From assembly GCA_002368155.1 (NCBI GenBank), contig AP018180.1, positions 7,558,561 through 7,622,560 of the forward strand: a DNA stretch of 64,000 nt, given 5' to 3'. The DNA is from Nostoc carneum NIES-2107 (lineage in GTDB: Bacteria > Cyanobacteriota > Cyanobacteriia > Cyanobacteriales > Nostocaceae). A program made the position numbers and the translations under genes. The first letter of the stretch is position 1. The number at the start of each line of letters is the position of its first letter. This document shows, one piece after another, positions 1 through 64,000 of the stretch. The notes below the pieces were generated by a model. The model ran no database searches. It worked only from the letters and a program-made list of their open reading frames with translations, and was not told the origin of the DNA.

Positions 1-1940
1 GCTTGCTTGCGATCGCTAATTTCAAACAGCATTCCCAACATCCGAATCGGTTGGCCATGTTGATTGTACTGGAAGCGTCCAAAAGCTGATACCCAATGTA
101 AGCTACCATCTGCCCAAACTACTCGGTATTCGTCTTCATAGTTTTGGCGTTTTGTCATCGCTGTTTTAATTGTTACCTCAAAGCGATGTAAATCCTCTGG
201 ATGAATGCGGTTCAGCCAATCCTGATAAGTTCGGTGTGGGTTTCCAGGCTCATACCCAAAAATTATTTCATGGTAAGGAGTCCACATCACGCGATCGCTC
301 AACAGATCCCAATCCCAAGATCCCATCCTAGCGGCATCCAGCGCTAAAGCTAGACGTTCTTGATTTTCTCGTAATGCATCTTCTACCTGTTTCCGTTCTG
401 TGACATCCAAAAATGCGCCAATTACACCACGGATAGCACCAGCTTCATCCCACAATGGCACAGCTTTGCCATAGATTGAGCGCACATCTTCGTCACTAAA
501 AACAAATTCACATTCTGCCTCAACCAGTTTCCCAATACGACCTGCTAATTGCATTGGTAATTCGTTTGGTGGAATGTCTTGACCATTTTTTTGGATTTTG
601 AATTGAAAGGGAAACTCGCCATCAGCAGGAGTAGCAGTTAATACTGAGCCTGGCGGTAGCCGCATCAATTCATAAGCAGCTCGGTTAACACTCATGTTAT
701 GACATTGCGGATCATGGGCAATCCAAACAGCAGCAGGAACCGTTTCCATGAAAGTTTCTAGTTCTTGCGCCCGTGCTTTTGCGATCGCTTCACTTTTTTG
801 CAGGGCGAATTCTGCGCGTTTGCGCTCGCTAATATCAACATTAATACCCACCATGCGTAAAGGTTTACCCGCATCATCGTAAAATACTTTCGCTCGGGCG
901 TGCATCCAATGAATACTGCCATCTTTCCAAACCACACGCCAATCAGTGAAAAATTCCCCTGTTTTCAGCGAATTCATCAAATCTGCTTCGGCTTTAGCTA
1001 AATCATCGGGATGAACCCATCTCGCCCACTCTTCATAACTACCGCCAAACTCACCAGGGTTTAAACCGTATAGTGCTTCTAACTCTTTTGACCAAATATT
1101 GACATTAGTTTGAATATTCCACTCAAAGCTACCACTTTTCGCTGCAGCTTGAGCTAAATCAAGCCTTTCTTGCTTTTGTTGCAGTGCTGCTTGACTTTCT
1201 TGCAGGGCGACTTCGGTTTGTTTGCGTTTAGTAATATCAGTGAGCATGGCGATCGCACTCGAAAATTCACCCTGCTGGTTCAAAATGGGACTAGTGGAGA
1301 CAATTGCCCAAAGTTCTGATGTGTCTTTACAGCGTAAACACAAGTCAAATTGCTGGTTAATATCTTGCAGATTGTACCTTTGTTGCGTTAACCAGCGGTC
1401 TAATTCAATTTCAACTTGATGTTCTACAAACTTGAAAATTGGTTGACCAATCATCTCTTCTATGGCGTAGCCTAGCATTTGGGCTAAACGCTGGTTGACA
1501 TATTCTGTTTTGCCTTGATTGTCAAATATCCAGATACCTTCATTAGCTGTCTCTAGCAAGCGACGGTAGCTGATTTGCAGTGTTGCTAACTTGGCTTCCG
1601 ATGCTTGTTTAGCAACCCGCAATTCTGCATTTAACGAACTAATCAATAGCGATACTGAACTAAATATAACTAGCTCTAAAGCATCAGAAGCATTATTAAG
1701 TGTAAAAACGTATATAGGTTGTGTAAAAAAATAATTATTAGCTAAGATGGCCAAGACTGTAGCCACTAAACCAGCAGAGAATCCACCAGACCAACTACTA
1801 AAGACTACAGCTGCAAAAAAAAGTGACGCAACTTTTATTTGTAGCAGTTTTTCCAGCATTAAACCTAATAGCAACGCCATTAGCACTGACAAAATAGCAA
1901 CACCGTAGCGTTGCATTTGTAAACGCTGGACTTTTAACAT
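1..1940 (-). CDS. DUF4118/multi-PAS sensor protein, probably a histidine kinase (3' end outside window)
   Basis: The reading frame is open from an ATG at 1940 to the left edge, about 646 codons, so the C-terminus is missing. An in-frame TAA lies a few codons upstream of the ATG, which fixes the start. Residues ~10-110 are strongly hydrophobic and look like the four-helix KdpD-type DUF4118 membrane module. Four PAS/PAC units follow, starting near residues 125, 258, 394 and 527; each ends in a PAC-like signature such as LTDITKRKQ, NVDISERKRA, FLDVTERKQ and LFEISDRKQ. Units 2 and 4 have the PAS_3 style (WVHPDD, RIHPEDL). Family knowledge suggests a His-kinase or diguanylate-cyclase output beyond the edge, but no output domain is visible here. 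Likely role: membrane-anchored sensing with a cytoplasmic PAS relay. Confidence 0.85.
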   Translation of the reverse strand, partial: MLKVQRLQMQRYGVAILSVLMALLLGLMLEKLLQIKVASLFFAAVVFSSWSGGFSAGLVATVLAILANNYFFTQPIYVFTLNNASDALELVIFSSVSLLISSLNAELRVAKQASEAKLATLQISYRRLLETANEGIWIFDNQGKTEYVNQRLAQMLGYAIEEMIGQPIFKFVEHQVEIELDRWLTQQRYNLQDINQQFDLCLRCKDTSELWAIVSTSPILNQQGEFSSAIAMLTDITKRKQTEVALQESQAALQQKQERLDLAQAAAKSGSFEWNIQTNVNIWSKELEALYGLNPGEFGGSYEEWARWVHPDDLAKAEADLMNSLKTGEFFTDWRVVWKDGSIHWMHARAKVFYDDAGKPLRMVGINVDISERKRAEFALQKSEAIAKARAQELETFMETVPAAVWIAHDPQCHNMSVNRAAYELMRLPPGSVLTATPADGEFPFQFKIQKNGQDIPPNELPMQLAGRIGKLVEAECEFVFSDEDVRSIYGKAVPLWDEAGAIRGVIGAFLDVTERKQVEDALRENQERLALALDAARMGSWDWDLLSDRVMWTPYHEIIFGYEPGNPHRTYQDWLNRIHPEDLHRFEVTIKTAMTKRQNYEDEYRVVWADGSLHWVSAFGRFQYNQHGQPIRMLGMLFEISDRKQ

Positions 1941-2120
1941 ACTGCTTTTTGATGAGGTAGACTCTTATTTTACCTTGGGCAACTGGCTGGAGTAATATAG
2001 CTTTGGGGTATCGCCAATTGAAGTAAATTAGGATATATAAGGCGATCGCTTTGCAAAATTTCTTAGACGGCAAAGATACTATAAACTTAAATTTGATTGC
2101 GCTAACGAGGCAGTATCACC

Positions 2121-2828
2121 ATGCTCGCCAATGCCGCCACCTATGAAGTTACCTGGGAAAAATTACCAGATGATTTTGTTTTAGATGATGAGCCAGTGGA
2201 TAACATTAATCAACCTACCCTTGCGGCGGCTCTCACAGAAAGCTTAGAACTATCAGGGAGATTACCAGCCAACGCTTTAACTATAACCAACTATGGCATT
2301 TGTGCCACCCTAAACCGTCAGTTTGTAGTCAAAGCCCCAGATTGGGGATATGTGCCTTCTATTAAAGTCCCACGTGCTGAGGTGAAACGCAGTTATACTC
2401 CACGGCTCCAAGGGGATATTCCTGTAATTGTCATGGAGTTTATTTCGGATACTGAAGGTGGAGAATATTCCAGTAAACCAACTTATCCGCCTGGGAAATG
2501 GTTCTATTATGAGCAAATTTTACAAATACCAAACTATGCCATTTTTGAACCTGATGCGGGGATTTTAGAAGTTTATCAGCGAGATGATTCCGGACGTTAT
2601 CAACTGCGATCGCCAGATGCGAATAACCGATACTTGATTACAGAAATGAACTTATTTTTAGGTGTCTGGCAAGGAATGCGCGAAAATCGTTCCGGCTTTT
2701 GGCTGCGTTGGTGGGATGAGCAAGGCGAACTCTTACTATGGGGAGGAGAACTAGCGACTAAAGAACGCCAACGTGCTGAAAGATTAGCAGAACAGTTAAA
2801 AGCCTTGGGAATAGAGCCAGAGGCTTAG
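2121..2828 (+). CDS. Uma2-family (DUF820) putative restriction-endonuclease-fold protein
   Basis: The 235-residue protein matches the Uma2/DUF820 family, which is hugely expanded in cyanobacteria and has a PD-(D/E)XK nuclease fold. The family signature is present: an APDWGYVPS stretch (Asp74) and VIVMEFIS (Glu106) in the positions of the metal-binding acidic residues, followed by the YYEQILQIPNYAIFEP and GVYQGM-like (GVWQGM) segments. The C-terminus is a charged helix (ATKERQRAERLAEQLKALGI), usual for the family. No methylase or specificity partner is adjacent, so it is a solitary gene. The biological role of the family is unknown; nuclease activity is an inference from fold. Confidence 0.8.
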   Translation: MLANAATYEVTWEKLPDDFVLDDEPVDNINQPTLAAALTESLELSGRLPANALTITNYGICATLNRQFVVKAPDWGYVPSIKVPRAEVKRSYTPRLQGDIPVIVMEFISDTEGGEYSSKPTYPPGKWFYYEQILQIPNYAIFEPDAGILEVYQRDDSGRYQLRSPDANNRYLITEMNLFLGVWQGMRENRSGFWLRWWDEQGELLLWGGELATKERQRAERLAEQLKALGIEPEA

Positions 2829-3003
2829 TTTTATGTGATGCGATCGCTAGCTTAATTTCTCATTTAAACAAAAGAGCGATCGCACAAGTAGGTTGGGCAT
2901 GGGGCATAGGGCAATTCAATTTTGGATTTTGCGAAAAGTTGCGTGCGGGGGTTCCCCCCGTTGAGCAAACTTTTCAAGACGGATTTGCGATTTTGGATTA
3001 GGT

Positions 3004-3060
3004 TTAAATCTAAAATCTAAAATACCTAGTCCCCAATCCCCAGTCCCCAATCCCCAGCCT
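3004..3060. repeat. Short tandem heptamer array (CCCCAGT/CCCCAAT)
   Basis: The stretch alternates CTAAAAT-type and CCCCAAT/CCCCAGT heptamers right up to the stop codon of purF. Such arrays are the short tandemly repeated repetitive sequences typical of heterocystous cyanobacteria. The rest of 2829-3003 holds a HIP1 site and no gene. Confidence 0.85.
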
Positions 3061-4560
3061 CTACACTACAACCTTTTCCAAAATCAACTTAGAACGCTTC
3101 ACTTGCTCAGGAATAGCAACGGGGTAATCACCTGTAAAGCAAGCAGAACAGAAACTATTGGTGTCTTCTCTAGTAGTTTCTAGCATTCCCTCCCAACTGA
3201 GATAAGCGAGGGTATCTACTTCCAATTGCTTGGCAATTTCTTCTACTGACTTGGTAGCAGCAATTAACTGATCCTGGGTGTCGGTATCAATGCCATAAAA
3301 GCAAGGATGAGTGACTGGCGGAGAAGAAATTCGCATATGTACTTCTGTAGCACCAGCTTCCCGCAGTGTTTTGACTAATTTCCGGCTGGTGGTTCCCCGC
3401 ACAATGGAATCATCTACAATCACCACGCGTTTGCCTACTAGCACATCTTTGAGGGGGTTGAGTTTCATCCGCAAACCCGACTCACGCATGGATTGAGTGG
3501 GCTGAATAAAGGTGCGTCCTACGTAGCGATTTTTAATCAAGCCTTCACCATAAGCAATGCCAGAAGCTTGGGAAAATCCAATGGCGGCTGGTATGCCAGA
3601 ATCAGGAACACCAAACACCAAATCAGCTTCAACCAGAGATTCTGCTGCGAGTCGCCGTCCTAAACGCATCCGGTAACTGTACAAAGTCTCCTCATGCATA
3701 AGGCTATCAGGACGAGCAAAGTAAATCATTTCAAAGATGCACAACTTACGTTGGGTCTGTTGATGCCATTGAATAGACGTTAAACCTTCTTCGTTAATCC
3801 AAACTAATTCCCCTGGTTGAACATCTCGCACATATTCTGCGCCAATAATATCTAAGCCACAAGTTTCGGAAGCTAAGACATAACGGTCTGGCTCACCAGC
3901 TAACATACCAATTACTAATGGGCGAATACCATTAGGGTCACGTACACCCATCACGCCATCAGGAGTGCCAATGACTAAACTAAAGGCTCCTTGGCAACGG
4001 CGACAAGCTTCAATAGCCGCATCTAGCCAATTTGCCCCAGCATTTACTTCTTCTGCGATCGCAAAGGCAATCATTTCTGAGTCTGTGGTTGTTACTAGGT
4101 TGCATTTGTTTTTAAGCAACTGTTCGCGCAGTTCTACAGTATTGACTAAATTGCCATTATGTGCTAGAGCTAATGAACCTAGACTAGTCTCAACTACAGC
4201 AGGCTGGGCGTTAACCTTGCGGCTAGAACCCGTAGTTGAGTAACGAGTGTGCCCTACAGCGAGGTTACCTGGTAACTCTTGGAGAACCGTTTCATTAAAG
4301 ACTTGAGACACCAAGCCCATATCTTTATGCAGGTGTACTTTTGTACCCTCAAATGTGGCAATGCCAGCAGATTCTTGACCCCGGTGTTGGAGTGCATACA
4401 ATCCAAAGTAGGTTAGTTTCGCAACGTCTTCTCCTGGTGCGTAGATACCAAAAACTCCACAAGCTTCTTCTGGCTTGTCTGGACGATTTTCATCACTATT
4501 GATAGCGTTGTCAGATTGTTGAGAGTAATCATCCAAAGAGTCGGGATGGTAGGGAATCAT
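3061..4560 (-). CDS. purF: Amidophosphoribosyltransferase (PurF)
   Basis: This enzyme makes 5-phosphoribosylamine from PRPP and glutamine, the first step of purine synthesis. The 499-residue protein has a short propeptide followed by the N-terminal-nucleophile cysteine (Cys34 in EEACGVFGIY), the glutaminase domain (HRGQESAG, GHTRYST), and a C-terminal phosphoribosyltransferase domain with the PRPP loop VIVDDSIVRGTTS near residue 380. Cysteines in KLCIFEM, HPCFYG and CSAC match the four [4Fe-4S] ligands of the Bacillus-type enzyme, so this is the iron-sulfur, propeptide-processed class. It lies 274 bp downstream of purL on the same strand; the two probably serve the same pathway but the gap is large for a simple operon. 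Confidence 0.97.
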   Translation of the reverse strand: MIPYHPDSLDDYSQQSDNAINSDENRPDKPEEACGVFGIYAPGEDVAKLTYFGLYALQHRGQESAGIATFEGTKVHLHKDMGLVSQVFNETVLQELPGNLAVGHTRYSTTGSSRKVNAQPAVVETSLGSLALAHNGNLVNTVELREQLLKNKCNLVTTTDSEMIAFAIAEEVNAGANWLDAAIEACRRCQGAFSLVIGTPDGVMGVRDPNGIRPLVIGMLAGEPDRYVLASETCGLDIIGAEYVRDVQPGELVWINEEGLTSIQWHQQTQRKLCIFEMIYFARPDSLMHEETLYSYRMRLGRRLAAESLVEADLVFGVPDSGIPAAIGFSQASGIAYGEGLIKNRYVGRTFIQPTQSMRESGLRMKLNPLKDVLVGKRVVIVDDSIVRGTTSRKLVKTLREAGATEVHMRISSPPVTHPCFYGIDTDTQDQLIAATKSVEEIAKQLEVDTLAYLSWEGMLETTREDTNSFCSACFTGDYPVAIPEQVKRSKLILEKVVV

Positions 4561-4659
4561 GCTAGCTTTGCTCCTGGTGGTGGTGTCAAGTCACTGGGAT
4601 TGTGCAATCCCAAATGGGCAGAGATAGTATTGTGGGAGATTTTTGGTCTCAGTCTTGTA

Positions 4660-4695
4660 GATGGTAGAAACCTTGTCAGCAAAGTTTCTACCATC
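4660..4695. other. Perfect 12-bp inverted repeat between purL and purF
   Basis: GATGGTAGAAAC (4660-4671) is exactly complementary to GTTTCTACCATC (4684-4695) with a 12-base loop. No T-run follows on either strand, so it is not an obvious intrinsic terminator; on the minus strand it sits in the 5' untranslated region ahead of purF. It could be an RNA hairpin or a remnant of a small repeat. Confidence 0.5.
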
Positions 4696-4834
4696 CCAAA
4701 TCCAAAATCTAAAATCCCCGATTTCTATGGGTGGATAGATGCAGACTTCTTAACAAATCTTTAACCATCCATTAAAACAGTACCGTAATTATGCTAAATG
4801 ATGCTAATAATTCCCATAGGGGGGATTATACGAA

Positions 4835-7192
4835 TTAACTGGGGGTAGTAATATGAACTGCTAATCGTTTAGCGATCGCTTGGGAATAGCGATTTGTCAT
4901 ATCGTTGATACTACCTTTTATTAAGGTTTGGTTATCAGAGGTTAAGACCCCCAAACCCATCTCTGAATTAACCACTGTCCCCAGTTTTTGCCATTGTTGA
5001 CCGAGATGTTCCTGTAAATAGGATTCCCAAATTTCTTGTTGTTCTGAACCCACGGACACTAAAATTTGTCCACCACCTTCACCAAATAGCAATGTATCCA
5101 ACCTTGTTGAGTTATTGGCTGGCAATTCTAAAGTAATTTGGGCACCGAGATTACCAGCAATGCAAGATTCGGCTAAAGCCACAACTAATCCGCCCTCAGC
5201 ACAGTCATGGGCTGAACGTATCCAGCCTGCACGAATCCCCTCGCGGCAAACTTTCTGAATGCGACGTTCCGATTCAAAATCCACCTTGGGCGGTTTACCA
5301 GCAATAGTATTGTGAATTGCGGCTAAATATTCGGAAGCGCCTAAATTATCATCAGATTGAGGTGGCAAACCTAAAAGATAAATCACATCACCTGCAGCTT
5401 GCCAAGCTTGACCACAAATTTTGCTAATATCGGGAATTAATCCCACCATACCCACAACCGGAGTCGGATAAATCGGCTGGGGATTGCCTTGCGAATCCAG
5501 AGTTTCATTATAAAGAGAAACATTCCCACCAGTTACCGGGGTAGCCAATTCCCGACACCCTTCAGCTAAACCGCGACAAGCTTCTGCTAATTGCCAGTAT
5601 CCTATGGGTTTTTCTGGGCTGCCAAAATTCAAATTATCTGTTACAGCTAAAGGTTCAGCGCCCACACAGCTAAGATTGCGTGCAGCTTCAGCCACCACAG
5701 CCTTAGCACCTTCATAAGGGTCAAGATAAACATAGCGGGGATTGCAATCTACTGTTGCGGCGACACCTGTCTTACTTCCTGTTTTGCCAGGGGGTTCTAA
5801 AGGACGTAAGCGCACCACAGCCGCATCAGCACCACCAGGAAAAATCACAGTGTTATTCTGCACCTGATGGTCATACTGACGATATACCCAGCTTTTAGAA
5901 GCAATGGTGGGAGTATCAAGCAAAGTTAACAAAATATCATTCCAACTTTGCAGACTTCCTTGAATTTCAATCCCAGTAGTATTGCAAGGAGGTAACGAAT
6001 CAGCCTGCCATTCCCAAGCTTGGCGCGCATATTCTGGAGGTTCCGCCAACAATTCCCGATGATAGAGGGGAGTGTTTTCAGCTAAAGCATCAGCCGGAAT
6101 TTCCGCTGCAATCCCCCCTTCAAACAGAATCCGCACAATTGGTTCTGCAATCACCGTCCCAGCGACAACCGCCTGGAGTCCCCAACGGTGAAAAATATCA
6201 ATTAACTCTTGTTCTCTTCCCTTGTGGGCAACAAACAGCATCCGTTCTTGAGATTCCGAAAGCAGGTATTCATAGGGAACCATCCCCAATTCCCGCACCG
6301 GAATTTTATCTAAATCCAGTTCAATACCAACACCGCCTTTAGCAGCCATTTCTGATGTGGAACAGGTAATACCTGCAGCACCCATATCTTGGGCGGCGAC
6401 AACCGCACCTGTTTTAAATGCTTCTAAGCACGCTTCAATTAATGATTTTTCTAAAAATGGGTCGCCAACTTGCACAGCCGGACGGTCATCTAAAGATTCA
6501 TCACTCAATTCTGCACTAGCAAAACTTGCGCCTCCCATACCATCGCGTCCGGTGGTAGAACCGACATACAGCACAGGGTTACCAATCCCAGAAGCCCCAG
6601 ATTTGACAATTTCTGGAGTTTCCATCAATCCCAACGCCATAACATTTACTAAGGGATTGCCAGAGTAAGCAGGGTCAAAGTAAACTTCACCGCCAACTGT
6701 GGGAACTCCAACGCAATTACCATAGTGACTGATCCCAGCTACAACACCTTGGAACAGCCTTTGAGTTTTTCCATCTTCTAGGGAACCAAAGCGCAGGGAA
6801 TTTAACAAAGCTATGGGACGCGCACCCATCGTAAAGATATCTCGAAGAATACCTCCGACTCCCGTTGCCGCACCTTGGAAGGGTTCAACTGCTGAGGGGT
6901 GATTATGAGATTCAATCTTAAAAGCAAGTTGTAATCCGTCGCCTAAATCTACAACACCAGCATTTTCACCAGGCCCAACCAGAATTCTGGTGCCTGTTGT
7001 GGGAAACTGTTTGAGTAAAGGCCGGGAATTTTTATAACAACAATGCTCTGACCACATTACCCCAAACATTCCTAGTTCAGCTTTGTTGGGATGTCGCCCT
7101 AACCGTCGGACAATTTCTTCGTATTCTTCTGGTTTCAAACCTTCAGCGGCGATTTCTTGGGGTGAAAAGGGAGCAGAGGATTTGGCTGTCAT
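4835..7192 (-). CDS. purL: Phosphoribosylformylglycinamidine synthase subunit PurL
   Basis: PurL converts FGAR to FGAM using ATP and ammonia in the fourth step of purine synthesis. The 785-residue length is that of the small PurL, which works with separate PurQ and PurS subunits (not in this window). Visible family blocks include [20 protein letters not shown], the [20 protein letters not shown] block, and the internally duplicated AIRS-like halves ([16 protein letters not shown] in the first half; [20 protein letters not shown] and AHDCAEGGL in the second). The ATG at 7192 gives the expected N-terminus. purF follows downstream in the same direction. Confidence 0.97.
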
Positions 7193-7360
7193 GTAACTAA
7201 TGCACCAAAAGGACAGAGAATTATTCTATCGGTTTCTTACCTAATCGCGTTACAGATAAAGTAATTGTCAAGTTCATTTTCCAGGCGATCGCTTCTATTA
7301 AAGAATTCCACACCATTGCTAGTGCTAGAGTTGTATTAACTTCAAGCTTTTGAGCCTATT

Positions 7361-7558
7361 ATGAATACCATTACAATCCAAATTCCAGATGAGCATTTGC
7401 TGAAGTTGCAACAAAGAGCTACTCGTCTGGGAATATCAATAGAAGAATTGGTGTTAATGGGTGTTGAAGAATTGCTCAATCAGCCAGAAACATCGTTTCC
7501 AGATGCAATGGACTACGTACTCAATAAAAATGCTGAACTGTACAAGCGTCTAGCATAA
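7361..7558 (+). CDS. Antitoxin-like DNA-binding protein paired with the Doc/Fic toxin
   Basis: This 65-residue protein begins MNTITIQIPDEHLLKLQQRA, a beta strand plus helix typical of ribbon-helix-helix-like antitoxin N-termini, and continues with a helix (ISIEELVLMGVEELL) and a C-terminal tail (DAMDYVLNKNAELYKRLA) likely to wrap the toxin. The last A of its TAA stop is the first base of the next gene's ATG, so the pair is translationally coupled. Function as antitoxin is inferred from gene order, size and coupling to a Doc-family toxin. It would bind and neutralise that toxin and repress the shared promoter in 7193-7360. Confidence 0.75.
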   Translation: MNTITIQIPDEHLLKLQQRATRLGISIEELVLMGVEELLNQPETSFPDAMDYVLNKNAELYKRLA

Positions 7559-7962
7559 TGCGCTATCTGACTTTGCAAGAGGTATTAGCACTCTATAATC
7601 GCATCATTGAGCAGTCTGGTGGTTCGGCTGGTATTGCTAACCCTGGCGCTTTGGAATCAGCTTTAGCACAACCAAAAATGACCTTTGGTGGTGAGGAACT
7701 TTACCCGACAATAGTTCAAAAAGCTTCAGCGCTTAGTTTTTCACTGATTAAAAATCATGCTTTCATAGATGGTAATAAACGCATCGGTCACGCTGCTATG
7801 GAAGTTTTCTTGGTTTTGAATGGTTTTGAGATTAACGCCACAGTGGATGAACAAGAACAAGTAATTTTGCAAGTAGCATCTGGTGAGTTAGGAAGAGATA
7901 AATTTAGTGAGTGGCTTCGCAGCCATATCGTTTCCATAGCTGATTTTAGAGATTCTTTATAG
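7558..7962 (+). CDS. Doc-type toxin of the Fic/DOC family
   Basis: The 134-residue protein is the size of phage P1 Doc. It carries the Fic core as NHAFIDGNKRIGHAA (family HxFx[D/N]GNKR), where the His is catalytic and the Asp binds metal, after a typical N-terminal segment (YLTLQEVLALYNRIIEQSGGSAGIANPGALESALAQP). Doc proteins phosphorylate elongation factor Tu and stop translation; other Fic proteins AMPylate, so the exact reaction is inferred from size and motif. The gene is fused by a one-base overlap to its antitoxin upstream. The catalytic motif is intact and the toxin is probably active. Confidence 0.88.
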   Translation: MRYLTLQEVLALYNRIIEQSGGSAGIANPGALESALAQPKMTFGGEELYPTIVQKASALSFSLIKNHAFIDGNKRIGHAAMEVFLVLNGFEINATVDEQEQVILQVASGELGRDKFSEWLRSHIVSIADFRDSL

Positions 7963-8023
7963 TATCAAAGCTCTTTTCTCATATCCGCAAAACTATCAGG
8001 GTGCTTATGCACTCTTAATTCTT

Positions 8024-8215
8024 TCACATTTGTTTACTATGCTCTGATTTAACCAACAATCGCACTTGCTTTTTTTGGCGCAGAAATAATAAGCCAGCAC
8101 CTGCGATCGCTAATCCAGCTAAAGGCGAAGACTCTGGAACCTCTGCTATTCGCTGAAAGCTATGAGGGTATTAACCAACAATTGACCATTTTTATGTATT
8201 CCACTGGTGACCAAA
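8024..8215 (-). pseudogene. Decayed 3' end of a PEP-CTERM sorted exoprotein gene
   Basis: On the minus strand a frame ending at TGA (8026-8024) encodes AEVPESSPLAGLAIAGAGL, then LFLRQKK: the PEP-like motif, hydrophobic helix and basic tail of a PEP-CTERM sorting signal. This frame has no start and meets a TAA about 50 bases upstream. A second frame just upstream reads TSGIHKNGQLLVNTLIAFSE, which resembles the end of an exoprotein domain and then stops, suggesting one gene broken by a frameshift and lacking its 5' part. The remaining 7963-8382 holds nothing else I recognise. No exosortase is visible in the window. Confidence 0.6.
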
Positions 8216-8382
8216 TCTTGAGTAATCACCTATCAGAGTTAAATCTAAGTCTGCTGAATTTAGTATTAGGGACTTCCAAAAATTAAATTATTCAGTTTCC
8301 GAGAGAAAATATTTTCTTTATCCCCCCTGCTCCCTGCCCCCTTGCCAAAAAAGCGATAGTATATTTTTTAGTTGTAAGTCCC

Positions 8383-9054
8383 TTAACGGGCTATTTGGAG
8401 ATTCTGTAAAATCAAATCAGCTCTTGGTGGAAAACCGTCGCCATATGCTACTGGAAACTGGAGAATAACATAAAAAACTTTCCCATTTTGCTGACCAAGG
8501 TAAACATCACCCACGATATCTTTACCTTTACTAAAAACTATCTTTTCTTTTGCCCAAGGATAGGCAACTTTTTGACTGCGGCTAACAGCCCGCCAGCCAT
8601 TAGATGCAATTAAGCCATTTTTGCCATTTATAAAACTTCTTAACTGATTGAGATTTTTTAAATCATTTAAAAAGGCAACATGGATATATGCATTATCGTT
8701 TTTACTACCCCCAAAATTAGCAATAAACCTAACTCCAGTTCCTTCACCAGAACTATTACCTTCCGCAATAAAATCTTTTTCAGGAAAGTAGGTACTAAAT
8801 AAATCGCTGTATTGGTTATAAAGTCTGAGGGTAATAGGAGTTTTTTCACCTTCAATGCTAATAGTAGCGGTTTTAGTGGCTGGTCTATTGGCTTTTGAGT
8901 TATAACTGGTTTGGATAGCAGTGGGTGCAGGTGTAACGCTATTCCCTGAGGAGAGTTGATTCTGCGCTGGTGTGGCGCAACCTAAGGTTGTTACCAGCAG
9001 AATTGCCCCCGTCATCAAATTCACAAGTTTAAGAGTCATTGTCCTTAACAACAT
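8383..9054 (-). CDS. Cyanobacterial lipoprotein of unknown function
   Basis: The 223-residue protein has a signal peptide with a lipobox (LVTTLGC, Cys26), so it is probably a lipid-anchored envelope protein. A low-complexity linker (residues ~30-65, rich in S, T, A, P) leads to a ~150-residue globular domain containing ITLRLYNQYSDLFSTYFPEKDF and ending FPPRADLILQNLQIAR. I do not recognise the domain. The ATG at 9054 and a second ATG at 9039 are both possible; the lipobox is retained with either. Neighbours give no functional hint. Confidence 0.75.
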   Translation of the reverse strand: MLLRTMTLKLVNLMTGAILLVTTLGCATPAQNQLSSGNSVTPAPTAIQTSYNSKANRPATKTATISIEGEKTPITLRLYNQYSDLFSTYFPEKDFIAEGNSSGEGTGVRFIANFGGSKNDNAYIHVAFLNDLKNLNQLRSFINGKNGLIASNGWRAVSRSQKVAYPWAKEKIVFSKGKDIVGDVYLGQQNGKVFYVILQFPVAYGDGFPPRADLILQNLQIAR

Positions 9055-9079
9055 TAATTTTACAACATATAACTAGACT

Positions 9080-9113
9080 TTGTAACTTAGGTTACAGTTC
9101 CTAATGCTATAAT
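9080..9113 (+). promoter_or_regulatory. Candidate sigma70-type promoter for a small RNA
   Basis: A perfect TATAAT at 9108-9113 lies upstream of a structured, non-coding stretch. A TTGTAA (9080-9085) is too far for an ideal -35; TTAGGT (9087-9092) is at 15 bp. The -10 box alone is convincing, the -35 is not. Confidence 0.45.
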
Positions 9114-9119
9114 ATGCAC

Positions 9120-9325
9120 TTTTCTGGCTGAGTCAGAAACTCCTAAAGCAGATACAGTTAGGTACTAACCATCTAGTGACAACAATCACTAGTGCCCATG
9201 ATTAAGATCCTCCCCGTACAAACGTCAAGCTGGCATACTTCCTTATAACTGAACTCTAGCCGAGTCATTAATAGGGAACACAATACTTGCCGACAGTCTT
9301 TATATTAAGGGCTGTCGGCTTTTTG
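9120..9325 (+). ncRNA. Candidate ~205-nt structured small RNA with intrinsic terminator
   Basis: Downstream of the TATAAT box there is a chain of hairpins and no plausible coding frame. Stem 1 is TTTCTG/CAGAAA (9121-9139). A weak stem GTTAG/CTAAC lies at 9157-9169. Stem 2 is CTAGTGA/TCACTAG with a six-base loop (9173-9192). The end is a strong stem GCCGACAG/CTGTCGGC (9289-9319) followed by TTTTT, a textbook intrinsic terminator with no plus-strand protein gene in front of it. The size resembles 6S RNA, but I cannot match the sequence to 6S, tmRNA or a named Yfr RNA. It lies between two genes transcribed away from it on the minus strand. Confidence 0.5.
9289..9324 (+). terminator. Intrinsic terminator (GCCGACAG stem + T-run)
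   Basis: GCCGACAG (9289-9296) pairs perfectly with CTGTCGGC (9312-9319), followed directly by five T. It would end the candidate RNA starting near 9120. Confidence 0.75.
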
Positions 9326-9334
9326 TTATTTGGG

Positions 9335-9506
9335 CATGGGGCATGGGGTAATGGGTAATGGGTAATGGGTAATAGGAATAATTTGTTCTTTTTCCCCCTG
9401 CTTTTCCAAATTCCCAGTTTCCAGTTCCCAGTCCCCAGTCCCCAATCCCCAGTCCCCAATCCCCAATCCCCAATCCCCAGTCCCCAATCCCCAACCCCCA
9501 CCCATA
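9335..9506. repeat. Large heptamer array (GGGTAAT, CCCCAGT, CCCCAAT)
   Basis: About 170 bases of tandem heptamers, first GGGTAAT units, then CCCAGTT, then CCCCAGT/CCCCAAT. It produces long open frames in several phases on both strands, which are artefacts of the 7-base period. It lies between the candidate small RNA and apcD. Confidence 0.9.
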
Positions 9507-9672
9507 AAAGTTCCCCACAAATGGTTGATAACTTGACATCAGCTTGCCAAGGCCACAACCAGTTGTGGGGAGAGTATGATCAAATTAGGAATGTTATCGA
9601 TTTTGAGTGCTGACATTGAGCACTCACTGTAGTAGACGCAAATCCACTACTCGAACCAGTACACAATTTGTA

Positions 9673-10158
9673 TCAAGACATGGCCTGAATAATGTAATCA
9701 AAGTAGGGTGATGCTTCCGCAGCGTCTTCTGCACTCAATAAGTCAAGGGCAGCTTTTTTGAGGGAAGCGATCGCTTCTACCATTCCAGGTACGGGAACAC
9801 CAAGTGAATTGTACATTTCCCGTACGCCAATCAAACCAATTTTTTCGATTGGCTCTTTGTCGCCAGCAAGTACGCCGTAGGTAATCAGGCGCAAATACCA
9901 GCCAAAGTCACGAATACATAGAGAACGCTGACGTTCGCCGTAAGCGTTGCCACCAGGAGAAATAAAGTCAGGACGCTTCTGCCATAATTGTTTGGTTGCT
10001 TCCTGAACTATCTTTTTTTCGTTCTCAGCTAGAGTGCTGGCAATCCTTGTGCGCTTTGCACCGGTTTGCATAAAAGCTTGGATGCTTTTCAGTTCGCCAC
10101 TGCTGGGATAACGCAGTTCATCGTCGGCTTGGAGAATAACTTGGCTAATTACAGTCAT
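9673..10158 (-). CDS. apcD: Allophycocyanin alpha-B subunit (ApcD)
   Basis: ApcD is a terminal emitter of the phycobilisome core that passes excitation to the photosystems. The ATG at 10158 ([20 protein letters not shown]) gives the standard 161 residues; a longer frame from 10173 adds five unlikely residues. The chromophore site is Cys81 in [16 protein letters not shown], and YGERQR and the C-terminal [11 protein letters not shown] are typical of ApcD rather than ApcA. It stands alone, away from an apcABC cluster, as is usual for apcD in Nostoc-like genomes. No strong Shine-Dalgarno is seen ahead of the start. Confidence 0.93.
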
Positions 10159-10250
10159 GATTATTGCAATCACGCGAAATATTATTTGCTAGTTTAACGA
10201 GTTGGAGGTACACAAGTGAAGGGTTATACGCCGTGATGTATTGAATTGAA

Positions 10251-10424
10251 ATGATTAGGGATTGGGGACTAGGGACTGGGGACTGGGGATTTGGAAAAAG
10301 CAGGGGGCAGGGTGCAGGGGAAAAATAAATTAAAAATTCCTCCTATTACCAATTACCCATTACCAATTACCAAACCCCAAATGACAAATGACAAATGACA
10401 AATAACAAATGACAAACACAAATT
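10251..10424. repeat. Heptamer arrays upstream of rlmD, including ATGACAA units
   Basis: GGGACTG/GGGGATT units near 10255-10320 are followed by ATTACCA units and then by five ATGACAA-like units (10380-10416). The last ATGACAA unit carries the presumed start codon of rlmD, so that gene's translation start region is repeat DNA. Confidence 0.85.
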
Positions 10425-11776
10425 GGCAACAGGGTGAATTAATTGAAGTGACGATCGCGGATTTGAGTGATACCGGTGATGGTGTTGGCAGATATAACGA
10501 TCGCGTTGTCTTTGTTCCCGATTCGGTACCAGGCGATCGCGTGGTTGTGCGCTTGTTACACGTGAAGCCGAAATACGCCCACGGCAAAATTCAGGAATTA
10601 TTGCAACGATCGCCCCATCGTCAAAGACCAAGTTGTATTGTGGCTGATAAGTGCGGTGGTTGCCAATGGCAGCATATTAATTATGAGTTCCAGCTTACAG
10701 CTAAACGCAATCAAGTTATCCAAGCTTTGGAACGCATAGGTGGTTTCACGCAACCACCTGTAGCTCCTGTACTTGTACCAATTTCTCCTTTGGGTTATCG
10801 TAACAAAGCTACATATCCAGTTGGGAAATCTTCTACAGGGCAAGTACAAACTGGTTATTACCAAAAAGCTAGCCACCAATTAATTAACTTGAATCAATGT
10901 CCAGTGCAAGACTCGCGATTAAATCCCATACTTGCTGAGGTGAAGTTGGATATTCAAAAGCGAGGTTGGCAAATTTATGATGAACGTCGCCATCAAGGAC
11001 AAATCCGCCATCTGGGTTTACGCATTGGGCGGCGGACTGGGGAAATTTTATTAACTCTAGTTGTTAAAGATTGGCATTTACCAGGCATTGAAACCCAAGC
11101 ACAGGAATGGTTGCAACGCTATCCGCGGTTAGTAGGTGTATCGTTAAATCGCAATAGCGATCGCACTAATGCCATCTTTGGTAGTGAGACTCGCTGCATT
11201 GCTGGTATGCCATACTTGCACGAAAAATTTGCAGGATTAGAATTTCAGGTACTACCCGATACGTTTTTTCAGGTTTATACTGAAACAGCAGAGGCACTTT
11301 TAGAAGTAATTCAGTCAGAACTGAATCTTCAAGGGTATGAGGTATTGGTGGATGCCTACTGTGGAATTGGAACTTTGACCTTGCCTTTGGCGAAACAAGT
11401 ACAGCAAGCTACCGGGCTAGAAGTACAGGCAGAGGCAGTACAGCAAGCAATTTTGAATGCCCAACGCAATGGAATTAATAATGTCACCTTCCAAACGGGG
11501 GCAGTAGAAAAATTGCTGCCACAGATGGAAAGCGTCCCAGATGTGGTATTAATCGATCCGCCTCGCAAAGGTTGCGATCGCGCTGTCATCGAATCTTTAC
11601 GGCAAACGAAACCACAAAGAATCGTTTACGTCAGCTGTAAAGTAGCTACCTTGGCTCGTGACTTGAAGCTGCTCTGCCAAGATGGGCTATATACGCTCAC
11701 ACGGGTGCAACCTGCTGATTTTTTCCCGCAAACTGCTCATGTGGAAGCTGCCGCATTTCTTGCGTTATCACAATAA
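10409..11776 (+). CDS. rlmD: 23S rRNA (uracil-C5)-methyltransferase RlmD/TrmA family
   Basis: The 455-residue enzyme methylates uracil in 23S rRNA (U1939 type) using SAM. It begins with an RNA-binding TRAM domain (residues ~8-65), then iron-sulfur ligands Cys76, Cys82 and Cys85 (SCIVADKCGGC) with a fourth near residue 165 (NLNQCPVQD). The SAM-binding motif is VDAYCGIGTLTLPLAK, the NPP-like loop is LIDPPRKGCD, and the nucleophilic cysteine is in VYVSCKVATLARDL near residue 410. ATG codons recur every seven bases upstream in different frames; the start at 10409 gives the natural N-terminus. RlmCD versus RlmD specificity cannot be decided from sequence. Confidence 0.9.
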   Translation: MTNTNWQQGELIEVTIADLSDTGDGVGRYNDRVVFVPDSVPGDRVVVRLLHVKPKYAHGKIQELLQRSPHRQRPSCIVADKCGGCQWQHINYEFQLTAKRNQVIQALERIGGFTQPPVAPVLVPISPLGYRNKATYPVGKSSTGQVQTGYYQKASHQLINLNQCPVQDSRLNPILAEVKLDIQKRGWQIYDERRHQGQIRHLGLRIGRRTGEILLTLVVKDWHLPGIETQAQEWLQRYPRLVGVSLNRNSDRTNAIFGSETRCIAGMPYLHEKFAGLEFQVLPDTFFQVYTETAEALLEVIQSELNLQGYEVLVDAYCGIGTLTLPLAKQVQQATGLEVQAEAVQQAILNAQRNGINNVTFQTGAVEKLLPQMESVPDVVLIDPPRKGCDRAVIESLRQTKPQRIVYVSCKVATLARDLKLLCQDGLYTLTRVQPADFFPQTAHVEAAAFLALSQ

Positions 11777-12201
11777 TACGGGGGTACTGCCACCTTGACA
11801 AAAACTCAAATTTCAAATTTGTAGTCTATTGCATAGTAAAAATGCTAAAATTGAATTAAGCTAAAAATAGATTGATTTTTTTAAAAAACTGATGTTGCAT
11901 AGACTCAATTAAATTATGAATCTGATTGTAAAATGCCAAATCGGCCAACAGACATAACACAAAAATGCTACTTTTAATTATTAGCATTTTTTTAGTGACT
12001 GACTGCCTTTGGATATAACTCCAAGCCGTTTTATGTATTAAACAATCTCTAATTCATGAATAGAGTCAATGCTCCCTAGCATTTTCAAAATTTAGTTTTA
12101 AAGACGCAAGTTTGAAGGCAGCATGACCACCTCAATATTTATCAGGGTGCCTGTGATAGCAAACTGATGTCTAGCTAACTGAAAGCTATGGGGTTTCTCT
12201 T
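11777..12201. other. Intergenic region without a gene (425 bp)
   Basis: AT-rich DNA between rlmD and the ATPase gene. Apart from the terminator-like hairpin at 11962-11993, I see no coding frame or repeat family here. The last 60 bases presumably carry the promoter of the gene at 12202. Confidence 0.5.
11962..11993 (+). terminator. Terminator-like hairpin downstream of rlmD
   Basis: AAAATGCTA (11962-11970) pairs with TAGCATTTT (11982-11990), followed by further T residues. The reverse strand also ends in T, so it could act in both directions. It is ~185 bp after the rlmD stop. Confidence 0.5.
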
Positions 12202-12672
12202 GTGATTACCATCTCGCTCCGTCCAGTTGGACGTTATTGGGGCACTATTAGTTTTGCCTCAACCCTCTATCTGTGTCCAATCTTAGATTTACTCTTGGCA
12301 GAAATTCCAGAAAGAATGCAAGCAGAACTGCGGCTAGGACTCCAAGAAGCCTTAGTCAACGCAGCAAAACATGGTAATAACTTAGACCCTAGTAAAACAG
12401 TCTTAGTGCGTTTTTCCTTGATAGATAATCAATATTGGTGGATTATATCAGATCAAGGTAACGGTTTTAGTCCATCATCTGAATCTGAATCTGATTCTGA
12501 TTGCGATCCCGATCCCATTGACTATCTCCCTCCAGACGAAGCAGAAAGTGGTCGAGGCCTATGTCTACTACATCAAATCTTTGATCAAGTAGAGTGGAAC
12601 CGAAAGGGAACAGAATTAAGGCTTTGTAAACAGCTAGAAACCCCACGCCCCCGCTTATCTCTGCGGCGGTGA
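12202..12672 (+). CDS. RsbW-like ATP-binding (GHKL) anti-sigma/switch kinase
   Basis: The 156-residue protein is a single GHKL ATPase domain. The N box is EALVNAAKHGN (Asn in position for Mg), G1 is SDQGNGF, and G2 is ESGRGLCLLHQIFD, the arrangement of RsbW/SpoIIAB serine kinases that phosphorylate anti-sigma-antagonists in partner-switching. The start is GTG at 12202; the nearby ATG at 12188 is out of frame. An acidic low-complexity insert (SESESDSDCDPDPID) lies between G1 and G2. No antagonist or sigma gene is adjacent, so its partner is unknown. Confidence 0.83.
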   Translation: MITISLRPVGRYWGTISFASTLYLCPILDLLLAEIPERMQAELRLGLQEALVNAAKHGNNLDPSKTVLVRFSLIDNQYWWIISDQGNGFSPSSESESDSDCDPDPIDYLPPDEAESGRGLCLLHQIFDQVEWNRKGTELRLCKQLETPRPRLSLRR

Positions 12673-12673
12673 T

Positions 12674-12825
12674 GTTGGGGATTGGGGATCGGGGATCGGG
12701 TATTAGGTATTGGTAAAGAGGTCAAGGGTCAAGTGTCAAAAGTTATTGATTATCCTTGTTTTCCCAGTCCCCAGTCCCCAGTCCCCAGTCCCCAGTCCCT
12801 AATCCCCAGTCCCCTTTCCCCCATG
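12674..12825. repeat. Heptamer arrays between the ATPase gene and the DUF6439 gene
   Basis: GGGGATT/GGGGATC units near 12674-12710 and CCCCAGT units at 12762-12810. The right-hand array runs into the end of the minus-strand gene at 12799 and supplies its stop codon. Confidence 0.88.
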
Positions 12826-13095
12826 ACCATGAGTCGGGCAAGGGGGAGCAGAAATAGAACGATCTAACCAGCCAGTAGCCTGTTCTAATCTGGCGAGTGC
12901 TTCTTGTGGCTGATCCTTCAGGAGAAACACCAGAGCAGCGGCGGCCTGTTCACGAGCGCGGGAATTGCGGTTAGACTTGAGGCGATGCCAATCATTAGGA
13001 GAAATGCTGAGTCTCTCCATGAGGGCTTGGGCTAGTTCCAGAGTGCTAAATTTATTCAGTTGACTGGTTTTAGGCAGCTGGGTAGGTTGAGACAT
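12799..13095 (-). CDS. DUF6439-type small cyanobacterial protein
   Basis: The 98-residue protein has a conserved-looking core (FSTLELAQALMERLSISPNDWHRLKSNRNSRAREQAAAALVFLL) of soluble helices and a tail (HGHGGKGTGD). The tail and the TAG stop are read from the heptamer array, so the original C-terminus has probably been replaced. I recognise it as a conserved cyanobacterial family of unknown function; the family name is given from memory. No operon partner on its strand. Confidence 0.65.
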   Translation of the reverse strand: MSQPTQLPKTSQLNKFSTLELAQALMERLSISPNDWHRLKSNRNSRAREQAAAALVFLLKDQPQEALARLEQATGWLDRSISAPPCPTHGHGGKGTGD

Positions 13096-13204
13096 GACTC
13101 TAATTGCTGAGTACTAAATGATAAGTGCTGAGTTAGTTTATAGTCTCAATTTTAGCTATTGACTATTGGCAGACTCTCATTTAATCATAATTTACTACTG
13201 CAAA

Positions 13205-13573
13205 ATGAAGCCGCCTAAACAGTTTTCTAATTCTTCACCCGAGGGAAATTCCGAAGCAGATTTTGAACAAGAACTGCAAGAAGTAGAGCGATCGCTTTTC
13301 TCCCTTAAAGAACGATACAATCAAGTGCAAAGCGATCGCGAACAAAAGGCACAATGGCAACAGCGTCGCCAAGAATTGCAGCAAAATAAAAATCCTACCC
13401 CAGAAATCAAGGCAGAGTTACGGCAAATAAAACAGCAGTTGGAAGCGCTAGAACTCAACCTAGAAAGCCAATTATTTTCTTGGCGTAGCTTCAAGAAACC
13501 TTTCTGGCAAGCCGTCCGCTTTGGTGGAATGGGCGTTATCATAGGCTGGATATTAAAGTCCTGTGCTGGATAA
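13205..13573 (+). CDS. Hypothetical coiled-coil protein with C-terminal membrane helix
   Basis: A frame is open from 13166, but the ATG at 13205 (MKPPKQFSNSS) is the more natural start and gives 122 residues. Residues ~20-95 are rich in Glu, Gln, Lys and Arg with heptad spacing (EVERSLFSLKERYNQVQSDREQKAQ), suggesting a coiled coil. The end GGMGVIIGWILKSCAG is hydrophobic and could anchor it to a membrane. It stops three bases before asnS and is very likely co-transcribed with it. Function unknown. Confidence 0.7.
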   Translation: MKPPKQFSNSSPEGNSEADFEQELQEVERSLFSLKERYNQVQSDREQKAQWQQRRQELQQNKNPTPEIKAELRQIKQQLEALELNLESQLFSWRSFKKPFWQAVRFGGMGVIIGWILKSCAG

Positions 13574-13576
13574 ATT

Positions 13577-14968
13577 ATGGTAAATCGACGAATTGAAGAA
13601 ATATTGCGAAGTGGTGAACCTGATGATTCCCTCTTAGTTCAAGGCTGGGTGCGGACGAAACGCGAGTTGAAAGGGTTTGCTTTTATTGAAGTTAATGACG
13701 GTTCATCTTTGGCAAATTTGCAAGTTGTGATCAACGAAGATGTGCCAGAATACGATGTGATTTTAAAAAAAGTCAATACAGGCGCAGCAGTAGAAGTAGC
13801 TGGCGTGTTGGTAGCTTCCCAAGGGAAAGGACAGCGAATTGAACTGAAAGCCGAAACCGTGAAAGTCTATGGTGAAGCTGATCCCGAAGTTTACCCACTG
13901 CAAAAGAAACGCCACTCCTTTGAATTTTTGCGTACCATTGGACATTTGCGATCGCGCACTAATTCCTTTGGTGCAGTTTTCCGCGTCCGCAATGCTTGTT
14001 CGACAGCCATTCACAACTTTTTCCAAGAAAGAGGCTTTTTGTGGGTACACACACCCATTATTACTGCTAGCGATTGCGAAGGCGCAGGCGAAATGTTTAG
14101 CGTCACCAGCTTGGATTTGAAAAATATTCCCCGCACAGACAACCAAGCTGTCGATTACAGTAAAGACTTTTTTGGTAAACCCGCATATTTAACTGTTAGT
14201 GGACAGTTAGAAGCGGAAGTAATGGCGATGGCGTTTAGTAATGTCTACACTTTTGGCCCTACCTTCCGTGCAGAAAATTCCAACACCTCACGCCACTTAG
14301 CCGAATTTTGGATGGTTGAGCCAGAAATGGCATTTTGTGACCTTAATGGTGATATGGATTTAGCTGAGGCGTTTCTCAAATATATATTTAAATATGTGTT
14401 GGAAAAATGCCCAGAAGATATGGAATTTTTTAATCAACGCATTGATAATTCTGTATTAGCAACCGCAGAAAATATTATTAATAATCAATTTGAGCGTTTA
14501 ACTTATACAGATGCCATCAAACTTTTAGAAAAAGCCGATTTCAAGTTTGAATATCCCGTGAGTTGGGGTCTAGATTTACAATCAGAACACGAACGCTATT
14601 TAGCTGAACAATTGTTTAAAAAACCAGTAATAGTTACCGATTATCCCGCGCAAATCAAAGCTTTTTATATGCGGTTAAACGATGATGAAAAGACTGTGCG
14701 CGCAATGGATATTCTCGCACCGAAAATCGGCGAAATTGTTGGTGGTTCACAACGGGAAGAACGGCTAGATGTGCTGGAACGGCGTGTATTAGCACAAGGG
14801 ATGAAACTAGAAGATTTATGGTGGTATTTAGATTTACGTCGCTTTGGTTCTGTACCTCATGCTGGTTTCGGCTTAGGTTTTGAGCGCCTCGTGCAATTTA
14901 TGACGGGAATGGGAAATATTCGAGATGTAATTCCCTTCCCTCGCACCCCTGAGAATGTGGAATTTTAA
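13577..14968 (+). CDS. asnS: Asparaginyl-tRNA synthetase
   Basis: Class IIb aminoacyl-tRNA synthetase that charges tRNA-Asn. The 463-residue protein has an N-terminal OB-fold anticodon-binding domain ([23 protein letters not shown]), then the catalytic core with motif 2 ([21 protein letters not shown]) and motif 3 ([21 protein letters not shown], ending in FPRTP). The [13 protein letters not shown] form and the PHAGFGLG segment indicate AsnRS rather than AspRS. It follows the small coiled-coil gene by three bases. Confidence 0.96.
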
Positions 14969-14975
14969 ACAAATA

Positions 14976-14999
14976 GGGTGGGTTTATACCTACCCTTTT
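14976..14999 (+). terminator. Intrinsic terminator of asnS
   Basis: GGGTGGG (14976-14982) pairs with CCTACCC (14989-14995), one G-T wobble, followed by TTTTA, eight bases after the asnS stop. Confidence 0.7.
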
Positions 15000-15147
15000 A
15001 TGTTGTTCTACTGAGTAACAGCCCCATTATTGACGGTGCGTTGCGCTGCGCGACAACACACCCTACAAAACACCACCATAATCTTGTGATTTGGTGGTTT
15101 TGCTTTGCTTATTTAATTACGAATTACGAATTACGAATTAGTAATTA

Positions 15148-15717
15148 TTATTCGACTTCATTAAAAAGATGTTCTTCTAATAAAGGTTGTACCTTGCGGA
15201 ATTCTTCTGGAGAAAGTAGTTCAGGTTCACCTGTGTTGGAAATGCGGGCAAAAAAGAGCAGGGGATCTAGTGGTGTATAGATTGCGTATTCCTGTTCTTC
15301 ATCGTAGAAGCTAGCCAAGAGTTGTAATTGCTCTGGCTCTAAATCTGCTTCATCATCTTCAATTTCTAATGTGAACAGTTCTGAGTCTTCTACAGGAGGT
15401 AATTCGCCAGCAACAGTGAGTGCATAGGCGGTATTTTTTAACATGAGATTTTGCTCTGACAACACGGCTTGAGCAGTAGCAAAAATCTTTTCTAGGGTGT
15501 AATCATCTTCTACTAGAACGGCTTCTTCTTCCTCGTTTTCACCTTGCCAAGCAAAAATTTCTACAGGCGAATCCACAGGTAGAAGTAATACATATTCTTG
15601 CCCATCAACTGACAGGGAATGTTCGATATAACAATCCAGAGTCCGCCCCTTGTCGTCAGTCAAGGTGATGGAACCAGCATTAGAGCGATCATTTTCGTCG
15701 GGAAATTGTGAGGAAAA
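15148..15717 (-). CDS. DUF3727 domain protein
   Basis: The frame opens at 15753, but the ATG at 15717 (MFSSQFPDENDRSNAG) is the likely start, giving 189 residues. The protein is acidic and matches the cyanobacterial/plastid DUF3727 family: ITLTDDKGRTLDCYIEH, YVLLLPVDSPVEIFAW and a C-terminal LDPLLFFARISN. An N-terminal part resembles DUF1292-like domains. It lies directly downstream of ruvX on the same strand, about 140 bp apart, a pairing I recall from other Nostocales. Molecular function unknown. Confidence 0.8.
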   Translation of the reverse strand, partial: FSSQFPDENDRSNAGSITLTDDKGRTLDCYIEHSLSVDGQEYVLLLPVDSPVEIFAWQGENEEEEAVLVEDDYTLEKIFATAQAVLSEQNLMLKNTAYALTVAGELPPVEDSELFTLEIEDDEADLEPEQLQLLASFYDEEQEYAIYTPLDPLLFFARISNTGEPELLSPEEFRKVQPLLEEHLFNEVE

Positions 15718-15860
15718 CATAGCCGAGGTTTGGGACTTTATAAATAGCAGCAAATTTGGAGATCGTTTAACTATTTAATGACCGAATTGTGCCTGATAAA
15801 TAGCTTGAGATGTAATACAACTGCCTGGTAATAGTTTTCAGAATATCATGTTAAAAGGTA

Positions 15861-16337
15861 TCAATACTCAGCCGCTATTGCCGATTTATGAGATTGAGCG
15901 CGGCGAGCATCCAGCCATTGTTGCAAAATTAAAGCAGCAGCTTTGCGATCAATCAAAGCTTTATGGCGTGATGGCGAGCGGTTTTCCGCCTTTAGCAGTT
16001 GTTCTGCTTGAAATGAAGTCAATCGCTCATCCACGTATTCCACAGGCAGTTGTAGGGCTTTAGCGAGCCTTTTGGCGAATTTTTGCACTTGGCGTGCCTG
16101 AAAGCCTAAGGAGCCATCCATTGAATAAGGTAAGCCGATAACTAGTACTTGTACTTGACGTTGATTTACTAGTTGTCGTAGTTGTTCCACATCTTGTTCA
16201 AAAGATGTGCGCTCAATGGTGGTGATTCCAGTTGCGATTAAGCCTGTGCCATCACACCCAGCGACACCAATACGTTTACGACCGAAATCTAATCCTAAGG
16301 CTGAAATCAATGTTTGTGGTTGCTCCTGGAGTATCAA
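15861..16337 (-). CDS. ruvX: Holliday junction resolvase-like RuvX (YqgF)
   Basis: The 158-residue RNase H-fold protein has the first catalytic Asp in ALGLDFGRKRIGVA, a Glu in VEYVDERLTSFQAEQLL, and a terminal Asp in DRKAAALILQQWLD, as in YqgF/RuvX. Members are implicated in 16S rRNA 5'-end maturation and in Holliday-junction cleavage. The ATG at 16337 gives a normal N-terminus. It precedes the DUF3727 gene. Confidence 0.92.
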   Translation of the reverse strand: MILQEQPQTLISALGLDFGRKRIGVAGCDGTGLIATGITTIERTSFEQDVEQLRQLVNQRQVQVLVIGLPYSMDGSLGFQARQVQKFAKRLAKALQLPVEYVDERLTSFQAEQLLKAENRSPSRHKALIDRKAAALILQQWLDARRAQSHKSAIAAEY

Positions 16338-16432
16338 CTGAAGGCTTAAGGCTGAAGTGGGAAATTACCTTATCTCTAAAGAGATATCACTTAAATTAGC
16401 CAGTAGGGGCGGTTTTTAGACCAATTAGCACT

Positions 16433-17668
16433 TCATCCTTTATCCTGCTGTGCATCTGCTGGTTCAGGCTGGCAAGATGCTTCAAAGGCAGCAGGTTCTG
16501 ATTTAGTTGGCATTGTCCTCTCGGGCGATCGCGTTGGCAGTTGTGTCCATGACATCCCGCCAGGGATAGGTTTACGGGCTGGTTGTAGTCCTTGCAACAC
16601 TTCTGGCCACTGAATGCCTTCGAGGGAGACAAATTTAGACTCCCGTAATTTGTGCCACACTGAGCGAGACATAATTAAAGTATGTTCGATGCGTTTAGCT
16701 CCAATACGCTCTAAATACTCTTCTCGCTCTGGTTGATAATCGGAGGAAGCTAGTCGCAATCCTTGTTGGGGAAAATCTTGGACAATGCGCGCTAGTTGAG
16801 ACAGCAACTCAGGATACAACCAAGTATAGGCAGGGTGAACCGTCAGGGTTGCTACGTGGGGGGTAATACCCTTGCGATCAAGTTGTACCTGAAAATGTCC
16901 GATCGCGGCTTTGCGTTGGGGTTCAAATACGTAGCCACTGACTACTTCTGTTTTCGTTACCCATTGTTTGACAGCATCACTTAAGGCTCCAAACAAACTC
17001 GTTTTGAAGTCACGGGTATTGCGATCGAACACCTGACGCACCAAAGGCGGCATTGATGCTGTATCTAATTGATAAAGCAACTGAGCATCAGCATTACTTA
17101 TAGGCAGTAGGTTAGGCAAATCTGGCTCTGCTTGCGCCAATTCACTCAACAATTCGGGTTCGATTTCCCAGTAGGTCATTTCTGCCAAACGTTGAAATCC
17201 GTTTTGCCGATATAATGCTAAAGCTTCGAGGTCATTAACATTAACTTCCAGTATCCAAGTCCGTGCTTCGACCAGTGACTCAAAGCAATGCCGTAAAAGT
17301 TGAGAACCTGTTGCTTGCTTATCTGTAGCACGGTCAAGCATCACCCGATCAACACGCCAAGTACTGCGGGTACGGTTAAACGGAGACACTTGAATCATTC
17401 CCAGCAGCATTCGCCCTTGCTCTGCTACGTAGGAACAAAATAGATACTGTAAAGGGTTAGGAAACCAACTTAAAAATTTCAAAAAGCCATACCAGCGTCG
17501 CAGCCATTGCATCTGGCGAGTGGCAGAATCAGCTCCCTTGGGAGTGAGAGCTGCGAATGACTCTTGATGGAGGCGTTCGATACCGTCCAAATCCCGGTAT
17601 TGGACTGGTCGGACGATCACGCTGAGATTTCGAGGAAGTAGTGAAGTCATTTTAATTCGAGCCGCCAT
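16433..17668 (-). CDS. GNAT-family N-acetyltransferase (two-domain)
   Basis: The 411-residue protein starts with a GNAT domain (residues ~14-170). The acetyl-CoA site shows as VDRVMLDRATDKQATGSQLLRHCFE and NVNDLEALALYRQNGFQRL. A second, degenerate GNAT-like half (residues ~205-335: GYVFEPQRKAAIGHFQVQ, LTVHPAYTWLYPELLSQLARI) follows, then a Pro/Glu-rich tail of ~50 residues. Substrate unknown. Such proteins are common single genes in cyanobacteria. 17669-17886 is AT-rich without a gene. Confidence 0.83.
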   Translation of the reverse strand: MAARIKMTSLLPRNLSVIVRPVQYRDLDGIERLHQESFAALTPKGADSATRQMQWLRRWYGFLKFLSWFPNPLQYLFCSYVAEQGRMLLGMIQVSPFNRTRSTWRVDRVMLDRATDKQATGSQLLRHCFESLVEARTWILEVNVNDLEALALYRQNGFQRLAEMTYWEIEPELLSELAQAEPDLPNLLPISNADAQLLYQLDTASMPPLVRQVFDRNTRDFKTSLFGALSDAVKQWVTKTEVVSGYVFEPQRKAAIGHFQVQLDRKGITPHVATLTVHPAYTWLYPELLSQLARIVQDFPQQGLRLASSDYQPEREEYLERIGAKRIEHTLIMSRSVWHKLRESKFVSLEGIQWPEVLQGLQPARKPIPGGMSWTQLPTRSPERTMPTKSEPAAFEASCQPEPADAQQDKG

Positions 17669-17886
17669 TAAGCCTTAATTAACTGCTCTTGCTGAGTAAT
17701 TGCTGCAATAATAATATTAGCGGCTTTCCGCCTCTAGCTAGTGATCCAAAAGAGTGATCTTGCTGACAAAATACTGAAAATAAATAAAAAAAGCAGATTT
17801 GATGATAACACTCTTAGCATATATCAACAATATCCGCTTTATTTTTATGTAAATATTAAGTGAAATTAATTGAAAGTTTAAATAAT

Positions 17887-18093
17887 TTACAAACCTTGCC
17901 GAGAAGCGAGCTTTTCAAAATAGGCTTGGGTTTGATGAAGTAATTGCTCTCGACTATCTTCTTGATTTGGCTTGAGAGGTGGAACCAGATTGCGAGCTTG
18001 TAAAGTCATGTGTAGCTGTAAATGGGCAACATACTCGCTAAAATCTTCATTTACTACACTTGTGCCCGTTAAGAGATTTGATTCCAATGCCAC
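17887..18093 (-). CDS. Small hypothetical protein (68 aa)
   Basis: A short, largely helical protein (SEYVAHLQLHMTLQARNLVPPL, then REQLLHQTQAYFEKLASRQGL). Base composition is coding-like and an AAGGAGAA Shine-Dalgarno lies just ahead of the ATG, which supports translation. No signal peptide or known motif. Function unknown. Confidence 0.6.
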   Translation of the reverse strand: MALESNLLTGTSVVNEDFSEYVAHLQLHMTLQARNLVPPLKPNQEDSREQLLHQTQAYFEKLASRQGL

Positions 18094-18187
18094 TGGTATT
18101 CTCCTTGATTAGTCTTGTGCAGTTTTTTCACATGAAAAAAAACTTATCACGTTGTTTTGGTTTACTTTTTATTTTGCAATGAAGTGT

Positions 18188-18318
18188 AATGTTGGGAATG
18201 GGGAATGGGGCATGGGGCATTGGGCATTGGGCATGGGGTAATTGGCATTTTTTATGTCTTCCTCATCCTCCTCATCTCCCTCATCTGTTTCACCCTCCCG
18301 CTTCCATGCCCCATTCCC
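18188..18318. repeat. Heptamer-type arrays (GGGCATG/GGGCATT, TCCTCAT)
   Basis: Tandem GGGGCAT-like units at 18195-18240 and CTCATCT/CCTCATC units at 18255-18290, ending at the stop of the Usp gene. Confidence 0.8.
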
Positions 18319-18319
18319 A

Positions 18320-18727
18320 TTAAGGCACAATCAAAACTGGACAAGGAGAAAGATTAATCACGCGAGTGGTGACGCTATCAGTTGCTCCTTCATCCGTTAA
18401 ACCTAAGCCCCGGCAACCCATAATGATTAAATCTGCGGCAATTTCATCGGCAACATCACAGATGGTAAAAGCTGGTTTGCCTTGCCGTTCTAAAATTTCA
18501 GCTTTAATTCCTTGTTGAGAAAATAAAGTTTGGGCATTTTCTAAAAGTTTGGCAACCACATCTGGCGATACCATTGGATCGGCAACAGGTGCGTCTGTGG
18601 GTGGTTCTTCCACTACGGATAGCAGTACTAAACGGCTACCATACTTCTGCACAACATTGGTAACCACGTCGGCAGCTTCTCTGGCTTCCCGACTTTGATC
18701 AATAGGAAATAGAACTGTCTTGAACAT
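18320..18727 (-). CDS. Universal stress protein (UspA family)
   Basis: The ATG at 18727 (MFKTVLFPIDQS) is preceded at 8 bases by a perfect GGAGG (18740-18736), so it is preferred over the in-frame GTG at 18736 that lies inside that ribosome site. The 135-residue protein has the Usp fold: an N-terminal VLFPIDQS strand and the nucleotide loop IMGCRGLGLTDEGATDSVTTRVI followed by CPVLIVP. The loop is longer than the standard G-x2-G-x9-G form, so ATP binding is likely but not certain. The gene is divergent from pgk with about 90 bp between them. Confidence 0.88.
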   Translation of the reverse strand: MFKTVLFPIDQSREAREAADVVTNVVQKYGSRLVLLSVVEEPPTDAPVADPMVSPDVVAKLLENAQTLFSQQGIKAEILERQGKPAFTICDVADEIAADLIIMGCRGLGLTDEGATDSVTTRVINLSPCPVLIVP

Positions 18728-18803
18728 ATCTCTCACCTCCGTACCCCGTACTCCGGTAAAATCTGGATGGTTCTACTTTCAAAACAATAACAAAAAGGCG
18801 ATC

Positions 18804-18810
18804 AGGAGGG
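18804..18810 (+). promoter_or_regulatory. Ribosome-binding site of pgk
   Basis: AGGAGGG at 18804-18810, seven bases ahead of the GTG at 18818, which decides in favour of that non-ATG start. Confidence 0.8.
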
Positions 18811-18817
18811 TCTGGCT

Positions 18818-20020
18818 GTGTCCAAAAAAACTTTAGCAAATTTATCTGCGACAGATGTATCTGGAAAACGTGCTTTAGTACGGGTGGATTTTAACGTACC
18901 TGTGGATGACCAAGGCAATATCACAGACGATACTCGGATTCGTGCCGCCCTGCCAACTATCCAAGATTTAACGCAGAAGGGAGCTAAGGTAATTCTAGCA
19001 AGCCATTTTGGTCGTCCTAAGGGTGTGGATGACAAATTGCGTTTGACTCCCGTGGCTAAACGGTTGTCGGAATTACTGGGTCAAGAAGTTATTAAAACAG
19101 ACGATTGTATCGGTGATGATGTTGCCGCTAAAGTCGGTGCTTTACAAAACGGCCAAGTGCTGCTGTTAGAAAATGTCCGCTTCTATAAGGAAGAAGAAAA
19201 AAACGACCCAGAATTTGCTAAAAAACTGGCATCAAATGCCGATTTTTATGTCAATGATGCATTTGGTACTGCCCACCGTGCCCATGCTTCTACTGAAGGT
19301 GTAACTAAATTCCTTAGCCCTTCTGTAGCTGGCTATTTGGTTGAAAAGGAATTGCAATATCTGCAAAACGCGATTGAAAATCCCCAACGTCCTTTAGCAG
19401 CAATTATTGGTGGTTCCAAGGTTTCTAGCAAAATTGGTGTAATTGAAACACTGCTAGAGAAGTGCGACAAACTCATCATCGGTGGTGGGATGATTTTCAC
19501 TTTCTACAAAGCCCGTGGTTTGAATGTTGGTAAGTCTTTGGTTGAAGAAGACAAGCTAGAACTAGCGAAATCTTTGGAAGCTAAGGCTAAAGAACGTGGT
19601 GTTACCTTCTTGTTACCCACAGATGTAGTAGTAGCAGATAAGTTTGCTCCTGATGCCAATGCTACAACTGTCAGCATTGAGAACATCCCAGCTGATGGTA
19701 TGGGTTTGGATATCGGCCCAGACTCAGTAAAAGTATTCCAAGACGCGCTTGCAGATTGCAAATCAGTAGTTTGGAATGGGCCAATGGGTGTGTTTGAGTT
19801 TGATAAATTTGCTGTAGGTACAGAAGCGATCGCTCATACCCTCGCTGACATTAGCAAAACTGGCGCTACCACTATCATCGGTGGTGGTGACTCTGTAGCG
19901 GCTGTAGAGAAGGTAGGTTTAGCCGATCAAATGAGCCACATCTCAACTGGTGGTGGTGCTAGCTTGGAATTACTCGAAGGTAAAGTATTACCCGGTATTG
20001 CAGCTTTAGATGAAGCGTAA
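18818..20020 (+). CDS. pgk: Phosphoglycerate kinase
   Basis: Calvin-cycle/glycolytic enzyme interconverting 1,3-bisphosphoglycerate and 3-phosphoglycerate. The 400-residue protein has the N-domain substrate site ([36 protein letters not shown]) and the C-domain nucleotide site ([35 protein letters not shown]). The start is GTG, set by the strong ribosome site upstream. It is transcribed away from the Usp gene. Confidence 0.97.
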
Positions 20021-20325
20021 TTACTAATTCGTAATTCGTAATTACGCTTAGGAATTTTTAATTACGAGTGTTTTTTGATGTCTCTGTGCTTATAAAAGCC
20101 AGGGATTAATAGCACTACTGAAGCAAACACTACTGAATCAGATCCCCGACTTTTTCAAAAAGTCGGGGATCTAAATCCCATTCAAGTAAGTAAGTGATAA
20201 AAAGTCCAGGGTCAAAAGCCAATTAGAGTTTGGACTTTTGAGCCTGGAAAAGTAGTATTCGATACTAGACGCGCATCAGCTAATTACACCTTTGTTTCCC
20301 CTAGTAGATGTAATGAGAAAATTTA
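20021..20325. other. Intergenic region with a repeated hairpin (20141-20171)
   Basis: Contains AATTCGTAATTACG-type repeats just after pgk (20024-20056) and a 31-bp perfect palindrome at 20141-20171 (arms GATCCCCGACTTTTT). A close relative of the palindrome, with arms ATACCC.ACTTTTT, is at 26055-26083, and both are followed by the same CTAAATC; they are therefore copies of one small repeat rather than dedicated terminators. No gene seen. Confidence 0.7.
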
Positions 20326-23300
20326 CTACAATAAACCAGTAGTAAATTTATAAGTATAGTTAGATACAAGAGAGTTGCCAGCTAAGTCTTTAACACCAGT
20401 GTTTCCGCTTTTAACCGTGGCTGTATAAGTAGATAAACTCAGTAAAGGAAGAATGGGTTTAAGTGTTGCCGTGCGATTAGTAGCGTTGTAGGTGACTGTA
20501 GCAGGTACAACTAGATTGAGTATATTCCGTAACTCAAAGTTAGTGCTATTCATCGTTGTTGAGTTGATTGGCTCACTGAAGGTTACTGTAATGCTTGTAA
20601 AGATACTAACACCAAAAGCATTGTTACTAGGAGTGCTAGAGGTTACTGTGGGAGCTGTAGTATCTGCCACAGTCGTAAATGACCAGGTGTAGTCCGCTGC
20701 TAACGCATTACCAGCCAAATCTTTGACACCAGTAGTTCCGCCTTTAATCCTGACAGTATAAGCAGTCGAATTGGCTAAAGCAGTACTGGGTGTAAGTGTT
20801 GCAGTCAAGTTGCTACTGTTGTAAGCCACTGTAGCAGGTACAAGTGTATTGGTAGAATTCCGCAACTCAAAGTTAGTGCTGCTAATCGTCGTGGAGTTAA
20901 TTGCCTCGCTGAAAGTTGCTGTAATACTTGGGGAAGTGCTGATGCCAGTTGCATTATTGCCGGGAGTAGTAGAACTGACTGTTGGCGGCGTAGTATCCCC
21001 TATAGTTGTGAATGACCATGTGTAGTCCGCAGCTAAAGCATTACCAGCCAAGTCTTTGACACCAGTGGTTCCACCTTTAATCCTGACAGTATAAGCAGTC
21101 GAATTGGCTAAACCAGCACTTGGTGTAAGTGTTGCAGTCAAATTACTACTGTTGTAAGCCACTGTAGCAGATACCACTGTATTACTGGAATTCCGCAACT
21201 CAAAGTTAGTGGTATTAATCGTTGTGGAGTTGATTGCTTCACTGAAAATTGCTGTAATACTTGGGGAAGTGCTGACACCAATTGAATTATTGCTGGGAGT
21301 AGTAGAACTCACTGTTGGTGGAGTAGTATCCCCTAAAGTTGTGAATGACCAAGCGTAGTCCGTTGTCAAGGCGTTACCTGCCAAGTCTTTGATACCACTG
21401 GCACCACCTTTAATCCTAGCCGTGTAAGTAGTAGAAATTGCTAAATTACTGCTAGGTACCAGTGTCGCTGTGCGATTAGTGGCGCTGTAAGTTACTGTGA
21501 CAGGTACAAGTGTATTACTGGAATTTCGCAACTCAAAGTTAGTTGTATTAATTGTGCTGGAGTCGATGTCCTCGCTGAAGGTAGCTGTAATGGTTGTAGA
21601 ATTGCTCACACCAGTTGCGTTATTGCTCGGGGTTGTGGAGCTTACTGTTGGTGGGGTGGTATCCGTCGTTATGCTGGGAATAAACAGAATATCAACCCAA
21701 TAGTTAGCTGACTGGAAACTAGAATCTGGGAAACCGCCACCATATTTGTAGATACCGTTACTGCCACTTTCGCCATCGCGTAGCAGGTATAGTGGGCCGT
21801 TACTAATTCCAGAGTTAGCAAAGTATCCTAAATCTACAGCATAGTTCCCAGCAGGAGCATAGTAAGAAGCTACGTAGACGGTATTAGCAGTAATCTGCAC
21901 TGGATTAGTAAAGTTTACTGTTTGCCAACCAGAGGTAGTTTCATTGGTGAAGGTTGCTGTAGCTAACTGCTGACCATTACTGCTCCACAGAGTACCAGTA
22001 TGGGTGCCTGTATTACCAGCACCTTTGTAAAAGCGTACGCCAGTGATGTAGCCATTAACATTCGAGCGAAATTTGACTCCTAACTCTACAGCATTGCTGT
22101 CTGAGAATGATGAGTTTGCTGGAGTTGCGGAATTGTTCCAAATACTCTGAGGAGTTTGGTTTGCTGAAGTGGCGAATGACCAGCTGTAGCTTGTTGCCAA
22201 GGCATTACCTATCACATCTTTAACACCAGTAGCTCCACCTTTAATTGTTGCAGTGTAGGTAGTAGCAGTTGCTAAAGCGTTACTGGGCGTAAGTGTGGCT
22301 GTGCGATTAGTGGTGTTATAGGTAACTGTTGCAGGTATCAGTGTATTGCTGGAATTACGCAACTCAAAATTAGTTGCATTAATTGTTGTTGAGTCTATGG
22401 ACTTGCTGAAGGTGGCTGTAATGCTGGCAACAGTACTTACATTTGTTGCATTGCTGCTGGGAGTTGTGGAACTGACCGTTGGAGCAATGTTATCAGAGGT
22501 GTATGTAGCAACGTAGGAACCGCTATTTCCTGGGAAAAAAGCATACTCAACCCCTTTAATTATAGAGGTAGTATAGCTAACATTATTATTACCATTGAGC
22601 GTAATATTGCCGAGTGTTAAATTACCAGAGAGCATTGGCAGCATTGCCTGCAAACCATTGGTATTACTGCCCTTGGTGATTGTAAAACTCAGATTGTTAT
22701 TGTTCCATGCCAAGGAGCTAAAAGACGAACTGTTGCGACCATCGAGCCAAGTTAGAACTTGTTTGGCAGAGACAATTGGTATACTACGGGCTAGCGATGA
22801 ACTAACTACAGCATCAGAAACTGATGAGTTAGCAAAATCAGTATGGGCGTTAACGTTGAATACACCATAATACCCCTCTGTACCGATCGCGCGATCAAGT
22901 AGGGTATCGATAGTGTAAGGGTAGGATTGTCCAGATTCATCTGTTAATTGGGTAGGTGCGCCAAACACATCAATCATTGCGCCGTCTTGGTTAACAAAGC
23001 GCATAGGCATACCAGAACCAGTAAAGAAACCAGGACGGTCTGTAATCCAAGTAGGTGGCCAATAGTAGTAAGTAGTATCTAATCTAATGCCATTATTCAA
23101 TTCAATTTGTGGTGTACTGAACCAATCACTCCACACCAAGCAGTGATGACGTTGGGTTTTAGGGGATTCAATGCTGGTGTACTTACTAGTAAAGCTGCTT
23201 AGTTGCTGTGTATAGGCGATAGGTAATGAGCTAGCTGTGTAATCCGCACAGTTTGTATTTATGTGTAAAGCAACTTCAAAGCCCCCATCAATATTTACAT

Positions 23301-25386
23301 ATTGATTGGCTTGGACATTAGTTAGGGGTGAGTTGGAATAGATGTATGAAGTACCCCGGATACACTGCCAATCATCAACGGAACAACCAGCTGGACTGAG
23401 GGATTTAAATTGGTCAAACCTGCTAGCAGTACCTCCATTTGCATGGTCGTCACCACTCATCAGCACAACTGCCTTTTTACCATGAGGGAAATACCAGAAA
23501 CGGGGTAGGGGTTTTTTTGGCAAGTTCATTTGCAGAATTAAGTTTGCCAACAGCCGTTGTTGTTCATCAGCCTGGGGAATAGCAACCTTGTTGAGGTCTA
23601 CCCAATCAGCTTGAGGATCACCACTCTTATTTCCGAAAAATAAGTCATCAGAGCGAATAGGTGAGAATCCATCTCGTTCTTGTTCAGCCCATGCTGGATT
23701 ACCTTGACGAGTGAGGACAATAGAACGGGCTAAGTCGTAAGTAAATGCAGCAGCTTGCCCTCCATTACTACCAACACTACGGAGGGTAACCGCAGGATTA
23801 GAGGTTGATGTTGTGGCATTAGAGTAAAATGTCGCTATGCTTTCAGCACCATTCAGGGTATAGCGGTCAGCAGTTCCATGAAACTGCATAGTCTGATTGA
23901 CAATGCCTTTGCCAGCAGAAGTGGAGTTGTTAACTAGCAAATAAGCATTTGCCAGTGTGGATGCTGCATCAGTTAGCCCCAACAATCCTGTAAGTTGTTT
24001 GTCAGGACGCATAGCGATTAGATTTCCCCCACTTGTCACCCAGTTAGTGAACATTGTTGCCTGATTTGATGTCAGGGTCATTTCACTGAGGATGACAACG
24101 TCATAGTTAGCCAATGTTGACGATGAAACTGATGAGATGTCACTGACATTGAACAGATTCAGCCCTTCGGTGCGGAGAATCTCGGCGTAATAGTTGCTAA
24201 AGGGATTGCCAGCAGATGTGACTACGAGGATTGGCCCGCCTGGTGGCGATGGAATTGCTGCCACAAGCGTGGCTTTAGGAGCCTGAATCTTAGCTTCGGC
24301 TGTAGATGTCAGAGGTTTTTGCGGGGATTTGAGAACTTTGTTGCGATTCGATGTTGTTGGTACTTGCTTCGGACGAATAGGTAATAAGTTGTTTAACTTT
24401 ACTGTCCTTTCCCGTACACCACTATTCAAATTCCACCAATCCACATCACCATTGCGGCCACCACTAGCAAAGCTTGTTCCATCTGGGCTAATAGCAACTC
24501 CTGTAACAGCATCAACTGTACTTAGGCGTAAGCGTAGTCCACCACTTTTGGCGTTCCACACAAAAATTATGTTTTCATCACCACCTGCTACTAAACTTTG
24601 CCCATTGCGACTGAAAGCAACCGTCTTTAGAGGTTTAGTAGCATCACGAAAAACTTGGATTTCTTTAGCATTAGCCACATTCCAAAGTCGAACTGTACGA
24701 TCCTGACTGACACTAGCTAGGTTCGTACCATCTGGACTAAAGGCTAATCCTGTAACTGCACCTGCATGACCAGCTAAGGTTTGAAGTTTTTGACCTGTAG
24801 TTAAGTTCCAAAAGATGACTGCACCGCCTGCGTCTCCACTCACTAAAATCTTGCCATCTGGACTAACAGCTAGAGTGTTGACAAAATTTCTGTGTCCTTC
24901 TAGAACCTGAGTCAGTTGGTTGGTATTTACATTCCATTGAAAAATCTTCGGATCTTCACCACTAGTAAATAAAGTCTGGCCATCAGGACTCATTGCCAGT
25001 GTTCTCGGAGGGTGCTCTGGGCCTTCCAATATTTCGCTTTCTTCACCTGTAATGAGGTTCCAAAATCTGACTACAGTGTCTTTACCGACTGTCCTCAAGG
25101 TTTTGCCATCTGGACTGAAAATTGCTCCAGTTACAGGTGCGCCAAAGTGTCCTGGTAAATTCTTCATCAGATTGCCCGTTTTTGCGTCCAGCAGAGCAAT
25201 CTGACTGTCACTGACCCCAGTTGCTACTGTATTCCCATCTGGACTAAATGCGATCGCAGTTACTTCTCTGGGTTTTTGTAATGGCTGTGTTTGCGCTACT
25301 GTATATCCATGAAAATTTCCTATAAACAATATCACTAACAATGAGCAAATAAATAATCTCAAGTAATGGAAAAATTTTCTTCTCAT
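20326..25386 (-). CDS. Giant secreted WD40 / deacetylase-like / Ig-like (Big_5) / DUF4082 protein
   Basis: The 1686-residue protein starts with a signal peptide (MRRKFFHYLRLFICSLLVIL...TVAQ). Residues ~40-325 are seven WD40 blades, each with FSPDG and a W-N/D pair. After a Pro/Ser linker, residues ~384-500 look like a class-I glutamine-amidotransferase-like fold (PILVVTSAGNPFSNYYAEIL, NYDVVILSEM). Residues ~630-960 resemble a polysaccharide-deacetylase/NodB-like barrel, with a metal-site-like VVLMSGDDHANGG near residue 644 and HINTNCADY. Then come a Big_5 Ig-like repeat (~965-1075), a DUF4082 sandwich (~1080-1240) and four more Big_5 repeats to the C-terminus, each with NFELRNSSNT and GVKDLAGN. 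I infer an extracellular or periplasmic glycan-active protein. Substrate unknown. Confidence 0.85.
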   Translation of the reverse strand: MRRKFFHYLRLFICSLLVILFIGNFHGYTVAQTQPLQKPREVTAIAFSPDGNTVATGVSDSQIALLDAKTGNLMKNLPGHFGAPVTGAIFSPDGKTLRTVGKDTVVRFWNLITGEESEILEGPEHPPRTLAMSPDGQTLFTSGEDPKIFQWNVNTNQLTQVLEGHRNFVNTLAVSPDGKILVSGDAGGAVIFWNLTTGQKLQTLAGHAGAVTGLAFSPDGTNLASVSQDRTVRLWNVANAKEIQVFRDATKPLKTVAFSRNGQSLVAGGDENIIFVWNAKSGGLRLRLSTVDAVTGVAISPDGTSFASGGRNGDVDWWNLNSGVRERTVKLNNLLPIRPKQVPTTSNRNKVLKSPQKPLTSTAEAKIQAPKATLVAAIPSPPGGPILVVTSAGNPFSNYYAEILRTEGLNLFNVSDISSVSSSTLANYDVVILSEMTLTSNQATMFTNWVTSGGNLIAMRPDKQLTGLLGLTDAASTLANAYLLVNNSTSAGKGIVNQTMQFHGTADRYTLNGAESIATFYSNATTSTSNPAVTLRSVGSNGGQAAAFTYDLARSIVLTRQGNPAWAEQERDGFSPIRSDDLFFGNKSGDPQADWVDLNKVAIPQADEQQRLLANLILQMNLPKKPLPRFWYFPHGKKAVVLMSGDDHANGGTASRFDQFKSLSPAGCSVDDWQCIRGTSYIYSNSPLTNVQANQYVNIDGGFEVALHINTNCADYTASSLPIAYTQQLSSFTSKYTSIESPKTQRHHCLVWSDWFSTPQIELNNGIRLDTTYYYWPPTWITDRPGFFTGSGMPMRFVNQDGAMIDVFGAPTQLTDESGQSYPYTIDTLLDRAIGTEGYYGVFNVNAHTDFANSSVSDAVVSSSLARSIPIVSAKQVLTWLDGRNSSSFSSLAWNNNNLSFTITKGSNTNGLQAMLPMLSGNLTLGNITLNGNNNVSYTTSIIKGVEYAFFPGNSGSYVATYTSDNIAPTVSSTTPSSNATNVSTVASITATFSKSIDSTTINATNFELRNSSNTLIPATVTYNTTNRTATLTPSNALATATTYTATIKGGATGVKDVIGNALATSYSWSFATSANQTPQSIWNNSATPANSSFSDSNAVELGVKFRSNVNGYITGVRFYKGAGNTGTHTGTLWSSNGQQLATATFTNETTSGWQTVNFTNPVQITANTVYVASYYAPAGNYAVDLGYFANSGISNGPLYLLRDGESGSNGIYKYGGGFPDSSFQSANYWVDILFIPSITTDTTPPTVSSTTPSNNATGVSNSTTITATFSEDIDSSTINTTNFELRNSSNTLVPVTVTYSATNRTATLVPSSNLAISTTYTARIKGGASGIKDLAGNALTTDYAWSFTTLGDTTPPTVSSTTPSNNSIGVSTSPSITAIFSEAINSTTINTTNFELRNSSNTVVSATVAYNSSNLTATLTPSAGLANSTAYTVRIKGGTTGVKDLAGNALAADYTWSFTTIGDTTPPTVSSTTPGNNATGISTSPSITATFSEAINSTTISSTNFELRNSTNTLVPATVAYNSSNLTATLTPSTALANSTAYTVRIKGGTTGVKDLAGNALAADYTWSFTTVADTTAPTVTSSTPSNNAFGVSIFTSITVTFSEPINSTTMNSTNFELRNILNLVVPATVTYNATNRTATLKPILPLLSLSTYTATVKSGNTGVKDLAGNSLVSNYTYKFTTGLL

Positions 25387-26316
25387 ACCTATCTAGGTAC
25401 TATTTAAGTAACATTGAGATTATCCGATCAAACAACATTTTTTATAAATATCTTCATCAGAAATACATAAAAACACGCATATATAATATTTATTTTTAGA
25501 TAACACGCTTCGCTATGGCGATGCAAATTATTTAGTGGATAATTCAACATGCAAGTATACTGATAAATGCATACTACATTGAGTTTATATTATGTTATGA
25601 ATCTCATACAATAAGACTGTAAATACTTGCTATTATTACTTTTAAGGCTTAATTTTTATCAGAGACAGTAAACTTACAAATAACAAAATTACAGTCTAAT
25701 AGCTATATATGTTTGAAATATAATGAAGATTTTTCGTATTTCATATTAATCGAAAAGCAATATGGTAAATTTACTGCTGATAACCTATAACAGCGCTCAA
25801 TCTCTATCAAATTGATATTTGATGGTAGATAAAATATGTATAGCTTAATTCCTTTAGCGTGCCAATGAAATGAATTTTGGCGATTGCATTAAATTATACC
25901 AATTTAAATAATGTTTGCTACACATCAATATATTCTAGAGGGCAAGGCATTGCCTTGCACCTACCATCTGTCGCATTCTTTTTTCAAATTGGTATTAGCT
26001 GTGTCAGTCCACTATGGTGAAATACCACTTACTTAAGCAAAAGTTGCAGCACAAATACCCAACTTTTTGAAAAAGTCGGGTATCTAAATCTTGCTAAAGC
26101 CAGTGACATTCAATTTTATTGTGCGTTAGCGCTGAGAGTAAGGTCTATTAACCCATAGAAAATACCACACTATAGAGGCACTATTACTATGCCTCTATAG
26201 AAAAATGTGATTCAAATTAATAAAATCCTGCTGTAATATTTACTATTCAAGCATCCAAAAAATGTGATATTCCCGCTTGGGAAATAGTCGGATAGCTACA
26301 TAAATCAAGATATTTC
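25387..26316. other. AT-rich intergenic region (~930 bp) with small repeats
   Basis: Between the start of the giant gene and the end of the pentapeptide gene. It holds repeat element copy A (25896-25995) and the palindrome at 26055-26083. The rest, including the 25387-25860 stretch that must carry the promoter of the giant gene, shows no gene or recognised motif. Confidence 0.6.
25896..25995 (+). repeat. ATACCAATTT-ended ~100-bp element, copy A
   Basis: Starts ATACCAATTT and ends AAATTGGTAT (imperfect terminal inverted repeats). A central GGCAAGGCATTGCCTTGC palindrome follows ATATTCTAGAGG, and the right side has TGTCGCATTCTTTTTTCAAA. Copies B (35356), C (59123) and D (59340) share the ends and layout. 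No coding capacity; it looks like a MITE. Confidence 0.85.
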
Positions 26317-27087
26317 TCAGAAGGGGAAGAATTGCAGCAAGACTGAGCCAAGGCTACCAACAAAGTCAAAAAAGCTGGGTTTACCGACGCTGACTTTACC
26401 ATCTGGGGGCGTTTGCAGTTCTTTAATAAAAGCTTGGGATGTTTGGATTCCAGAACTATTTTGTTGAGATGTAAACAGCTTTTCGGCAAGTTGGGCATCT
26501 TGGAATGCGCCTTGACGGTCTAGAATTTGGTAACGTGCAATACCACGGGCTAAGTATGCGCCTGCGTAGTCGTCTTTAGCGGCGATCGCTTGGTTAAAAT
26601 AATCAATAGCTTGACGGACGTTGCCTTTTTGTCCTTCGGCTACACCCCAAGCATAAAATTCTTCTGGTGTGGCAATCTGCGCTGGTATCCCAACAGCACC
26701 TTGCAGGTAAGTACTGTTAAGATTAACTCCAGTTAATTCTGCATTTGCTAAATAGCTATTTCTTAAATCTGCACCTGCTAAATTTGCACCTGCAAGCCTA
26801 GCGCCACTTAAGTTTACACCAAATAAACCAGCACTACTTAAATTTGCACCTCTTAAATCAGCACCGGTTAAGTTTGCACGGCTGAGGTTAGCACCAGCAA
26901 GATTTGCGCCACTTAAATTTGCTCCTGTTAAGTCAGCTAATACCAAACCCGCATTTGTCAGGTCACAATTTTGACATTGTTTGGTTGCCAATAATTGTCT
27001 AATATGTTCAGAATTTGCAGCTTGGGCGCTTGTTGTGTAGCTGATTATAGTTAAGAATACTGTTGTGGCTAGAAGTTGGCTTTTCAT
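26317..27087 (-). CDS. Secreted pentapeptide-repeat + TPR protein
   Basis: The ATG at 27087 (MKSQLLATTVFLTIIS) starts a clear signal peptide ending TSAQA; a frame open five codons further upstream is less likely. After a Cys pair (QCQNCDLTNA) come about 16 A(D/N)LXX pentapeptide repeats (ANLSGANLAGANLSRANLTG and so on, residues ~45-130), expected to form a right-handed beta-helix. Residues ~145-205 form one or two TPR-like helical pairs (YAWGVAEGQKGNVRQAIDYFNQAIAAKDDYAGAYLARGIARYQ). The C-terminus is hydrophobic (FVGSLGSVLLQFFPF). About 257 residues, likely periplasmic. A binding or scaffold role is inferred. Confidence 0.85.
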   Translation of the reverse strand: MKSQLLATTVFLTIISYTTSAQAANSEHIRQLLATKQCQNCDLTNAGLVLADLTGANLSGANLAGANLSRANLTGADLRGANLSSAGLFGVNLSGARLAGANLAGADLRNSYLANAELTGVNLNSTYLQGAVGIPAQIATPEEFYAWGVAEGQKGNVRQAIDYFNQAIAAKDDYAGAYLARGIARYQILDRQGAFQDAQLAEKLFTSQQNSSGIQTSQAFIKELQTPPDGKVSVGKPSFFDFVGSLGSVLLQFFPF

Positions 27088-27198
27088 AATCGCTGCCGCC
27101 ATATTAGTTACTCAATACTCAGCTGGCGCTGAGAAATATTTATACTTCAGCTTATGATATGGGCAATATCAGCCATGTGCCATCTGTAGTATCATCAA

Positions 27199-27342
27199 TT
27201 ACTCAGCTACTTGGCTAACAGTGAACCCTAGATGCTCTAACTCAATACTGCTAGTGGTCTGGGTTGGAGCTGACCAACTCATTTTTGTAAATAAAACAAG
27301 ACTTAACGTGAGGCCTACTGCTAATAATAATTTTTCAGACAT
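27199..27342 (-). CDS. Small secreted or membrane peptide (47 aa)
   Basis: The ATG at 27342 (MSEKLLLAVGLTLSLVLFTKMSWS) is preceded by GGAGTGA at a suitable distance; a longer frame from 27432 exists but lacks such a site. The peptide is an N-terminal hydrophobic helix or signal peptide plus a short tail (TQTTSSIELEHLGFTVSQVAE). It lies upstream of the pentapeptide gene on the same strand. Function unknown. Confidence 0.5.
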   Translation of the reverse strand: MSEKLLLAVGLTLSLVLFTKMSWSAPTQTTSSIELEHLGFTVSQVAE

Positions 27343-27432
27343 AATCGTCACTCCCCACACCTGCCAGGCGATCGCTGAAAGCTTCAGCTTATGTATCAGT
27401 ATGATTAATTTTGTACACAAGCTAAGTGACAA

Positions 27433-27780
27433 GTGCGGATATTCCCTGTGATATATATCTCACAGTATGGTGATTGCGATCGCAGTTTTGGGGATTGGGG
27501 ACTGGGGATTGGGGAACTCGGGGCCCCCTCTGGGGATAAGGGGTAATGGGGATTGGGGAAGAATTCTTTAATTCTTGTAGAGACGCGATTCATCGCGTCT
27601 GTTTGCATAAATAAACCTGCTTACAACCAGAAATCAAGTTGAAGCAGGCTTAGTTGGTGTTCCATGAGTTCCGCCGGATCGGCTGACGGAATTGAATTAT
27701 ATATAGATGATGAGTTGGATAGGAGGATTAGGATTTGGTTAAGGGAAAAGGATAAAACCTTTACCCCTTCCCCTTTTCCC
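27433..27780. other. Intergenic region with heptamer array and small hairpin repeats
   Basis: 27488-27566 is a GGGGATT/GGGGACT array. 27578-27600 is a GAGACGCGAT-TCATCGCGTCT hairpin, also present in similar form at 61256-61278. CCTGCTT/GAAGCAGG pair across 27613-27648. Nothing coding is seen. Confidence 0.7.
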
Positions 27781-30700
27781 TTAACCGATGAAGTTTAACC
27801 CACCTGTGGCGGCGATGACTCCAGCGATCGCACTCGCAACTAAGGAAGTGAAGGCTGTACCAAATAGCCACCAAGCTGCACTGGCGACGGTTTTTTTGGT
27901 TTCTTCAACTTGCTTTTTAGCTTGGTGCTGAATGGCTTTGATGCGTTTTTGGGTTTCTTCTTGAATGCGTTCGGCTTGATGTAAGACGCGATCGCGTGCG
28001 GTTTCGATTTGGTCGATGACACGGTTAGCGTCTTCTTCGGAAATATCGGAACGCGAACTGATTAGCGCTACTAATGTATCGCGATCAAAATGGCTGAGGC
28101 GATCGCGTAAGGCTTCAAATCCAGCTTGTGGATCGTCAAAGACTTTAGCAAAGTCTTGTTGAATGCTTTCATAGTTAAGTTCGGGACGATCCAAGGAGTT
28201 AAGATAGTTGCGGACTCTGTCAAAAACTCCATCAATGACTGATTGTACTTTTTGCTGAATCTGCTGATATTGCTTACCCAGGGATTCGCTAATCGATAAG
28301 ATTTGATCGACAATCCGGTTGGCTTCTTCTTCTGAGATATCTTCTCGTTGAGATAGCAACGCGACAATTGTCGAACGGTCGAATCTGGATAGGCGTTCGG
28401 CTAAATTCCCAATTCCCAATCTTGGATCTTGCAGCAATAATTGTAAATCGCGCTTGATACTGTCGGGGTTGAGTTCTTCCTTGTTGGTGTGACGCAGGTA
28501 ATTTTCTAGAGTCTTTTCAAAATCTATTACCCGTTGGCTGGTGCGGTTGACCAAGCGTCGTGGTGCTTTGACTATACTATTAATCGCTTCTTGGAATTGG
28601 TCGATAGTGCGATTAACTTGTTCTTCGCTTAAACCTTCCCGTTGACTCAGGAGTTGTACCAGGGTATCACGGTCAAATTGCGATAAGCGATCGCGTAACG
28701 CCGCAGCGCCTTGTTGTGGATCGGAAAGTAAAGTTTCTAAATCTCTTCTAATACCTTCGGGGTTGAGTTCTTCCAAATTGGTATTGCGAAGATATTCGGC
28801 AATTTTGGTGCTAGTTTGTTCGTATTGTTCTTTGGCTTTATCTGCAACTGCTTGGGGTGCTTGTAAGATATTATCTCTGACACCTTCTAGCTGATCGATA
28901 ATTTGATTAACTTGCTCTTCGCTCAAATCTTGACGCTGAGACAGCAATTGCACAAATGTATCGCGGTCAAATTGCGATAAGCGTTCTTTTAAAGCTGCAA
29001 ATCCCGCTTGTGGGTCTTCGAGTAAAGTTCCAAAATCGCGCTTGATACCATCAGGATTCAGTTCATCCTTATTCGTATTCCGCAGATATTCTTCTACTCG
29101 TTGGCGCAGTTCCGCAGTTTTTGCTTGTGCTTGGTCTTGCAATTCTCTCGCACGGTTCAAGATAGAATCGCGAGTGCTTTCCAATTGACCAACAATATTA
29201 TTGATTTGCTCATCGTCAATATCTTGACGTTGCTGGAGCAATTGTACAAAGGTATCGCGGTCAAATTGCGAGAGGCGATCGCTTAATTCTGCAAATCCAA
29301 CTTGCGGATCTTGCAGTATCTCTGTGAAATTACGCTCAATATTTTCTGGTTTGAGTTCTTCTTTCCCTGTTGAACGCAGATAATTTTCCAATTGACTACG
29401 CACATCTCCCCATTTATCTTTTGCGCTTGACTGTTGGACAGTGGCTAAAACTTCTTGACGAATGCTTTCTAACTGCTGAGAAATTTCTTTGATTCTAGCT
29501 TCGCTCAGATCATCTCGCCGACTTAGCAAGCTAGTAATATAGTTTTCATTGATTTCTTCTAACTCTCGGCATGTGGTTGCTGGATCGGCTTGTGGATCGT
29601 AGATGATTTCTTGGAATTCATCTTTGATTGTCAGGCGATTAAAATGCCAAGGGAAAGAATTGGAAATGTAATCTTCTACATCCGCTTTAATATTGTTGCG
29701 GTTGGATGTAGGCAATTTCTCAGTTATTTGTTCGGTAGTTTTATCGGTAAAGCTTTGCAGTTCGTGGGTAATTTTCTCAACGTCGATATCTTGAACCTTA
29801 TCTTTCAGTTTTTGTAACTGATTGGTAATTTTGCCGATATCTACAGTAGAGAAATCTACCTGTTCCAGCACTGCGGGAATAGCAGCACCTACGCCATATT
29901 GAGCCGCTTGCTTCAGTACACCATTGCTTCCATTGCCATTACCACTACCATTTCCGCCAACTGTTACTAATTCCTGCAGCCTTTCGCCTAATTTTTCGGA
30001 ATTCAACTCTTCAGGTGTAGCGGATTTCAGCAAATTAATTACTTGCTCTGTGGGGTTTTTCCGCGATGATGCTTGCGTCCAAGCAGCTTGCAATTGGTCA
30101 GCAATTTTATTGATATCGCCAGCAGATAAGTTTGTGCGACTGCTAATTAAATCCACAAATGTTTGCCGATTGACATTGCGTAGCACATCACTATTAGCGA
30201 TGCTACCAAAATCAACATCGCTGAGGATTTTATCAAATTGCGAGCGAATATCTTTGAAATCGAGGTTTGGTATTTGCAGAGAACTTAAGGAACTTTGCAG
30301 TGTATTTCTAATACTATCAGGGTCAAAACCCGAAGTTAATTCTCGCCGCACAGCCGCAGTGATTTCTTCAGCAGTAGAAACCATTTGTCTTTGCGCCATA
30401 TTTGCACCAATACCCGCAGTTGCTGTACCCGTTAAGGTTTGCAAACCAGTAGTCAAGGTAGAGGCGAGAGAACCAATTAAAGAACCGATTGCTGATGAAC
30501 CAAACCAAACTACCAATGAGAAAAAGGTAGACCAAATAACTACACCAATGATGGCTCCAAAAAGCGCACTTTGAATTAAACTTAGTTTTACTGCTAGAAA
30601 ACAAGCAATAAATAAGGCGGTACTAGCAGAAATTAATGCCCACAAACCTACTTTTGCTTCTACTTTGCGAATTGAATGACCCAAACTACCTGAGCTATCG

Positions 30701-30936
30701 TCATCATCTGGATCATTATCCCAAGATGAAATCCCTACAGCTACAGAAAAATTTGTGAGCAATAATTGAAAGGCTAAAGCCATCAAAGTACCAGCCAAAA
30801 ATGCCACTAAAAATTTAGGACTTGAAAAGACAAGTGACACTCTTTCTGGACTGATAACTTCTGGTATGCTATCTGTGCTTGTTATGCCTAAAGGTAGCCA
30901 GCCCCATCTCAACATAGTTTCAAAACTTTGAAACAT
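27781..30936 (-). CDS. Large membrane protein with six ~98-residue helical repeats
   Basis: The 1051-residue protein has at least three N-terminal hydrophobic segments (residues ~38-65, ~98-125 and ~128-150), a Gly/Thr-rich stretch, and then a long cytoplasmic-looking repeat region ending in a C-terminal hydrophobic helix (WWLFGTAFTSLVASAIAGVIAA). Six repeats of about 98 residues begin near residues 425, 517, 615, 713, 811 and 909. Each reads Y-L-R-x-T-N-x-x-E-L-N-P then FDRDTFVQLLSQR then SEEQVNxIIDQLE, followed by a coiled-coil linker. A degenerate unit (NRQTFVDLISSRTNLSAGDINKI) precedes them. I do not recognise a named family. A membrane-tethered scaffold is plausible, but that is inference. 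Confidence 0.8.
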   Translation of the reverse strand: MFQSFETMLRWGWLPLGITSTDSIPEVISPERVSLVFSSPKFLVAFLAGTLMALAFQLLLTNFSVAVGISSWDNDPDDDDSSGSLGHSIRKVEAKVGLWALISASTALFIACFLAVKLSLIQSALFGAIIGVVIWSTFFSLVVWFGSSAIGSLIGSLASTLTTGLQTLTGTATAGIGANMAQRQMVSTAEEITAAVRRELTSGFDPDSIRNTLQSSLSSLQIPNLDFKDIRSQFDKILSDVDFGSIANSDVLRNVNRQTFVDLISSRTNLSAGDINKIADQLQAAWTQASSRKNPTEQVINLLKSATPEELNSEKLGERLQELVTVGGNGSGNGNGSNGVLKQAAQYGVGAAIPAVLEQVDFSTVDIGKITNQLQKLKDKVQDIDVEKITHELQSFTDKTTEQITEKLPTSNRNNIKADVEDYISNSFPWHFNRLTIKDEFQEIIYDPQADPATTCRELEEINENYITSLLSRRDDLSEARIKEISQQLESIRQEVLATVQQSSAKDKWGDVRSQLENYLRSTGKEELKPENIERNFTEILQDPQVGFAELSDRLSQFDRDTFVQLLQQRQDIDDEQINNIVGQLESTRDSILNRARELQDQAQAKTAELRQRVEEYLRNTNKDELNPDGIKRDFGTLLEDPQAGFAALKERLSQFDRDTFVQLLSQRQDLSEEQVNQIIDQLEGVRDNILQAPQAVADKAKEQYEQTSTKIAEYLRNTNLEELNPEGIRRDLETLLSDPQQGAAALRDRLSQFDRDTLVQLLSQREGLSEEQVNRTIDQFQEAINSIVKAPRRLVNRTSQRVIDFEKTLENYLRHTNKEELNPDSIKRDLQLLLQDPRLGIGNLAERLSRFDRSTIVALLSQREDISEEEANRIVDQILSISESLGKQYQQIQQKVQSVIDGVFDRVRNYLNSLDRPELNYESIQQDFAKVFDDPQAGFEALRDRLSHFDRDTLVALISSRSDISEEDANRVIDQIETARDRVLHQAERIQEETQKRIKAIQHQAKKQVEETKKTVASAAWWLFGTAFTSLVASAIAGVIAATGGLNFIG

Positions 30937-31600
30937 AGTATTTTCTCTCTTACGTTCGATGGTTCAATGCCATTTCTCTAAAACATCGATTCATTAATTA
31001 AAATTAACGCTTTTGTCAGGTAGGCAATTGTGTACTATTTCTTCGCCAACTTAATTTATAGATAATGCCTAACCTGCGGTTTACCAAATATTAAATCGCT
31101 GTTAGAGGAAATGGCTTAGTTATCAGTGTAGATAGTAGTTCTACAGGCCTACACTTTCCTAAGTAATAAATATATTGGTCAAAAGTAGTATTTCCCATTG
31201 AATAAGTATATATAACATTAAAATTTAATGCTGGAAATAGTTTGGTGAATTGCTACCATCAAAAACAAATTTTTATGTGAACTTTTGTTTCGTTTATATA
31301 AAAATAAAATTATTAAAATTTATGCAAGGAAATACTAAAGTGCCATATTGAAGCAGTAATAAAAATAAATTGACCTACCAAAAAAATGCTGTATTTTACA
31401 TAAACGTGAATGCGAAAATCCTTGCATAGAAAGCAATATATTAGAGATAAATTTTGCTTATTTTAAAAATCTATCTCCAATGATAGAGGAATAATTTCTC
31501 CCAAATGATTGATGAAAAGCAATTTTAAAAAAGCCTAAATAGTCATTAGCTGAGCTTAATAATTTTGTTGTTTAAGTAATTTTCTTATTGGGAGAAAACA
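30937..31600. other. Long AT-rich divergent promoter region (664 bp)
   Basis: It separates two divergently transcribed genes. It is strongly AT-rich with no repeat family or coding frame that I recognise. A GGGAGAAAAC ribosome-site sequence precedes the ATG at 31601. The length suggests regulatory sites for one or both genes. Confidence 0.5.
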
Positions 31601-33508
31601 ATGGCTGTAGTTAGAAGAGCTATAGGTGTATTTCATAATCGTCATGATACAGAACAAGCACTGCGAGATTTAAGCAATTCTGGCATAGCAATGGATAAAG
31701 TTTCTGTCATCGCCAGAGATGGCGATCGCCACGGTGATATTGCAGGAACTCCAGTTACAGAAAAAGTCGGCGATAAATCCGATGAAGGTGCAACAATTGG
31801 CGCAGTTTCCGGTGGTGCTTTGGGCGGTTTAACTGGCTTATTGGTAGGTCTTGGTACTCTAGCCATCCCTGGAATTGGCCCCATCATGCTGGCTGGTGCA
31901 GCCGCCACAGCTTTAGCCACAACCGTTGCAGGTGGCGCGATTGGTGCAGCCGCAGGTAGCTTACTTGGGGGATTAATTGGCTTAGGAATTCCCGAAGAAC
32001 GCGCCAGAATGTATAACGAACGCGTAGAACGTGGTGGCTATCTAGTAATTTTTGATGGTACAGAAGCAGAAATTGCTAGAGTTGAACCCATTCTCCGACG
32101 CTGGAATATTGATGAGTTTAATGTTTTTGATCGCCCCACTAGCGAAAATGTAGCTAGCGATCGCGTTGCGCCTGTTGCGCCTGTCGGTGCTGTTGGTACT
32201 CATAGAGATGTTCGCGCTAACAGAAGGGCGATTGGTGTATTTGCTCATCGCCGCGATGCAGAAGCTGCACTCACAGAATTGCGCGATGCAGGTTTCCCCA
32301 TGAGCCGAGTTTCGCTGATTGCTAAACATAACGATGGCGATCGCATTGGTGGTGTGAACACTGGTGTAAATACTGGTGTAGATAGAAATGTTGGCACTGG
32401 TAATAAAGCCGATGAAGGAGCCAAAGCAGGTGCAGCTACAGGTGCAGCCTTAGGTGGTTTAGGTGGTCTATTAGTCGGGTTGGGTGCATTAGCCATTCCT
32501 GGAGTCGGCCCCGTAATTGCAGGTGGTGCAGCAGCCACAGCCTTAGCTACAGCAGTCACAGGTGGCGCAATTGGTGCAGCCGCAGGTGGAATTACAGGTG
32601 GCTTGGTTGGCTTAGGAATTCCCGAAAATCGCGCGCGAGTTTATAGCGATCGCTTCAACAAAGGCGACTATATAGTCATGGTTGATGGTACAGAATCGGA
32701 AATCCATCAAGCTGAAAATATTCTCCGCCGCCGTGGTATTGAAGATTGGGCAGTATACGATGCTACCGATATAGACAGAGCGCATCACCACCACGACAAC
32801 CACGACAGACCAGTTGGAGATGTTCGCGCCAACAGACGGGCGGTTGGTGTATTTGCTCATCGCCGCGATGCAGAAGCCGCACTCACAGAACTGCGTGATG
32901 CAGGTTTCCCCATGAGCCGAGTCTCGATCATTGCTAAACACAAAGATGGCGATCGCATTGGTGGCGTAAACACTAGTGTAAATCCTGGTGTAGATAGAAA
33001 TGTTGGCACTGGTAATAAAGCCGATGAAGGTGCTAAAGCAGGTGCAGCTACAGGTGCAGCCTTAGGTGGATTGGGTGGTCTATTAGTTGGTTTGGGTGCA
33101 TTAGCCATTCCCGGAGTCGGCCCCGTAATTGCAGGTGGTGCAGCAGCCACAGCCTTAGCTACAACAGTCACAGGTGGCGCGATTGGTGCAGCCGCAGGTG
33201 GAATTACAGGTGGCTTAGTTGGCTTAGGAATTCCCGAAAATCGGGCGCGAGTTTATAGCGATCGCTTCAACAGAGGCGACTACCTCGTAATCGTTGATGG
33301 TACAGAATCGGAAATCCATCAAGCGGAAAATATTCTTCGCCGCCGAGGTATTGAAGATTGGGCAGTATACGACGCTACCGATTTAGATAGAGTGCATCAC
33401 CACCACGATAGAACAGTTGGCGATCGTACACACCCCAATTATGTAAGCGATGTTGCTACAGACGAGCCTGCTGTAGTCATCATCGATCGCCGTGACGAAA
33501 CCTTATAA
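31601..33508 (+). CDS. Triplicated general-stress-protein (17M-like) glycine-zipper protein
   Basis: The 635-residue protein has three similar units, starting near residues 4, 205 and 408. Each has an N-terminal alpha/beta GSP17M-like part (RRAIGVFAHRRDAEAALTELRDAGFPMSRVSLIAKH), a long Gly/Ala-rich hydrophobic stretch (GGLGGLLVGLGALAIPGVGP, GGAIGAAAGGITGGLVGLGIP) and a closing VDGTESEIHQAENILRRRGI strand-helix. The hydrophobic part resembles glycine-zipper membrane segments. Units 2 and 3 are nearly identical in DNA (about 32210-32815 and 32825-33425), so that duplication is recent. His-rich linkers (HHHHDNHDRP) separate units. It heads a plus-strand run of stress-type genes. The biochemical role is unknown. 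Confidence 0.8.
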   Translation: MAVVRRAIGVFHNRHDTEQALRDLSNSGIAMDKVSVIARDGDRHGDIAGTPVTEKVGDKSDEGATIGAVSGGALGGLTGLLVGLGTLAIPGIGPIMLAGAAATALATTVAGGAIGAAAGSLLGGLIGLGIPEERARMYNERVERGGYLVIFDGTEAEIARVEPILRRWNIDEFNVFDRPTSENVASDRVAPVAPVGAVGTHRDVRANRRAIGVFAHRRDAEAALTELRDAGFPMSRVSLIAKHNDGDRIGGVNTGVNTGVDRNVGTGNKADEGAKAGAATGAALGGLGGLLVGLGALAIPGVGPVIAGGAAATALATAVTGGAIGAAAGGITGGLVGLGIPENRARVYSDRFNKGDYIVMVDGTESEIHQAENILRRRGIEDWAVYDATDIDRAHHHHDNHDRPVGDVRANRRAVGVFAHRRDAEAALTELRDAGFPMSRVSIIAKHKDGDRIGGVNTSVNPGVDRNVGTGNKADEGAKAGAATGAALGGLGGLLVGLGALAIPGVGPVIAGGAAATALATTVTGGAIGAAAGGITGGLVGLGIPENRARVYSDRFNRGDYLVIVDGTESEIHQAENILRRRGIEDWAVYDATDLDRVHHHHDRTVGDRTHPNYVSDVATDEPAVVIIDRRDETL

Positions 33509-33638
33509 TCGCGCCTCTGCATGAAAGGGAAAAGGGTAAAAGGAATACCATTCCCCCCTTCACCTTTTCCCTTTCCCCCTCCTCTTCTCTCCCACACACA
33601 TCAGCACAATTAACCCTTCTTATACCAAGAGTAAACAA

Positions 33639-34103
33639 ATGAAAAAGCTAACACCGTTCTTAATTGGCAGTCTTCTCATGTTTGGTGCTGTTGCTTGTGA
33701 TAATGGTGCTAAAACTAGTGAATCTGCTCCTGCCAATCCTAACGAAGCTGTACAAGCACCTAGCGCCAAAGCCACAGAAGCAGCGCAACAAGATGCTCAA
33801 AGCGAAACTCGCCGCAGACAATTAAACTCTGATATTCGCGCCCGTGAACAACGCAATAACACCACTGGTGGCGATGCAGAGAGAGCAACAGGCGACTTAG
33901 CCAGTGAAGTTCGCTCTAAATTAGAAGCTAACATCCCCAATGGTGCTTTAACAGTTGAAGCAGCAAAAGATGGTACTGTGACTGTTGGCGGAACTGTTAA
34001 CAATCAGCAACAGTTAGCTAAGATTGAACCTTTGTCAAAAGAAATTAAAGGTGTCACAAAAGTAGTAGTTAAAGCCGCAGTTGCTCCACCTAAAGCACAA
34101 TAA
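33639..34103 (+). CDS. BON-domain lipoprotein
   Basis: The 154-residue protein has a lipoprotein signal peptide (MKKLTPFLIGSLLMFGAVAC, lipid Cys20), a disordered Ala/Gln/Glu-rich linker with many Arg (SETRRRQLNSDIRAREQRNN), and a C-terminal BON domain (DLASEVRSKLEANIPNGAL, GTVTVGGTVNNQQQLAKIEPL, GVTKVVVKA). BON domains bind phospholipid or envelope surfaces and are linked to osmotic stress. It follows the general-stress gene after 130 bp of polypurine/polypyrimidine DNA. Confidence 0.88.
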   Translation: MKKLTPFLIGSLLMFGAVACDNGAKTSESAPANPNEAVQAPSAKATEAAQQDAQSETRRRQLNSDIRAREQRNNTTGGDAERATGDLASEVRSKLEANIPNGALTVEAAKDGTVTVGGTVNNQQQLAKIEPLSKEIKGVTKVVVKAAVAPPKAQ

Positions 34104-34414
34104 ATTATCCATCGGCAGATCGATTCATCAATCGCCCAAATGAATTTAACTAGTTTGTAGTTAGCACTTTAGTGCTTAAATCTTGCACAACTGAAGTGAT
34201 GACTACAAACTAATTCACTTTTCTAAACAGGGTGCAATGCACATAACCCCAAAATCTAAATTACAAGTTTAATAGTCTATAATCAAAGAAAAATTTTCCT
34301 TGATTATAGACTTTTGAATAAAAACTTAGGTAATTTTTATAGAATAAGTACTATTATTATGAGTGAAGCTCCATCACCTATAAAAACTGTTGTGTTACCG
34401 AACATATAAAACTT
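34104..34414. other. Intergenic region with two strong hairpins (311 bp)
   Basis: An imperfect ~19-bp inverted repeat (arms TAGTTTGTAGT..CACTT) lies at about 34151-34213, and a near-perfect long hairpin at 34274-34312 follows. No gene is seen. Confidence 0.6.
34274..34316 (+). terminator. Long hairpin with T-run, probable terminator
   Basis: AGTCTATAATCAA (34274-34286) pairs with TTGATTATAGACT (34300-34312), and the stem extends inward through G-A-A-A/T-T-T-C after one mismatch. TTTT follows. It would terminate transcription from the BON gene. Confidence 0.6.
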
Positions 34415-34849
34415 ATGGAAACCCAAGAACAGCCAATTGAAGTAGCCAATTCTAACTCAGCAGAAGGGGCAATAGCTCTTACAGGGGCAGACAATCAAAA
34501 CTTACCAAAGCTACCACCTGCTAAAAATTCTAATTCAGAATTGCAGGAAATTTTGAGCAATGTTTCTGATTTTTTGGCAAATTTGCCGGAATATTTAGGC
34601 GGCTTTTATCAGCAATACCAGCAGCCTTTGGTGACTATCATTTTAATTTTGTCAGCGATTGTCACACTCAAAGTAGTATTAGCAATCCTGTCTGCACTCA
34701 ATAGTATTCCTTTAATCGCACCAACTTTTGAGTTGATTGGAATTGGTTATACAGGCTGGTTAACCTTCCGTTATCTACTCAAAGCCAACACTCGACAAGA
34801 ATTAGTTGGGGAAATTAACCAGTTTAAAGCACAGATTTTGGGTAAATAA
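34415..34849 (+). CDS. CAAD-domain membrane protein
   Basis: The 144-residue protein has a disordered N-terminus (residues 1-45) and then the CAAD domain: an amphipathic segment (LSNVSDFLANLPEYLGGFYQQYQ), two transmembrane helices (PLVTIILILSAIVTLKVVLAIL and IPLIAPTFELIGIGYTGWLTFRYLL) and a C-terminal helix. CAAD is the cyanobacterial aminoacyl-tRNA-synthetase-appended domain; stand-alone forms and the plastid CURT1 proteins sit in thylakoid membranes and help bend them. Location in the thylakoid is inferred from the family. Confidence 0.88.
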   Translation: METQEQPIEVANSNSAEGAIALTGADNQNLPKLPPAKNSNSELQEILSNVSDFLANLPEYLGGFYQQYQQPLVTIILILSAIVTLKVVLAILSALNSIPLIAPTFELIGIGYTGWLTFRYLLKANTRQELVGEINQFKAQILGK

Positions 34850-35057
34850 GTACCGCAAACCCCATTACTGAGTGCTGACTGCTGTATATGCTTCTGCGGA
34901 TACTATTTCTCCGCAGGAGTACCATACGGTAGCGCCACTACGTTGGGCTACTTTGAGTAACGCACCATCCACGCGACGGTGCTTTAAGCTTTAGTAATTT
35001 TATTTTTACTTTCCATGTAGTAGCGTGGCAAGGCTAAAATAGTGCATTGCTCAAACT

Positions 35058-35112
35058 CTTGTGGGATGGGCATCTTGCCCGTCCTGGGCGGACAAGATGT
35101 CCACCCCACAAG
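35058..35112. repeat. 55-bp imperfect inverted repeat
   Basis: The arms CTTGTGGGATGGGCATCTTG and CAAGATGTCCACCCCACAAG are complementary apart from a few mismatches around a GC-rich loop. This looks like a small cyanobacterial mobile repeat. Confidence 0.7.
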
Positions 35113-35355
35113 AAAATTATATTGCCACATTTTAGTCTTGTCAGTCCAGTAGGATGCGTTAGCGATCGCGTAACGCATCTCTGGTCTAAATTTTCGTGTG
35201 TTACTGAAATTTTTTCAAAAATCACATCTAATTTCTATATATTATTTATTATTTTTATTAGTCCAGTAGGGTGCGTTAGCAGCGAGAGTACGGCACCTCT
35301 AGCAATGCCTTTCGTGCGTTACTGATGCATTGCAAATTGTTTTTCAATTTATCTA

Positions 35356-35455
35356 ATATCAATTCAAATAATGTGTGCGATACATCAATATATTCTAGAG
35401 GGCAAGGCAATGCCTTGCCCCTACAGTTTGTCGCATTCTTTTTTCAAATTGGTGT
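35356..35455 (+). repeat. ATACCAATTT-ended ~100-bp element, copy B
   Basis: Same orientation as copy A and similar along its whole length; the core is GGCAAGGCAATGCCTTGCC. The left end is degenerate (ATATCAATTC), the right end AAATTGGTGT. Confidence 0.85.
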
Positions 35456-35642
35456 AACCTTTCTCAAAGGCTGTGAAATGCAGGAAAAAGTCTAAAATTA
35501 CCAATCAAGATATATCTTTTGATAGAGTAAATACTTACTCATGCAAATTAATTCCCTTCTCAAGATAGTATCTTTATCTTTTTTCAAACCGTAATCTAAT
35601 CAAAGAAGTAATGAACAAAATGTTTTAACGAGGACATAAATT

Positions 35643-36050
35643 ATGAGTAATAAAGATTTTAATAGAGCAATAGACTCTTCAGATCGCGTTGAATCTGATG
35701 TATATGATAGAGGTATTGTTCCAGCAGAAACCGCTGCTCGTAAAGAAAGAGAAGGAGACTTATACAAAACACTCCCCACAGAAGAAAGAGAAGCTAGCGC
35801 TCCTACTGACGACCAAACTGAGGGCGATAGTATTCGTACCACCGATGGCTACACTGTAGATAAAGAAGGTTTATTAAACAACTATGCAGTTGAGCCAGAA
35901 ATGTATTACGAAGTTCCTGGTGATGCACGTCAAGAAGTCGAACAAGATATTGCCAACCGTTCAGAAGAACTAATAGAAGCGAATGAAGATAAGGAAGGTC
36001 AATTAACAGATAAGGATGATGTTCGCGGTAAAGGGCCAGGCATTGTCTAG
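35643..36050 (+). CDS. Acidic hydrophilic protein, stress-type, unknown function
   Basis: The 135-residue protein has no hydrophobic segment and is dominated by Asp, Glu, Lys, Arg, Thr and Ser, so it is probably disordered. Readable stretches include GIVPAETAARKEREGDLYKTLP, TTDGYTVDKEGLLNNYAVEPEMY and the end KDDVRGKGPGIV. The sequence looks like conserved hypothetical proteins seen near stress genes in Nostocales, but I cannot name a family. It lies between the CAAD and antiporter genes on the same strand. Confidence 0.65.
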   Translation: MSNKDFNRAIDSSDRVESDVYDRGIVPAETAARKEREGDLYKTLPTEEREASAPTDDQTEGDSIRTTDGYTVDKEGLLNNYAVEPEMYYEVPGDARQEVEQDIANRSEELIEANEDKEGQLTDKDDVRGKGPGIV

Positions 36051-36198
36051 CATTGTTGCCGTCAAATTTCTCTAAGTTTTATAGGGGTACTGTAAGTTGA
36101 ATGATGAGGGTTTTTCCTCATCATTATTTTTATGTAAAGTCATTGATTTTATTATTAATAATCTCATCCATTAGCATTATTCAAACACCACTGAAAAC

Positions 36199-38445
36199 AT
36201 GAATCAACTGCTAAACTTTTTATTCGCCTCTAGTGCATTACCAGCAAAAGGTTTAATTAAACCTCTTGGTCATCATGAGTTGCTATTAGTGTTGCTGGAA
36301 TTGGCTTTGCTACTGCTAGTGGCTAGAGGTTTGGGCGAATTTATGCGTCGGATTAAGTTACCACCAGTGGTAGGTGAATTACTCGCTGGGGTACTATTAG
36401 GCCCATCAGTATTTGGTTGGATTCTGCCAAATTTACAGCATCATATTTTTCCTAAAAGTCAGGCGCAGTCTGATTTGCTTTCAGTTGTGTCTTGGTTAGG
36501 TGTGCTGTTCTTACTAATTGTCACAGGATTAGAAACAGACCTTAACTTAATAGTTCGCAAAGGCAAAACAGCATTACTAATTTCCTTGGGGGGGATCATC
36601 ATTCCCTTTGCAACTGGATTGGGATTAGGTTGGTTTCTCCCAGAAAGCTTTTTAGCAAATCCTGAGCAAAGATTAATCTTTAGTTTGTTTATTGCTACGG
36701 CGATGAGTATTTCCGCAGTACCAGTAATAGCTAAGGTATTAATGGACTTAAAGCTAATTCGCCGGGATATTGGTCAGGTGACTCTGGCAGCGGGGATGAC
36801 TGATGATACCTTAGGCTGGATTTTGCTGTCGGTAGTTTCTGGTTTAGCAACTAGTGGGAAATTTGATTTTCCGACGGTATTTAGGTCAATTGGTGGTGCA
36901 GTACTGTTTTTGGCAATTGCTTTTACTATAGGGCGATCGCTCATGGCTTGGGCGCTACGCTGGGTAGATGATTATATTGGTGGTGCTACAGCTAGTTTGT
37001 CCGCTTTGTTGGTGTTGGCGTTAAGTGCAGCGGCTTTTACTCACACATTAGGAATTGAAGCTGCATTAGGAGCATTTGTCACCGGAATTTTAGCAGGACA
37101 ATCACCCCGTTTTAGTCGTGAGGCGGGTTTAACTCTGGAACTCATCACGGCTGGGTTTCTCGCACCGATTTTCTTTGCCACAGCCGGATTAAAGGTAGAT
37201 TTAGTACAACTATTGGTTCCACAAACTTTTGTGGTGGGTTTGGTGGTGTTGGCGATCGCCTGTGTTGGTAAATTTAGTGGTGCTTATCTCGGTGCGCGTG
37301 TTGGTGGATTAAGCCACTGGGAAGCGATCGCAATGGGATCGGGAATGAATGCGAGAGGCGCGATGGAGATTATCGTCGCCACCATTGGGGTTTCCTTAGG
37401 TGTACTGAATCCACAGATGTATTCTATTATCGTTATGGTGGCGATCGTTACCTCCTTGATGGCTCCGCCTTTGCTCCGTTGGTCACTTTCTAAAGTCTCT
37501 ATCGGTGAAGAAGAAGCCCAACGCTTAGAGCAAGAAGAGCTAGCTAGCCGCAGCTTTATCAAGCGCATTCGACGAGTATTAGTACCCACTCAAGGCGGGC
37601 CGAATGTCAGGTTAGCGGCTCAGTTAGTCAATCATTTAGCACATCAAAATTCTTTAGAAGTGACAGCTTTATACGCTAAAAGCGATCAACAACCACTCCG
37701 GAAATCAGTAAAAGCTGTCGCAACTGCCGTTAAAGATAATACAGCAGAAAATGCTATTGCTACCGTAGCTAGCGAGATAAATCTTCCCACGGATTCGCTG
37801 CTGCATACCAAAGTTGAGTCAGGACAAAACAAAGCCGACGTGATTCTTCAAGAAGCTCATAAAGGCTATGACTTGATTGTTTTAGGCGCAACTGGAAATC
37901 AACGTTCTCGTGGTTCTGTATTCAACTTGTTAGTTGATCGAGTAGTGCAGGAATCTCCTTGCGCCACAATGGTAGTGAAGTCAAATTTATCTGCAACTGA
38001 GCCTACTGGTTATCACAAACTCGCTCATATTTTAGTACCCACTAGCGGCAATGAATACAGCCTACACGCCGTAGAGGTTGCGAGTACAATTGCTGCTCAA
38101 ACTGGAGCAACTGTAACGTTAGTCAATGTCGTCAACCGAACTCAGCGTGAATATGTTCTATTTGAAGAACAAACGATTCATTCAGTCACAGATATTGCTA
38201 AACAGATTGTGCAGCAGCAAGCTGAGGTAGGGCGAGGATTTGGTGCTGAGGTAAAAACAGCAATTTTGACTGGTATTCCAGAGTTTGAAATTCTCAAATA
38301 TGCCCATACCAAACAAGTAGATTTAATTGTTTTAGGTAGCAGTATTCAAACAATCACAGGTCGCGTATTTTTTGGTCATCGTGTTGATGCTATTCTCAAT
38401 AAAGCACGGTGTCCGGTGGCTGTAATTACTGTGCGTAGTAACTAA
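36199..38445 (+). CDS. CPA2-type cation:proton antiporter with two C-terminal Usp domains
   Basis: The 748-residue protein has about 12 transmembrane helices in residues ~25-430, with family motifs PPVVGELLAGVLLGPSVFGWI, LFIATAMSISAVPVIAKVL and GMTDDTLGWILLSV; the TDD pair is in the ion-binding position. Residues ~455-600 and ~610-748 are two universal-stress-protein domains (RRVLVPTQGGPNVRLAAQL; LAHILVPTSGNEYSLHAVEVA). Each ends in a nucleotide loop, GATGNQRSRGSVFNLLVDRVV and GSSIQTITGRVFFGHRVD. Likely exchanges Na+ or K+ for protons, with the cytoplasmic Usp tails as sensors. It ends the plus-strand stress run. Confidence 0.9.
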   Translation: MNQLLNFLFASSALPAKGLIKPLGHHELLLVLLELALLLLVARGLGEFMRRIKLPPVVGELLAGVLLGPSVFGWILPNLQHHIFPKSQAQSDLLSVVSWLGVLFLLIVTGLETDLNLIVRKGKTALLISLGGIIIPFATGLGLGWFLPESFLANPEQRLIFSLFIATAMSISAVPVIAKVLMDLKLIRRDIGQVTLAAGMTDDTLGWILLSVVSGLATSGKFDFPTVFRSIGGAVLFLAIAFTIGRSLMAWALRWVDDYIGGATASLSALLVLALSAAAFTHTLGIEAALGAFVTGILAGQSPRFSREAGLTLELITAGFLAPIFFATAGLKVDLVQLLVPQTFVVGLVVLAIACVGKFSGAYLGARVGGLSHWEAIAMGSGMNARGAMEIIVATIGVSLGVLNPQMYSIIVMVAIVTSLMAPPLLRWSLSKVSIGEEEAQRLEQEELASRSFIKRIRRVLVPTQGGPNVRLAAQLVNHLAHQNSLEVTALYAKSDQQPLRKSVKAVATAVKDNTAENAIATVASEINLPTDSLLHTKVESGQNKADVILQEAHKGYDLIVLGATGNQRSRGSVFNLLVDRVVQESPCATMVVKSNLSATEPTGYHKLAHILVPTSGNEYSLHAVEVASTIAAQTGATVTLVNVVNRTQREYVLFEEQTIHSVTDIAKQIVQQQAEVGRGFGAEVKTAILTGIPEFEILKYAHTKQVDLIVLGSSIQTITGRVFFGHRVDAILNKARCPVAVITVRSN

Positions 38446-38874
38446 GGAATTTGCAACATTTGTCAGTTATTAAAAAAGCCAGAAGAATTGGGGGATTCTC
38501 CCCCAAACCCCCGATTGGGTGACGGTTGCGTCCCCCAAACCCCCTCCAAAATTGTTGTTCTGCTTTTTTGTTAGGTAACTGGTTTTTTGGTTTTGTTATC
38601 AATTAATTTTCTTATAGCGTTTCTCAATCTAGTGAGGTACGTTTTTGAAGCTGATTGTTTTGATATAAAAGGTTCGTGTGTACTTCAGTTGCCTGGGAAA
38701 CGCTATAACTGAACTGTATTTACTAATAAGTAGTCATGCAAAATTAAATATATATTTGTCATTGCGAGTGGAGCGTAAAGCCTTCGGGAACGCCAAGAGC
38801 GAACGCAATGACATAAATAATTTTGCGTAAGCACTGATAAATTTAAAATTCAAAATTCAAAATCTAAAATTGTA
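38446..38874. other. Intergenic region with two repeat elements (429 bp)
   Basis: Holds hairpin element copy E (38467-38573) and an inverted repeat with arms GTCATTGCG/CGCAATGAC (38758-38813). A related but degenerate GTCATTACGAG sequence is near 53377. The two genes facing it are convergent. Confidence 0.65.
38467..38573 (+). repeat. ~108-bp GC-rich hairpin element, copy E
   Basis: Starts TTATTAAAAAAGCCAGAAG, contains the hairpin GGGGGATTCTCCCCC and two CCCCCAAACCCCC blocks, and ends in TGCTTTTTTGTTA. A second copy with few changes lies at 59225-59336. No coding capacity. Confidence 0.85.
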
Positions 38875-41800
38875 TTAATTTATTGGCAAATGAATTACAA
38901 ATTCTGTACCTTGACTGGGAGAAGAATTACACTCAAGAGAGCCGCCATGTTTTTCGGTAATAATTTGCTGACTGATAGATAATCCTAAACCTGTACCTTT
39001 ACCTTCAGGCTTAGTAGTAAAGAAAGGGTTAAAAAGTAGCTGCTGTACTTCTTGTGACATCCCCAGTCCGTTATCGGCAATTTTAATTACTGCATATTCA
39101 TCTTCTACTGTTGTTTGAATATGAATTATGTTGGGTTGTTGCTCTAAATCTTGATAATTTTTACCTTCATTAGCTTCTTCTAAAGCATCAATGGCATTTG
39201 CTAATAAATTCATAAATACTTGATTGAGTTGTCCCAGGTAGCAGGGAACTTTTGGTAAATTACCATAGTTTTTTACCACCTGAATTGCAGGACGATTAGC
39301 TTTTGCTTTGAGGCGATGTTGCAAAATCATCAATGTAGTGTCTATACCTTTGTGGATATCACTCAGCTTTCTTTGCCCATTATCATTACGAGAATAATTC
39401 CGCAAAGATTGCATAATATCTTTGATGCGATCGCTTCCTAGCTGCATAGAGCTAATCATCTTTGGCAAATCTTCTAGTAAATACTGTATCTCAATCTCTT
39501 CTCTATGCTCCTGAACTACATCAGGAGGATTTGGATAGTGCTGTTGGTATAAATTTAAGTGAGCAATCAAATCTGCAATATATTGTTCCGCATAGGAGAG
39601 GCTACCACTGATGAAACCCAATGGATTGTTGACTTCGTGAGCAACACCAGCTACTAATTGTCCTAAAGAAGAGATTTTTTCAGTTTGTACGAGTTGCGCT
39701 TGGGTACGCTGGAGTTTTTCGAGGGATTGTTGCAATTGCTGGGATTTTTCTTGTTCGCGCGCGTAAAGGCTGGCGTTTTCAATTGCGATCGCAGCTTGGG
39801 TTGACAACAGCTTGAGAATTTCTAGGCGATCGCTAGTAAAGGCATCGGTAGTTAAGTTATTCTCTAGATAAATGATGCCAATCAATTTACCTTGATACAA
39901 AATTGGCGTACATAACACCGATTTTGGTTGATGCTGAAGAATGTAAGGATCGGCGCTAGCAATACTCGCTTGGCTAGCATTACCTAAAATTAAAGCTTGC
40001 TGGGTTCTAGCAACATAATTAATTAAGGAAGCGGGGACATCTGCACTGTTTTCTACAGGTGTAGATTCCATAATGATTAAAGAATCGTTTTGTTCTTTAT
40101 CAATGGCTTTGATAAATAGTTCGCCTGCTTGCGCCAAAATCAAACAGCCCTTTTGAGATGCTGTATTTTCTAATAAAATATGTAGCAACTTTCTCAGTAG
40201 ATTATCCAGAATAATTTCACTGGAAATTGCTTCTGCTGCTTTCATCACTGTTGCCCAGTCTAAGCTATTGTTAGTGCTGTTAGTATTGCTGGTATTTCTG
40301 GCAAGATTTTGATGAGATGTCATTGATGTTAAGCAATCATCACAGTTTCCTTGATGATTCTTAGCTCTGGCTTGACTGCGCGGAATCAAATCAGCATAGC
40401 GTTTTTCTAAGTCTGTTACTTTAGCGATCGCTCCCCATTGAATGTAACCATAATAAGCCTCTGTCATGTAAGTTTTGGCAATTTTAGTTTTACTTAATTC
40501 TAAGTAAAACAATGCAGCACGTTCATTCGCCAAAGACGCTTCTTGAATATAATTATTTTCAGCAGCGCCAGTAATAGCAAGATCATACAAGTTCATTGCT
40601 GCTAAAACTTGTCCTTGAACTCGCGCGATTTCTGCTGCTACTAAGTCATATTTATGTTGAAAGTTACATGGCGCATATTCTGCCCAATGCTTCAGCTTTT
40701 GTTGATTAATCTCTACTTGTTCTAAGATTTTCTGTTGTTGCTCTACTTCCATATTTGGATAGTTAGCTAACAGCGCCAAAGAATAGTAGAAGTAGTAAAC
40801 AGAAGCCAACATAATTCCTAAAGTCGCTCTTTGATAAGGAGCAGCTTTTTCACTATAATTAATCGCTTGCTCATATTCTGCAAAAATATACAGAATCATT
40901 ACCTTAGCAATATAAGCTGCAAACAGTCCTTGATAGTATTTAGGTTGCTCAAACCAAGAAACAATATTTTCTTCATGAAATATCTCTCCGTTTAAATCGT
41001 AAGGTTTCTCAACTGCACACTGAAGATTGATAACTAATTGTCCCCAAATCCTGGCATATCTCATATAAGGCTGCTGCTTGAGTTTTCGCAGTAGCTCAAT
41101 ATATTCCTTTTGGCGCTGGTTCACTAATTCTAAGTTTTCTCCTGAGAGAAATAGCTGCGTACAATAAGCAATCACAGTTAAACCAGCATGAGCAATATTG
41201 CCAACTTCTAAACCGCTATGAATACCTTTAATTAAGGGATTAAATGTAGATTTTATATGTTCTTTGCCAGGTAAAGCATAGGTACTAACTACCATGTAAA
41301 CTTTAACTTCTAATTCTTTGGCAGGATATTGTGCTAATAAACTAAAAGCAATTTTTCCTGAGTGATAAGCAGCAGCCGGATCGCCGATAATTGATTGCAA
41401 AAATGCAGTATAAGCACCATAAACATAAGATGCTAATGGCGAATGTCCATGTTCTAGACATAGATTCACCATTGTTAAAACTATTTGGGGATAAATATCT
41501 GGTGCAGATTGATAAGCAGCCGCAGAAATTTTGCTGAGAATGCGAATACTGGCTAAATGACATGGATCTGTCATTTCTGGGAAAGTCGCTAAATCTGACA
41601 GCAATGGGAGTTGCGGTAAACTGTGGCGATCGCCTGTATATTTAACTAAAGCAATTCCTAACATTTCTACTGCCTGTATCCCTACTTTCACGCCTTGAAA
41701 TTGTTGGGATTGGGCAATATTCATGTCTATTATCAGTTCATAGACTTTGACTAAATCGAGTAAATTAGCTGCTTGTTGAATTACAATATCTGATAAATTT

Positions 41801-44265
41801 TTGGCTATATCAAAGTTAGTGATTAAATACTCGGCTTCTGCACCTTCAACATAGGCATCTAAAGCTAAATTATATTGAGATTGCCAACAATTTTCAGCTA
41901 ACAATCCTCTAGCTATTCGCAAATAAATTACCGCAGGTTCATGGGCGGCGGCGGCTTTGGCTTTATGTCCAGCAACTAAATTTAATTGTGCTAATTCATC
42001 TTTTTGCGGCTGTGTAGTAAAAAGTTCTATGGCGTAATTAAATTGATTGACAATATCAAAAATTTGAGATTCAATTTCGGCTTTTGATTTGCTTTGCAGC
42101 AGTAATTGACCAATTTTAAAGTGAGTTGCTTGCTTCTGCGATTCTAAAATTAGTGAATATGCTGCTTGTTGCACGCGATCATGCAAAAAACGGTAGGTAA
42201 TTTGCGAATTATCAAACCCCATCATCTCCAACTCTTCATCGGCAAATAATAGGGGTATGCTGTATTCATTACTCAAAGGCAAAATTAATCCCGCCTGTAA
42301 AGCAGGTTCTAAAGCAGCAGCAACGAGGAGTGATCGCTGTTCGCTGACTGTGGCTAAAATATTTAAACTGAACCGCGCACCGATACAAGCGGCTAATTTC
42401 AGCGTATTTTGGGTAGCGGCTGGTAACTTGGCAATATTACCCGCTAGCAACTCCACGACACTTTTATCTGCAATTCCCGTAGCTTGAATTTGTTGTAAAT
42501 CCCATTGCCAACAATTTTGAGTAAAATCAAACTTGAGTAGTTGATCGTGGTGTAAGGTTTTTAAGAGTTGGGTGAAGAAGAAGGGATTACCTTGGGTTTT
42601 ATTAAATAGTAATTCTGCTAAAGATGAGCTATTTTTTCCATCATTTAAAGTATCTGATAAAATTTGCTGTACATGGTTCAAACCCAAGGAATACAGCACA
42701 ATATTATTGATGATGGTTCCGGCTTGAGAAATTTCCTCTAAGGTTTTATTTAAAGGGTGACTAGCAGTTACTTCATTATCTCGATAAGCTCCAATTAGTA
42801 GCAGATATTGAGCATCTGAGTTAGTCATCAACACTTGGATGAAATCAAGGGAAGCAGAATCAGCCCACTGTAAATCATCCAAAAATATGACTAGAGGATG
42901 TTCTTTTTGGGTAAAGACCTGAATAAAAGCTTGAAATACCTGATTAAATCGGTTTTGTGCTTCTTTTAAACCTAACTGCGGTACTAAAGGCTGTTTGCCA
43001 ATAATCCGTTCAACTTCAGGAATAACATCAATAATTACTTGTCCGTTACCATTCAAAGCTGATAGCAACTTTTGTTTCCAAAGTTCTAATTGAGCATTAG
43101 TTTCTGTCAGTAACTGTTGTATTAGACTTTGTAACGCCTGAATTAAAGAAGCATAAGGAATATTCCGCTGAAACTGATCGAACTTACCACGAATAAAATA
43201 ACCATGTTGGCGAACAATTGGCTTGTGAACTTCGTTAACTAAGGATGATTTCCCAATCCCCGAGTAACCAGACACCAGCACCAACTCAATTGGCGATTGT
43301 GATGCTGCTACCCGCTCAAACGCAGATAGTAGCATAGATACTTCTGTTTCCCGTCCGTAGAGTTTTTGGGGAATGAGCAGATTCGCTGTGCGATCGCGTT
43401 CTCCGGGTGTAAAGTTGGATATTATCCCCTGAATCTTGAGTTGCTCTAAACATAATTCTAAATCTGCCAATAGCCCAGCCGCAGTTTGATAGCGGTCTTC
43501 AGCATTCTTCGCCATCAGTTTGGCGACAATTGCTGCTAAGGCTTGGGGTACTTCTGGGTTCAACTGCTGAATAGGCGTTGCTTGCTTGGCAATATGGTAG
43601 TGAATTAACTCTAAGGGGTCATTACTTTGAAAGGGTTGTTGGGCTGTGAGTATTTCGTAAAATGTTACTCCCAATGAGTAAAAATCACTGCGGTAATCAA
43701 CAGAACGATTCATGCGTCCTGTTTGTTCTGGCGACATATACGGCAGAGTCCCTTCCATGTGGTTGGGATTGGTAATTTGGGGAGTTTCCTTATCCAACCG
43801 GGAAGCGATACCGAAGTCGGTGAGTTTCACCTGCTGGGATTGAGGATTGATGATGATGTTCGCAGGTTTAATATCTTTGTGGACAATGTGCTGTTGATGC
43901 AGAGAGTCTAATGTTCTGGCTAATGCAACTGCGATGTTGAGGAAACAGAGAAGAGAAGGTTGATTAGCTGACAGCCATTGTTTAAGACTAATACCGCCAA
44001 AGTCTTCGCACACCAGAACTAAACGATGTTCATAGTTTTCGATGCTATCAACTTTAACCACACCTTCTAAATTTAAATTTTCGCGAATTTTATATTCTTG
44101 TTTGAGTCGAAAAATCTCTTCGAGGCTAGGGTTGTCAGCTTTCAGTACTTTGAGAATTACTGGTTGTTGGTTCTTCTGGGAAGTTCCCTTGTAAAGAATG
44201 GTGTCTATCCCCTCATGGACAACTTCTGTGATTTCATACCCTAGAATCCCGAACAATGGCGACAC
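38875..44265 (-). CDS. Ser/Thr kinase - AAA ATPase - GAF - histidine kinase hybrid (HstK-like)
   Basis: The 1796-residue protein has, in order: a Ser/Thr kinase domain (residues ~5-270; HKDIKPANIIIN with catalytic Asp131, LTDFGIAS DFG at 150-152); an AAA/STAND-type ATPase (Walker A SGYSGIGKSSLV near 333, Walker B VIFLDDLQWAD); a long helical TPR-like region (~700-1300); a GAF domain (~1340-1490); and a histidine kinase (LVAGVAHEVNNPLGF with His1543, N box NLLANAIDAL, G1 ADNGLGM, G2 GKGTGLGLS). This order matches the large hybrid kinases of Nostoc called HstK. No receiver domain is present, so the phosphate acceptor is elsewhere. Confidence 0.92.
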   Translation of the reverse strand: MSPLFGILGYEITEVVHEGIDTILYKGTSQKNQQPVILKVLKADNPSLEEIFRLKQEYKIRENLNLEGVVKVDSIENYEHRLVLVCEDFGGISLKQWLSANQPSLLCFLNIAVALARTLDSLHQQHIVHKDIKPANIIINPQSQQVKLTDFGIASRLDKETPQITNPNHMEGTLPYMSPEQTGRMNRSVDYRSDFYSLGVTFYEILTAQQPFQSNDPLELIHYHIAKQATPIQQLNPEVPQALAAIVAKLMAKNAEDRYQTAAGLLADLELCLEQLKIQGIISNFTPGERDRTANLLIPQKLYGRETEVSMLLSAFERVAASQSPIELVLVSGYSGIGKSSLVNEVHKPIVRQHGYFIRGKFDQFQRNIPYASLIQALQSLIQQLLTETNAQLELWKQKLLSALNGNGQVIIDVIPEVERIIGKQPLVPQLGLKEAQNRFNQVFQAFIQVFTQKEHPLVIFLDDLQWADSASLDFIQVLMTNSDAQYLLLIGAYRDNEVTASHPLNKTLEEISQAGTIINNIVLYSLGLNHVQQILSDTLNDGKNSSSLAELLFNKTQGNPFFFTQLLKTLHHDQLLKFDFTQNCWQWDLQQIQATGIADKSVVELLAGNIAKLPAATQNTLKLAACIGARFSLNILATVSEQRSLLVAAALEPALQAGLILPLSNEYSIPLLFADEELEMMGFDNSQITYRFLHDRVQQAAYSLILESQKQATHFKIGQLLLQSKSKAEIESQIFDIVNQFNYAIELFTTQPQKDELAQLNLVAGHKAKAAAAHEPAVIYLRIARGLLAENCWQSQYNLALDAYVEGAEAEYLITNFDIAKNLSDIVIQQAANLLDLVKVYELIIDMNIAQSQQFQGVKVGIQAVEMLGIALVKYTGDRHSLPQLPLLSDLATFPEMTDPCHLASIRILSKISAAAYQSAPDIYPQIVLTMVNLCLEHGHSPLASYVYGAYTAFLQSIIGDPAAAYHSGKIAFSLLAQYPAKELEVKVYMVVSTYALPGKEHIKSTFNPLIKGIHSGLEVGNIAHAGLTVIAYCTQLFLSGENLELVNQRQKEYIELLRKLKQQPYMRYARIWGQLVINLQCAVEKPYDLNGEIFHEENIVSWFEQPKYYQGLFAAYIAKVMILYIFAEYEQAINYSEKAAPYQRATLGIMLASVYYFYYSLALLANYPNMEVEQQQKILEQVEINQQKLKHWAEYAPCNFQHKYDLVAAEIARVQGQVLAAMNLYDLAITGAAENNYIQEASLANERAALFYLELSKTKIAKTYMTEAYYGYIQWGAIAKVTDLEKRYADLIPRSQARAKNHQGNCDDCLTSMTSHQNLARNTSNTNSTNNSLDWATVMKAAEAISSEIILDNLLRKLLHILLENTASQKGCLILAQAGELFIKAIDKEQNDSLIIMESTPVENSADVPASLINYVARTQQALILGNASQASIASADPYILQHQPKSVLCTPILYQGKLIGIIYLENNLTTDAFTSDRLEILKLLSTQAAIAIENASLYAREQEKSQQLQQSLEKLQRTQAQLVQTEKISSLGQLVAGVAHEVNNPLGFISGSLSYAEQYIADLIAHLNLYQQHYPNPPDVVQEHREEIEIQYLLEDLPKMISSMQLGSDRIKDIMQSLRNYSRNDNGQRKLSDIHKGIDTTLMILQHRLKAKANRPAIQVVKNYGNLPKVPCYLGQLNQVFMNLLANAIDALEEANEGKNYQDLEQQPNIIHIQTTVEDEYAVIKIADNGLGMSQEVQQLLFNPFFTTKPEGKGTGLGLSISQQIITEKHGGSLECNSSPSQGTEFVIHLPIN

Positions 44266-44636
44266 AATATTTTCCCTGCTGATATCATGATTTTTATATT
44301 TCTAGATTTCCCGTAGAAGCGAGAGAAATAACGATAGAAGTAAAAAATATAAATTATAGGAATTACGCAAGTTTCACATTGTTTTTCTTTTAGGCTGTCA
44401 AGAGTCAAGAGTCAAAAGTCAAAAAAACCTGAATTTTTGACCCTTGACCCTTGACTGTTGACTCTTAAATCAGAAGATGTGTGTACCAGTTGCGTAAATC
44501 CTGAATTAGTCTGCCAATTACCCAATAAGTTTAATAGCTCAACAATAAACCTTCTCCGCCAATAAACCTATTTTTAAAATTTCTATGCTATACCTGTAGC
44601 GCAATTATGTTGATTATCAGGAAGTATTGCATAGAT
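44266..44636. other. Intergenic region with TTGACTCT-type repeats
   Basis: A pair of TCAAGAGTCAAAAGTC / GACCCTTGACTGTTGACTC arms (about 44396-44466) forms an imperfect hairpin. Otherwise AT-rich divergent promoter DNA without a gene. Confidence 0.55.
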
Positions 44637-45479
44637 ATGACAGAGCTAAAACACTTCAGCAATCTTTACATTTTTGGTGATAGTTATTCTGATATTGGTA
44701 ATGCTTTCAATATTACAGGTGGTCTTCTAGCTGCACCGCCCAACTATCATGGACGATTCTCTAATGGTATGCTGTGGATTGACTATCTCGCAGAAACTTT
44801 AAAATTAAGCATACAAGCAAGTACAGAAAATAGCTCAAGCAATCACGGGAGCAATTTTGCCATTGGAGGCGCAACCACAGGGACAGAAAATTTATTTCCG
44901 GCGGTGATTCCAGACTTACCAGATTTACCAGGATTGCAACAACAAATAGATTCATATATCAGCCGCAAGCCACATATTCAGCCGAATGCACTATATATTA
45001 TCTGGGCTGGCGCTGCGGATTATGCGCCATTTGTGAATGGCATTCCCAAATATAGCGATACTATTACTACTATCGCCAATATTTCTACAGCAATACAAAA
45101 TTTAATTGCATCAGGTGCCAGAAATATTTTGTTAGTTAATGTTATTGATATTGGTAAAACACCTCTAGCACCAGAAGTTAATCAGATTACAAATTCCCAT
45201 TTAGTGAGTCAATTAGTAGAAAAACATAACGCATCTTTGCAAGAAATTGCCTATACTTTTGAAGACAAAATTAATTTAATGTTGTTCGATGTCAAGTCTG
45301 TTGTGGATGATGCGATCGCACATCCGCAAAAATTTGGTTTCACAAACACAACTCAAGCTAGCTCCCTGGTAGAATCTAGCAATCCAGATGAGTATGTATT
45401 TTGGGATCAAGTACATTTCACAACCAAGACCAATAAATTAATCGCGGATGCAGCTTTAGCTATCTTATCCAAGCGCTAA
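44637..45479 (+). CDS. SGNH/GDSL-family hydrolase
   Basis: The ATG at 44637 (MTELKHFSNLYIFGDSYSDIGN) puts the nucleophile motif at Ser16 and gives 280 residues; a frame ten codons longer starts at 44607. Block I is FGDSYSDIGN, block III includes NFAIGGATTG and the oxyanion region, and block V is the DQVHFT Asp/His pair near the C-terminus. No signal peptide is seen with either start, so it may be cytoplasmic or secreted by another route. Probably an esterase or lipase of thermolabile-hemolysin-like type; substrate unknown. Its stop overlaps the copied gene end on the other strand. Confidence 0.88.
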   Translation: MTELKHFSNLYIFGDSYSDIGNAFNITGGLLAAPPNYHGRFSNGMLWIDYLAETLKLSIQASTENSSSNHGSNFAIGGATTGTENLFPAVIPDLPDLPGLQQQIDSYISRKPHIQPNALYIIWAGAADYAPFVNGIPKYSDTITTIANISTAIQNLIASGARNILLVNVIDIGKTPLAPEVNQITNSHLVSQLVEKHNASLQEIAYTFEDKINLMLFDVKSVVDDAIAHPQKFGFTNTTQASSLVESSNPDEYVFWDQVHFTTKTNKLIADAALAILSKR

Positions 45480-45697
45480 ATCTCAAATGGTTCAATTTCG
45501 CGATCGCACCATTGCCGCTGATACCATTCAGCCACTAAAGGCCGGACAATAAATTTAGGCTGACCATCGCCTTTGACATCGACAATAAATTTAGGCTGAC
45601 CATCGCCTTTGACATCAATTCGCAGACAAGAGTAAGGTCTGTGTTTGTTGAAACCCTGGCCGCTACGTCCGATGAACAGTTGCGATCGCGATTCCAT
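45476..45697 (-). pseudogene. Truncated copy of the 3' end of the metallophosphoesterase gene at 46539
   Basis: About 60 codons match the C-terminus of the 520-residue enzyme encoded at 46539-48101, ending identically in PLVAEWYQRQWCDREIEPFEI-type sequence. The DNA similarity spans roughly 45480-45690 versus 46540-46720 and stops at a GCGATCGC site. Inside, a 36-bp unit encoding DVKGDGQPKFIV is present twice in tandem. The catalytic part is absent, so this is a gene fragment. The two gene ends lie in direct orientation on either side of the plus-strand gene at 45715. Confidence 0.85.
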
Positions 45698-45714
45698 TGA
45701 TCTAGTTGACCAAG

Positions 45715-46524
45715 ATGCAAATTATCTCAATTTCTCACTCACCAATTCATCAGATACCGTATCTCACAGCCGCTTCTGGTGGTGTTGGCGTAATTGCAAG
45801 AAATTTACCAATTTTATCAGCAGAAGTTGATTCTCTACCGAATAATTTAGAGGCAATTATTGTTACTAGCGATTTGCAAGGAGTTGACCCTAAAAATCAA
45901 AAACTGCTTGCTTATCTGCTGCTTGAAGAATTAGAAATATTGGCAGAAATCGGTAACATACCTTCATTAAAAAATACAGGGATGATCTTCGCAGGTGATT
46001 TGTATGCAGAGGTCAATAGGCGTGGTGGAGTAGTTGGTGATGTCCGAGAAATTTGGTTAGCTTTTAATCGGAGATTTCGTTGGGTGGCTGGTGTTGCAGG
46101 AAATCACGATAGTTTCGGTAATACACCATTAGAAATGCAAATTTTTCAGCAGACTCGGAATATTTACTATCTTGATGGTGAAATGAAAATAAATGGTGCG
46201 CTTAGTCTAGCCGGAATTTCTGGTATTATTGGCAAAAAAGGCAAACCATTTAGGCGGACAGAAAAAGAATTTCTGAGAACAATTAGGGAATTGCTGAAGC
46301 GATCGCCAGATATTTTGATATTACATGAAGGGCCAAACGATCCACAAGGTAATTTGGTTGGGCAAGAATCTATTCGCCGTGAGTTAGAAACAATAAATCT
46401 CACAAATCATTTATTAGCGATCTGCGGTCATTCTTATTGGAAAGTGCCCATGATTGTGTTAGAAAATGGTATCCAAGTTATCAAAGCGGATGGGCGTGTA
46501 ATCGTAATTCAGGCGCAGAAATAA
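45715..46524 (+). CDS. Small calcineurin-like metallophosphoesterase
   Basis: The ATG at 45715 (MQIISISHSPIHQIPYLT) is preferred over an in-frame TTG at 45706, giving 269 residues. Metal-binding motifs are present as FAGDLYAE, GVAGNHDSFG, LHEGPND and CGHSYW, in the order of the calcineurin-like family, although the usual first D-x-H motif is replaced by TSDLQG. It sits between the two direct copies of the gene end of the neighbouring large phosphoesterase and is convergent with the full-length copy. Substrate unknown. Confidence 0.85.
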   Translation: MQIISISHSPIHQIPYLTAASGGVGVIARNLPILSAEVDSLPNNLEAIIVTSDLQGVDPKNQKLLAYLLLEELEILAEIGNIPSLKNTGMIFAGDLYAEVNRRGGVVGDVREIWLAFNRRFRWVAGVAGNHDSFGNTPLEMQIFQQTRNIYYLDGEMKINGALSLAGISGIIGKKGKPFRRTEKEFLRTIRELLKRSPDILILHEGPNDPQGNLVGQESIRRELETINLTNHLLAICGHSYWKVPMIVLENGIQVIKADGRVIVIQAQK

Positions 46525-46538
46525 TCTCAATGTTTGAA

Positions 46539-48101
46539 TTAGATTTCAAACGGCTCAATTTCGCGATCGCACCATTGTCGCTGATACCATTCAGCCACTA
46601 AAGGCCGGACAATAAATTTAGGCTGGCCTTCGCCTTTAACATCAATTCGCAAACAAGAATAAGGTCTGTGTTTGTTGGAACCCTGGCCGCTGCGTCCGAT
46701 GAAAAGTTGCGATCGCGCTACTAATTTCTCGCCATCTGCCATGATTTCCCGCACCTCCGGCCCTTCTTCCCGTTGGCGACGCAAACTAAAACCGCTACCA
46801 CCGCAAACAATCCAGGGAATATGGGAATCAGCGTGTCCGGTGTCTGCGGTTTGCAGATATTCTAGACAATGGGCATGACCGTTAATCACTAAATCAACTA
46901 AAGGACGACCCTCAGTTAGGGAACCTAATTTTTCTGCTACTGCATCTAACACCCCACGCAAACGGGTACGCACTGCTAATGTTTGCGCTTGTTGCCATTT
47001 TGTCGCTTCGGTGACGTAGGGGGGATGGTGAAAATAAATTATTCTGCCACGCACTTCTTTATTGTGCCAGGATTCAATTAGCCTTTGCCTTAGCCAGTCT
47101 AGCTGTTCGATATCTGTCACTGTTATTTTGTTACTGTCTAACTGCTTTTCAATATCAACAATAATTTCCTCAATTTGGGTGAGTTTAACTTGTAAATCAT
47201 CTAATTGTTCCGCATCCTTGGGATTGCTGGGACTTAGCAGCGCTGAGGTGGCTGTAATTTGCTGCTTTTCTTGTTCTAAACTAGCGCGACGTTTTTCTAA
47301 AATTCTGCGATCGCTATTGCCTTCTTGAGTATTAGGCAGTGGTGGCGGATCGTTAAATGTATTAGAATCCAGTGCAAAGAAATCTATGCCACCATAGCGA
47401 AACGTATAATAACGATTTGGCAAGCGAGTAAAGCTTCCCGGCTGATAAGAGAGACAGCGACCGCTATCTGTATTTGCGGTGTAATATTTATCTAAATGAT
47501 TAGCTAAATCTACCGGAGATTGGATACCGCAGAGATAATCTAAAAATGCTCTGGCATAAGCTTCACCCGTTCCTGAACCATATAAACCCACATCTAGATC
47601 CAGCCGCGATTTTAACAAGCGCCGAATGGGTAATGTAGTCACCGAAGCTAAACCAAATAAAATTGGCAGATTATAGTAATCATGATTTCCCGGTACAGGT
47701 AAAATCGGCAACCGAAAAACCATTTTGTCATAGGGAATCTTCTTCGGCTGTTCTCTCCCCACCAGAAACTCCCGATAAGGCTGGATAAAGTTTTGTTGAT
47801 AATACTCCCTCGACCCCACCAAATAAATCACATCGCCAGTATGCAACATGAAACGACATTCATCATGGTGGGGTAACATCAATTCCGCTACCCGTCTTTG
47901 GGGGTCGTGTCCCTTGTGCGTCCCAGAACCACTATCACCCACAACCAAAAACGAAAATTCCCCATCATCCGCGTGACCATCATCCAGAACCAAGCGAGTT
48001 TGGTCAATCCCGCGTGCCAAAATTAACGGGTCTTGCCATTTTACCCGTTGCTGCATCTTACTAATTTTTTTTGCGATCGCCGGATCAGAAACTAGTTTCA
48101 A
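46539..48101 (-). CDS. Large metallophosphoesterase (purple-acid-phosphatase-like)
   Basis: The 520-residue protein shows the calcineurin-like metal motifs: FLVVGDSGSG, MLHTGDVIY, PVPGNHDYYN, IIYFHHPPYV and VINGHAHCLEYL. An insertion between residues ~270 and 335 (EKRRASLEQEKQQITAT, DDLQVKLTQIEEIIVDIEKQ) looks like a coiled coil. No signal peptide is seen, unusual for purple acid phosphatases. The end of the gene is duplicated 1 kb further left. Substrate unknown; a phosphodiesterase or phosphatase is inferred. Confidence 0.88.
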   Translation of the reverse strand: MKLVSDPAIAKKISKMQQRVKWQDPLILARGIDQTRLVLDDGHADDGEFSFLVVGDSGSGTHKGHDPQRRVAELMLPHHDECRFMLHTGDVIYLVGSREYYQQNFIQPYREFLVGREQPKKIPYDKMVFRLPILPVPGNHDYYNLPILFGLASVTTLPIRRLLKSRLDLDVGLYGSGTGEAYARAFLDYLCGIQSPVDLANHLDKYYTANTDSGRCLSYQPGSFTRLPNRYYTFRYGGIDFFALDSNTFNDPPPLPNTQEGNSDRRILEKRRASLEQEKQQITATSALLSPSNPKDAEQLDDLQVKLTQIEEIIVDIEKQLDSNKITVTDIEQLDWLRQRLIESWHNKEVRGRIIYFHHPPYVTEATKWQQAQTLAVRTRLRGVLDAVAEKLGSLTEGRPLVDLVINGHAHCLEYLQTADTGHADSHIPWIVCGGSGFSLRRQREEGPEVREIMADGEKLVARSQLFIGRSGQGSNKHRPYSCLRIDVKGEGQPKFIVRPLVAEWYQRQWCDREIEPFEI

Positions 48102-48117
48102 TAGAATTTACTCCTCA

Positions 48118-48246
48118 AGTGGGCATTGGGCATTGGGCATTGGGCATGGGGCATTGGTAATGGGTAATGGGTAATTGCTAATGAGGATTTCCCTCTCATC
48201 TCCCCAATCCCCAGTCCCCAGTCCCCAATCCCCAGTCCCCTATTCC
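48118..48246. repeat. Heptamer arrays (GGGCATT, GGGTAAT, CCCCAGT, CCCCAAT)
   Basis: Tandem units fill the gap between the phosphoesterase start and the stop codon of the lipid kinase gene. Confidence 0.88.
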
Positions 48247-49208
48247 CCCGATTCTTTCATCTCAATTACCAAATTGGGTAGTCCATCTAACTTCTCAACT
48301 GGTACTTCTTCTTCTACCTGGGGGACAAACAGCGTTAAACCGCCGGGGACGCATTTGACTTCAATGGGGGTTGAGCCGATGATTTCACCATCTAAGACAA
48401 CTTTTTGTGGTGGTTCTGTGGTGATTTTAAATTGTTTGGCGCGGAGGTAGCCAATGTCATCGCGTTCCACTGGATGACCGGCTGAAGCAGTTTGAAAGAG
48501 GTGATATGTAGCTGCGATCGCACCTGCTTTATTCACGGGAGCTACAATCGTTAAATCTAGCAGTCCATCATCATAAAGAATCCCGGCTGGCCCTTGCGCT
48601 AACACGGAAGTCGGCGGTGCAGCATTGGCTACTGTGACAGCCGCCGCAGTCGTTTTAATTATCTTGTCTTCTGTCTCAATTTCCACATCAAAACTTTCTA
48701 ACTCCCGCAATTGCTGAAGTCCGGCGAGAACATACGCCATAATCCCAAAACGGTTTTTGGCTTCTCTATCTGCCTTTTCTACGGTTTCCGCTTCAAAACC
48801 CACGCCTACCAGCAACACCATTGGCAAATCGTTACAGTAGGCTATATCTACATTGCGAGTTGCACCTTGCAAAATATTCTCACAAGCGGCTTCAATAGTA
48901 TCAGCAATCCCTAAAGCTGTGGCAAAGGCGTTCGCTGTACCTCGTGAAATAATCCCTAAAGGAATCCCTGTATTAACTACAGCAGCAGCCGCCGCCGAGA
49001 GAGTCCCATCGCCCCCAGAAGCAATAATTTCATCTACACCACGCGCCACTGCTTCCTGCGCTAGTTTATCAGCACCAACTTCTTCGGTAGTGAAGTAAAC
49101 ATCTAAATCTATTTCTGGTTCTAATAATGCACGAATTTGATTGAGTTCTAGTTCTGAGTCTCCCTGACCAGCAACAGGATTAAAAATAAGACAGGCGGAA
49201 CGCTTCAT
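48240..49208 (-). CDS. Diacylglycerol-kinase-family lipid kinase (YegS/BmrU-like)
   Basis: The 322-residue protein has the DAGK catalytic signature SGGDGTLSAAAAAV and GIISRGTANAFATALGI, with an N-terminal LIFNPVAGQG and the C-terminal beta-sandwich residues (PPQKVVLDGEIIGSTPIEV). It would phosphorylate a lipid such as diacylglycerol or a sphingoid base at the membrane. The last residues (EMKESGE) end in the heptamer array region. Confidence 0.9.
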   Translation of the reverse strand: MKRSACLIFNPVAGQGDSELELNQIRALLEPEIDLDVYFTTEEVGADKLAQEAVARGVDEIIASGGDGTLSAAAAAVVNTGIPLGIISRGTANAFATALGIADTIEAACENILQGATRNVDIAYCNDLPMVLLVGVGFEAETVEKADREAKNRFGIMAYVLAGLQQLRELESFDVEIETEDKIIKTTAAAVTVANAAPPTSVLAQGPAGILYDDGLLDLTIVAPVNKAGAIAATYHLFQTASAGHPVERDDIGYLRAKQFKITTEPPQKVVLDGEIIGSTPIEVKCVPGGLTLFVPQVEEEVPVEKLDGLPNLVIEMKESGE

Positions 49209-49542
49209 ATAAATGAAAACTTAATAACTAATCTCATTAAAATATCAAAATTATTCATAACATACCTATAAAATTCTTACTTCCTCCTGCCGACAGGTTG
49301 CCGATTTAAAGAATTGGGGGAAAGGGATTGAATTTATATTTGATGTTTGAGTGCTGTAGGATGCGTTAGCGACAGCGTAACGCATCTATGTATCTTTTCA
49401 CAAATCAAATACACATCCTAATATATCTCTATATTTTCATACTTCACCCTGCTTGTAATAGATTCCGAAAAACCGCATACTCAAAATGTAGATATCTGCC
49501 AGTTTAACCTAAATTTTAGGCTTATCCCGTGCAAATTGCATA
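49209..49542. other. Intergenic region with a GATGCGTTA hairpin
   Basis: A hairpin with arms GATGCGTTAG and TAACGCATC at 49358-49386 is a relative of the one at 35154-35180. The rest presumably carries the promoter of the CHAT gene. No gene. Confidence 0.55.
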
Positions 49543-51144
49543 ATGAGTGATTATAATCAAACTCGGAAAATCCTGCTTTTATCCGCAAATCCCAGAGATA
49601 CCAATCCATTGCGTTTGGGTGAAGAGATGCGCGAAATTAAGGAAGGATTGAAAAGGTCAAAGAATCGTGACCAATATTTCATAGCTACAGCAGAAGCAGT
49701 ACGTTACAGAGATATACACAGAGCTATTTTAGAATACGAACCGCAGATTATTCACTTTTCTGGGCATGGAACTGGAGAAGAAGGTTTAGTATTTGAAGAT
49801 GAATCTGGTCAAATTAAATTAGTTGATGGGGAAGCTTTAGCTGGGTTATTTCAATTATTTGCTGACCAAGTAGAATGTGTTGTACTCAATGCCTGTTTTT
49901 CTCAATATCAAGCTGGGGAAATAGCAAGACATATTAATTATGTTGTCGGCATGAGTCAGAGAATTGGTGATAAAGCAGCTATTGAATTTGCAGTAGGTTT
50001 TTATGATGCGCTAGGCGCAGATAAAGGTTATGAGTTTGCTTATAAGTTAGGTTGTAGCTTGATTCGTGTAGCTGGAATAGCAGAAAATCTCACACCTAAA
50101 TTAATTACAAAATCAGATACAGCATCATTAAATTCTACAGCAGAGGCAAAGACAATATATGTAGAAAGACCGCCAATTGAGGCGAAATGTTATGAGGCAA
50201 TTTTGCAACCTGGGGCATTAATTCGCATTAGGTCGCCGCAGAGAATGGGCAAAACATTGTTGTTAGAGAAAGTACTTAATCATGGGAGACAGCAAGGTTA
50301 TCGAACAGCGAAATTAGATTTAAAACTGGCTGATAGTGAGATTCTAGCTGACGCAAAAACATTTTTACAATGGTTATGTGTTGATGTTGCCGATAGCCTG
50401 GAACTAGAACCGCAATTAAATAAATACTGGCAAGATGTTTTTGGATTAAATAAAAACTGTACTCGCTATTTCCAAAAATATTTATTAGCTGCTAGTGATA
50501 GCCCTTTAATATTAGCTATCGACAATTTTGAGAGATTATTTGCATATCCAGAGATTTTCCCCTCATTCTGTTTATTACTGCGGGGATGGTATGAAGCAGC
50601 TAAACAAGGCGACAAAATTGGTAATCTCTGGAAGAAGCTGCGATTAGTTGTAGTTCATTCTACGGAATCATATCCTACTTTAGATACTAATCATTCACCA
50701 TTTAATGTGGGATTACCAATTGAGTTAACTGAATTTAATCTCCAACAAGTAGAATTTCTTGCCCAACAGTATGAATTAGCAGATAAGTTAGGTACACAAG
50801 CTTTGAATGAGTTGATGGCGTTAGTAGGAGGACACCCTGATTTAATCCAGCAAGCACTAGCTTACCTGCAAAATCCCCAAGCTACTATCAAAGAACTTTT
50901 GCAGCTTGCGCCAACAGAACAGGGAATTTTTAGCGACCATTTGCGACAGCAATTATGGCATTTACAACATAATTCTCAGCTTGAGTTAGGGTATAAACAA
51001 GTGGTAATGGCGAATGCACCCGTCAGGTTAGATACTGAGGTTGCATTTAAGTTACATAGTTTAGGATTGGTAAAACTTTCAGGTAATGATTGTGTTCCCA
51101 GTTATGAATTATATCGTCAGTATTTCGCAGTGCGTTTAGGATAA
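49543..51144 (+). CDS. CHAT protease-like domain fused to a STAND/AAA_35 ATPase
   Basis: The 533-residue protein has a caspase-like CHAT domain (residues ~8-185) with the catalytic dyad in place: His75 (IIHFSGHGT) and Cys118 (VVLNACFSQ), plus the family's closing FAVGFYDALGADKGYEFAY stretch. Residues ~205-470 form a STAND-type ATPase of the cyanobacterial AAA_35 kind, with a P-loop (SPQRMGKTLL, 231-240), a Walker-B-like LILAIDNFERLF near 320 and GGHPDLIQQAL. A winged-helix-like tail ends the protein. The family logic is ATP-switched activation of a caspase-like protease, used in bacterial cell-death and defence systems. Target unknown. The next gene encodes a second ATPase of the same kind. 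Confidence 0.87.
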   Translation: MSDYNQTRKILLLSANPRDTNPLRLGEEMREIKEGLKRSKNRDQYFIATAEAVRYRDIHRAILEYEPQIIHFSGHGTGEEGLVFEDESGQIKLVDGEALAGLFQLFADQVECVVLNACFSQYQAGEIARHINYVVGMSQRIGDKAAIEFAVGFYDALGADKGYEFAYKLGCSLIRVAGIAENLTPKLITKSDTASLNSTAEAKTIYVERPPIEAKCYEAILQPGALIRIRSPQRMGKTLLLEKVLNHGRQQGYRTAKLDLKLADSEILADAKTFLQWLCVDVADSLELEPQLNKYWQDVFGLNKNCTRYFQKYLLAASDSPLILAIDNFERLFAYPEIFPSFCLLLRGWYEAAKQGDKIGNLWKKLRLVVVHSTESYPTLDTNHSPFNVGLPIELTEFNLQQVEFLAQQYELADKLGTQALNELMALVGGHPDLIQQALAYLQNPQATIKELLQLAPTEQGIFSDHLRQQLWHLQHNSQLELGYKQVVMANAPVRLDTEVAFKLHSLGLVKLSGNDCVPSYELYRQYFAVRLG

Positions 51145-51178
51145 TATCAACTTAAACTCAATGCTTATCCCTGCTCAA

Positions 51179-51321
51179 TTTTGTAGGGTGTGTTACGCCG
51201 CAGGCTAACGCACCATCCGAGATTTTCATAATTTTGTAAAATGTATTGTACCGCACTCTTACTCTTACCATTAGAGATTTTCGGTGCGTTATGACTAAAG
51301 TCCATAACGCACCCTACAAAA
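51179..51321. repeat. MITE-like element with TTTTGTAGGGTG ends
   Basis: TTTTGTAGGGTGTGTTA at the left is inverted as TAACGCACCCTACAAAA at the right, 143 bp in total, with inner GCTAACGCACC and CGGTGCGTTATG pieces. It lies between the two ATPase genes. Related ends occur at 55911 and fragments near 15035 and 59478. Confidence 0.8.
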
Positions 51322-51329
51322 GCTAAATC

Positions 51330-51358
51330 CAATGACAAATGACAAATGACAAATGACC
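51330..51358 (+). repeat. ATGACAA heptamer array carrying the start codon of the next gene
   Basis: ATG codons occur at 51332, 51339, 51346 and 51353, seven bases apart and so in changing frames. The one at 51346 is in frame with the ATPase gene. Confidence 0.8.
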
Positions 51359-53265
51359 AATATATATTCTCTGGAAGTTTACCGGAAAATGCTAGCACCT
51401 ACGTTACACGCCAAGCTGACAGTGATTTGTATGCAGGATTAAAAGCGGGAAAGTTTTGTTATGTTTTGAACTCCCGACAAAGCGGAAAGTCTAGCTTGCG
51501 TGTGCGTACCATGCAAAGACTCAGAGAAGAAGGTGTACAATGTGCAGCAATTGACCTTTCGGCTGGGGGGATTCAAAATGTACCACCGGAACAATGGTAT
51601 GCAGATTTAATTGATAATTTAATTGAAACATTTGACTTAGATGTAGATTTTGGTGATTGGTGGGAAGCTAATCAATTAAATTCCCTGGTGACAAGATTTC
51701 GCAAGTTTTTAGAAGAAATATTACTGGTTGAAGTTAAAGAAAATATCGTTATTTTTATTGATGAAATTGATAGCGTACTCAGTCTGAAATTTCCTACAGA
51801 TGATTTTTTTGCACTAATTCGCGCCTGTTATAACAAGCGGGTTGATAATCCTGAATATAATCGCCTGACCTTTTGTTTGTTGGGAGTCGCATCACCTAGC
51901 AATTTAATTGAGGATAAACAACGCACTCCGTTTAATATTGGTCAAGCTATCTCATTGACTGGTTTTCAATTGCATGAAGTTGAGCCATTAGCTAAGGGGA
52001 TATCAGAGAGATTTTCTCAGCCTCAAGCAGTCATGGAGGAAATTTTATATTGGACAGGAGGACAACCATTTTTGACGCAAAAATTGTGTCAGTTGATGAT
52101 TGAAGAATCTTTGCAAGACAATCCTCGCAATGTTGAGCAGGTAGTAAAATCGCGGATTATTGAAAATTGGGAATCTCAAGATGAGCCTGAGCATTTACGA
52201 ACAATTCAAGCTCGAATTTTGGGCGATGAACAACGCGCTGGATATTTACTAGAACTGTATCAGCAAATTAGATTGAGAGATGAACAATCTGAGATTACAG
52301 CTGATGATACTTTAGAGCAAAGTGAGTTACAGCTTTCAGGATTAGTTTTTAGGCAGCAAAATAATTTAATAGTTTATAATCGCATATATCAAGAAGTTTT
52401 TAATCAAAATTGGATAGATAGTCAATTAAGAAATCTGCGTCCATATTCAGAAAATTTCCGTTTTTGGGTGGCTTCAGAGGGAAAGGATAGCTCACGATTA
52501 TTGCGGGGAAAGGCTTTACAAGAAGCTGAAGCATGGGCAAGGGATAAAAGTTTAAGTTATCAAGATAGGCAGTTTTTAGCAGCTAGTAAAGAGCAAGAAA
52601 TTCAAGAAGAGATTGCTGTTCAAGAACAAGAAGCTGCTTTGGAACGTGAGAGAAAAGATAAAGAAGCAGCAGAGAAAAGAAATTTGATGCTGGCTGAAGC
52701 CAATCAAAAACTAGCTGAAGCTAATCAGAAAGCTCAAAAACGTATTCGCATAGGTTCAGTTGTTTTAGTGCTGACATCATTAGGAGCAGCAATTTCTATA
52801 ATGTGGGCAGGTAAGGATATTCAAGAAATTCGAGAAAATACTAAATATGTTTCTCAATTATCTAACCTGGGCGAAACACTTGATAAGAAAGACCTATCAT
52901 CTTCAGCAAGTCAGGTAAGGGAACAAATAGGTTTCTCTTATGAAATTAAAAATCACGAATTAAAAAAAGCAATGCTATTTACTTCGATGTCTCAAGCATA
53001 CCAGAAACTTAACGAATGGGATAAAGCCGAAAAAGAAATTATAGCAAGTAAAAAGATTTTAGAATCACATAAAAATTTAATTAGTTCTAATAGTAATTAT
53101 CAACAAATTCAAGATATGAATAATAAAACTTATGATAATTTACTAACGCATAAAAAAGAAATAAACCAAGCTATAGAATATTATAAAGATTTTAAAAATG
53201 TTAATAATTACCCAGAGCAAACTAGTCCATTTACAAAAAGTAACCATTATTCATTAACGAAGTAA
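51346..53265 (+). CDS. STAND/AAA_35 ATPase with transmembrane helix and helical C-terminus
   Basis: The 639-residue protein has the AAA_35 ATPase domain first: FSGSLPENASTYVTRQADSDLY, P-loop NSRQSGKSSL (42-51), Walker B IVIFIDEIDSVL near 135-145, and WTGGQPFLTQKLCQLM. A linker and a charged coiled coil (residues ~420-465, rich in E/K/A/Q) lead to one transmembrane helix (IGSVVLVLTSLGAAISIMWAG, ~469-488). The last ~150 residues are helical, TPR-like (AMLFTSMSQAYQKLNEWDKA) and Lys/Asn-rich. Related cyanobacterial proteins often carry WD40 repeats after the membrane helix; none are present here. Start lies in a heptamer array. Probably functions with the CHAT-ATPase upstream. Confidence 0.83.
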   Translation: MTNDQYIFSGSLPENASTYVTRQADSDLYAGLKAGKFCYVLNSRQSGKSSLRVRTMQRLREEGVQCAAIDLSAGGIQNVPPEQWYADLIDNLIETFDLDVDFGDWWEANQLNSLVTRFRKFLEEILLVEVKENIVIFIDEIDSVLSLKFPTDDFFALIRACYNKRVDNPEYNRLTFCLLGVASPSNLIEDKQRTPFNIGQAISLTGFQLHEVEPLAKGISERFSQPQAVMEEILYWTGGQPFLTQKLCQLMIEESLQDNPRNVEQVVKSRIIENWESQDEPEHLRTIQARILGDEQRAGYLLELYQQIRLRDEQSEITADDTLEQSELQLSGLVFRQQNNLIVYNRIYQEVFNQNWIDSQLRNLRPYSENFRFWVASEGKDSSRLLRGKALQEAEAWARDKSLSYQDRQFLAASKEQEIQEEIAVQEQEAALERERKDKEAAEKRNLMLAEANQKLAEANQKAQKRIRIGSVVLVLTSLGAAISIMWAGKDIQEIRENTKYVSQLSNLGETLDKKDLSSSASQVREQIGFSYEIKNHELKKAMLFTSMSQAYQKLNEWDKAEKEIIASKKILESHKNLISSNSNYQQIQDMNNKTYDNLLTHKKEINQAIEYYKDFKNVNNYPEQTSPFTKSNHYSLTK

Positions 53266-53576
53266 TTAAGCAGATACCAGGAAATTTAGCAAATCGGAGT
53301 TCGCCTAAATAAATTTTTCTGCTATCTCATGCACAATAGTAAATTCTGTGAAATATTTAAACAAAAATATTTACAGTCATTACGAGTTAAACAAAGCAAT
53401 CGCAAGGGCTGGGATTGCTACCCTTCGGAAAGGCTTCGCTCAATTCACAGTGACATTGTGTAATTAGTTAAGCCGCATCCACCAATAATACTATTGTCTT
53501 GACTAAGAATGGCATTGTATTGAAAGATATTGCGATCGCACCGATTTACAATTTCACTATGAAGTGAGAATGCGAT
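53266..53576. other. Intergenic region (311 bp) with degenerate repeat
   Basis: A GTCATTACGAG...CAATCGCAAG...TTCGGAAAGGCTTCGCTCAATTC stretch (53377-53450) resembles the inverted repeat at 38758. A HIP1 site precedes the ParE-like gene end. No gene. Confidence 0.5.
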
Positions 53577-53891
53577 CTAGTCTTCATCATTATTAATTTG
53601 TAAGTCAGAAACTTTGAACAACCTTGAAGCATGAAACACAGTCAAGATGCTTACTTCGTCCCCATCTACCAAATAAACAATCCGATAGCTTCCTAAAATA
53701 ATTTCTCGAATGTTTTCCTGGTTAATTTCTGGTACTATTCTTCCCGAACGCGGAAAATTCTCTAATCTCTGTATCGCATCAAAGACTTTATCTACAAGCA
53801 CTTGTGCAAAAGCTGGTGTATCTCGTGCAATAAAATCACCAATAGCCTGAAGATCATCAAGTGCTTGAGATGTCCAATTTATTTGTGCCAT
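53577..53891 (-). CDS. ParE/RelE-superfamily toxin
   Basis: The 104-residue protein has the standard ParE/RelE layout: an N-terminal strand and helices (INWTSQALDDLQAIGDFIARD), QRLENFPRSGRIVPEI, the core REIILGSYRIVYLVDGDEVSILTVFHASR. ParE toxins act on DNA gyrase and RelE toxins on mRNA in the ribosome; the sequence does not settle which. It overlaps its antitoxin gene by 13 bases, indicating translational coupling. Confidence 0.88.
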   Translation of the reverse strand: MAQINWTSQALDDLQAIGDFIARDTPAFAQVLVDKVFDAIQRLENFPRSGRIVPEINQENIREIILGSYRIVYLVDGDEVSILTVFHASRLFKVSDLQINNDED

Positions 53892-54070
53892 TTCTTCATT
53901 TGTGCTTTAGCTTCTGCATGGGAAATAATATCACCATCTGCAACTTGCTGTAGCCCCTGTTCTATCTTATACAAAAAGTAAAGATGTTCCATAATCTCCG
54001 GAAACGAAACATCTTGTGGCATATCCTCTAAGGCTTTAAGTATTTTTTGCTTTGCTGTAGTACCTGTCAT
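53879..54070 (-). CDS. Antitoxin of the ParE/RelE-type toxin
   Basis: The ATG at 54070 (MTGTTAKQKILKALEDMPQD) is more likely than an in-frame ATG twelve codons upstream, giving 63 residues. It is helical (VSFPEIMEHLYFLYKIEQGLQQV, then HAEAKAQMKKWHK); the C-terminal segment would cover the toxin. Placement immediately before and overlapping the toxin supports the role. Confidence 0.78.
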   Translation of the reverse strand: MTGTTAKQKILKALEDMPQDVSFPEIMEHLYFLYKIEQGLQQVADGDIISHAEAKAQMKKWHK

Positions 54071-54148
54071 AACTGTTCGCCGCCTTTTGCAACTAGCAAT
54101 CATCATACTAACCTTTTTCTCAAATCTGTTAGTTCTGACTTTTATAAC

Positions 54149-54185
54149 AATGCGTAGACGCGGAACGGCTTGACGTAGACATCGC
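54149..54185. repeat. GCGTAGACGC...CGTAGACATCGC repeat fragment
   Basis: Similar sequence occurs at 55270-55330, so the repeat flanks the HicB-like and VapBC-like modules on both sides. It is a common non-coding cyanobacterial repeat. Confidence 0.6.
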
Positions 54186-54266
54186 CCTGTGATTGATTAC
54201 GTTTTTTGTTTGCCCTAGAATCCGAAAAACCGGATAATTGAATATAAGCCAAGAACAGCAAAGCCG

Positions 54267-54557
54267 ATGAAAATAAAAGCAATTATTCATCCAGCAGAAG
54301 AAGGTGGCTATTGGGCTGAAGTTCCAGCACTTCCCGGTTGTATTACTGAAGGTGAGACAATGGAGGAGGTATTAAGTAATTTAAAAGATGCAATAGAAAG
54401 CTGGTTAGAAGTCGCAAATAGTAGTCATCACATTTACCAAAGTTCTGATTTCAATAAAATACTTTCTATTCCAGTTCATCGAAATCAAGACTTGAAAATT
54501 GGGACTTTAAGAGCATTAATGAAAATCGCTGATCTAACAGAAGAGGATTTGACGTAA
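54267..54557 (+). CDS. HicB antitoxin N-terminus fused in frame to a HicA toxin C-terminus
   Basis: Residues 1-49 are a HicB partial-RNase-H domain (IIHPAEEGGYWAEVPALPGC, ITEGETMEEVLSNLKDAIESWLEV). From residue ~50 the sequence changes to HicA: SSHHIYQ corresponds to HicA's GSHHIY with the catalytic His, and IPVHRNQDLKIGTLRALMKIA to HicA's IPVHxNxDLKxGTLRAIL. The C-terminal DNA-binding part of HicB and the first helix of HicA are missing. There is no separate hicA nearby. The simplest explanation is an in-frame deletion joining hicB to hicA; toxicity is probably lost or altered. Confidence 0.78.
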   Translation: MKIKAIIHPAEEGGYWAEVPALPGCITEGETMEEVLSNLKDAIESWLEVANSSHHIYQSSDFNKILSIPVHRNQDLKIGTLRALMKIADLTEEDLT

Positions 54558-54624
54558 ATTAATTATGCGATCGCACCAATTCACAATTTCTCTGTTTGGG
54601 TGAGAATGCGATCGCATCTACTTG

Positions 54625-55029
54625 CTACCAAATAGTCTGAATTGTAGTTAAAGCTTGAATTCGCAAATCACGAGTCACCAAGGGAATACCTAAAGAAAAA
54701 GCGGTGGCTGCAATAATCCTATCAGGCATATCAGGAACAGTTACTCTGTCAATTTGTCTAATAATTCCTGAAATATTGCGATCCACTGGTACAAGTACAA
54801 TGCCGACATTGGGATCATCCAACGCATTTAAAATTCGTGTAAGCACTTCCTCTGCAAATCTTCCTTTCTCAACTAAATAAGAAATCTCTATGATTGTGAT
54901 AGCTGAGATGTAAATAGGATTACCTGCATTAACTGCTTGTTCCAATGCTGTTAATGCTGTTGCGGATAGTTTATCTACGTCAAAAATGTACCAAATTAAA
55001 GCGTGTGTATCTGCTACTACTGATATCAT
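54625..55029 (-). CDS. PIN-domain ribonuclease toxin (VapC-like)
   Basis: The 134-residue protein has the PIN acidic residues: Asp in VVADTHALIWYIFD, Glu in IIEISYLVEKGRF, Asp in VPDMPDRIIAATA and Asp in LVTRDLRIQ, expected to hold Mg2+ for RNA cleavage. Its ATG shares one base with the TAA of the upstream antitoxin gene (TAATG). The active site is complete, so it is probably functional. Confidence 0.9.
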   Translation of the reverse strand: MISVVADTHALIWYIFDVDKLSATALTALEQAVNAGNPIYISAITIIEISYLVEKGRFAEEVLTRILNALDDPNVGIVLVPVDRNISGIIRQIDRVTVPDMPDRIIAATAFSLGIPLVTRDLRIQALTTIQTIW

Positions 55030-55253
55030 TAATCAATATCCTTAGGAAAATTACCCCACATTTCTTGACGTGCATTAGCAATATCTTCTTCTGTAATATC
55101 TACCTTTAAATCACTACATAAACCTCTCACACTGAGTAAAGCAGGTTTTTTATTTGTTTTTTGGTATAGAAATTCTGCAAAATCCAATAATTCTTGTTGC
55201 TTATCTATAGGTAGCTGCCGCAATTTGTATAACACCGCTTGTTCAAGATTCAT
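55029..55253 (-). CDS. DUF2281/VapB-like antitoxin
   Basis: The 74-residue protein starts MNLEQAVLYKLRQLPIDKQQELLDFAEFLYQK, the DUF2281 helix pattern, and ends with an acidic tail (DITEEDIANARQEMWGNFPKDID) that should bind the toxin. It is coupled to the PIN toxin by a one-base overlap. Confidence 0.85.
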   Translation of the reverse strand: MNLEQAVLYKLRQLPIDKQQELLDFAEFLYQKTNKKPALLSVRGLCSDLKVDITEEDIANARQEMWGNFPKDID

Positions 55254-55438
55254 AATATTTCCCCATGATTATGCGTAGACGCATTCGCGAAGCGTTCTCG
55301 AAGAGTAGCGACTTGTCGTAGACATCGCATCGGCTCACAATCTCATTGTATCGAGTGACAATGCCATTTTATCGACTCACAATGCGATCGCATCAGCTTT
55401 ATGCTATTTTGATGCATACACGTAACTGTCAAAATATT

Positions 55439-55861
55439 ATGAATCGTTTTTTACCATATTTTTTCAGTATTATTCCCCTCAGCAGCTTGTCTATTGGCAC
55501 TTTGGTAATGGCAAGCCCAATACAGGAAACTTCAAAGATACAATTAGCGCAAAAGCTCAACTGTAATAATGCTCAAACTCAAGTTGAGATTAATCAATGC
55601 GCGCAAATATCCTATCAGAATGCTGATAAAAAATTGAATCAGGTTTATCAAAAACTTGTGCCAACTTTATCTAGTTCCAGTAAGAAGAAATTAGTTACTG
55701 CACAGCAAGCATGGATTAAGTTTCGTGATGCTAATTGTGAGTTTGAAACAAGCCAATATGAAGGCGGAACTATTGCACCTACTATTTATTTTGGTTGCTT
55801 GGAACAGACTACACAGCAACGTACTCAACAATTAGAGGAATATCTTAATTCAGATCGTTAA
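55439..55861 (+). CDS. Secreted LprI/DUF1311-family protein
   Basis: The frame is open from 55346, but the ATG at 55439 (MNRFLPYFFSIIPLSSLSIG) begins a signal peptide and is the likely start, giving 140 residues. The mature part matches the LprI/DUF1311 family: CNNAQTQVEINQCAQISYQNADKKLNQVYQ and AQQAWIKFRDANCEFE, with four conserved Cys. LprI of mycobacteria inhibits lysozyme; most members are uncharacterised periplasmic proteins. Confidence 0.85.
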   Translation: MNRFLPYFFSIIPLSSLSIGTLVMASPIQETSKIQLAQKLNCNNAQTQVEINQCAQISYQNADKKLNQVYQKLVPTLSSSSKKKLVTAQQAWIKFRDANCEFETSQYEGGTIAPTIYFGCLEQTTQQRTQQLEEYLNSDR

Positions 55862-55910
55862 TACTGAAGGATGAGGGGGAAGGGTGAAGGGGGAAATTAA
55901 ATAAGATTAA

Positions 55911-56060
55911 TGTAGGGTGTGTTAGGCGCTTGTTTTCAATATGATTTGTCGCGCAAGAAATATCCTAGCGCCTAACGCACCATTCACGCGGCGGTGCGTT
56001 ACGGCTCAATATCATTGTCTCTGTGTTCAATATCCTTTCATAGCCGTAACACACCCTACT
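55911..56060. repeat. MITE-like element with TGTAGGGTGTGTTA ends
   Basis: TGTAGGGTGTGTTA at the left and TAACACACCCTAC at the right are inverted, with inner GCGCTTG/GCGCCTAACGC and GGTGCGTTACGGC/GCCGTAAC hairpins. Its right part is duplicated at 56125-56249. Confidence 0.75.
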
Positions 56061-56249
56061 TAAGATTGACTTGTACAAATTTTCACTTCATCGTTAATCC
56101 TTAGAGGTTATTTATAAAGTCAAAGCCTAACGTACTATCAATGCGGCGGTGCGTTACGGCTCAATATCATTGTCTCTGTGTTCGATATCCTTTCATAGCC
56201 GTAACACACCCTACTAAGATTGACTTGTACACATTTTCACTTCATCGTT
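55970..56249 (+). repeat. Direct duplication (~125 bp x 2) upstream of hemC
   Basis: 55970-56095 and 56125-56249 match along their length, and over ~107 bases (55988-56095 versus 56143-56249) differ at only a few positions. Each copy carries the GGTGCGTTACGGC-GCCGTAACACACCCTACT hairpin plus AAGATTGACTTGTACA and TTCACTTCATCGTT. The second ends about 130 bp before the hemC start. Confidence 0.9.
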
Positions 56250-56380
56250 TATTTGGTAAATAAATGTAAAGAAATTCGCAATTAAACTTAACCGAAATTA
56301 AGCAATTAGCATCCGGTAAGTCACTCACTGCGGTAGTCTAGATGAGAGTGAATTTATCGCCTTGTTTGACATTTTGTTTT

Positions 56381-57352
56381 ATGACTTCAGCTGTTTCCAG
56401 TCCTACACGCACAATTCGTATTGGTTCTCGTAAGAGTCAACTTGCTCTGGTTCAAACCCACTGGGTAAAAGAGCAACTCCAAAAAAGCTATCCTGAGATT
56501 GCTTTTGAAGTTCATACCATGTCTACCCAAGGCGACAAAATCCTGGATGTAGCATTAGCCAAGATTGGTGATAAAGGATTATTCACCAAAGAATTAGAAG
56601 TGGGAATGCTCAACAAGGAAATTGACTTTGCGGTTCATTCCCTGAAGGATTTGCCTACTAATTTACCAGAAGGGTTAACATTAGCAGCAATTACCGAACG
56701 GGAAAACCCAGCAGATGCTTTGGTGTTGCACGAAAAGTATAAAGGTCAGACAATTGATACCTTACCAGAGGGTGCTGTCATCGGTACATCTTCTCTGCGG
56801 CGCTTGGCACAGTTACGCAATCAGTTCCCCCATTTTACATTTAAGGATGTACGGGGAAATTTGAATACACGCATGGCTAAATTAGATGCGGGTGAGTATG
56901 ATGCGTTGATTTTGGCAGTAGCAGGTTTAGAGCGATTGGGAATGAGCGATCGCATTCACCAAATTCTACCAAAAGAAATTTCGCTTCATGCTGTTGGGCA
57001 AGGTGCATTGGGTATTGAATGCCGTGCTGATGATACTGAGTTGATATCTTTACTAAAAGCTATCGAACATCCCCAAACACGCGATCGCTGTTTAGCTGAA
57101 CGCGCTTTCTTACGCGATTTGGAAGGTGGTTGCCAAGTTCCCATCGGTGTTAACACTGAAATTAATGGTGACCAATTAACATTAACCGGAATTGTTGCCA
57201 GCGTAGATGGGCAAAAGCTGGTGAAAGATACCGTCTCCGGCGAAGCCAAAAATGCCGAACAGTTAGGTACAGAACTAGCAAATCTGTTGCGTCAACAAGG
57301 GGCACAAGAAATTTTGGATGTGATCTTTACTGAAATCCAAAGAGGTTCTTAA
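56381..57352 (+). CDS. hemC: Porphobilinogen deaminase (hydroxymethylbilane synthase)
   Basis: This enzyme joins four porphobilinogens into hydroxymethylbilane for heme and chlorophyll. The ATG at 56381 ([19 protein letters not shown]) gives 323 residues; a frame 13 codons longer looks unnatural. Visible sites are [48 protein letters not shown] and the dipyrromethane cofactor Cys251 in [10 protein letters not shown]. 323 residues is normal for the family. Confidence 0.96.
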
Positions 57353-57464
57353 GCTATTCCGCAACCTGATATGGTTAGATAAGTAATCAGTGAACAGTGA
57401 AACAGTGATAACTGAGTTAGGGCTAAAGCTGCGTGTCATATTTTTACCGCCAAAGCTGTCCAGT

Positions 57465-57525
57465 GTCAAATGTCAAATGTCCAAACAAGCTTGACTCTTG
57501 ACTCTTGACTCTTGACTCTTGACGA
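57465..57525. repeat. TGTCAAATG and TTGACTC heptamer-type arrays
   Basis: Tandem TGTCAAA units (57465-57482) and four TTGACTC units (57490-57523) in the 255-bp gap between hemC and glgA. Related arrays occur near 44400 and 61305. Confidence 0.8.
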
Positions 57526-57607
57526 GAACATATGCAAGCGGTGTAAGTCCTATAAGTAACTGAAAACTGATCGCTGTGTAGGCAGAATCGGGGAAACATA
57601 TATTACC

Positions 57608-59032
57608 ATGCGGATTCTATTTGTTGCAGCAGAGGCAGCTCCTGTTGCAAAAGTTGGTGGAATGGGTGATGTTGTCGGAGCATTGCCCAAAATCTTGAGA
57701 CAAATGGGGCATGATGTACGCATATTCTTGCCTTACTATGGCTTCCTGCCAGACAAAATGGAGATTCCCAAGGAACCCATCTGGCGGGGATATGCCATGT
57801 TTCAGGACTTTGCTGTTTACGAAAGCATTCTCCCTGGTACTGATGTTCCCTTGTATTTGTTTGGACATCCTGCTTTTATGCCTCGCCGCATTTATTCAGG
57901 AGAGGATGAAGATTGGCGGTTCACTTTATTTGCCAACGGTGCCGCAGAATTTTGCTGGAATTACTGGAAGCCAGAAATTGTCCACTGTCATGACTGGCAT
58001 ACTGGCATGATTCCGGTGTGGATGAACCAAGATCCAGATATTACCAGCGTATTTACTATTCATAACTTGGCTTATCAAGGGCCTTGGCGTTGGTATTTAG
58101 AAAAAATTACTTGGTGTCCTTGGTATATGCAAGGACACAACACGATGGCAGCCGCAGTGCAATTTGCCGATAGGGTAAATACAGTTTCTCCCACATACGC
58201 CGAGCAAATTAAAACACCTGCTTACGGAGAAACTATCGAAGGTTTGCTGTCTTTTATTAGTGGTAAATTATCTGGGATTATTAACGGCATCGATACAGAA
58301 GTTTATAACCCAGAAAACGACAAATATATTGCCCAAACCTTTACTACTGATACTTTAGATAAACGTAAAGCTAATAAAATTGGGCTGCAAGAAGAAGTCG
58401 GATTAGAAGTTAATTCCAATGCCTTTTTAATTGGCATGGTAACTAGGTTAGTAGAGCAAAAAGGTTTGGATTTAGTCATCCAAATTCTTGATCGCTTCCT
58501 AGCATATACTGACGCGCAATTTGTGTTGTTAGGGACAGGCGATCGCTACTACGAAACCCAAATGTGGCAATTGGCATCCCGTTACCCGGGACGCATGGCA
58601 ACTTACCTGCTGTATAACGATGCCTTGTCTCGCCGCATCTACGCTGGTACGGATGCCTTTTTAATGCCTAGCCGCTTTGAACCCTGCGGGATTAGCCAAA
58701 TGATGGCTTTACGTTACGGTTCCGTGCCGATTGTGCGCCGTACAGGGGGATTAGTGGACACTGTATCCCATTTTGACCCCATGAATGATGCAGGTACTGG
58801 TTATTGTTTTGACAGATATGAACCCCTGGATTTGTTCACCTGCATGATCCGCGCTTGGGAAGGTTTCCGATTCAAACCTCAATGGCAGGAATTGCAAAAA
58901 CGCGGCATGACTCAGGATTTCAGCTGGTATCAATCCGCTAAGCAATACGTGAAGCTGTATCGATCCATTTACGGCTTACCGGAAGAAGAGGAAGCACCTC
59001 AACCAGAGTTGGTGTTAAATGAGGCGGTATAG
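57608..59032 (+). CDS. glgA: Glycogen synthase (ADP-glucose type)
   Basis: GT5-family glucosyltransferase that extends glycogen from ADP-glucose. The 474-residue protein has the N-terminal [14 protein letters not shown] substrate motif, [28 protein letters not shown], and the C-terminal STRFEPCG-type motif ([19 protein letters not shown]) with the RTGGLVDTV loop. The length fits cyanobacterial GlgA1-type enzymes. Confidence 0.95.
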
Positions 59033-59122
59033 GGAAGTGCTGAGTGCTGAGTATAAAGCCAGTTGCTTCAAGGCTTTGAGCAATTAAAACTGCCTTCATT
59101 TACGTGATTACGGCGATAAATT

Positions 59123-59221
59123 ATACCAATTTGAAAAAAGAATGCGACAGATTGTGGGGGCACGGCGTGCCGCGCCCTCTGGAATATATTGATGCGTCGC
59201 AAAGATTTTTTGATTTGGTAT
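59123..59221 (-). repeat. ATACCAATTT-ended ~100-bp element, copy C (inverted)
   Basis: Starts ATACCAATTTGAAAAAAGAA and ends TTTGGTAT. The orientation is opposite to A and B. The core palindrome differs (GGGCACGGCGTGCCGCGCCC) yet keeps the self-complementarity, so the fold rather than the bases is conserved. Confidence 0.85.
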
Positions 59222-59224
59222 CAC

Positions 59225-59336
59225 TTATTAAAGAAGCCAGAAGAATTGGGGGATTCTCCCCCAAACCCCCGATTGGGTGACGGTTGCGTCCCCCAAACCC
59301 CCTCCAAAAAAAATTATTGTTCGGTTTTTTTGTTGA
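59225..59336 (+). repeat. ~108-bp GC-rich hairpin element, copy F
   Basis: Matches copy E at 38467 across its length (TTATTAAAGAAGCC start, GGGGGATTCTCCCCC hairpin, TTTTTTTGTT end). It fits exactly between copies C and D with about three bases on each side. Confidence 0.85.
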
Positions 59337-59339
59337 GTA

Positions 59340-59438
59340 ATACCAATTTTAAAAAAGAATGCGATAGATTGTAGGGGCACGGCACGCCGTGCCCTCTTGA
59401 ATATATTGATGTGTCGCAAACATTATTTGAATTGGTAT
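59340..59438 (-). repeat. ATACCAATTT-ended ~100-bp element, copy D (inverted)
   Basis: Starts ATACCAATTTTAAAAAAGAA and ends AATTGGTAT, with the core palindrome GGGCACGGCACGCCGTGCCC. Closest to copy C, in the same orientation. Confidence 0.85.
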
Positions 59439-59477
59439 TAGGTACACTTACTGTTTACTAATTTTGATATCGTCAGC

Positions 59478-59507
59478 GGTGCGTTACGGCTGCAGCCGTA
59501 ACGCACC
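59478..59507. terminator. 30-bp perfect palindrome between convergent genes
   Basis: GGTGCGTTACGGCTG (59478-59492) is followed directly by its exact complement (59493-59507). It lies 7 bases beyond the stop of the minus-strand gene at 59515. It has no long T-run, so factor-independent termination is uncertain; it could act for both convergent genes. Confidence 0.45.
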
Positions 59508-59514
59508 TTAATAT

Positions 59515-61158
59515 TTACAACTTGCAGCTTAACTCGCCGGCTTTTTGGGTGAAGCGGCGATTTTCACGATAGTCTACAGGACAATCGATAACTGCGGGGA
59601 CATCTTGGGCTAAAGCTTCTTTCAGTACAGGAATTAAATCCGTAGCAGCTTCAACTCTGTAACCTTTTAAACCCATGCTTTCGGCTAATTTGACAAAGTC
59701 AGGATTACCAAAGCGGATAAAAGCTGACTGTCCTGGGCCAAAATGATTTTCTTGCTTCCACTCAATTAACCCATAGCCACCATCATTAAATATTAAGGTG
59801 ACGAAGGGAGTACCGACGCGCAAGGCTGTTTCTAATTCTTGGCAATTCATCATAAAGCCACCATCGCCAGTTGCAGCCACTACTTTGCGGTTGGGATAAA
59901 CGAGTTTTGCAGCTAAAGCGCCAGGTATGGCAATTCCCATTGCTGCAAAGCCGTTGGAAATAATGCAAGTATTGGGGCTATGACAATGATAATGGCGGGC
60001 AATCCACATTTTATGTGCCCCTACATCCGAGATGACAATATCATCAGGGCCCATCACTTGCCGCAAGTCATAAATTAATTTTTGCGGTTTGATGGGAAAG
60101 CCATCATCATGGGCGTGTTCTTCGTAGTCAGCACGAATATTTGGTTTTAAGCTGATAGCATAAGGATTGGGTTTATTTTGTCTATCGGCTAATTTTAAAA
60201 TTTCAACCAGAGAATCAGAAATATCACCAATTACTTCTGCATGGGGAATATAACTGCTATCAATTTCTGCGGAACTGAGGGCAATATGAATAACGGGAAT
60301 TTGTCCTTCCGGATTCCATTTTTTTGGTGAAAATTCGATTAAATCGTAGCCAATAGCAATTACTAAATCTGTATTATCAAAGCCACAGGTAATAAAATCA
60401 CGTTGCTGCAATCCCACTGACCACAAAGCTAAGTTATGAGTATAGGGAATCACGCCTTTACCCATAAAAGTATTAGCAACGGGAATATTCAGTTGGGTAG
60501 CAAATTGGGTAACTGCATCACTTGCTTGGGCGCGAATCGCGCCATTACCTACTAAGATTAATGGGTTGACTGCTTGAGAAATTGCCGCAGCAGCGGCGCG
60601 AATACTAGCAAAAGATGCATAGGTTTTTTCAATTTTATCTTTACGCAGAGGTTTGCCTTCTACAGGCATAGCGGCAATATTTTCTGGTAAATCGATATGT
60701 ACTGCACCTGGTTTTTCCGATTGCGATCGCTTAAAGGCTTTTCGCACAACTTCGGGTGTAATACTGGGGCGAACAATTTGCTTATTCCACTTAGTAACCG
60801 GGGCAAACATTGCCACTAAATCTAAATATTGATGGGATTCGATATGCATTCTATCTGTTCCCACTTGTCCGGTAATTGCTACTAGTGGCGCACCATCAAG
60901 GTTAGCATCAGCTACCCCAGTCATTAAATTTGTCGCCCCAGGGCCAAGGGTAGAAAGACAAACCCCTGCTTTCCCAGTTAAGCGTCCATAGACATCCGCC
61001 ATGAATGCTGCACCCTGTTCGTGACGGGTAGTAATAAATTTAATGGAAGATGTTTTTAACGCCTCTAAAACATGGAGATTTTCTTCACCAGGAAGCCCAA
61101 AAAGATATTCTACACCTTCATTTTCTAAACACTGTACTAATAATTCTGCTGTATTCAT
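59515..61158 (-). CDS. Probable 2-oxoglutarate decarboxylase (acetolactate-synthase-like ThDP enzyme)
   Basis: The ATG at 61158 (MNTAELLVQCLENEGVEYLF) has GAGGAAAC upstream and gives 547 residues; a frame 27 codons longer starts inside a heptamer array and is not real. The ThDP Glu is in TTRHEQGAAFMAD, and the Mg/ThDP motif is ATGDGGFMMNCQELETALR...NDGGYGLI. By sequence alone it reads as an acetolactate synthase large subunit. The adjacent succinate-semialdehyde dehydrogenase gene matches the known Synechococcus PCC 7002 pair A2770/A2771, where the ThDP enzyme decarboxylates 2-oxoglutarate. No small regulatory subunit (ilvN) is adjacent, which fits. Confidence 0.8.
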   Translation of the reverse strand: MNTAELLVQCLENEGVEYLFGLPGEENLHVLEALKTSSIKFITTRHEQGAAFMADVYGRLTGKAGVCLSTLGPGATNLMTGVADANLDGAPLVAITGQVGTDRMHIESHQYLDLVAMFAPVTKWNKQIVRPSITPEVVRKAFKRSQSEKPGAVHIDLPENIAAMPVEGKPLRKDKIEKTYASFASIRAAAAAISQAVNPLILVGNGAIRAQASDAVTQFATQLNIPVANTFMGKGVIPYTHNLALWSVGLQQRDFITCGFDNTDLVIAIGYDLIEFSPKKWNPEGQIPVIHIALSSAEIDSSYIPHAEVIGDISDSLVEILKLADRQNKPNPYAISLKPNIRADYEEHAHDDGFPIKPQKLIYDLRQVMGPDDIVISDVGAHKMWIARHYHCHSPNTCIISNGFAAMGIAIPGALAAKLVYPNRKVVAATGDGGFMMNCQELETALRVGTPFVTLIFNDGGYGLIEWKQENHFGPGQSAFIRFGNPDFVKLAESMGLKGYRVEAATDLIPVLKEALAQDVPAVIDCPVDYRENRRFTQKAGELSCKL

Positions 61159-61162
61159 ATTT

Positions 61163-61335
61163 GTTTCCTCATTGGGGATTGGGGACTGGGGGACTGGGGA
61201 AAGGGGAAGGGGGAAGGGGGAAGGGAAATAATTTGTCACCCTTGAGCCTAGACTAAAGACGCGATTAATCGCGTCTCTACAAATCTTGATCCTTAACCTT
61301 TTACCTTTGACTCTTGACCCTTGACTCTTGACTCT
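61163..61335. repeat. Heptamer arrays between the two bypass genes
   Basis: GGGGACT/GGGGAAG arrays (61171-61228), a GACGCGAT-ATCGCGTC hairpin (61257-61276) and TTGACTC/TTGACCC units (61305-61335) fill the 177-bp gap. Confidence 0.85.
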
Positions 61336-62703
61336 CTATTTAACCCACACAGTTTTAACATTGACAAACTCATGTATTCCCTGAATGCTCAATTCTCTGC
61401 CATACCCAGAACGTTTGATACCGCCGAAAGGTAAGCGGGGGTCGGATTTCACCATTCCGTTAATAAATACTGCGCCAGCGTCAATTTCTGTAACTAAGCG
61501 ATCGCGTTCTTGGTCGTTGGTTGTCCAAGCGCTTGCGCCTAAGCCAAAGGGTGTGGCGTTCGCCAGTTTAATGGCTGCGTCAATATCGGGAACACGGAAT
61601 AATAAGGCTACTGGCCCAAAAAATTCTTCTTGGGCGATCGCACTATCTTGGGGAATATCTGTGATGATGGTTGGTGGATAAAAGTTACCCGGACGATCAG
61701 CTAAAAGTTGTCCTCCTGTGAGGACTTTACCGCCACTTTTAACGGCAGTTTGGACTTGTTGGTCTAATTCCTCGAGAATATCAGGAGTTGCCAATGGGCC
61801 TAAGTCGGTGTCTAGTTGCATGGGATCGCCAACTTTTAAAGCCAGAAATTTATCTAACAACAGTTTTTCAAATTTGTCAGCGATCGCTTCTGCAACAATG
61901 AAACGTTTCGCTGCTATACATGATTGCCCGCTATTCAACATTCGTGCTGTAGTAGCTGTGACAACTGCTGTCTCTATATCAGCACTCTCTAACACGATGA
62001 ATGGATCGCTTCCACCCAATTCTAGGACTGTTTTTTTAATTTGCTTGCCCGCCGCAGCTGCTAAGGATGCACCAGCAGGTTCACTTCCGGTTAAGGTAGC
62101 AGCTTTGACTCGTTCATCAGCCATTAAGTCAGCAACTCTGGCTGCACCGATTAATAATGTTTGAAAAGCACCTTGGGGAAACCCAGCACGGCGAATAATA
62201 TCTTCAATTGCTAAGGCGCATTGCGGTACATTAGATGCGTGTTTAAGTAAACCAACATTACCCGCCATCAGTGCTGGCGCAGCAAAGCGAAATACTTGCC
62301 AGAAAGGGAAATTCCACGGCATCACTGCAAGAATTACACCTAATGGCTGGTAACGTACAAAACTCTGACTAGCATCGGTTTTTACAGAAACATCAGCCAA
62401 GAAATCAGCTGCATTTTCTGCATAGTAGCGACAGACAGCCGCACATTTTTCAGTTTCTGCGATCGCAGCTTTTAAAGGCTTACCCATTTCCAGGGTCATC
62501 AACTTAGCAAATTCTGCCTTTTCTTGTTCTAATATCTCAGCAGCTTTGATCAGCCATTGCGATCGCTCCCTAAAACTAGTTTTGCGGTAATGCTCAAAAG
62601 CCTGACCCGCTAAATCTAGCTTCGCAGCAATTCCTGTATCATTCAGCGCCTCAAAAGTCTTGAGTGTCTCCCCAGTGGCAGGATTAATGGTGGCGATAGC
62701 CAT
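61336..62703 (-). CDS. gabD: Succinate-semialdehyde dehydrogenase (aldehyde dehydrogenase family)
   Basis: The 455-residue ALDH has LELGGSDPFIVL with the general-base Glu, the nucleophilic Cys in NSGQSCIAAKRFIV near residue 260, PWNFPFWQVFRF and EEFFGPVALLFRV. The start MAIATINPATGETLKTFEAL and the NGMVKSDPRLPFGGIKRSGYGREL end are those of succinate-semialdehyde dehydrogenases. It oxidises succinic semialdehyde to succinate with NAD(P)+. It sits directly upstream of the ThDP decarboxylase, so the pair should convert 2-oxoglutarate to succinate, bypassing 2-oxoglutarate dehydrogenase. Confidence 0.88.
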   Translation of the reverse strand: MAIATINPATGETLKTFEALNDTGIAAKLDLAGQAFEHYRKTSFRERSQWLIKAAEILEQEKAEFAKLMTLEMGKPLKAAIAETEKCAAVCRYYAENAADFLADVSVKTDASQSFVRYQPLGVILAVMPWNFPFWQVFRFAAPALMAGNVGLLKHASNVPQCALAIEDIIRRAGFPQGAFQTLLIGAARVADLMADERVKAATLTGSEPAGASLAAAAGKQIKKTVLELGGSDPFIVLESADIETAVVTATTARMLNSGQSCIAAKRFIVAEAIADKFEKLLLDKFLALKVGDPMQLDTDLGPLATPDILEELDQQVQTAVKSGGKVLTGGQLLADRPGNFYPPTIITDIPQDSAIAQEEFFGPVALLFRVPDIDAAIKLANATPFGLGASAWTTNDQERDRLVTEIDAGAVFINGMVKSDPRLPFGGIKRSGYGRELSIQGIHEFVNVKTVWVK

Positions 62704-62901
62704 TGCCTGACCTCCGTTTAAAATTAGCTTGAAGTAGCTCCTTAGTGTTACACATATCTTTTGAGGAAGCTACCATCTAAATTGTAGACTTTTAGCCAAT
62801 ATTTACTTTTGTAATATTAAAGTTTTGCAACTTAAATTGTCACTAAATATACAGTTATCTTTAGTATTTATACTTATTTAAAAATTAAATTTCACTCCAC
62901 C

Positions 62902-62945
62902 ATCATCCCAATCCCCAGTCCCCAATCCCCAATCCCCAGTCCCTA
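62902..62945. repeat. Heptamer array at the end of cas6
   Basis: CCCCAGT/CCCCAAT units run right up to the stop codon of the cas6 gene. The rest of 62704-62901 is AT-rich and without a gene; no CRISPR repeats are seen. Confidence 0.85.
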
Positions 62946-64000
62946 GTCTTGCTTCAACGCCCTTCGCGCCAATTTGACATAAGTTTTCACGGTAGTATAG
63001 GGCATTTCTAAATCTTCCGCTATCACTTGCAAAGATTCTCCCATTTCGCGCCTTGCCAGGATTGTCGCCCAGGTTGCAGCAATTTTATCAGTGCGATCGC
63101 CTCCTGTGCGTTTTCTTTGGGCGGTGAATATCTCTGTTAATTCTGCAATCCGTTCCCCCAGCAAATTTGTCAGCAACTGCGTAGGTGTAGTTGGTTCTGG
63201 TTCCAACCAATCTAAGCGCGTTTGTCCGAGTCCAAAGGTGGTTTTGTGTCCTGTACCGCAATAAGGCGAAAGTCGGACTAAGGCATAAAACAAGCGGGTA
63301 AATTCTGTATTAGCTAAAGCAGCTTTACTCAAACCACAGGAAATCGCCCCTGTAAAGCCAGTCACAGAACCGCGTTTACCAGCCGCCACTTTTACTGATT
63401 CCAACCGATGCTGATGAATAATCACCCCTTCATCTATCCAATCGAGGAAAGCTTCTGTTTCTATAGGAATTCCCGAAAAGTCATTCCAACGGCGCAAATA
63501 GCTGTGGAAGAGATTTACAGGAACTGGAAGCGGGAAATGATGACCTTTGCGGCGGAAACTGGTAGGGGAAACAAAGCTGAGACTGACGTTAGTTTGTTTC
63601 TCCACAGATGACTGCAACAATTGGGCGTAGGTAGTGGGTGGATGGGCAATACTCACCTGTTTGATTTGCAAGGGTGCATCTCTTAAAGCTAAAGTTTGTG
63701 GCAGTTGGGTTAACCATTGACCCAAAAACTGCGCTACCCTCGGAGATAAGGCATTAACGTGCCAGTGGTAAGTCTGCTTTGCTTCCAGATGTAGTTGTCT
63801 ACCAGTAGGAACGAGCTGACCTTCCAATGCTGAGATATTGAAAGGCTTTTCCGATTCCCCATCATGGAGATAAGCCGAGAGTTCCGGGTTGAATTGTCTT
63901 ACTTGGTCAAGAAACCAAGCATGAAGCCCAATTGTATACTGCGAATATAGGGAAGTCGAACTAATAGCTTCAAGGTCAAACACCAATCCCAACAATTCTG
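62943..64000 (-). CDS. cas6: CRISPR endoribonuclease Cas6 with C-terminal helix-turn-helix (5' end outside window)
   Basis: The frame is open to the right edge; the only candidate start in the window is a TTG at 63995, so the true start is probably beyond 64000. The visible ~352 residues contain a RAMP fold (LLGLVFDLEAISSTSLYSQY, IKQVSIAHPPTTYAQLL, SFVSPTSFRRKGHHFPLPVP) and the Cas6 glycine-rich loop GTGHKTTFGLGQTRL. Cas6 cuts precursor crRNA within the repeat. After residue ~270 an extension ends in a helix-turn-helix (LQVIAEDLEMPYTTVKTYVKLARRALK). Other cas genes and the array are not in this window. Confidence 0.88.
   Translation of the reverse strand, partial: ELLGLVFDLEAISSTSLYSQYTIGLHAWFLDQVRQFNPELSAYLHDGESEKPFNISALEGQLVPTGRQLHLEAKQTYHWHVNALSPRVAQFLGQWLTQLPQTLALRDAPLQIKQVSIAHPPTTYAQLLQSSVEKQTNVSLSFVSPTSFRRKGHHFPLPVPVNLFHSYLRRWNDFSGIPIETEAFLDWIDEGVIIHQHRLESVKVAAGKRGSVTGFTGAISCGLSKAALANTEFTRLFYALVRLSPYCGTGHKTTFGLGQTRLDWLEPEPTTPTQLLTNLLGERIAELTEIFTAQRKRTGGDRTDKIAATWATILARREMGESLQVIAEDLEMPYTTVKTYVKLARRALKQD

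What the first reader, a model, noticed from the sequence alone, without database searches (positions are those of the whole stretch)
49543..53265. Two-gene CHAT-STAND / STAND-membrane module
A CHAT protease with intact His75/Cys118 fused to a STAND-type ATPase is followed on the same strand by a second ATPase of the same family that carries a coiled coil, a membrane helix and a TPR-like tail instead of the usual WD40 repeats. Seen: motifs and order. Known: CHAT and STAND proteins act in bacterial cell-death and anti-phage systems. Inferred: one protein senses and the other executes at the membrane. It adjoins a toxin-antitoxin cluster.
Basis: partly seen in the sequence, partly recalled or inferred. 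Interest (0 to 1): 0.65.

Follow-up and report, generated by a model that had tools for sequence, protein, structure and literature searches.

The report
Paired STAND switch with swappable sensors
Two neighbouring cyanobacterial genes make a matched pair of molecular switches, one carrying a protease and the other a membrane-anchored sensor; the pair is widespread and both ends are swapped between species, but the copy found here has lost its sensor domain.

Summary
The pair is real and belongs to a widespread cyanobacterial two-gene system that my searches did not find described. Gene A (49543-51144) is CHAT plus a STAND-type ATPase (AAA_35). Gene B (51346-53265) is a second, distant AAA_35 ATPase with a coiled coil and one membrane helix. 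In 15 related genomes, 47 of 80 B-type ATPases have an A-type within 2 kb on the same strand (A first in 44); about 0.5 is expected by chance. A and B ATPase domains diverge in step (Mantel r 0.90, 120 pairs). The outer ends are exchanged: A carries CHAT, TIR, kinase, trypsin or EAD1; B carries GUN4, WD40, periplasmic-binding, CHASE2, peptidoglycan-binding, GAF or histidine-kinase domains. The CHAT His/Cys dyad is intact in 90 of 90. Correction: the focal B is shortened; relatives 85-88% identical over its length continue into a GUN4 region, missing here. A crude test found no defence-island enrichment, and the locus is a fixed chromosomal site. Most likely B is a transmembrane receptor-ATPase that licenses the soluble A effector, a split NLR-like switch. 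Whether it serves immunity or stress response is untested.

The parts
49543..51144 (+). Gene A (P1, 533 aa): CHAT effector + A-type AAA_35 STAND ATPase, no predicted membrane helix
   Evidence: A proteins without a predicted TM 96 of 99
49576..50019 (+). CHAT domain (residues 12-159); His75 codon 49765-49767, Cys118 codon 49894-49896
   Evidence: Pfam PF12770 36 bits; PADLOC chat 64 bits; model aligns to SAVED-CHAT 8tl0 Z 21.4; dyad 90 of 90
50143..51129 (+). A-type AAA_35 ATPase (residues 201-529): P-loop MGKT (235-238), Walker B AIDNFE (325-330, Asn where B has Glu), GHP at 430-432
   Evidence: PF14516 418 bits; residues counted; fold matches archaeal ATPases 2qen/2fna, CED-4 and plant NLRs
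51183..51317 (.). Intergenic stretch bounded by inverted copies of the dispersed GTAGGGTGYGTTA motif; it separates genes that nearly abut in many relatives
   Evidence: motif 9 times in the window with up to 1 mismatch, 0.05 expected; gaps in relatives
51346..53265 (+). Gene B (P2, 639 aa): B-type AAA_35 STAND ATPase + coiled coil + membrane helix + shortened helical tail
51370..52404 (+). B-type AAA_35 ATPase (residues 9-353): SGKS (46-49), Walker B FIDEID (137-142), GQP at 239-241
   Evidence: PF14516 113 bits; Glu140 in 138 of 138 B domains; fold of the L182 relative
52558..52740 (+). Charged coiled-coil-like region before the membrane helix (approximate)
   Evidence: sequence; long helix 405-470 in the model of the full-length relative L182 B
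52750..52806 (+). Predicted single membrane helix, residues 469-487
   Evidence: Kyte-Doolittle 2.01; positive charge on the N-side suggests N-terminus inside
52807..53262 (+). Tail; fast-diverging between strains; the GUN4 region of relatives is missing after it
53246..53298 (.). Junction: DNA similarity to the B genes of G003, G088, G141 and G052 stops at 53246; a 51-52 bp match to DNA about 105-110 bp past the B stop codon of G052, G122 and G133 begins at 53298-53299. Simplest reading: deletion of the GUN4-coding part in this lineage

Best explanation
The two genes encode a split, NLR-like switch made of two different STAND ATPases. B is a type II membrane protein: its ATPase is in the cytosol, its coiled coil leads into one membrane helix, and its exchangeable C-terminal domain is the sensor, in most cases on the far (periplasmic or lumenal) side. 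A is soluble: its ATPase carries an exchangeable N-terminal effector, here a CHAT cysteine protease. Ligand binding or damage at B's sensor would change B's nucleotide state, B would co-assemble with A through the two ATPase domains, and clustering would switch the CHAT protease on. In the focal clade A has Asn where the hydrolysis Glu is expected while B keeps Glu, so B would be the ATPase timer and A mainly an ATP-bound follower. In the focal genome the GUN4 end is missing, so this copy is either a sensor-less variant or one beginning to decay. Shown by computation: domains, pairing, co-divergence, exchange of ends, residue patterns, predicted topology, loss of the GUN4 part. Inferred: physical contact of A and B, direction of signalling, ligand, substrate, outcome.
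For: Pairing: PF14516 census of 15 genomes, 47 of 80 B with an A within 2 kb on the same strand, 66 of 80 within 15 kb (either strand), about 0.5 expected within 2 kb. Of 155 distinct A proteins in loci chosen by similarity to P1, 125 have B downstream within 2 kb, 67 of them within 100 bp, many at 3-7 bp or overlapping. None of the 127 genomes with a P2-like match lacks a P1-like match; all 9 without the latter lack the former (145 genomes, E <= 1e-40; Fisher 8e-10, not corrected for phylogeny or genome size). Co-divergence: Mantel r 0.895 over 120 pairs, largest of 2000 permutations 0.133. Exchange of ends: 113 thinned A N-termini: CHAT 60, TIR_2 30, Pkinase 11, Trypsin_2 5, EAD1 2; 140 B tails in two batches: GUN4 49 and WD40 14 of 92, WD40 31 of 48. 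Topology: one TM in 57 of 57 GUN4 B and 45 of 47 WD40 B (not deduplicated); Lys/Arg more frequent on the N-side in 62 of 80, less in 1; tails individually assigned as GAF (3 of 3) or histidine kinase (2 of 2) have no TM, while periplasmic-binding (3 of 3) and peptidoglycan-binding (1 of 1) tails have one, and the CHASE2 one (L192) has one at the usual place plus three later. Fold: A and B ATPases match CED-4 and plant NLRs, and Avs proteins (A: Avs5; B: Avs3, Avs4, Avs5). Walker B: Asn in 40 of 46 A partnered with a GUN4 B, Glu140 in 138 of 138 B. Purifying selection on CHAT and both ATPases, omega 0.06-0.16.
Against: No interaction was tested; no complex was modelled. 33 of 80 B have no A within 2 kb on the same strand and 14 are more than 15 kb away; 25 of 91 A have no B within 15 kb, so the pair is not obligatory in cis. 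Mantel correlation is also expected if two genes are merely inherited side by side. In one search six loci have B upstream of A (three within 2 kb) and four on the opposite strand. A CHAT domain sits at the end of 3 of 37 B tails, in L190 behind a predicted membrane helix, which does not fit 'sensor outside, effector on A'. A GUN4 domain outside the cytosol is odd, since known GUN4 acts inside (recalled); topology is a hydropathy and charge prediction only. The GUN4 region of B matches only part of the Pfam model (for example 4-103 of 141), so tetrapyrrole binding is not shown. The focal copy lacks this domain, so the mechanism may not run in this strain.
Confidence: 0.5

Rival explanations
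1. It is an anti-phage (abortive infection) system: B senses infection, CHAT kills or shuts down the cell, as in Avs and other STAND defence proteins.
For: Effectors (CHAT, TIR, trypsin, kinase) and EAD1 are typical of bacterial conflict systems (passages); Avs3/4/5 are among the matches of the B model and Avs5 of the A model; B tails diverge fast while the ATPase is conserved, e.g. G003 vs G122 0.97 and 0.30 identity, as expected of a sensor under conflict.
Against: No excess of PADLOC families in 140 flanking genes (77 families) against 133 control genes (89 families) (crude); the focal locus is at a fixed chromosomal site in 7 genomes; no PADLOC hit for P2; many sensors look environmental or metabolic (GUN4, periplasmic-binding, CHASE2, GAF).
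Confidence: 0.25
2. It is a housekeeping stress or photosynthesis-status switch: GUN4-type B senses tetrapyrroles or photodamage and CHAT does regulated proteolysis, without cell death.
For: GUN4 partners 36 of 71 CHAT-type A whose B is 600 aa or longer and 40 of 53 pairs in the ATPase clade around the focal A; it matches tetrapyrrole-binding proteins. PMC7159879 (passage) proposes GUN4 as a sensor of photosynthesis status in other proteins. The focal locus is kept at one site and lies about 3 kb from hemC.
Against: The same chassis carries TIR, WD40 and other unrelated ends; predicted topology puts GUN4 outside the cytosol; hemC is met only at this one syntenic locus; the focal copy lacks GUN4.
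Confidence: 0.2
3. A and B are just tandem paralogues kept side by side by descent; they do not work together.
For: Both belong to PF14516; co-divergence alone cannot tell co-inheritance from co-function; a third of B-type ATPases are not next to an A.
Against: A and B ATPases are only 23-27% identical (BLAST rows) yet stay paired across many genera while both outer ends are replaced; 3-7 bp gaps and overlaps are common; none of 127 genomes with P2-like matches lacks a P1-like match; the two types carry mostly different classes of end domain.
Confidence: 0.1
4. The focal pair is a decaying remnant: B lost its sensor and the pair has no current function here.
For: The GUN4 part is missing; several relatives also have broken A or short B genes (stops inside A matches in G015, G038, G052, G047 and G076; B of 488-532 aa in L075, L081, L083).
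Against: Both focal ORFs are otherwise open; CHAT and the ATPase regions show omega about 0.06-0.16 against relatives, though pairwise omega cannot separate recent relaxation in the focal branch, and the tail has 0.53-0.70.
Confidence: 0.35

Closest known systems
Antiviral STAND proteins (Avs3, Avs4, Avs5) and eukaryotic NLRs, CED-4, Apaf-1
   Same: STAND fold; N-terminal effector and C-terminal sensor logic
   Different: Here effector and sensor sit on two separate, distinct STAND ATPases, and one is predicted to span the membrane; no phage link shown
Plant sensor/executor paired NLRs
   Same: Two adjacent NLR-like genes, one with an added sensor and one with the effector role (analogy; recalled, NLR reviews seen only in a search listing)
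   Different: Bacterial, membrane-anchored sensor, different ATPase family
NTP-dependent conflict systems of Kaur et al. 2020 (PMC7159879), including the membrane-associated two-gene EACC1-caspase system
   Same: Exchangeable effector and sensor domains shared with these systems: EAD1, GUN4, trypsin, TIR, caspase-superfamily proteases, periplasmic-binding domains behind a TM helix
   Different: Core is a MoxR-vWA pair or EACC1 plus caspase, not two AAA_35 ATPases; the word CHAT has 0 occurrences in its held main text (passages; section 33)
SAVED-CHAT effector (8tl0)
   Same: CHAT fold, Z 21.4 over 185 residues, rmsd 2.7
   Different: Fused to SAVED and activated by a nucleotide second messenger (recalled), not by a STAND ATPase
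GUN4
   Same: C-terminal part of a full-length relative matches GUN4 structures, best 7e2r E 7e-16
   Different: Fused behind a membrane helix to a STAND ATPase; missing in the focal protein

Membership tests
STAND NTPases | P-loop GK[TS] | tested here: met
   A: G236 151 of 151, K237 150 of 151; B: G47 and K48 136 of 138, gaps in 2
STAND NTPases | Walker B with acidic pair (motif recalled) | tested here: inconclusive
   B: D139 134 of 138 and E140 138 of 138; focal A has D-N (A column 328: E 74, N 65, D 9 of 151)
STAND NTPases | GxP motif (motif recalled) | tested here: met
   A G430 and P432 151 of 151; B G239 and P241 138 of 138
STAND NTPases | Nucleotide-binding, helical and winged-helix fold shared with CED-4/NLR | tested here: met
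   Model of P1 (pLDDT 87) vs CED-4 4m9s Z 16.6, 284 aligned, rmsd 4.3; plant NLRs e.g. 9qlv Z 17.4; archaeal 2qen Z 21.0; L182 B model vs 2fna Z 19.0, CED-4 16.1
CHAT proteases | His-Cys dyad | tested here: met
   90 of 90
CHAT proteases | Proteolytic activity | not testable with these tools
   needs assay
GUN4 family | GUN4 domain present in the focal protein | tested here: not met
   absent from P2 (member 1: 0 families); present in relatives
Anti-phage defence (Avs-like) | Location in defence islands | tested here: inconclusive
   no enrichment over control but a crude count of families; focal site fixed in 7 genomes; leans against
Anti-phage defence (Avs-like) | Recognition of phage proteins and protection | not testable with these tools
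   needs infection assays
Kaur 2020 two-gene EACC1 system | EACC1 TM gene followed by a caspase-superfamily gene with variable C-terminus | tested here: not met
   order and domains differ: CHAT-AAA_35 gene first, AAA_35-TM gene second

The most novel reading that the evidence does not exclude
A previously undescribed, widespread class of transmembrane paired NLR-like receptors in cyanobacteria: a fixed chassis of two different STAND ATPases, one membrane-spanning with interchangeable extracytoplasmic sensors (GUN4, WD40, periplasmic-binding, CHASE2, peptidoglycan-binding) and one soluble with interchangeable effectors (CHAT, TIR, trypsin, kinase), passing an outside signal to a cytosolic death or signalling enzyme.
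Probability: 0.4. Interest if true: 0.8.

Novelty: new variant of a known kind. Interest (0 to 1): 0.6.

Why it matters
If right, bacteria have a counterpart of paired sensor/executor NLRs in which sensing and execution are split between two co-diverging ATPases, with the sensor end across the membrane. The natural swaps make the logic testable: the same chassis with GUN4, WD40 or binding-protein sensors and CHAT, TIR or kinase effectors. It would also give a defined input to some of the many CHAT proteins of such cyanobacteria (44 CHAT hits in this genome alone).

Tried and rejected
Defence-island reading: tested with PADLOC on 140 flanking genes (up to two per side, drawn at random from pairs in L069-L168 until the cap) and on 133 of 164 ORFs from 20 random regions; no excess (77 and 89 families at E <= 1e-10), best-represented hits among flanks being Cas12f models with at most 4 members (probably TnpB transposon genes, recalled). 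The output gives families, not numbers of matched genes, and only the first 25, so the test is crude.

Toxin-antitoxin link: ParE has protein hits in 2 of 7 syntenic loci (a DNA match in a third, L071) and the PIN gene in 4 of 7; stretches and contigs end near there, so absence is not firm.

tblastn for GUN4 remnants downstream of P2 with three relatives' C-termini: no significant hit beyond the aligned tail (other hits E >= 0.14).

hemC link: hemC lies about 3 kb downstream, but among the loci fetched for the pairs it is hit only at this same syntenic place, so I draw nothing from it.

Rows dropped: of 207 PF14516 rows were left out of the census (33 under 70 bits; 3 stronger but fragmentary: G033 825633, G111 1444711, G111 5171903). 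Mantel used 120 of 128 pairs (short domains dropped). Loci were picked by similarity to P1 and overlap in part; counts remove identical sequences (46 also near-identical), counts do not. The domain HMMs (used) were made from my own seeds, so those labels are approximate; L252, for example, was labelled neither but matches WD40 weakly. A and B classes rest on score against P1/P2-derived models or on PF14516 bits.

VIA-align rows cover mainly the ATPases; the tail was not searched alone.

Papers: PMC7159879 passages and section 33; PMC8195603, PMC10907252, PMC7517822 and PMC10156173 passages only; all others seen only in search listings. That the AAA_35 pair is undescribed rests on searches of an open-access library; subscription papers are not covered.
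Full report
What is there. P1 (49543-51144) has a CHAT domain and an AAA_35 ATPase; P2 (51346-53265) has a second AAA_35 ATPase, a coiled-coil-like stretch, one predicted membrane helix and a tail. The window lies in a 9.36 Mb genome with 44 CHAT hits. AAA_35 hits there fall into two score classes: 7 strong ('A', 394-518 bits) and 5 weak ('B', 102-123 bits), plus one hit under the cut-off; each B lies within 8.5 kb of an A on the same strand, three of them within 1 kb.

Is the pair more than chance. In 15 genomes searched with PF14516, 91 A and 80 B remain after dropping 36 weak or fragmentary rows of 207. 47 of 80 B have an A within 2 kb on the same strand (4 more on the opposite strand), 66 of 80 within 15 kb; uniform placement predicts about 0.5 within 2 kb. 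A comes first in 44 of 47. Against: 14 B and 25 A have no partner within 15 kb. In loci chosen by similarity to P1, 125 of 155 distinct A genes have B downstream within 2 kb, 67 within 100 bp, many at 3-7 bp; 18 have no B in the stretch (7 of these near its edge), 6 have B upstream (3 within 2 kb), 4 on the other strand, 2 downstream but farther. In 145 family genomes a P1-like match is found in 136 and a P2-like one in 127 at E <= 1e-40; all 9 without the first also lack the second (not corrected for phylogeny or genome size, and paralogues count). Across a phylum sample, the B ATPase finds a match in 72 of 244 genomes, each with a best E of 4e-80 or lower.

Co-divergence and exchange. Pairwise distances of A and B ATPase domains correlate at r = 0.895 over 120 pairs. 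The outer ends do not stay fixed. Of 113 thinned A N-termini, 60 match CHAT, 30 TIR_2, 11 Pkinase, 5 Trypsin_2, 2 EAD1, 1 caspase C14, 1 cyclase (some match more than one). B tails: GUN4 49 of 92 and WD40 14 of 92 in one batch, WD40 31 of 48 in the other (only the first 25 families of each batch are shown). Of 37 tails my models labelled neither, 7 match GAF, 7 TPR_2, 6 Peripla_BP_6, 3 CHASE2, 3 histidine kinase, 3 CHAT. Around the focal A, ATPase domains 72-79% identical to the focal one (e.g. L129-L132, L137, L138) carry short N-termini that are not CHAT yet keep B downstream.

Topology. B has exactly one predicted membrane helix in 77 of 89 cases, about 100 residues after the ATPase; Lys/Arg is more frequent on the N-side in 62 of 80 and less in 1; A has none in 96 of 99. 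GUN4-type B 57 of 57 and WD40-type 45 of 47 have one helix. Tails with GAF (L227, L230, L233) or histidine kinase (L132 at 7037, L161) have none; periplasmic-binding (L121, L211, L216) and peptidoglycan-binding (L157) tails have one; CHASE2 (L192) has one at the usual place and three later. This is what one expects if the helix puts the sensor outside. Against it, L190 has a CHAT domain behind the helix. The method is hydropathy only.

Structure. The P1 model (pLDDT 87) aligns its CHAT to 8tl0 (Z 21.4, 185 residues, rmsd 2.7) and its ATPase to 2qen (Z 21.0), CED-4 (16.6) and plant NLRs (about 16-17). The full-length B of L182 (pLDDT 74; membrane helix and C-terminal end weak) has Avs3, Avs4, Avs5 and a TPR-STAND protein among its 7 Foldseek hits at E <= 0.001, and 2fna, NLRs and CED-4 by VIA-align.

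Residues. CHAT His75 and Cys118: 90 of 90. A-type Walker B has D327 in 145 of 151, followed by Glu 74, Asn 65, Asp 9; B has Glu140 in 138 of 138. Asn goes with GUN4 partners: 40 of 46 GUN4-paired A, against 7 of 37 WD40-paired A and 15 of 45 others. Thus in the focal clade A may bind ATP but hydrolyse it poorly while B is competent; this is inference.

The focal copy. Relatives with the same tail (G003, G141, G052) go on for about 210 aa; Pfam names GUN4 there in G003, and the L182 tail matches GUN4 structures (7e2r E 7e-16). In the focal genome DNA similarity to them stops at 53246, and a 51-52 bp match to the 3' flank of G052, G122 and G133 begins at 53298-53299: most simply a deletion. B tails diverge quickly: G003 vs G122 are 97% identical in the ATPase, 30% just after the membrane helix and 61% in the GUN4 end. 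CHAT and both ATPases are under purifying selection (omega 0.06-0.16), the focal tail less so (0.53-0.70).

Context. In 7 related genomes the pair sits beside the same YegS-type lipid kinase and metallophosphatase genes (in G052 the A gene is broken); LprI and hemC follow where the fetched stretch or contig reaches them. Flanking genes of pairs show no excess of defence families by a crude count. So a defence island is not shown.

Mechanism. Best reading: B senses across the membrane, changes nucleotide state, co-assembles with A, and A's clustered CHAT becomes active. Pairing, swaps, folds and residues are computed; contact, direction, ligand, substrate and outcome are inferred. Anti-phage death and stress-linked proteolysis both remain open.

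Literature. Searches for AAA_35/PF14516, CHAT with STAND, GUN4 with STAND or CHAT, and paired NLR-like bacterial systems listed no account of this pair. PMC7159879 describes related but differently built systems.

Noticed in passing
54267-54557 (+): A 96-aa ORF matches a HicB-like antitoxin N-terminus and the C-terminal two thirds of HicA in one frame, possibly a fusion left by a deletion between hicB and hicA.
   Followed up: no
51183-51317, also 55912-56214, 35149-35278, 49356, 15054: Dispersed motif GTAGGGTGYGTTA, 9 copies in the window (up to 1 mismatch) against 0.05 expected; inverted copies bound the stretch between genes A and B. Looks like a small mobile repeat.
   Followed up: partly
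51328-51361: TGACAAA heptamer repeats run directly into the start codon of gene B and seem to vary in number in relatives.
   Followed up: no
45476-45697 (-): ORF that repeats the C-terminal end of the metallophosphatase-like gene 46539-48101, with an internal short tandem duplication.
   Followed up: no
56342-57352 (+): hemC (porphobilinogen deaminase), a tetrapyrrole-synthesis gene, lies about 3 kb from a pair whose full-length relatives carry the tetrapyrrole-binding GUN4 domain; seen only at this syntenic locus.
   Followed up: partly
L084 928-5991; L184: B protein of 1687 aa with two AAA_35 stretches in one frame: a tandem fusion of B-type ATPases.
   Followed up: no
L190 6492-10001: B-type protein whose own tail ends in a CHAT domain, so effector domains can also sit on B.
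   Followed up: no
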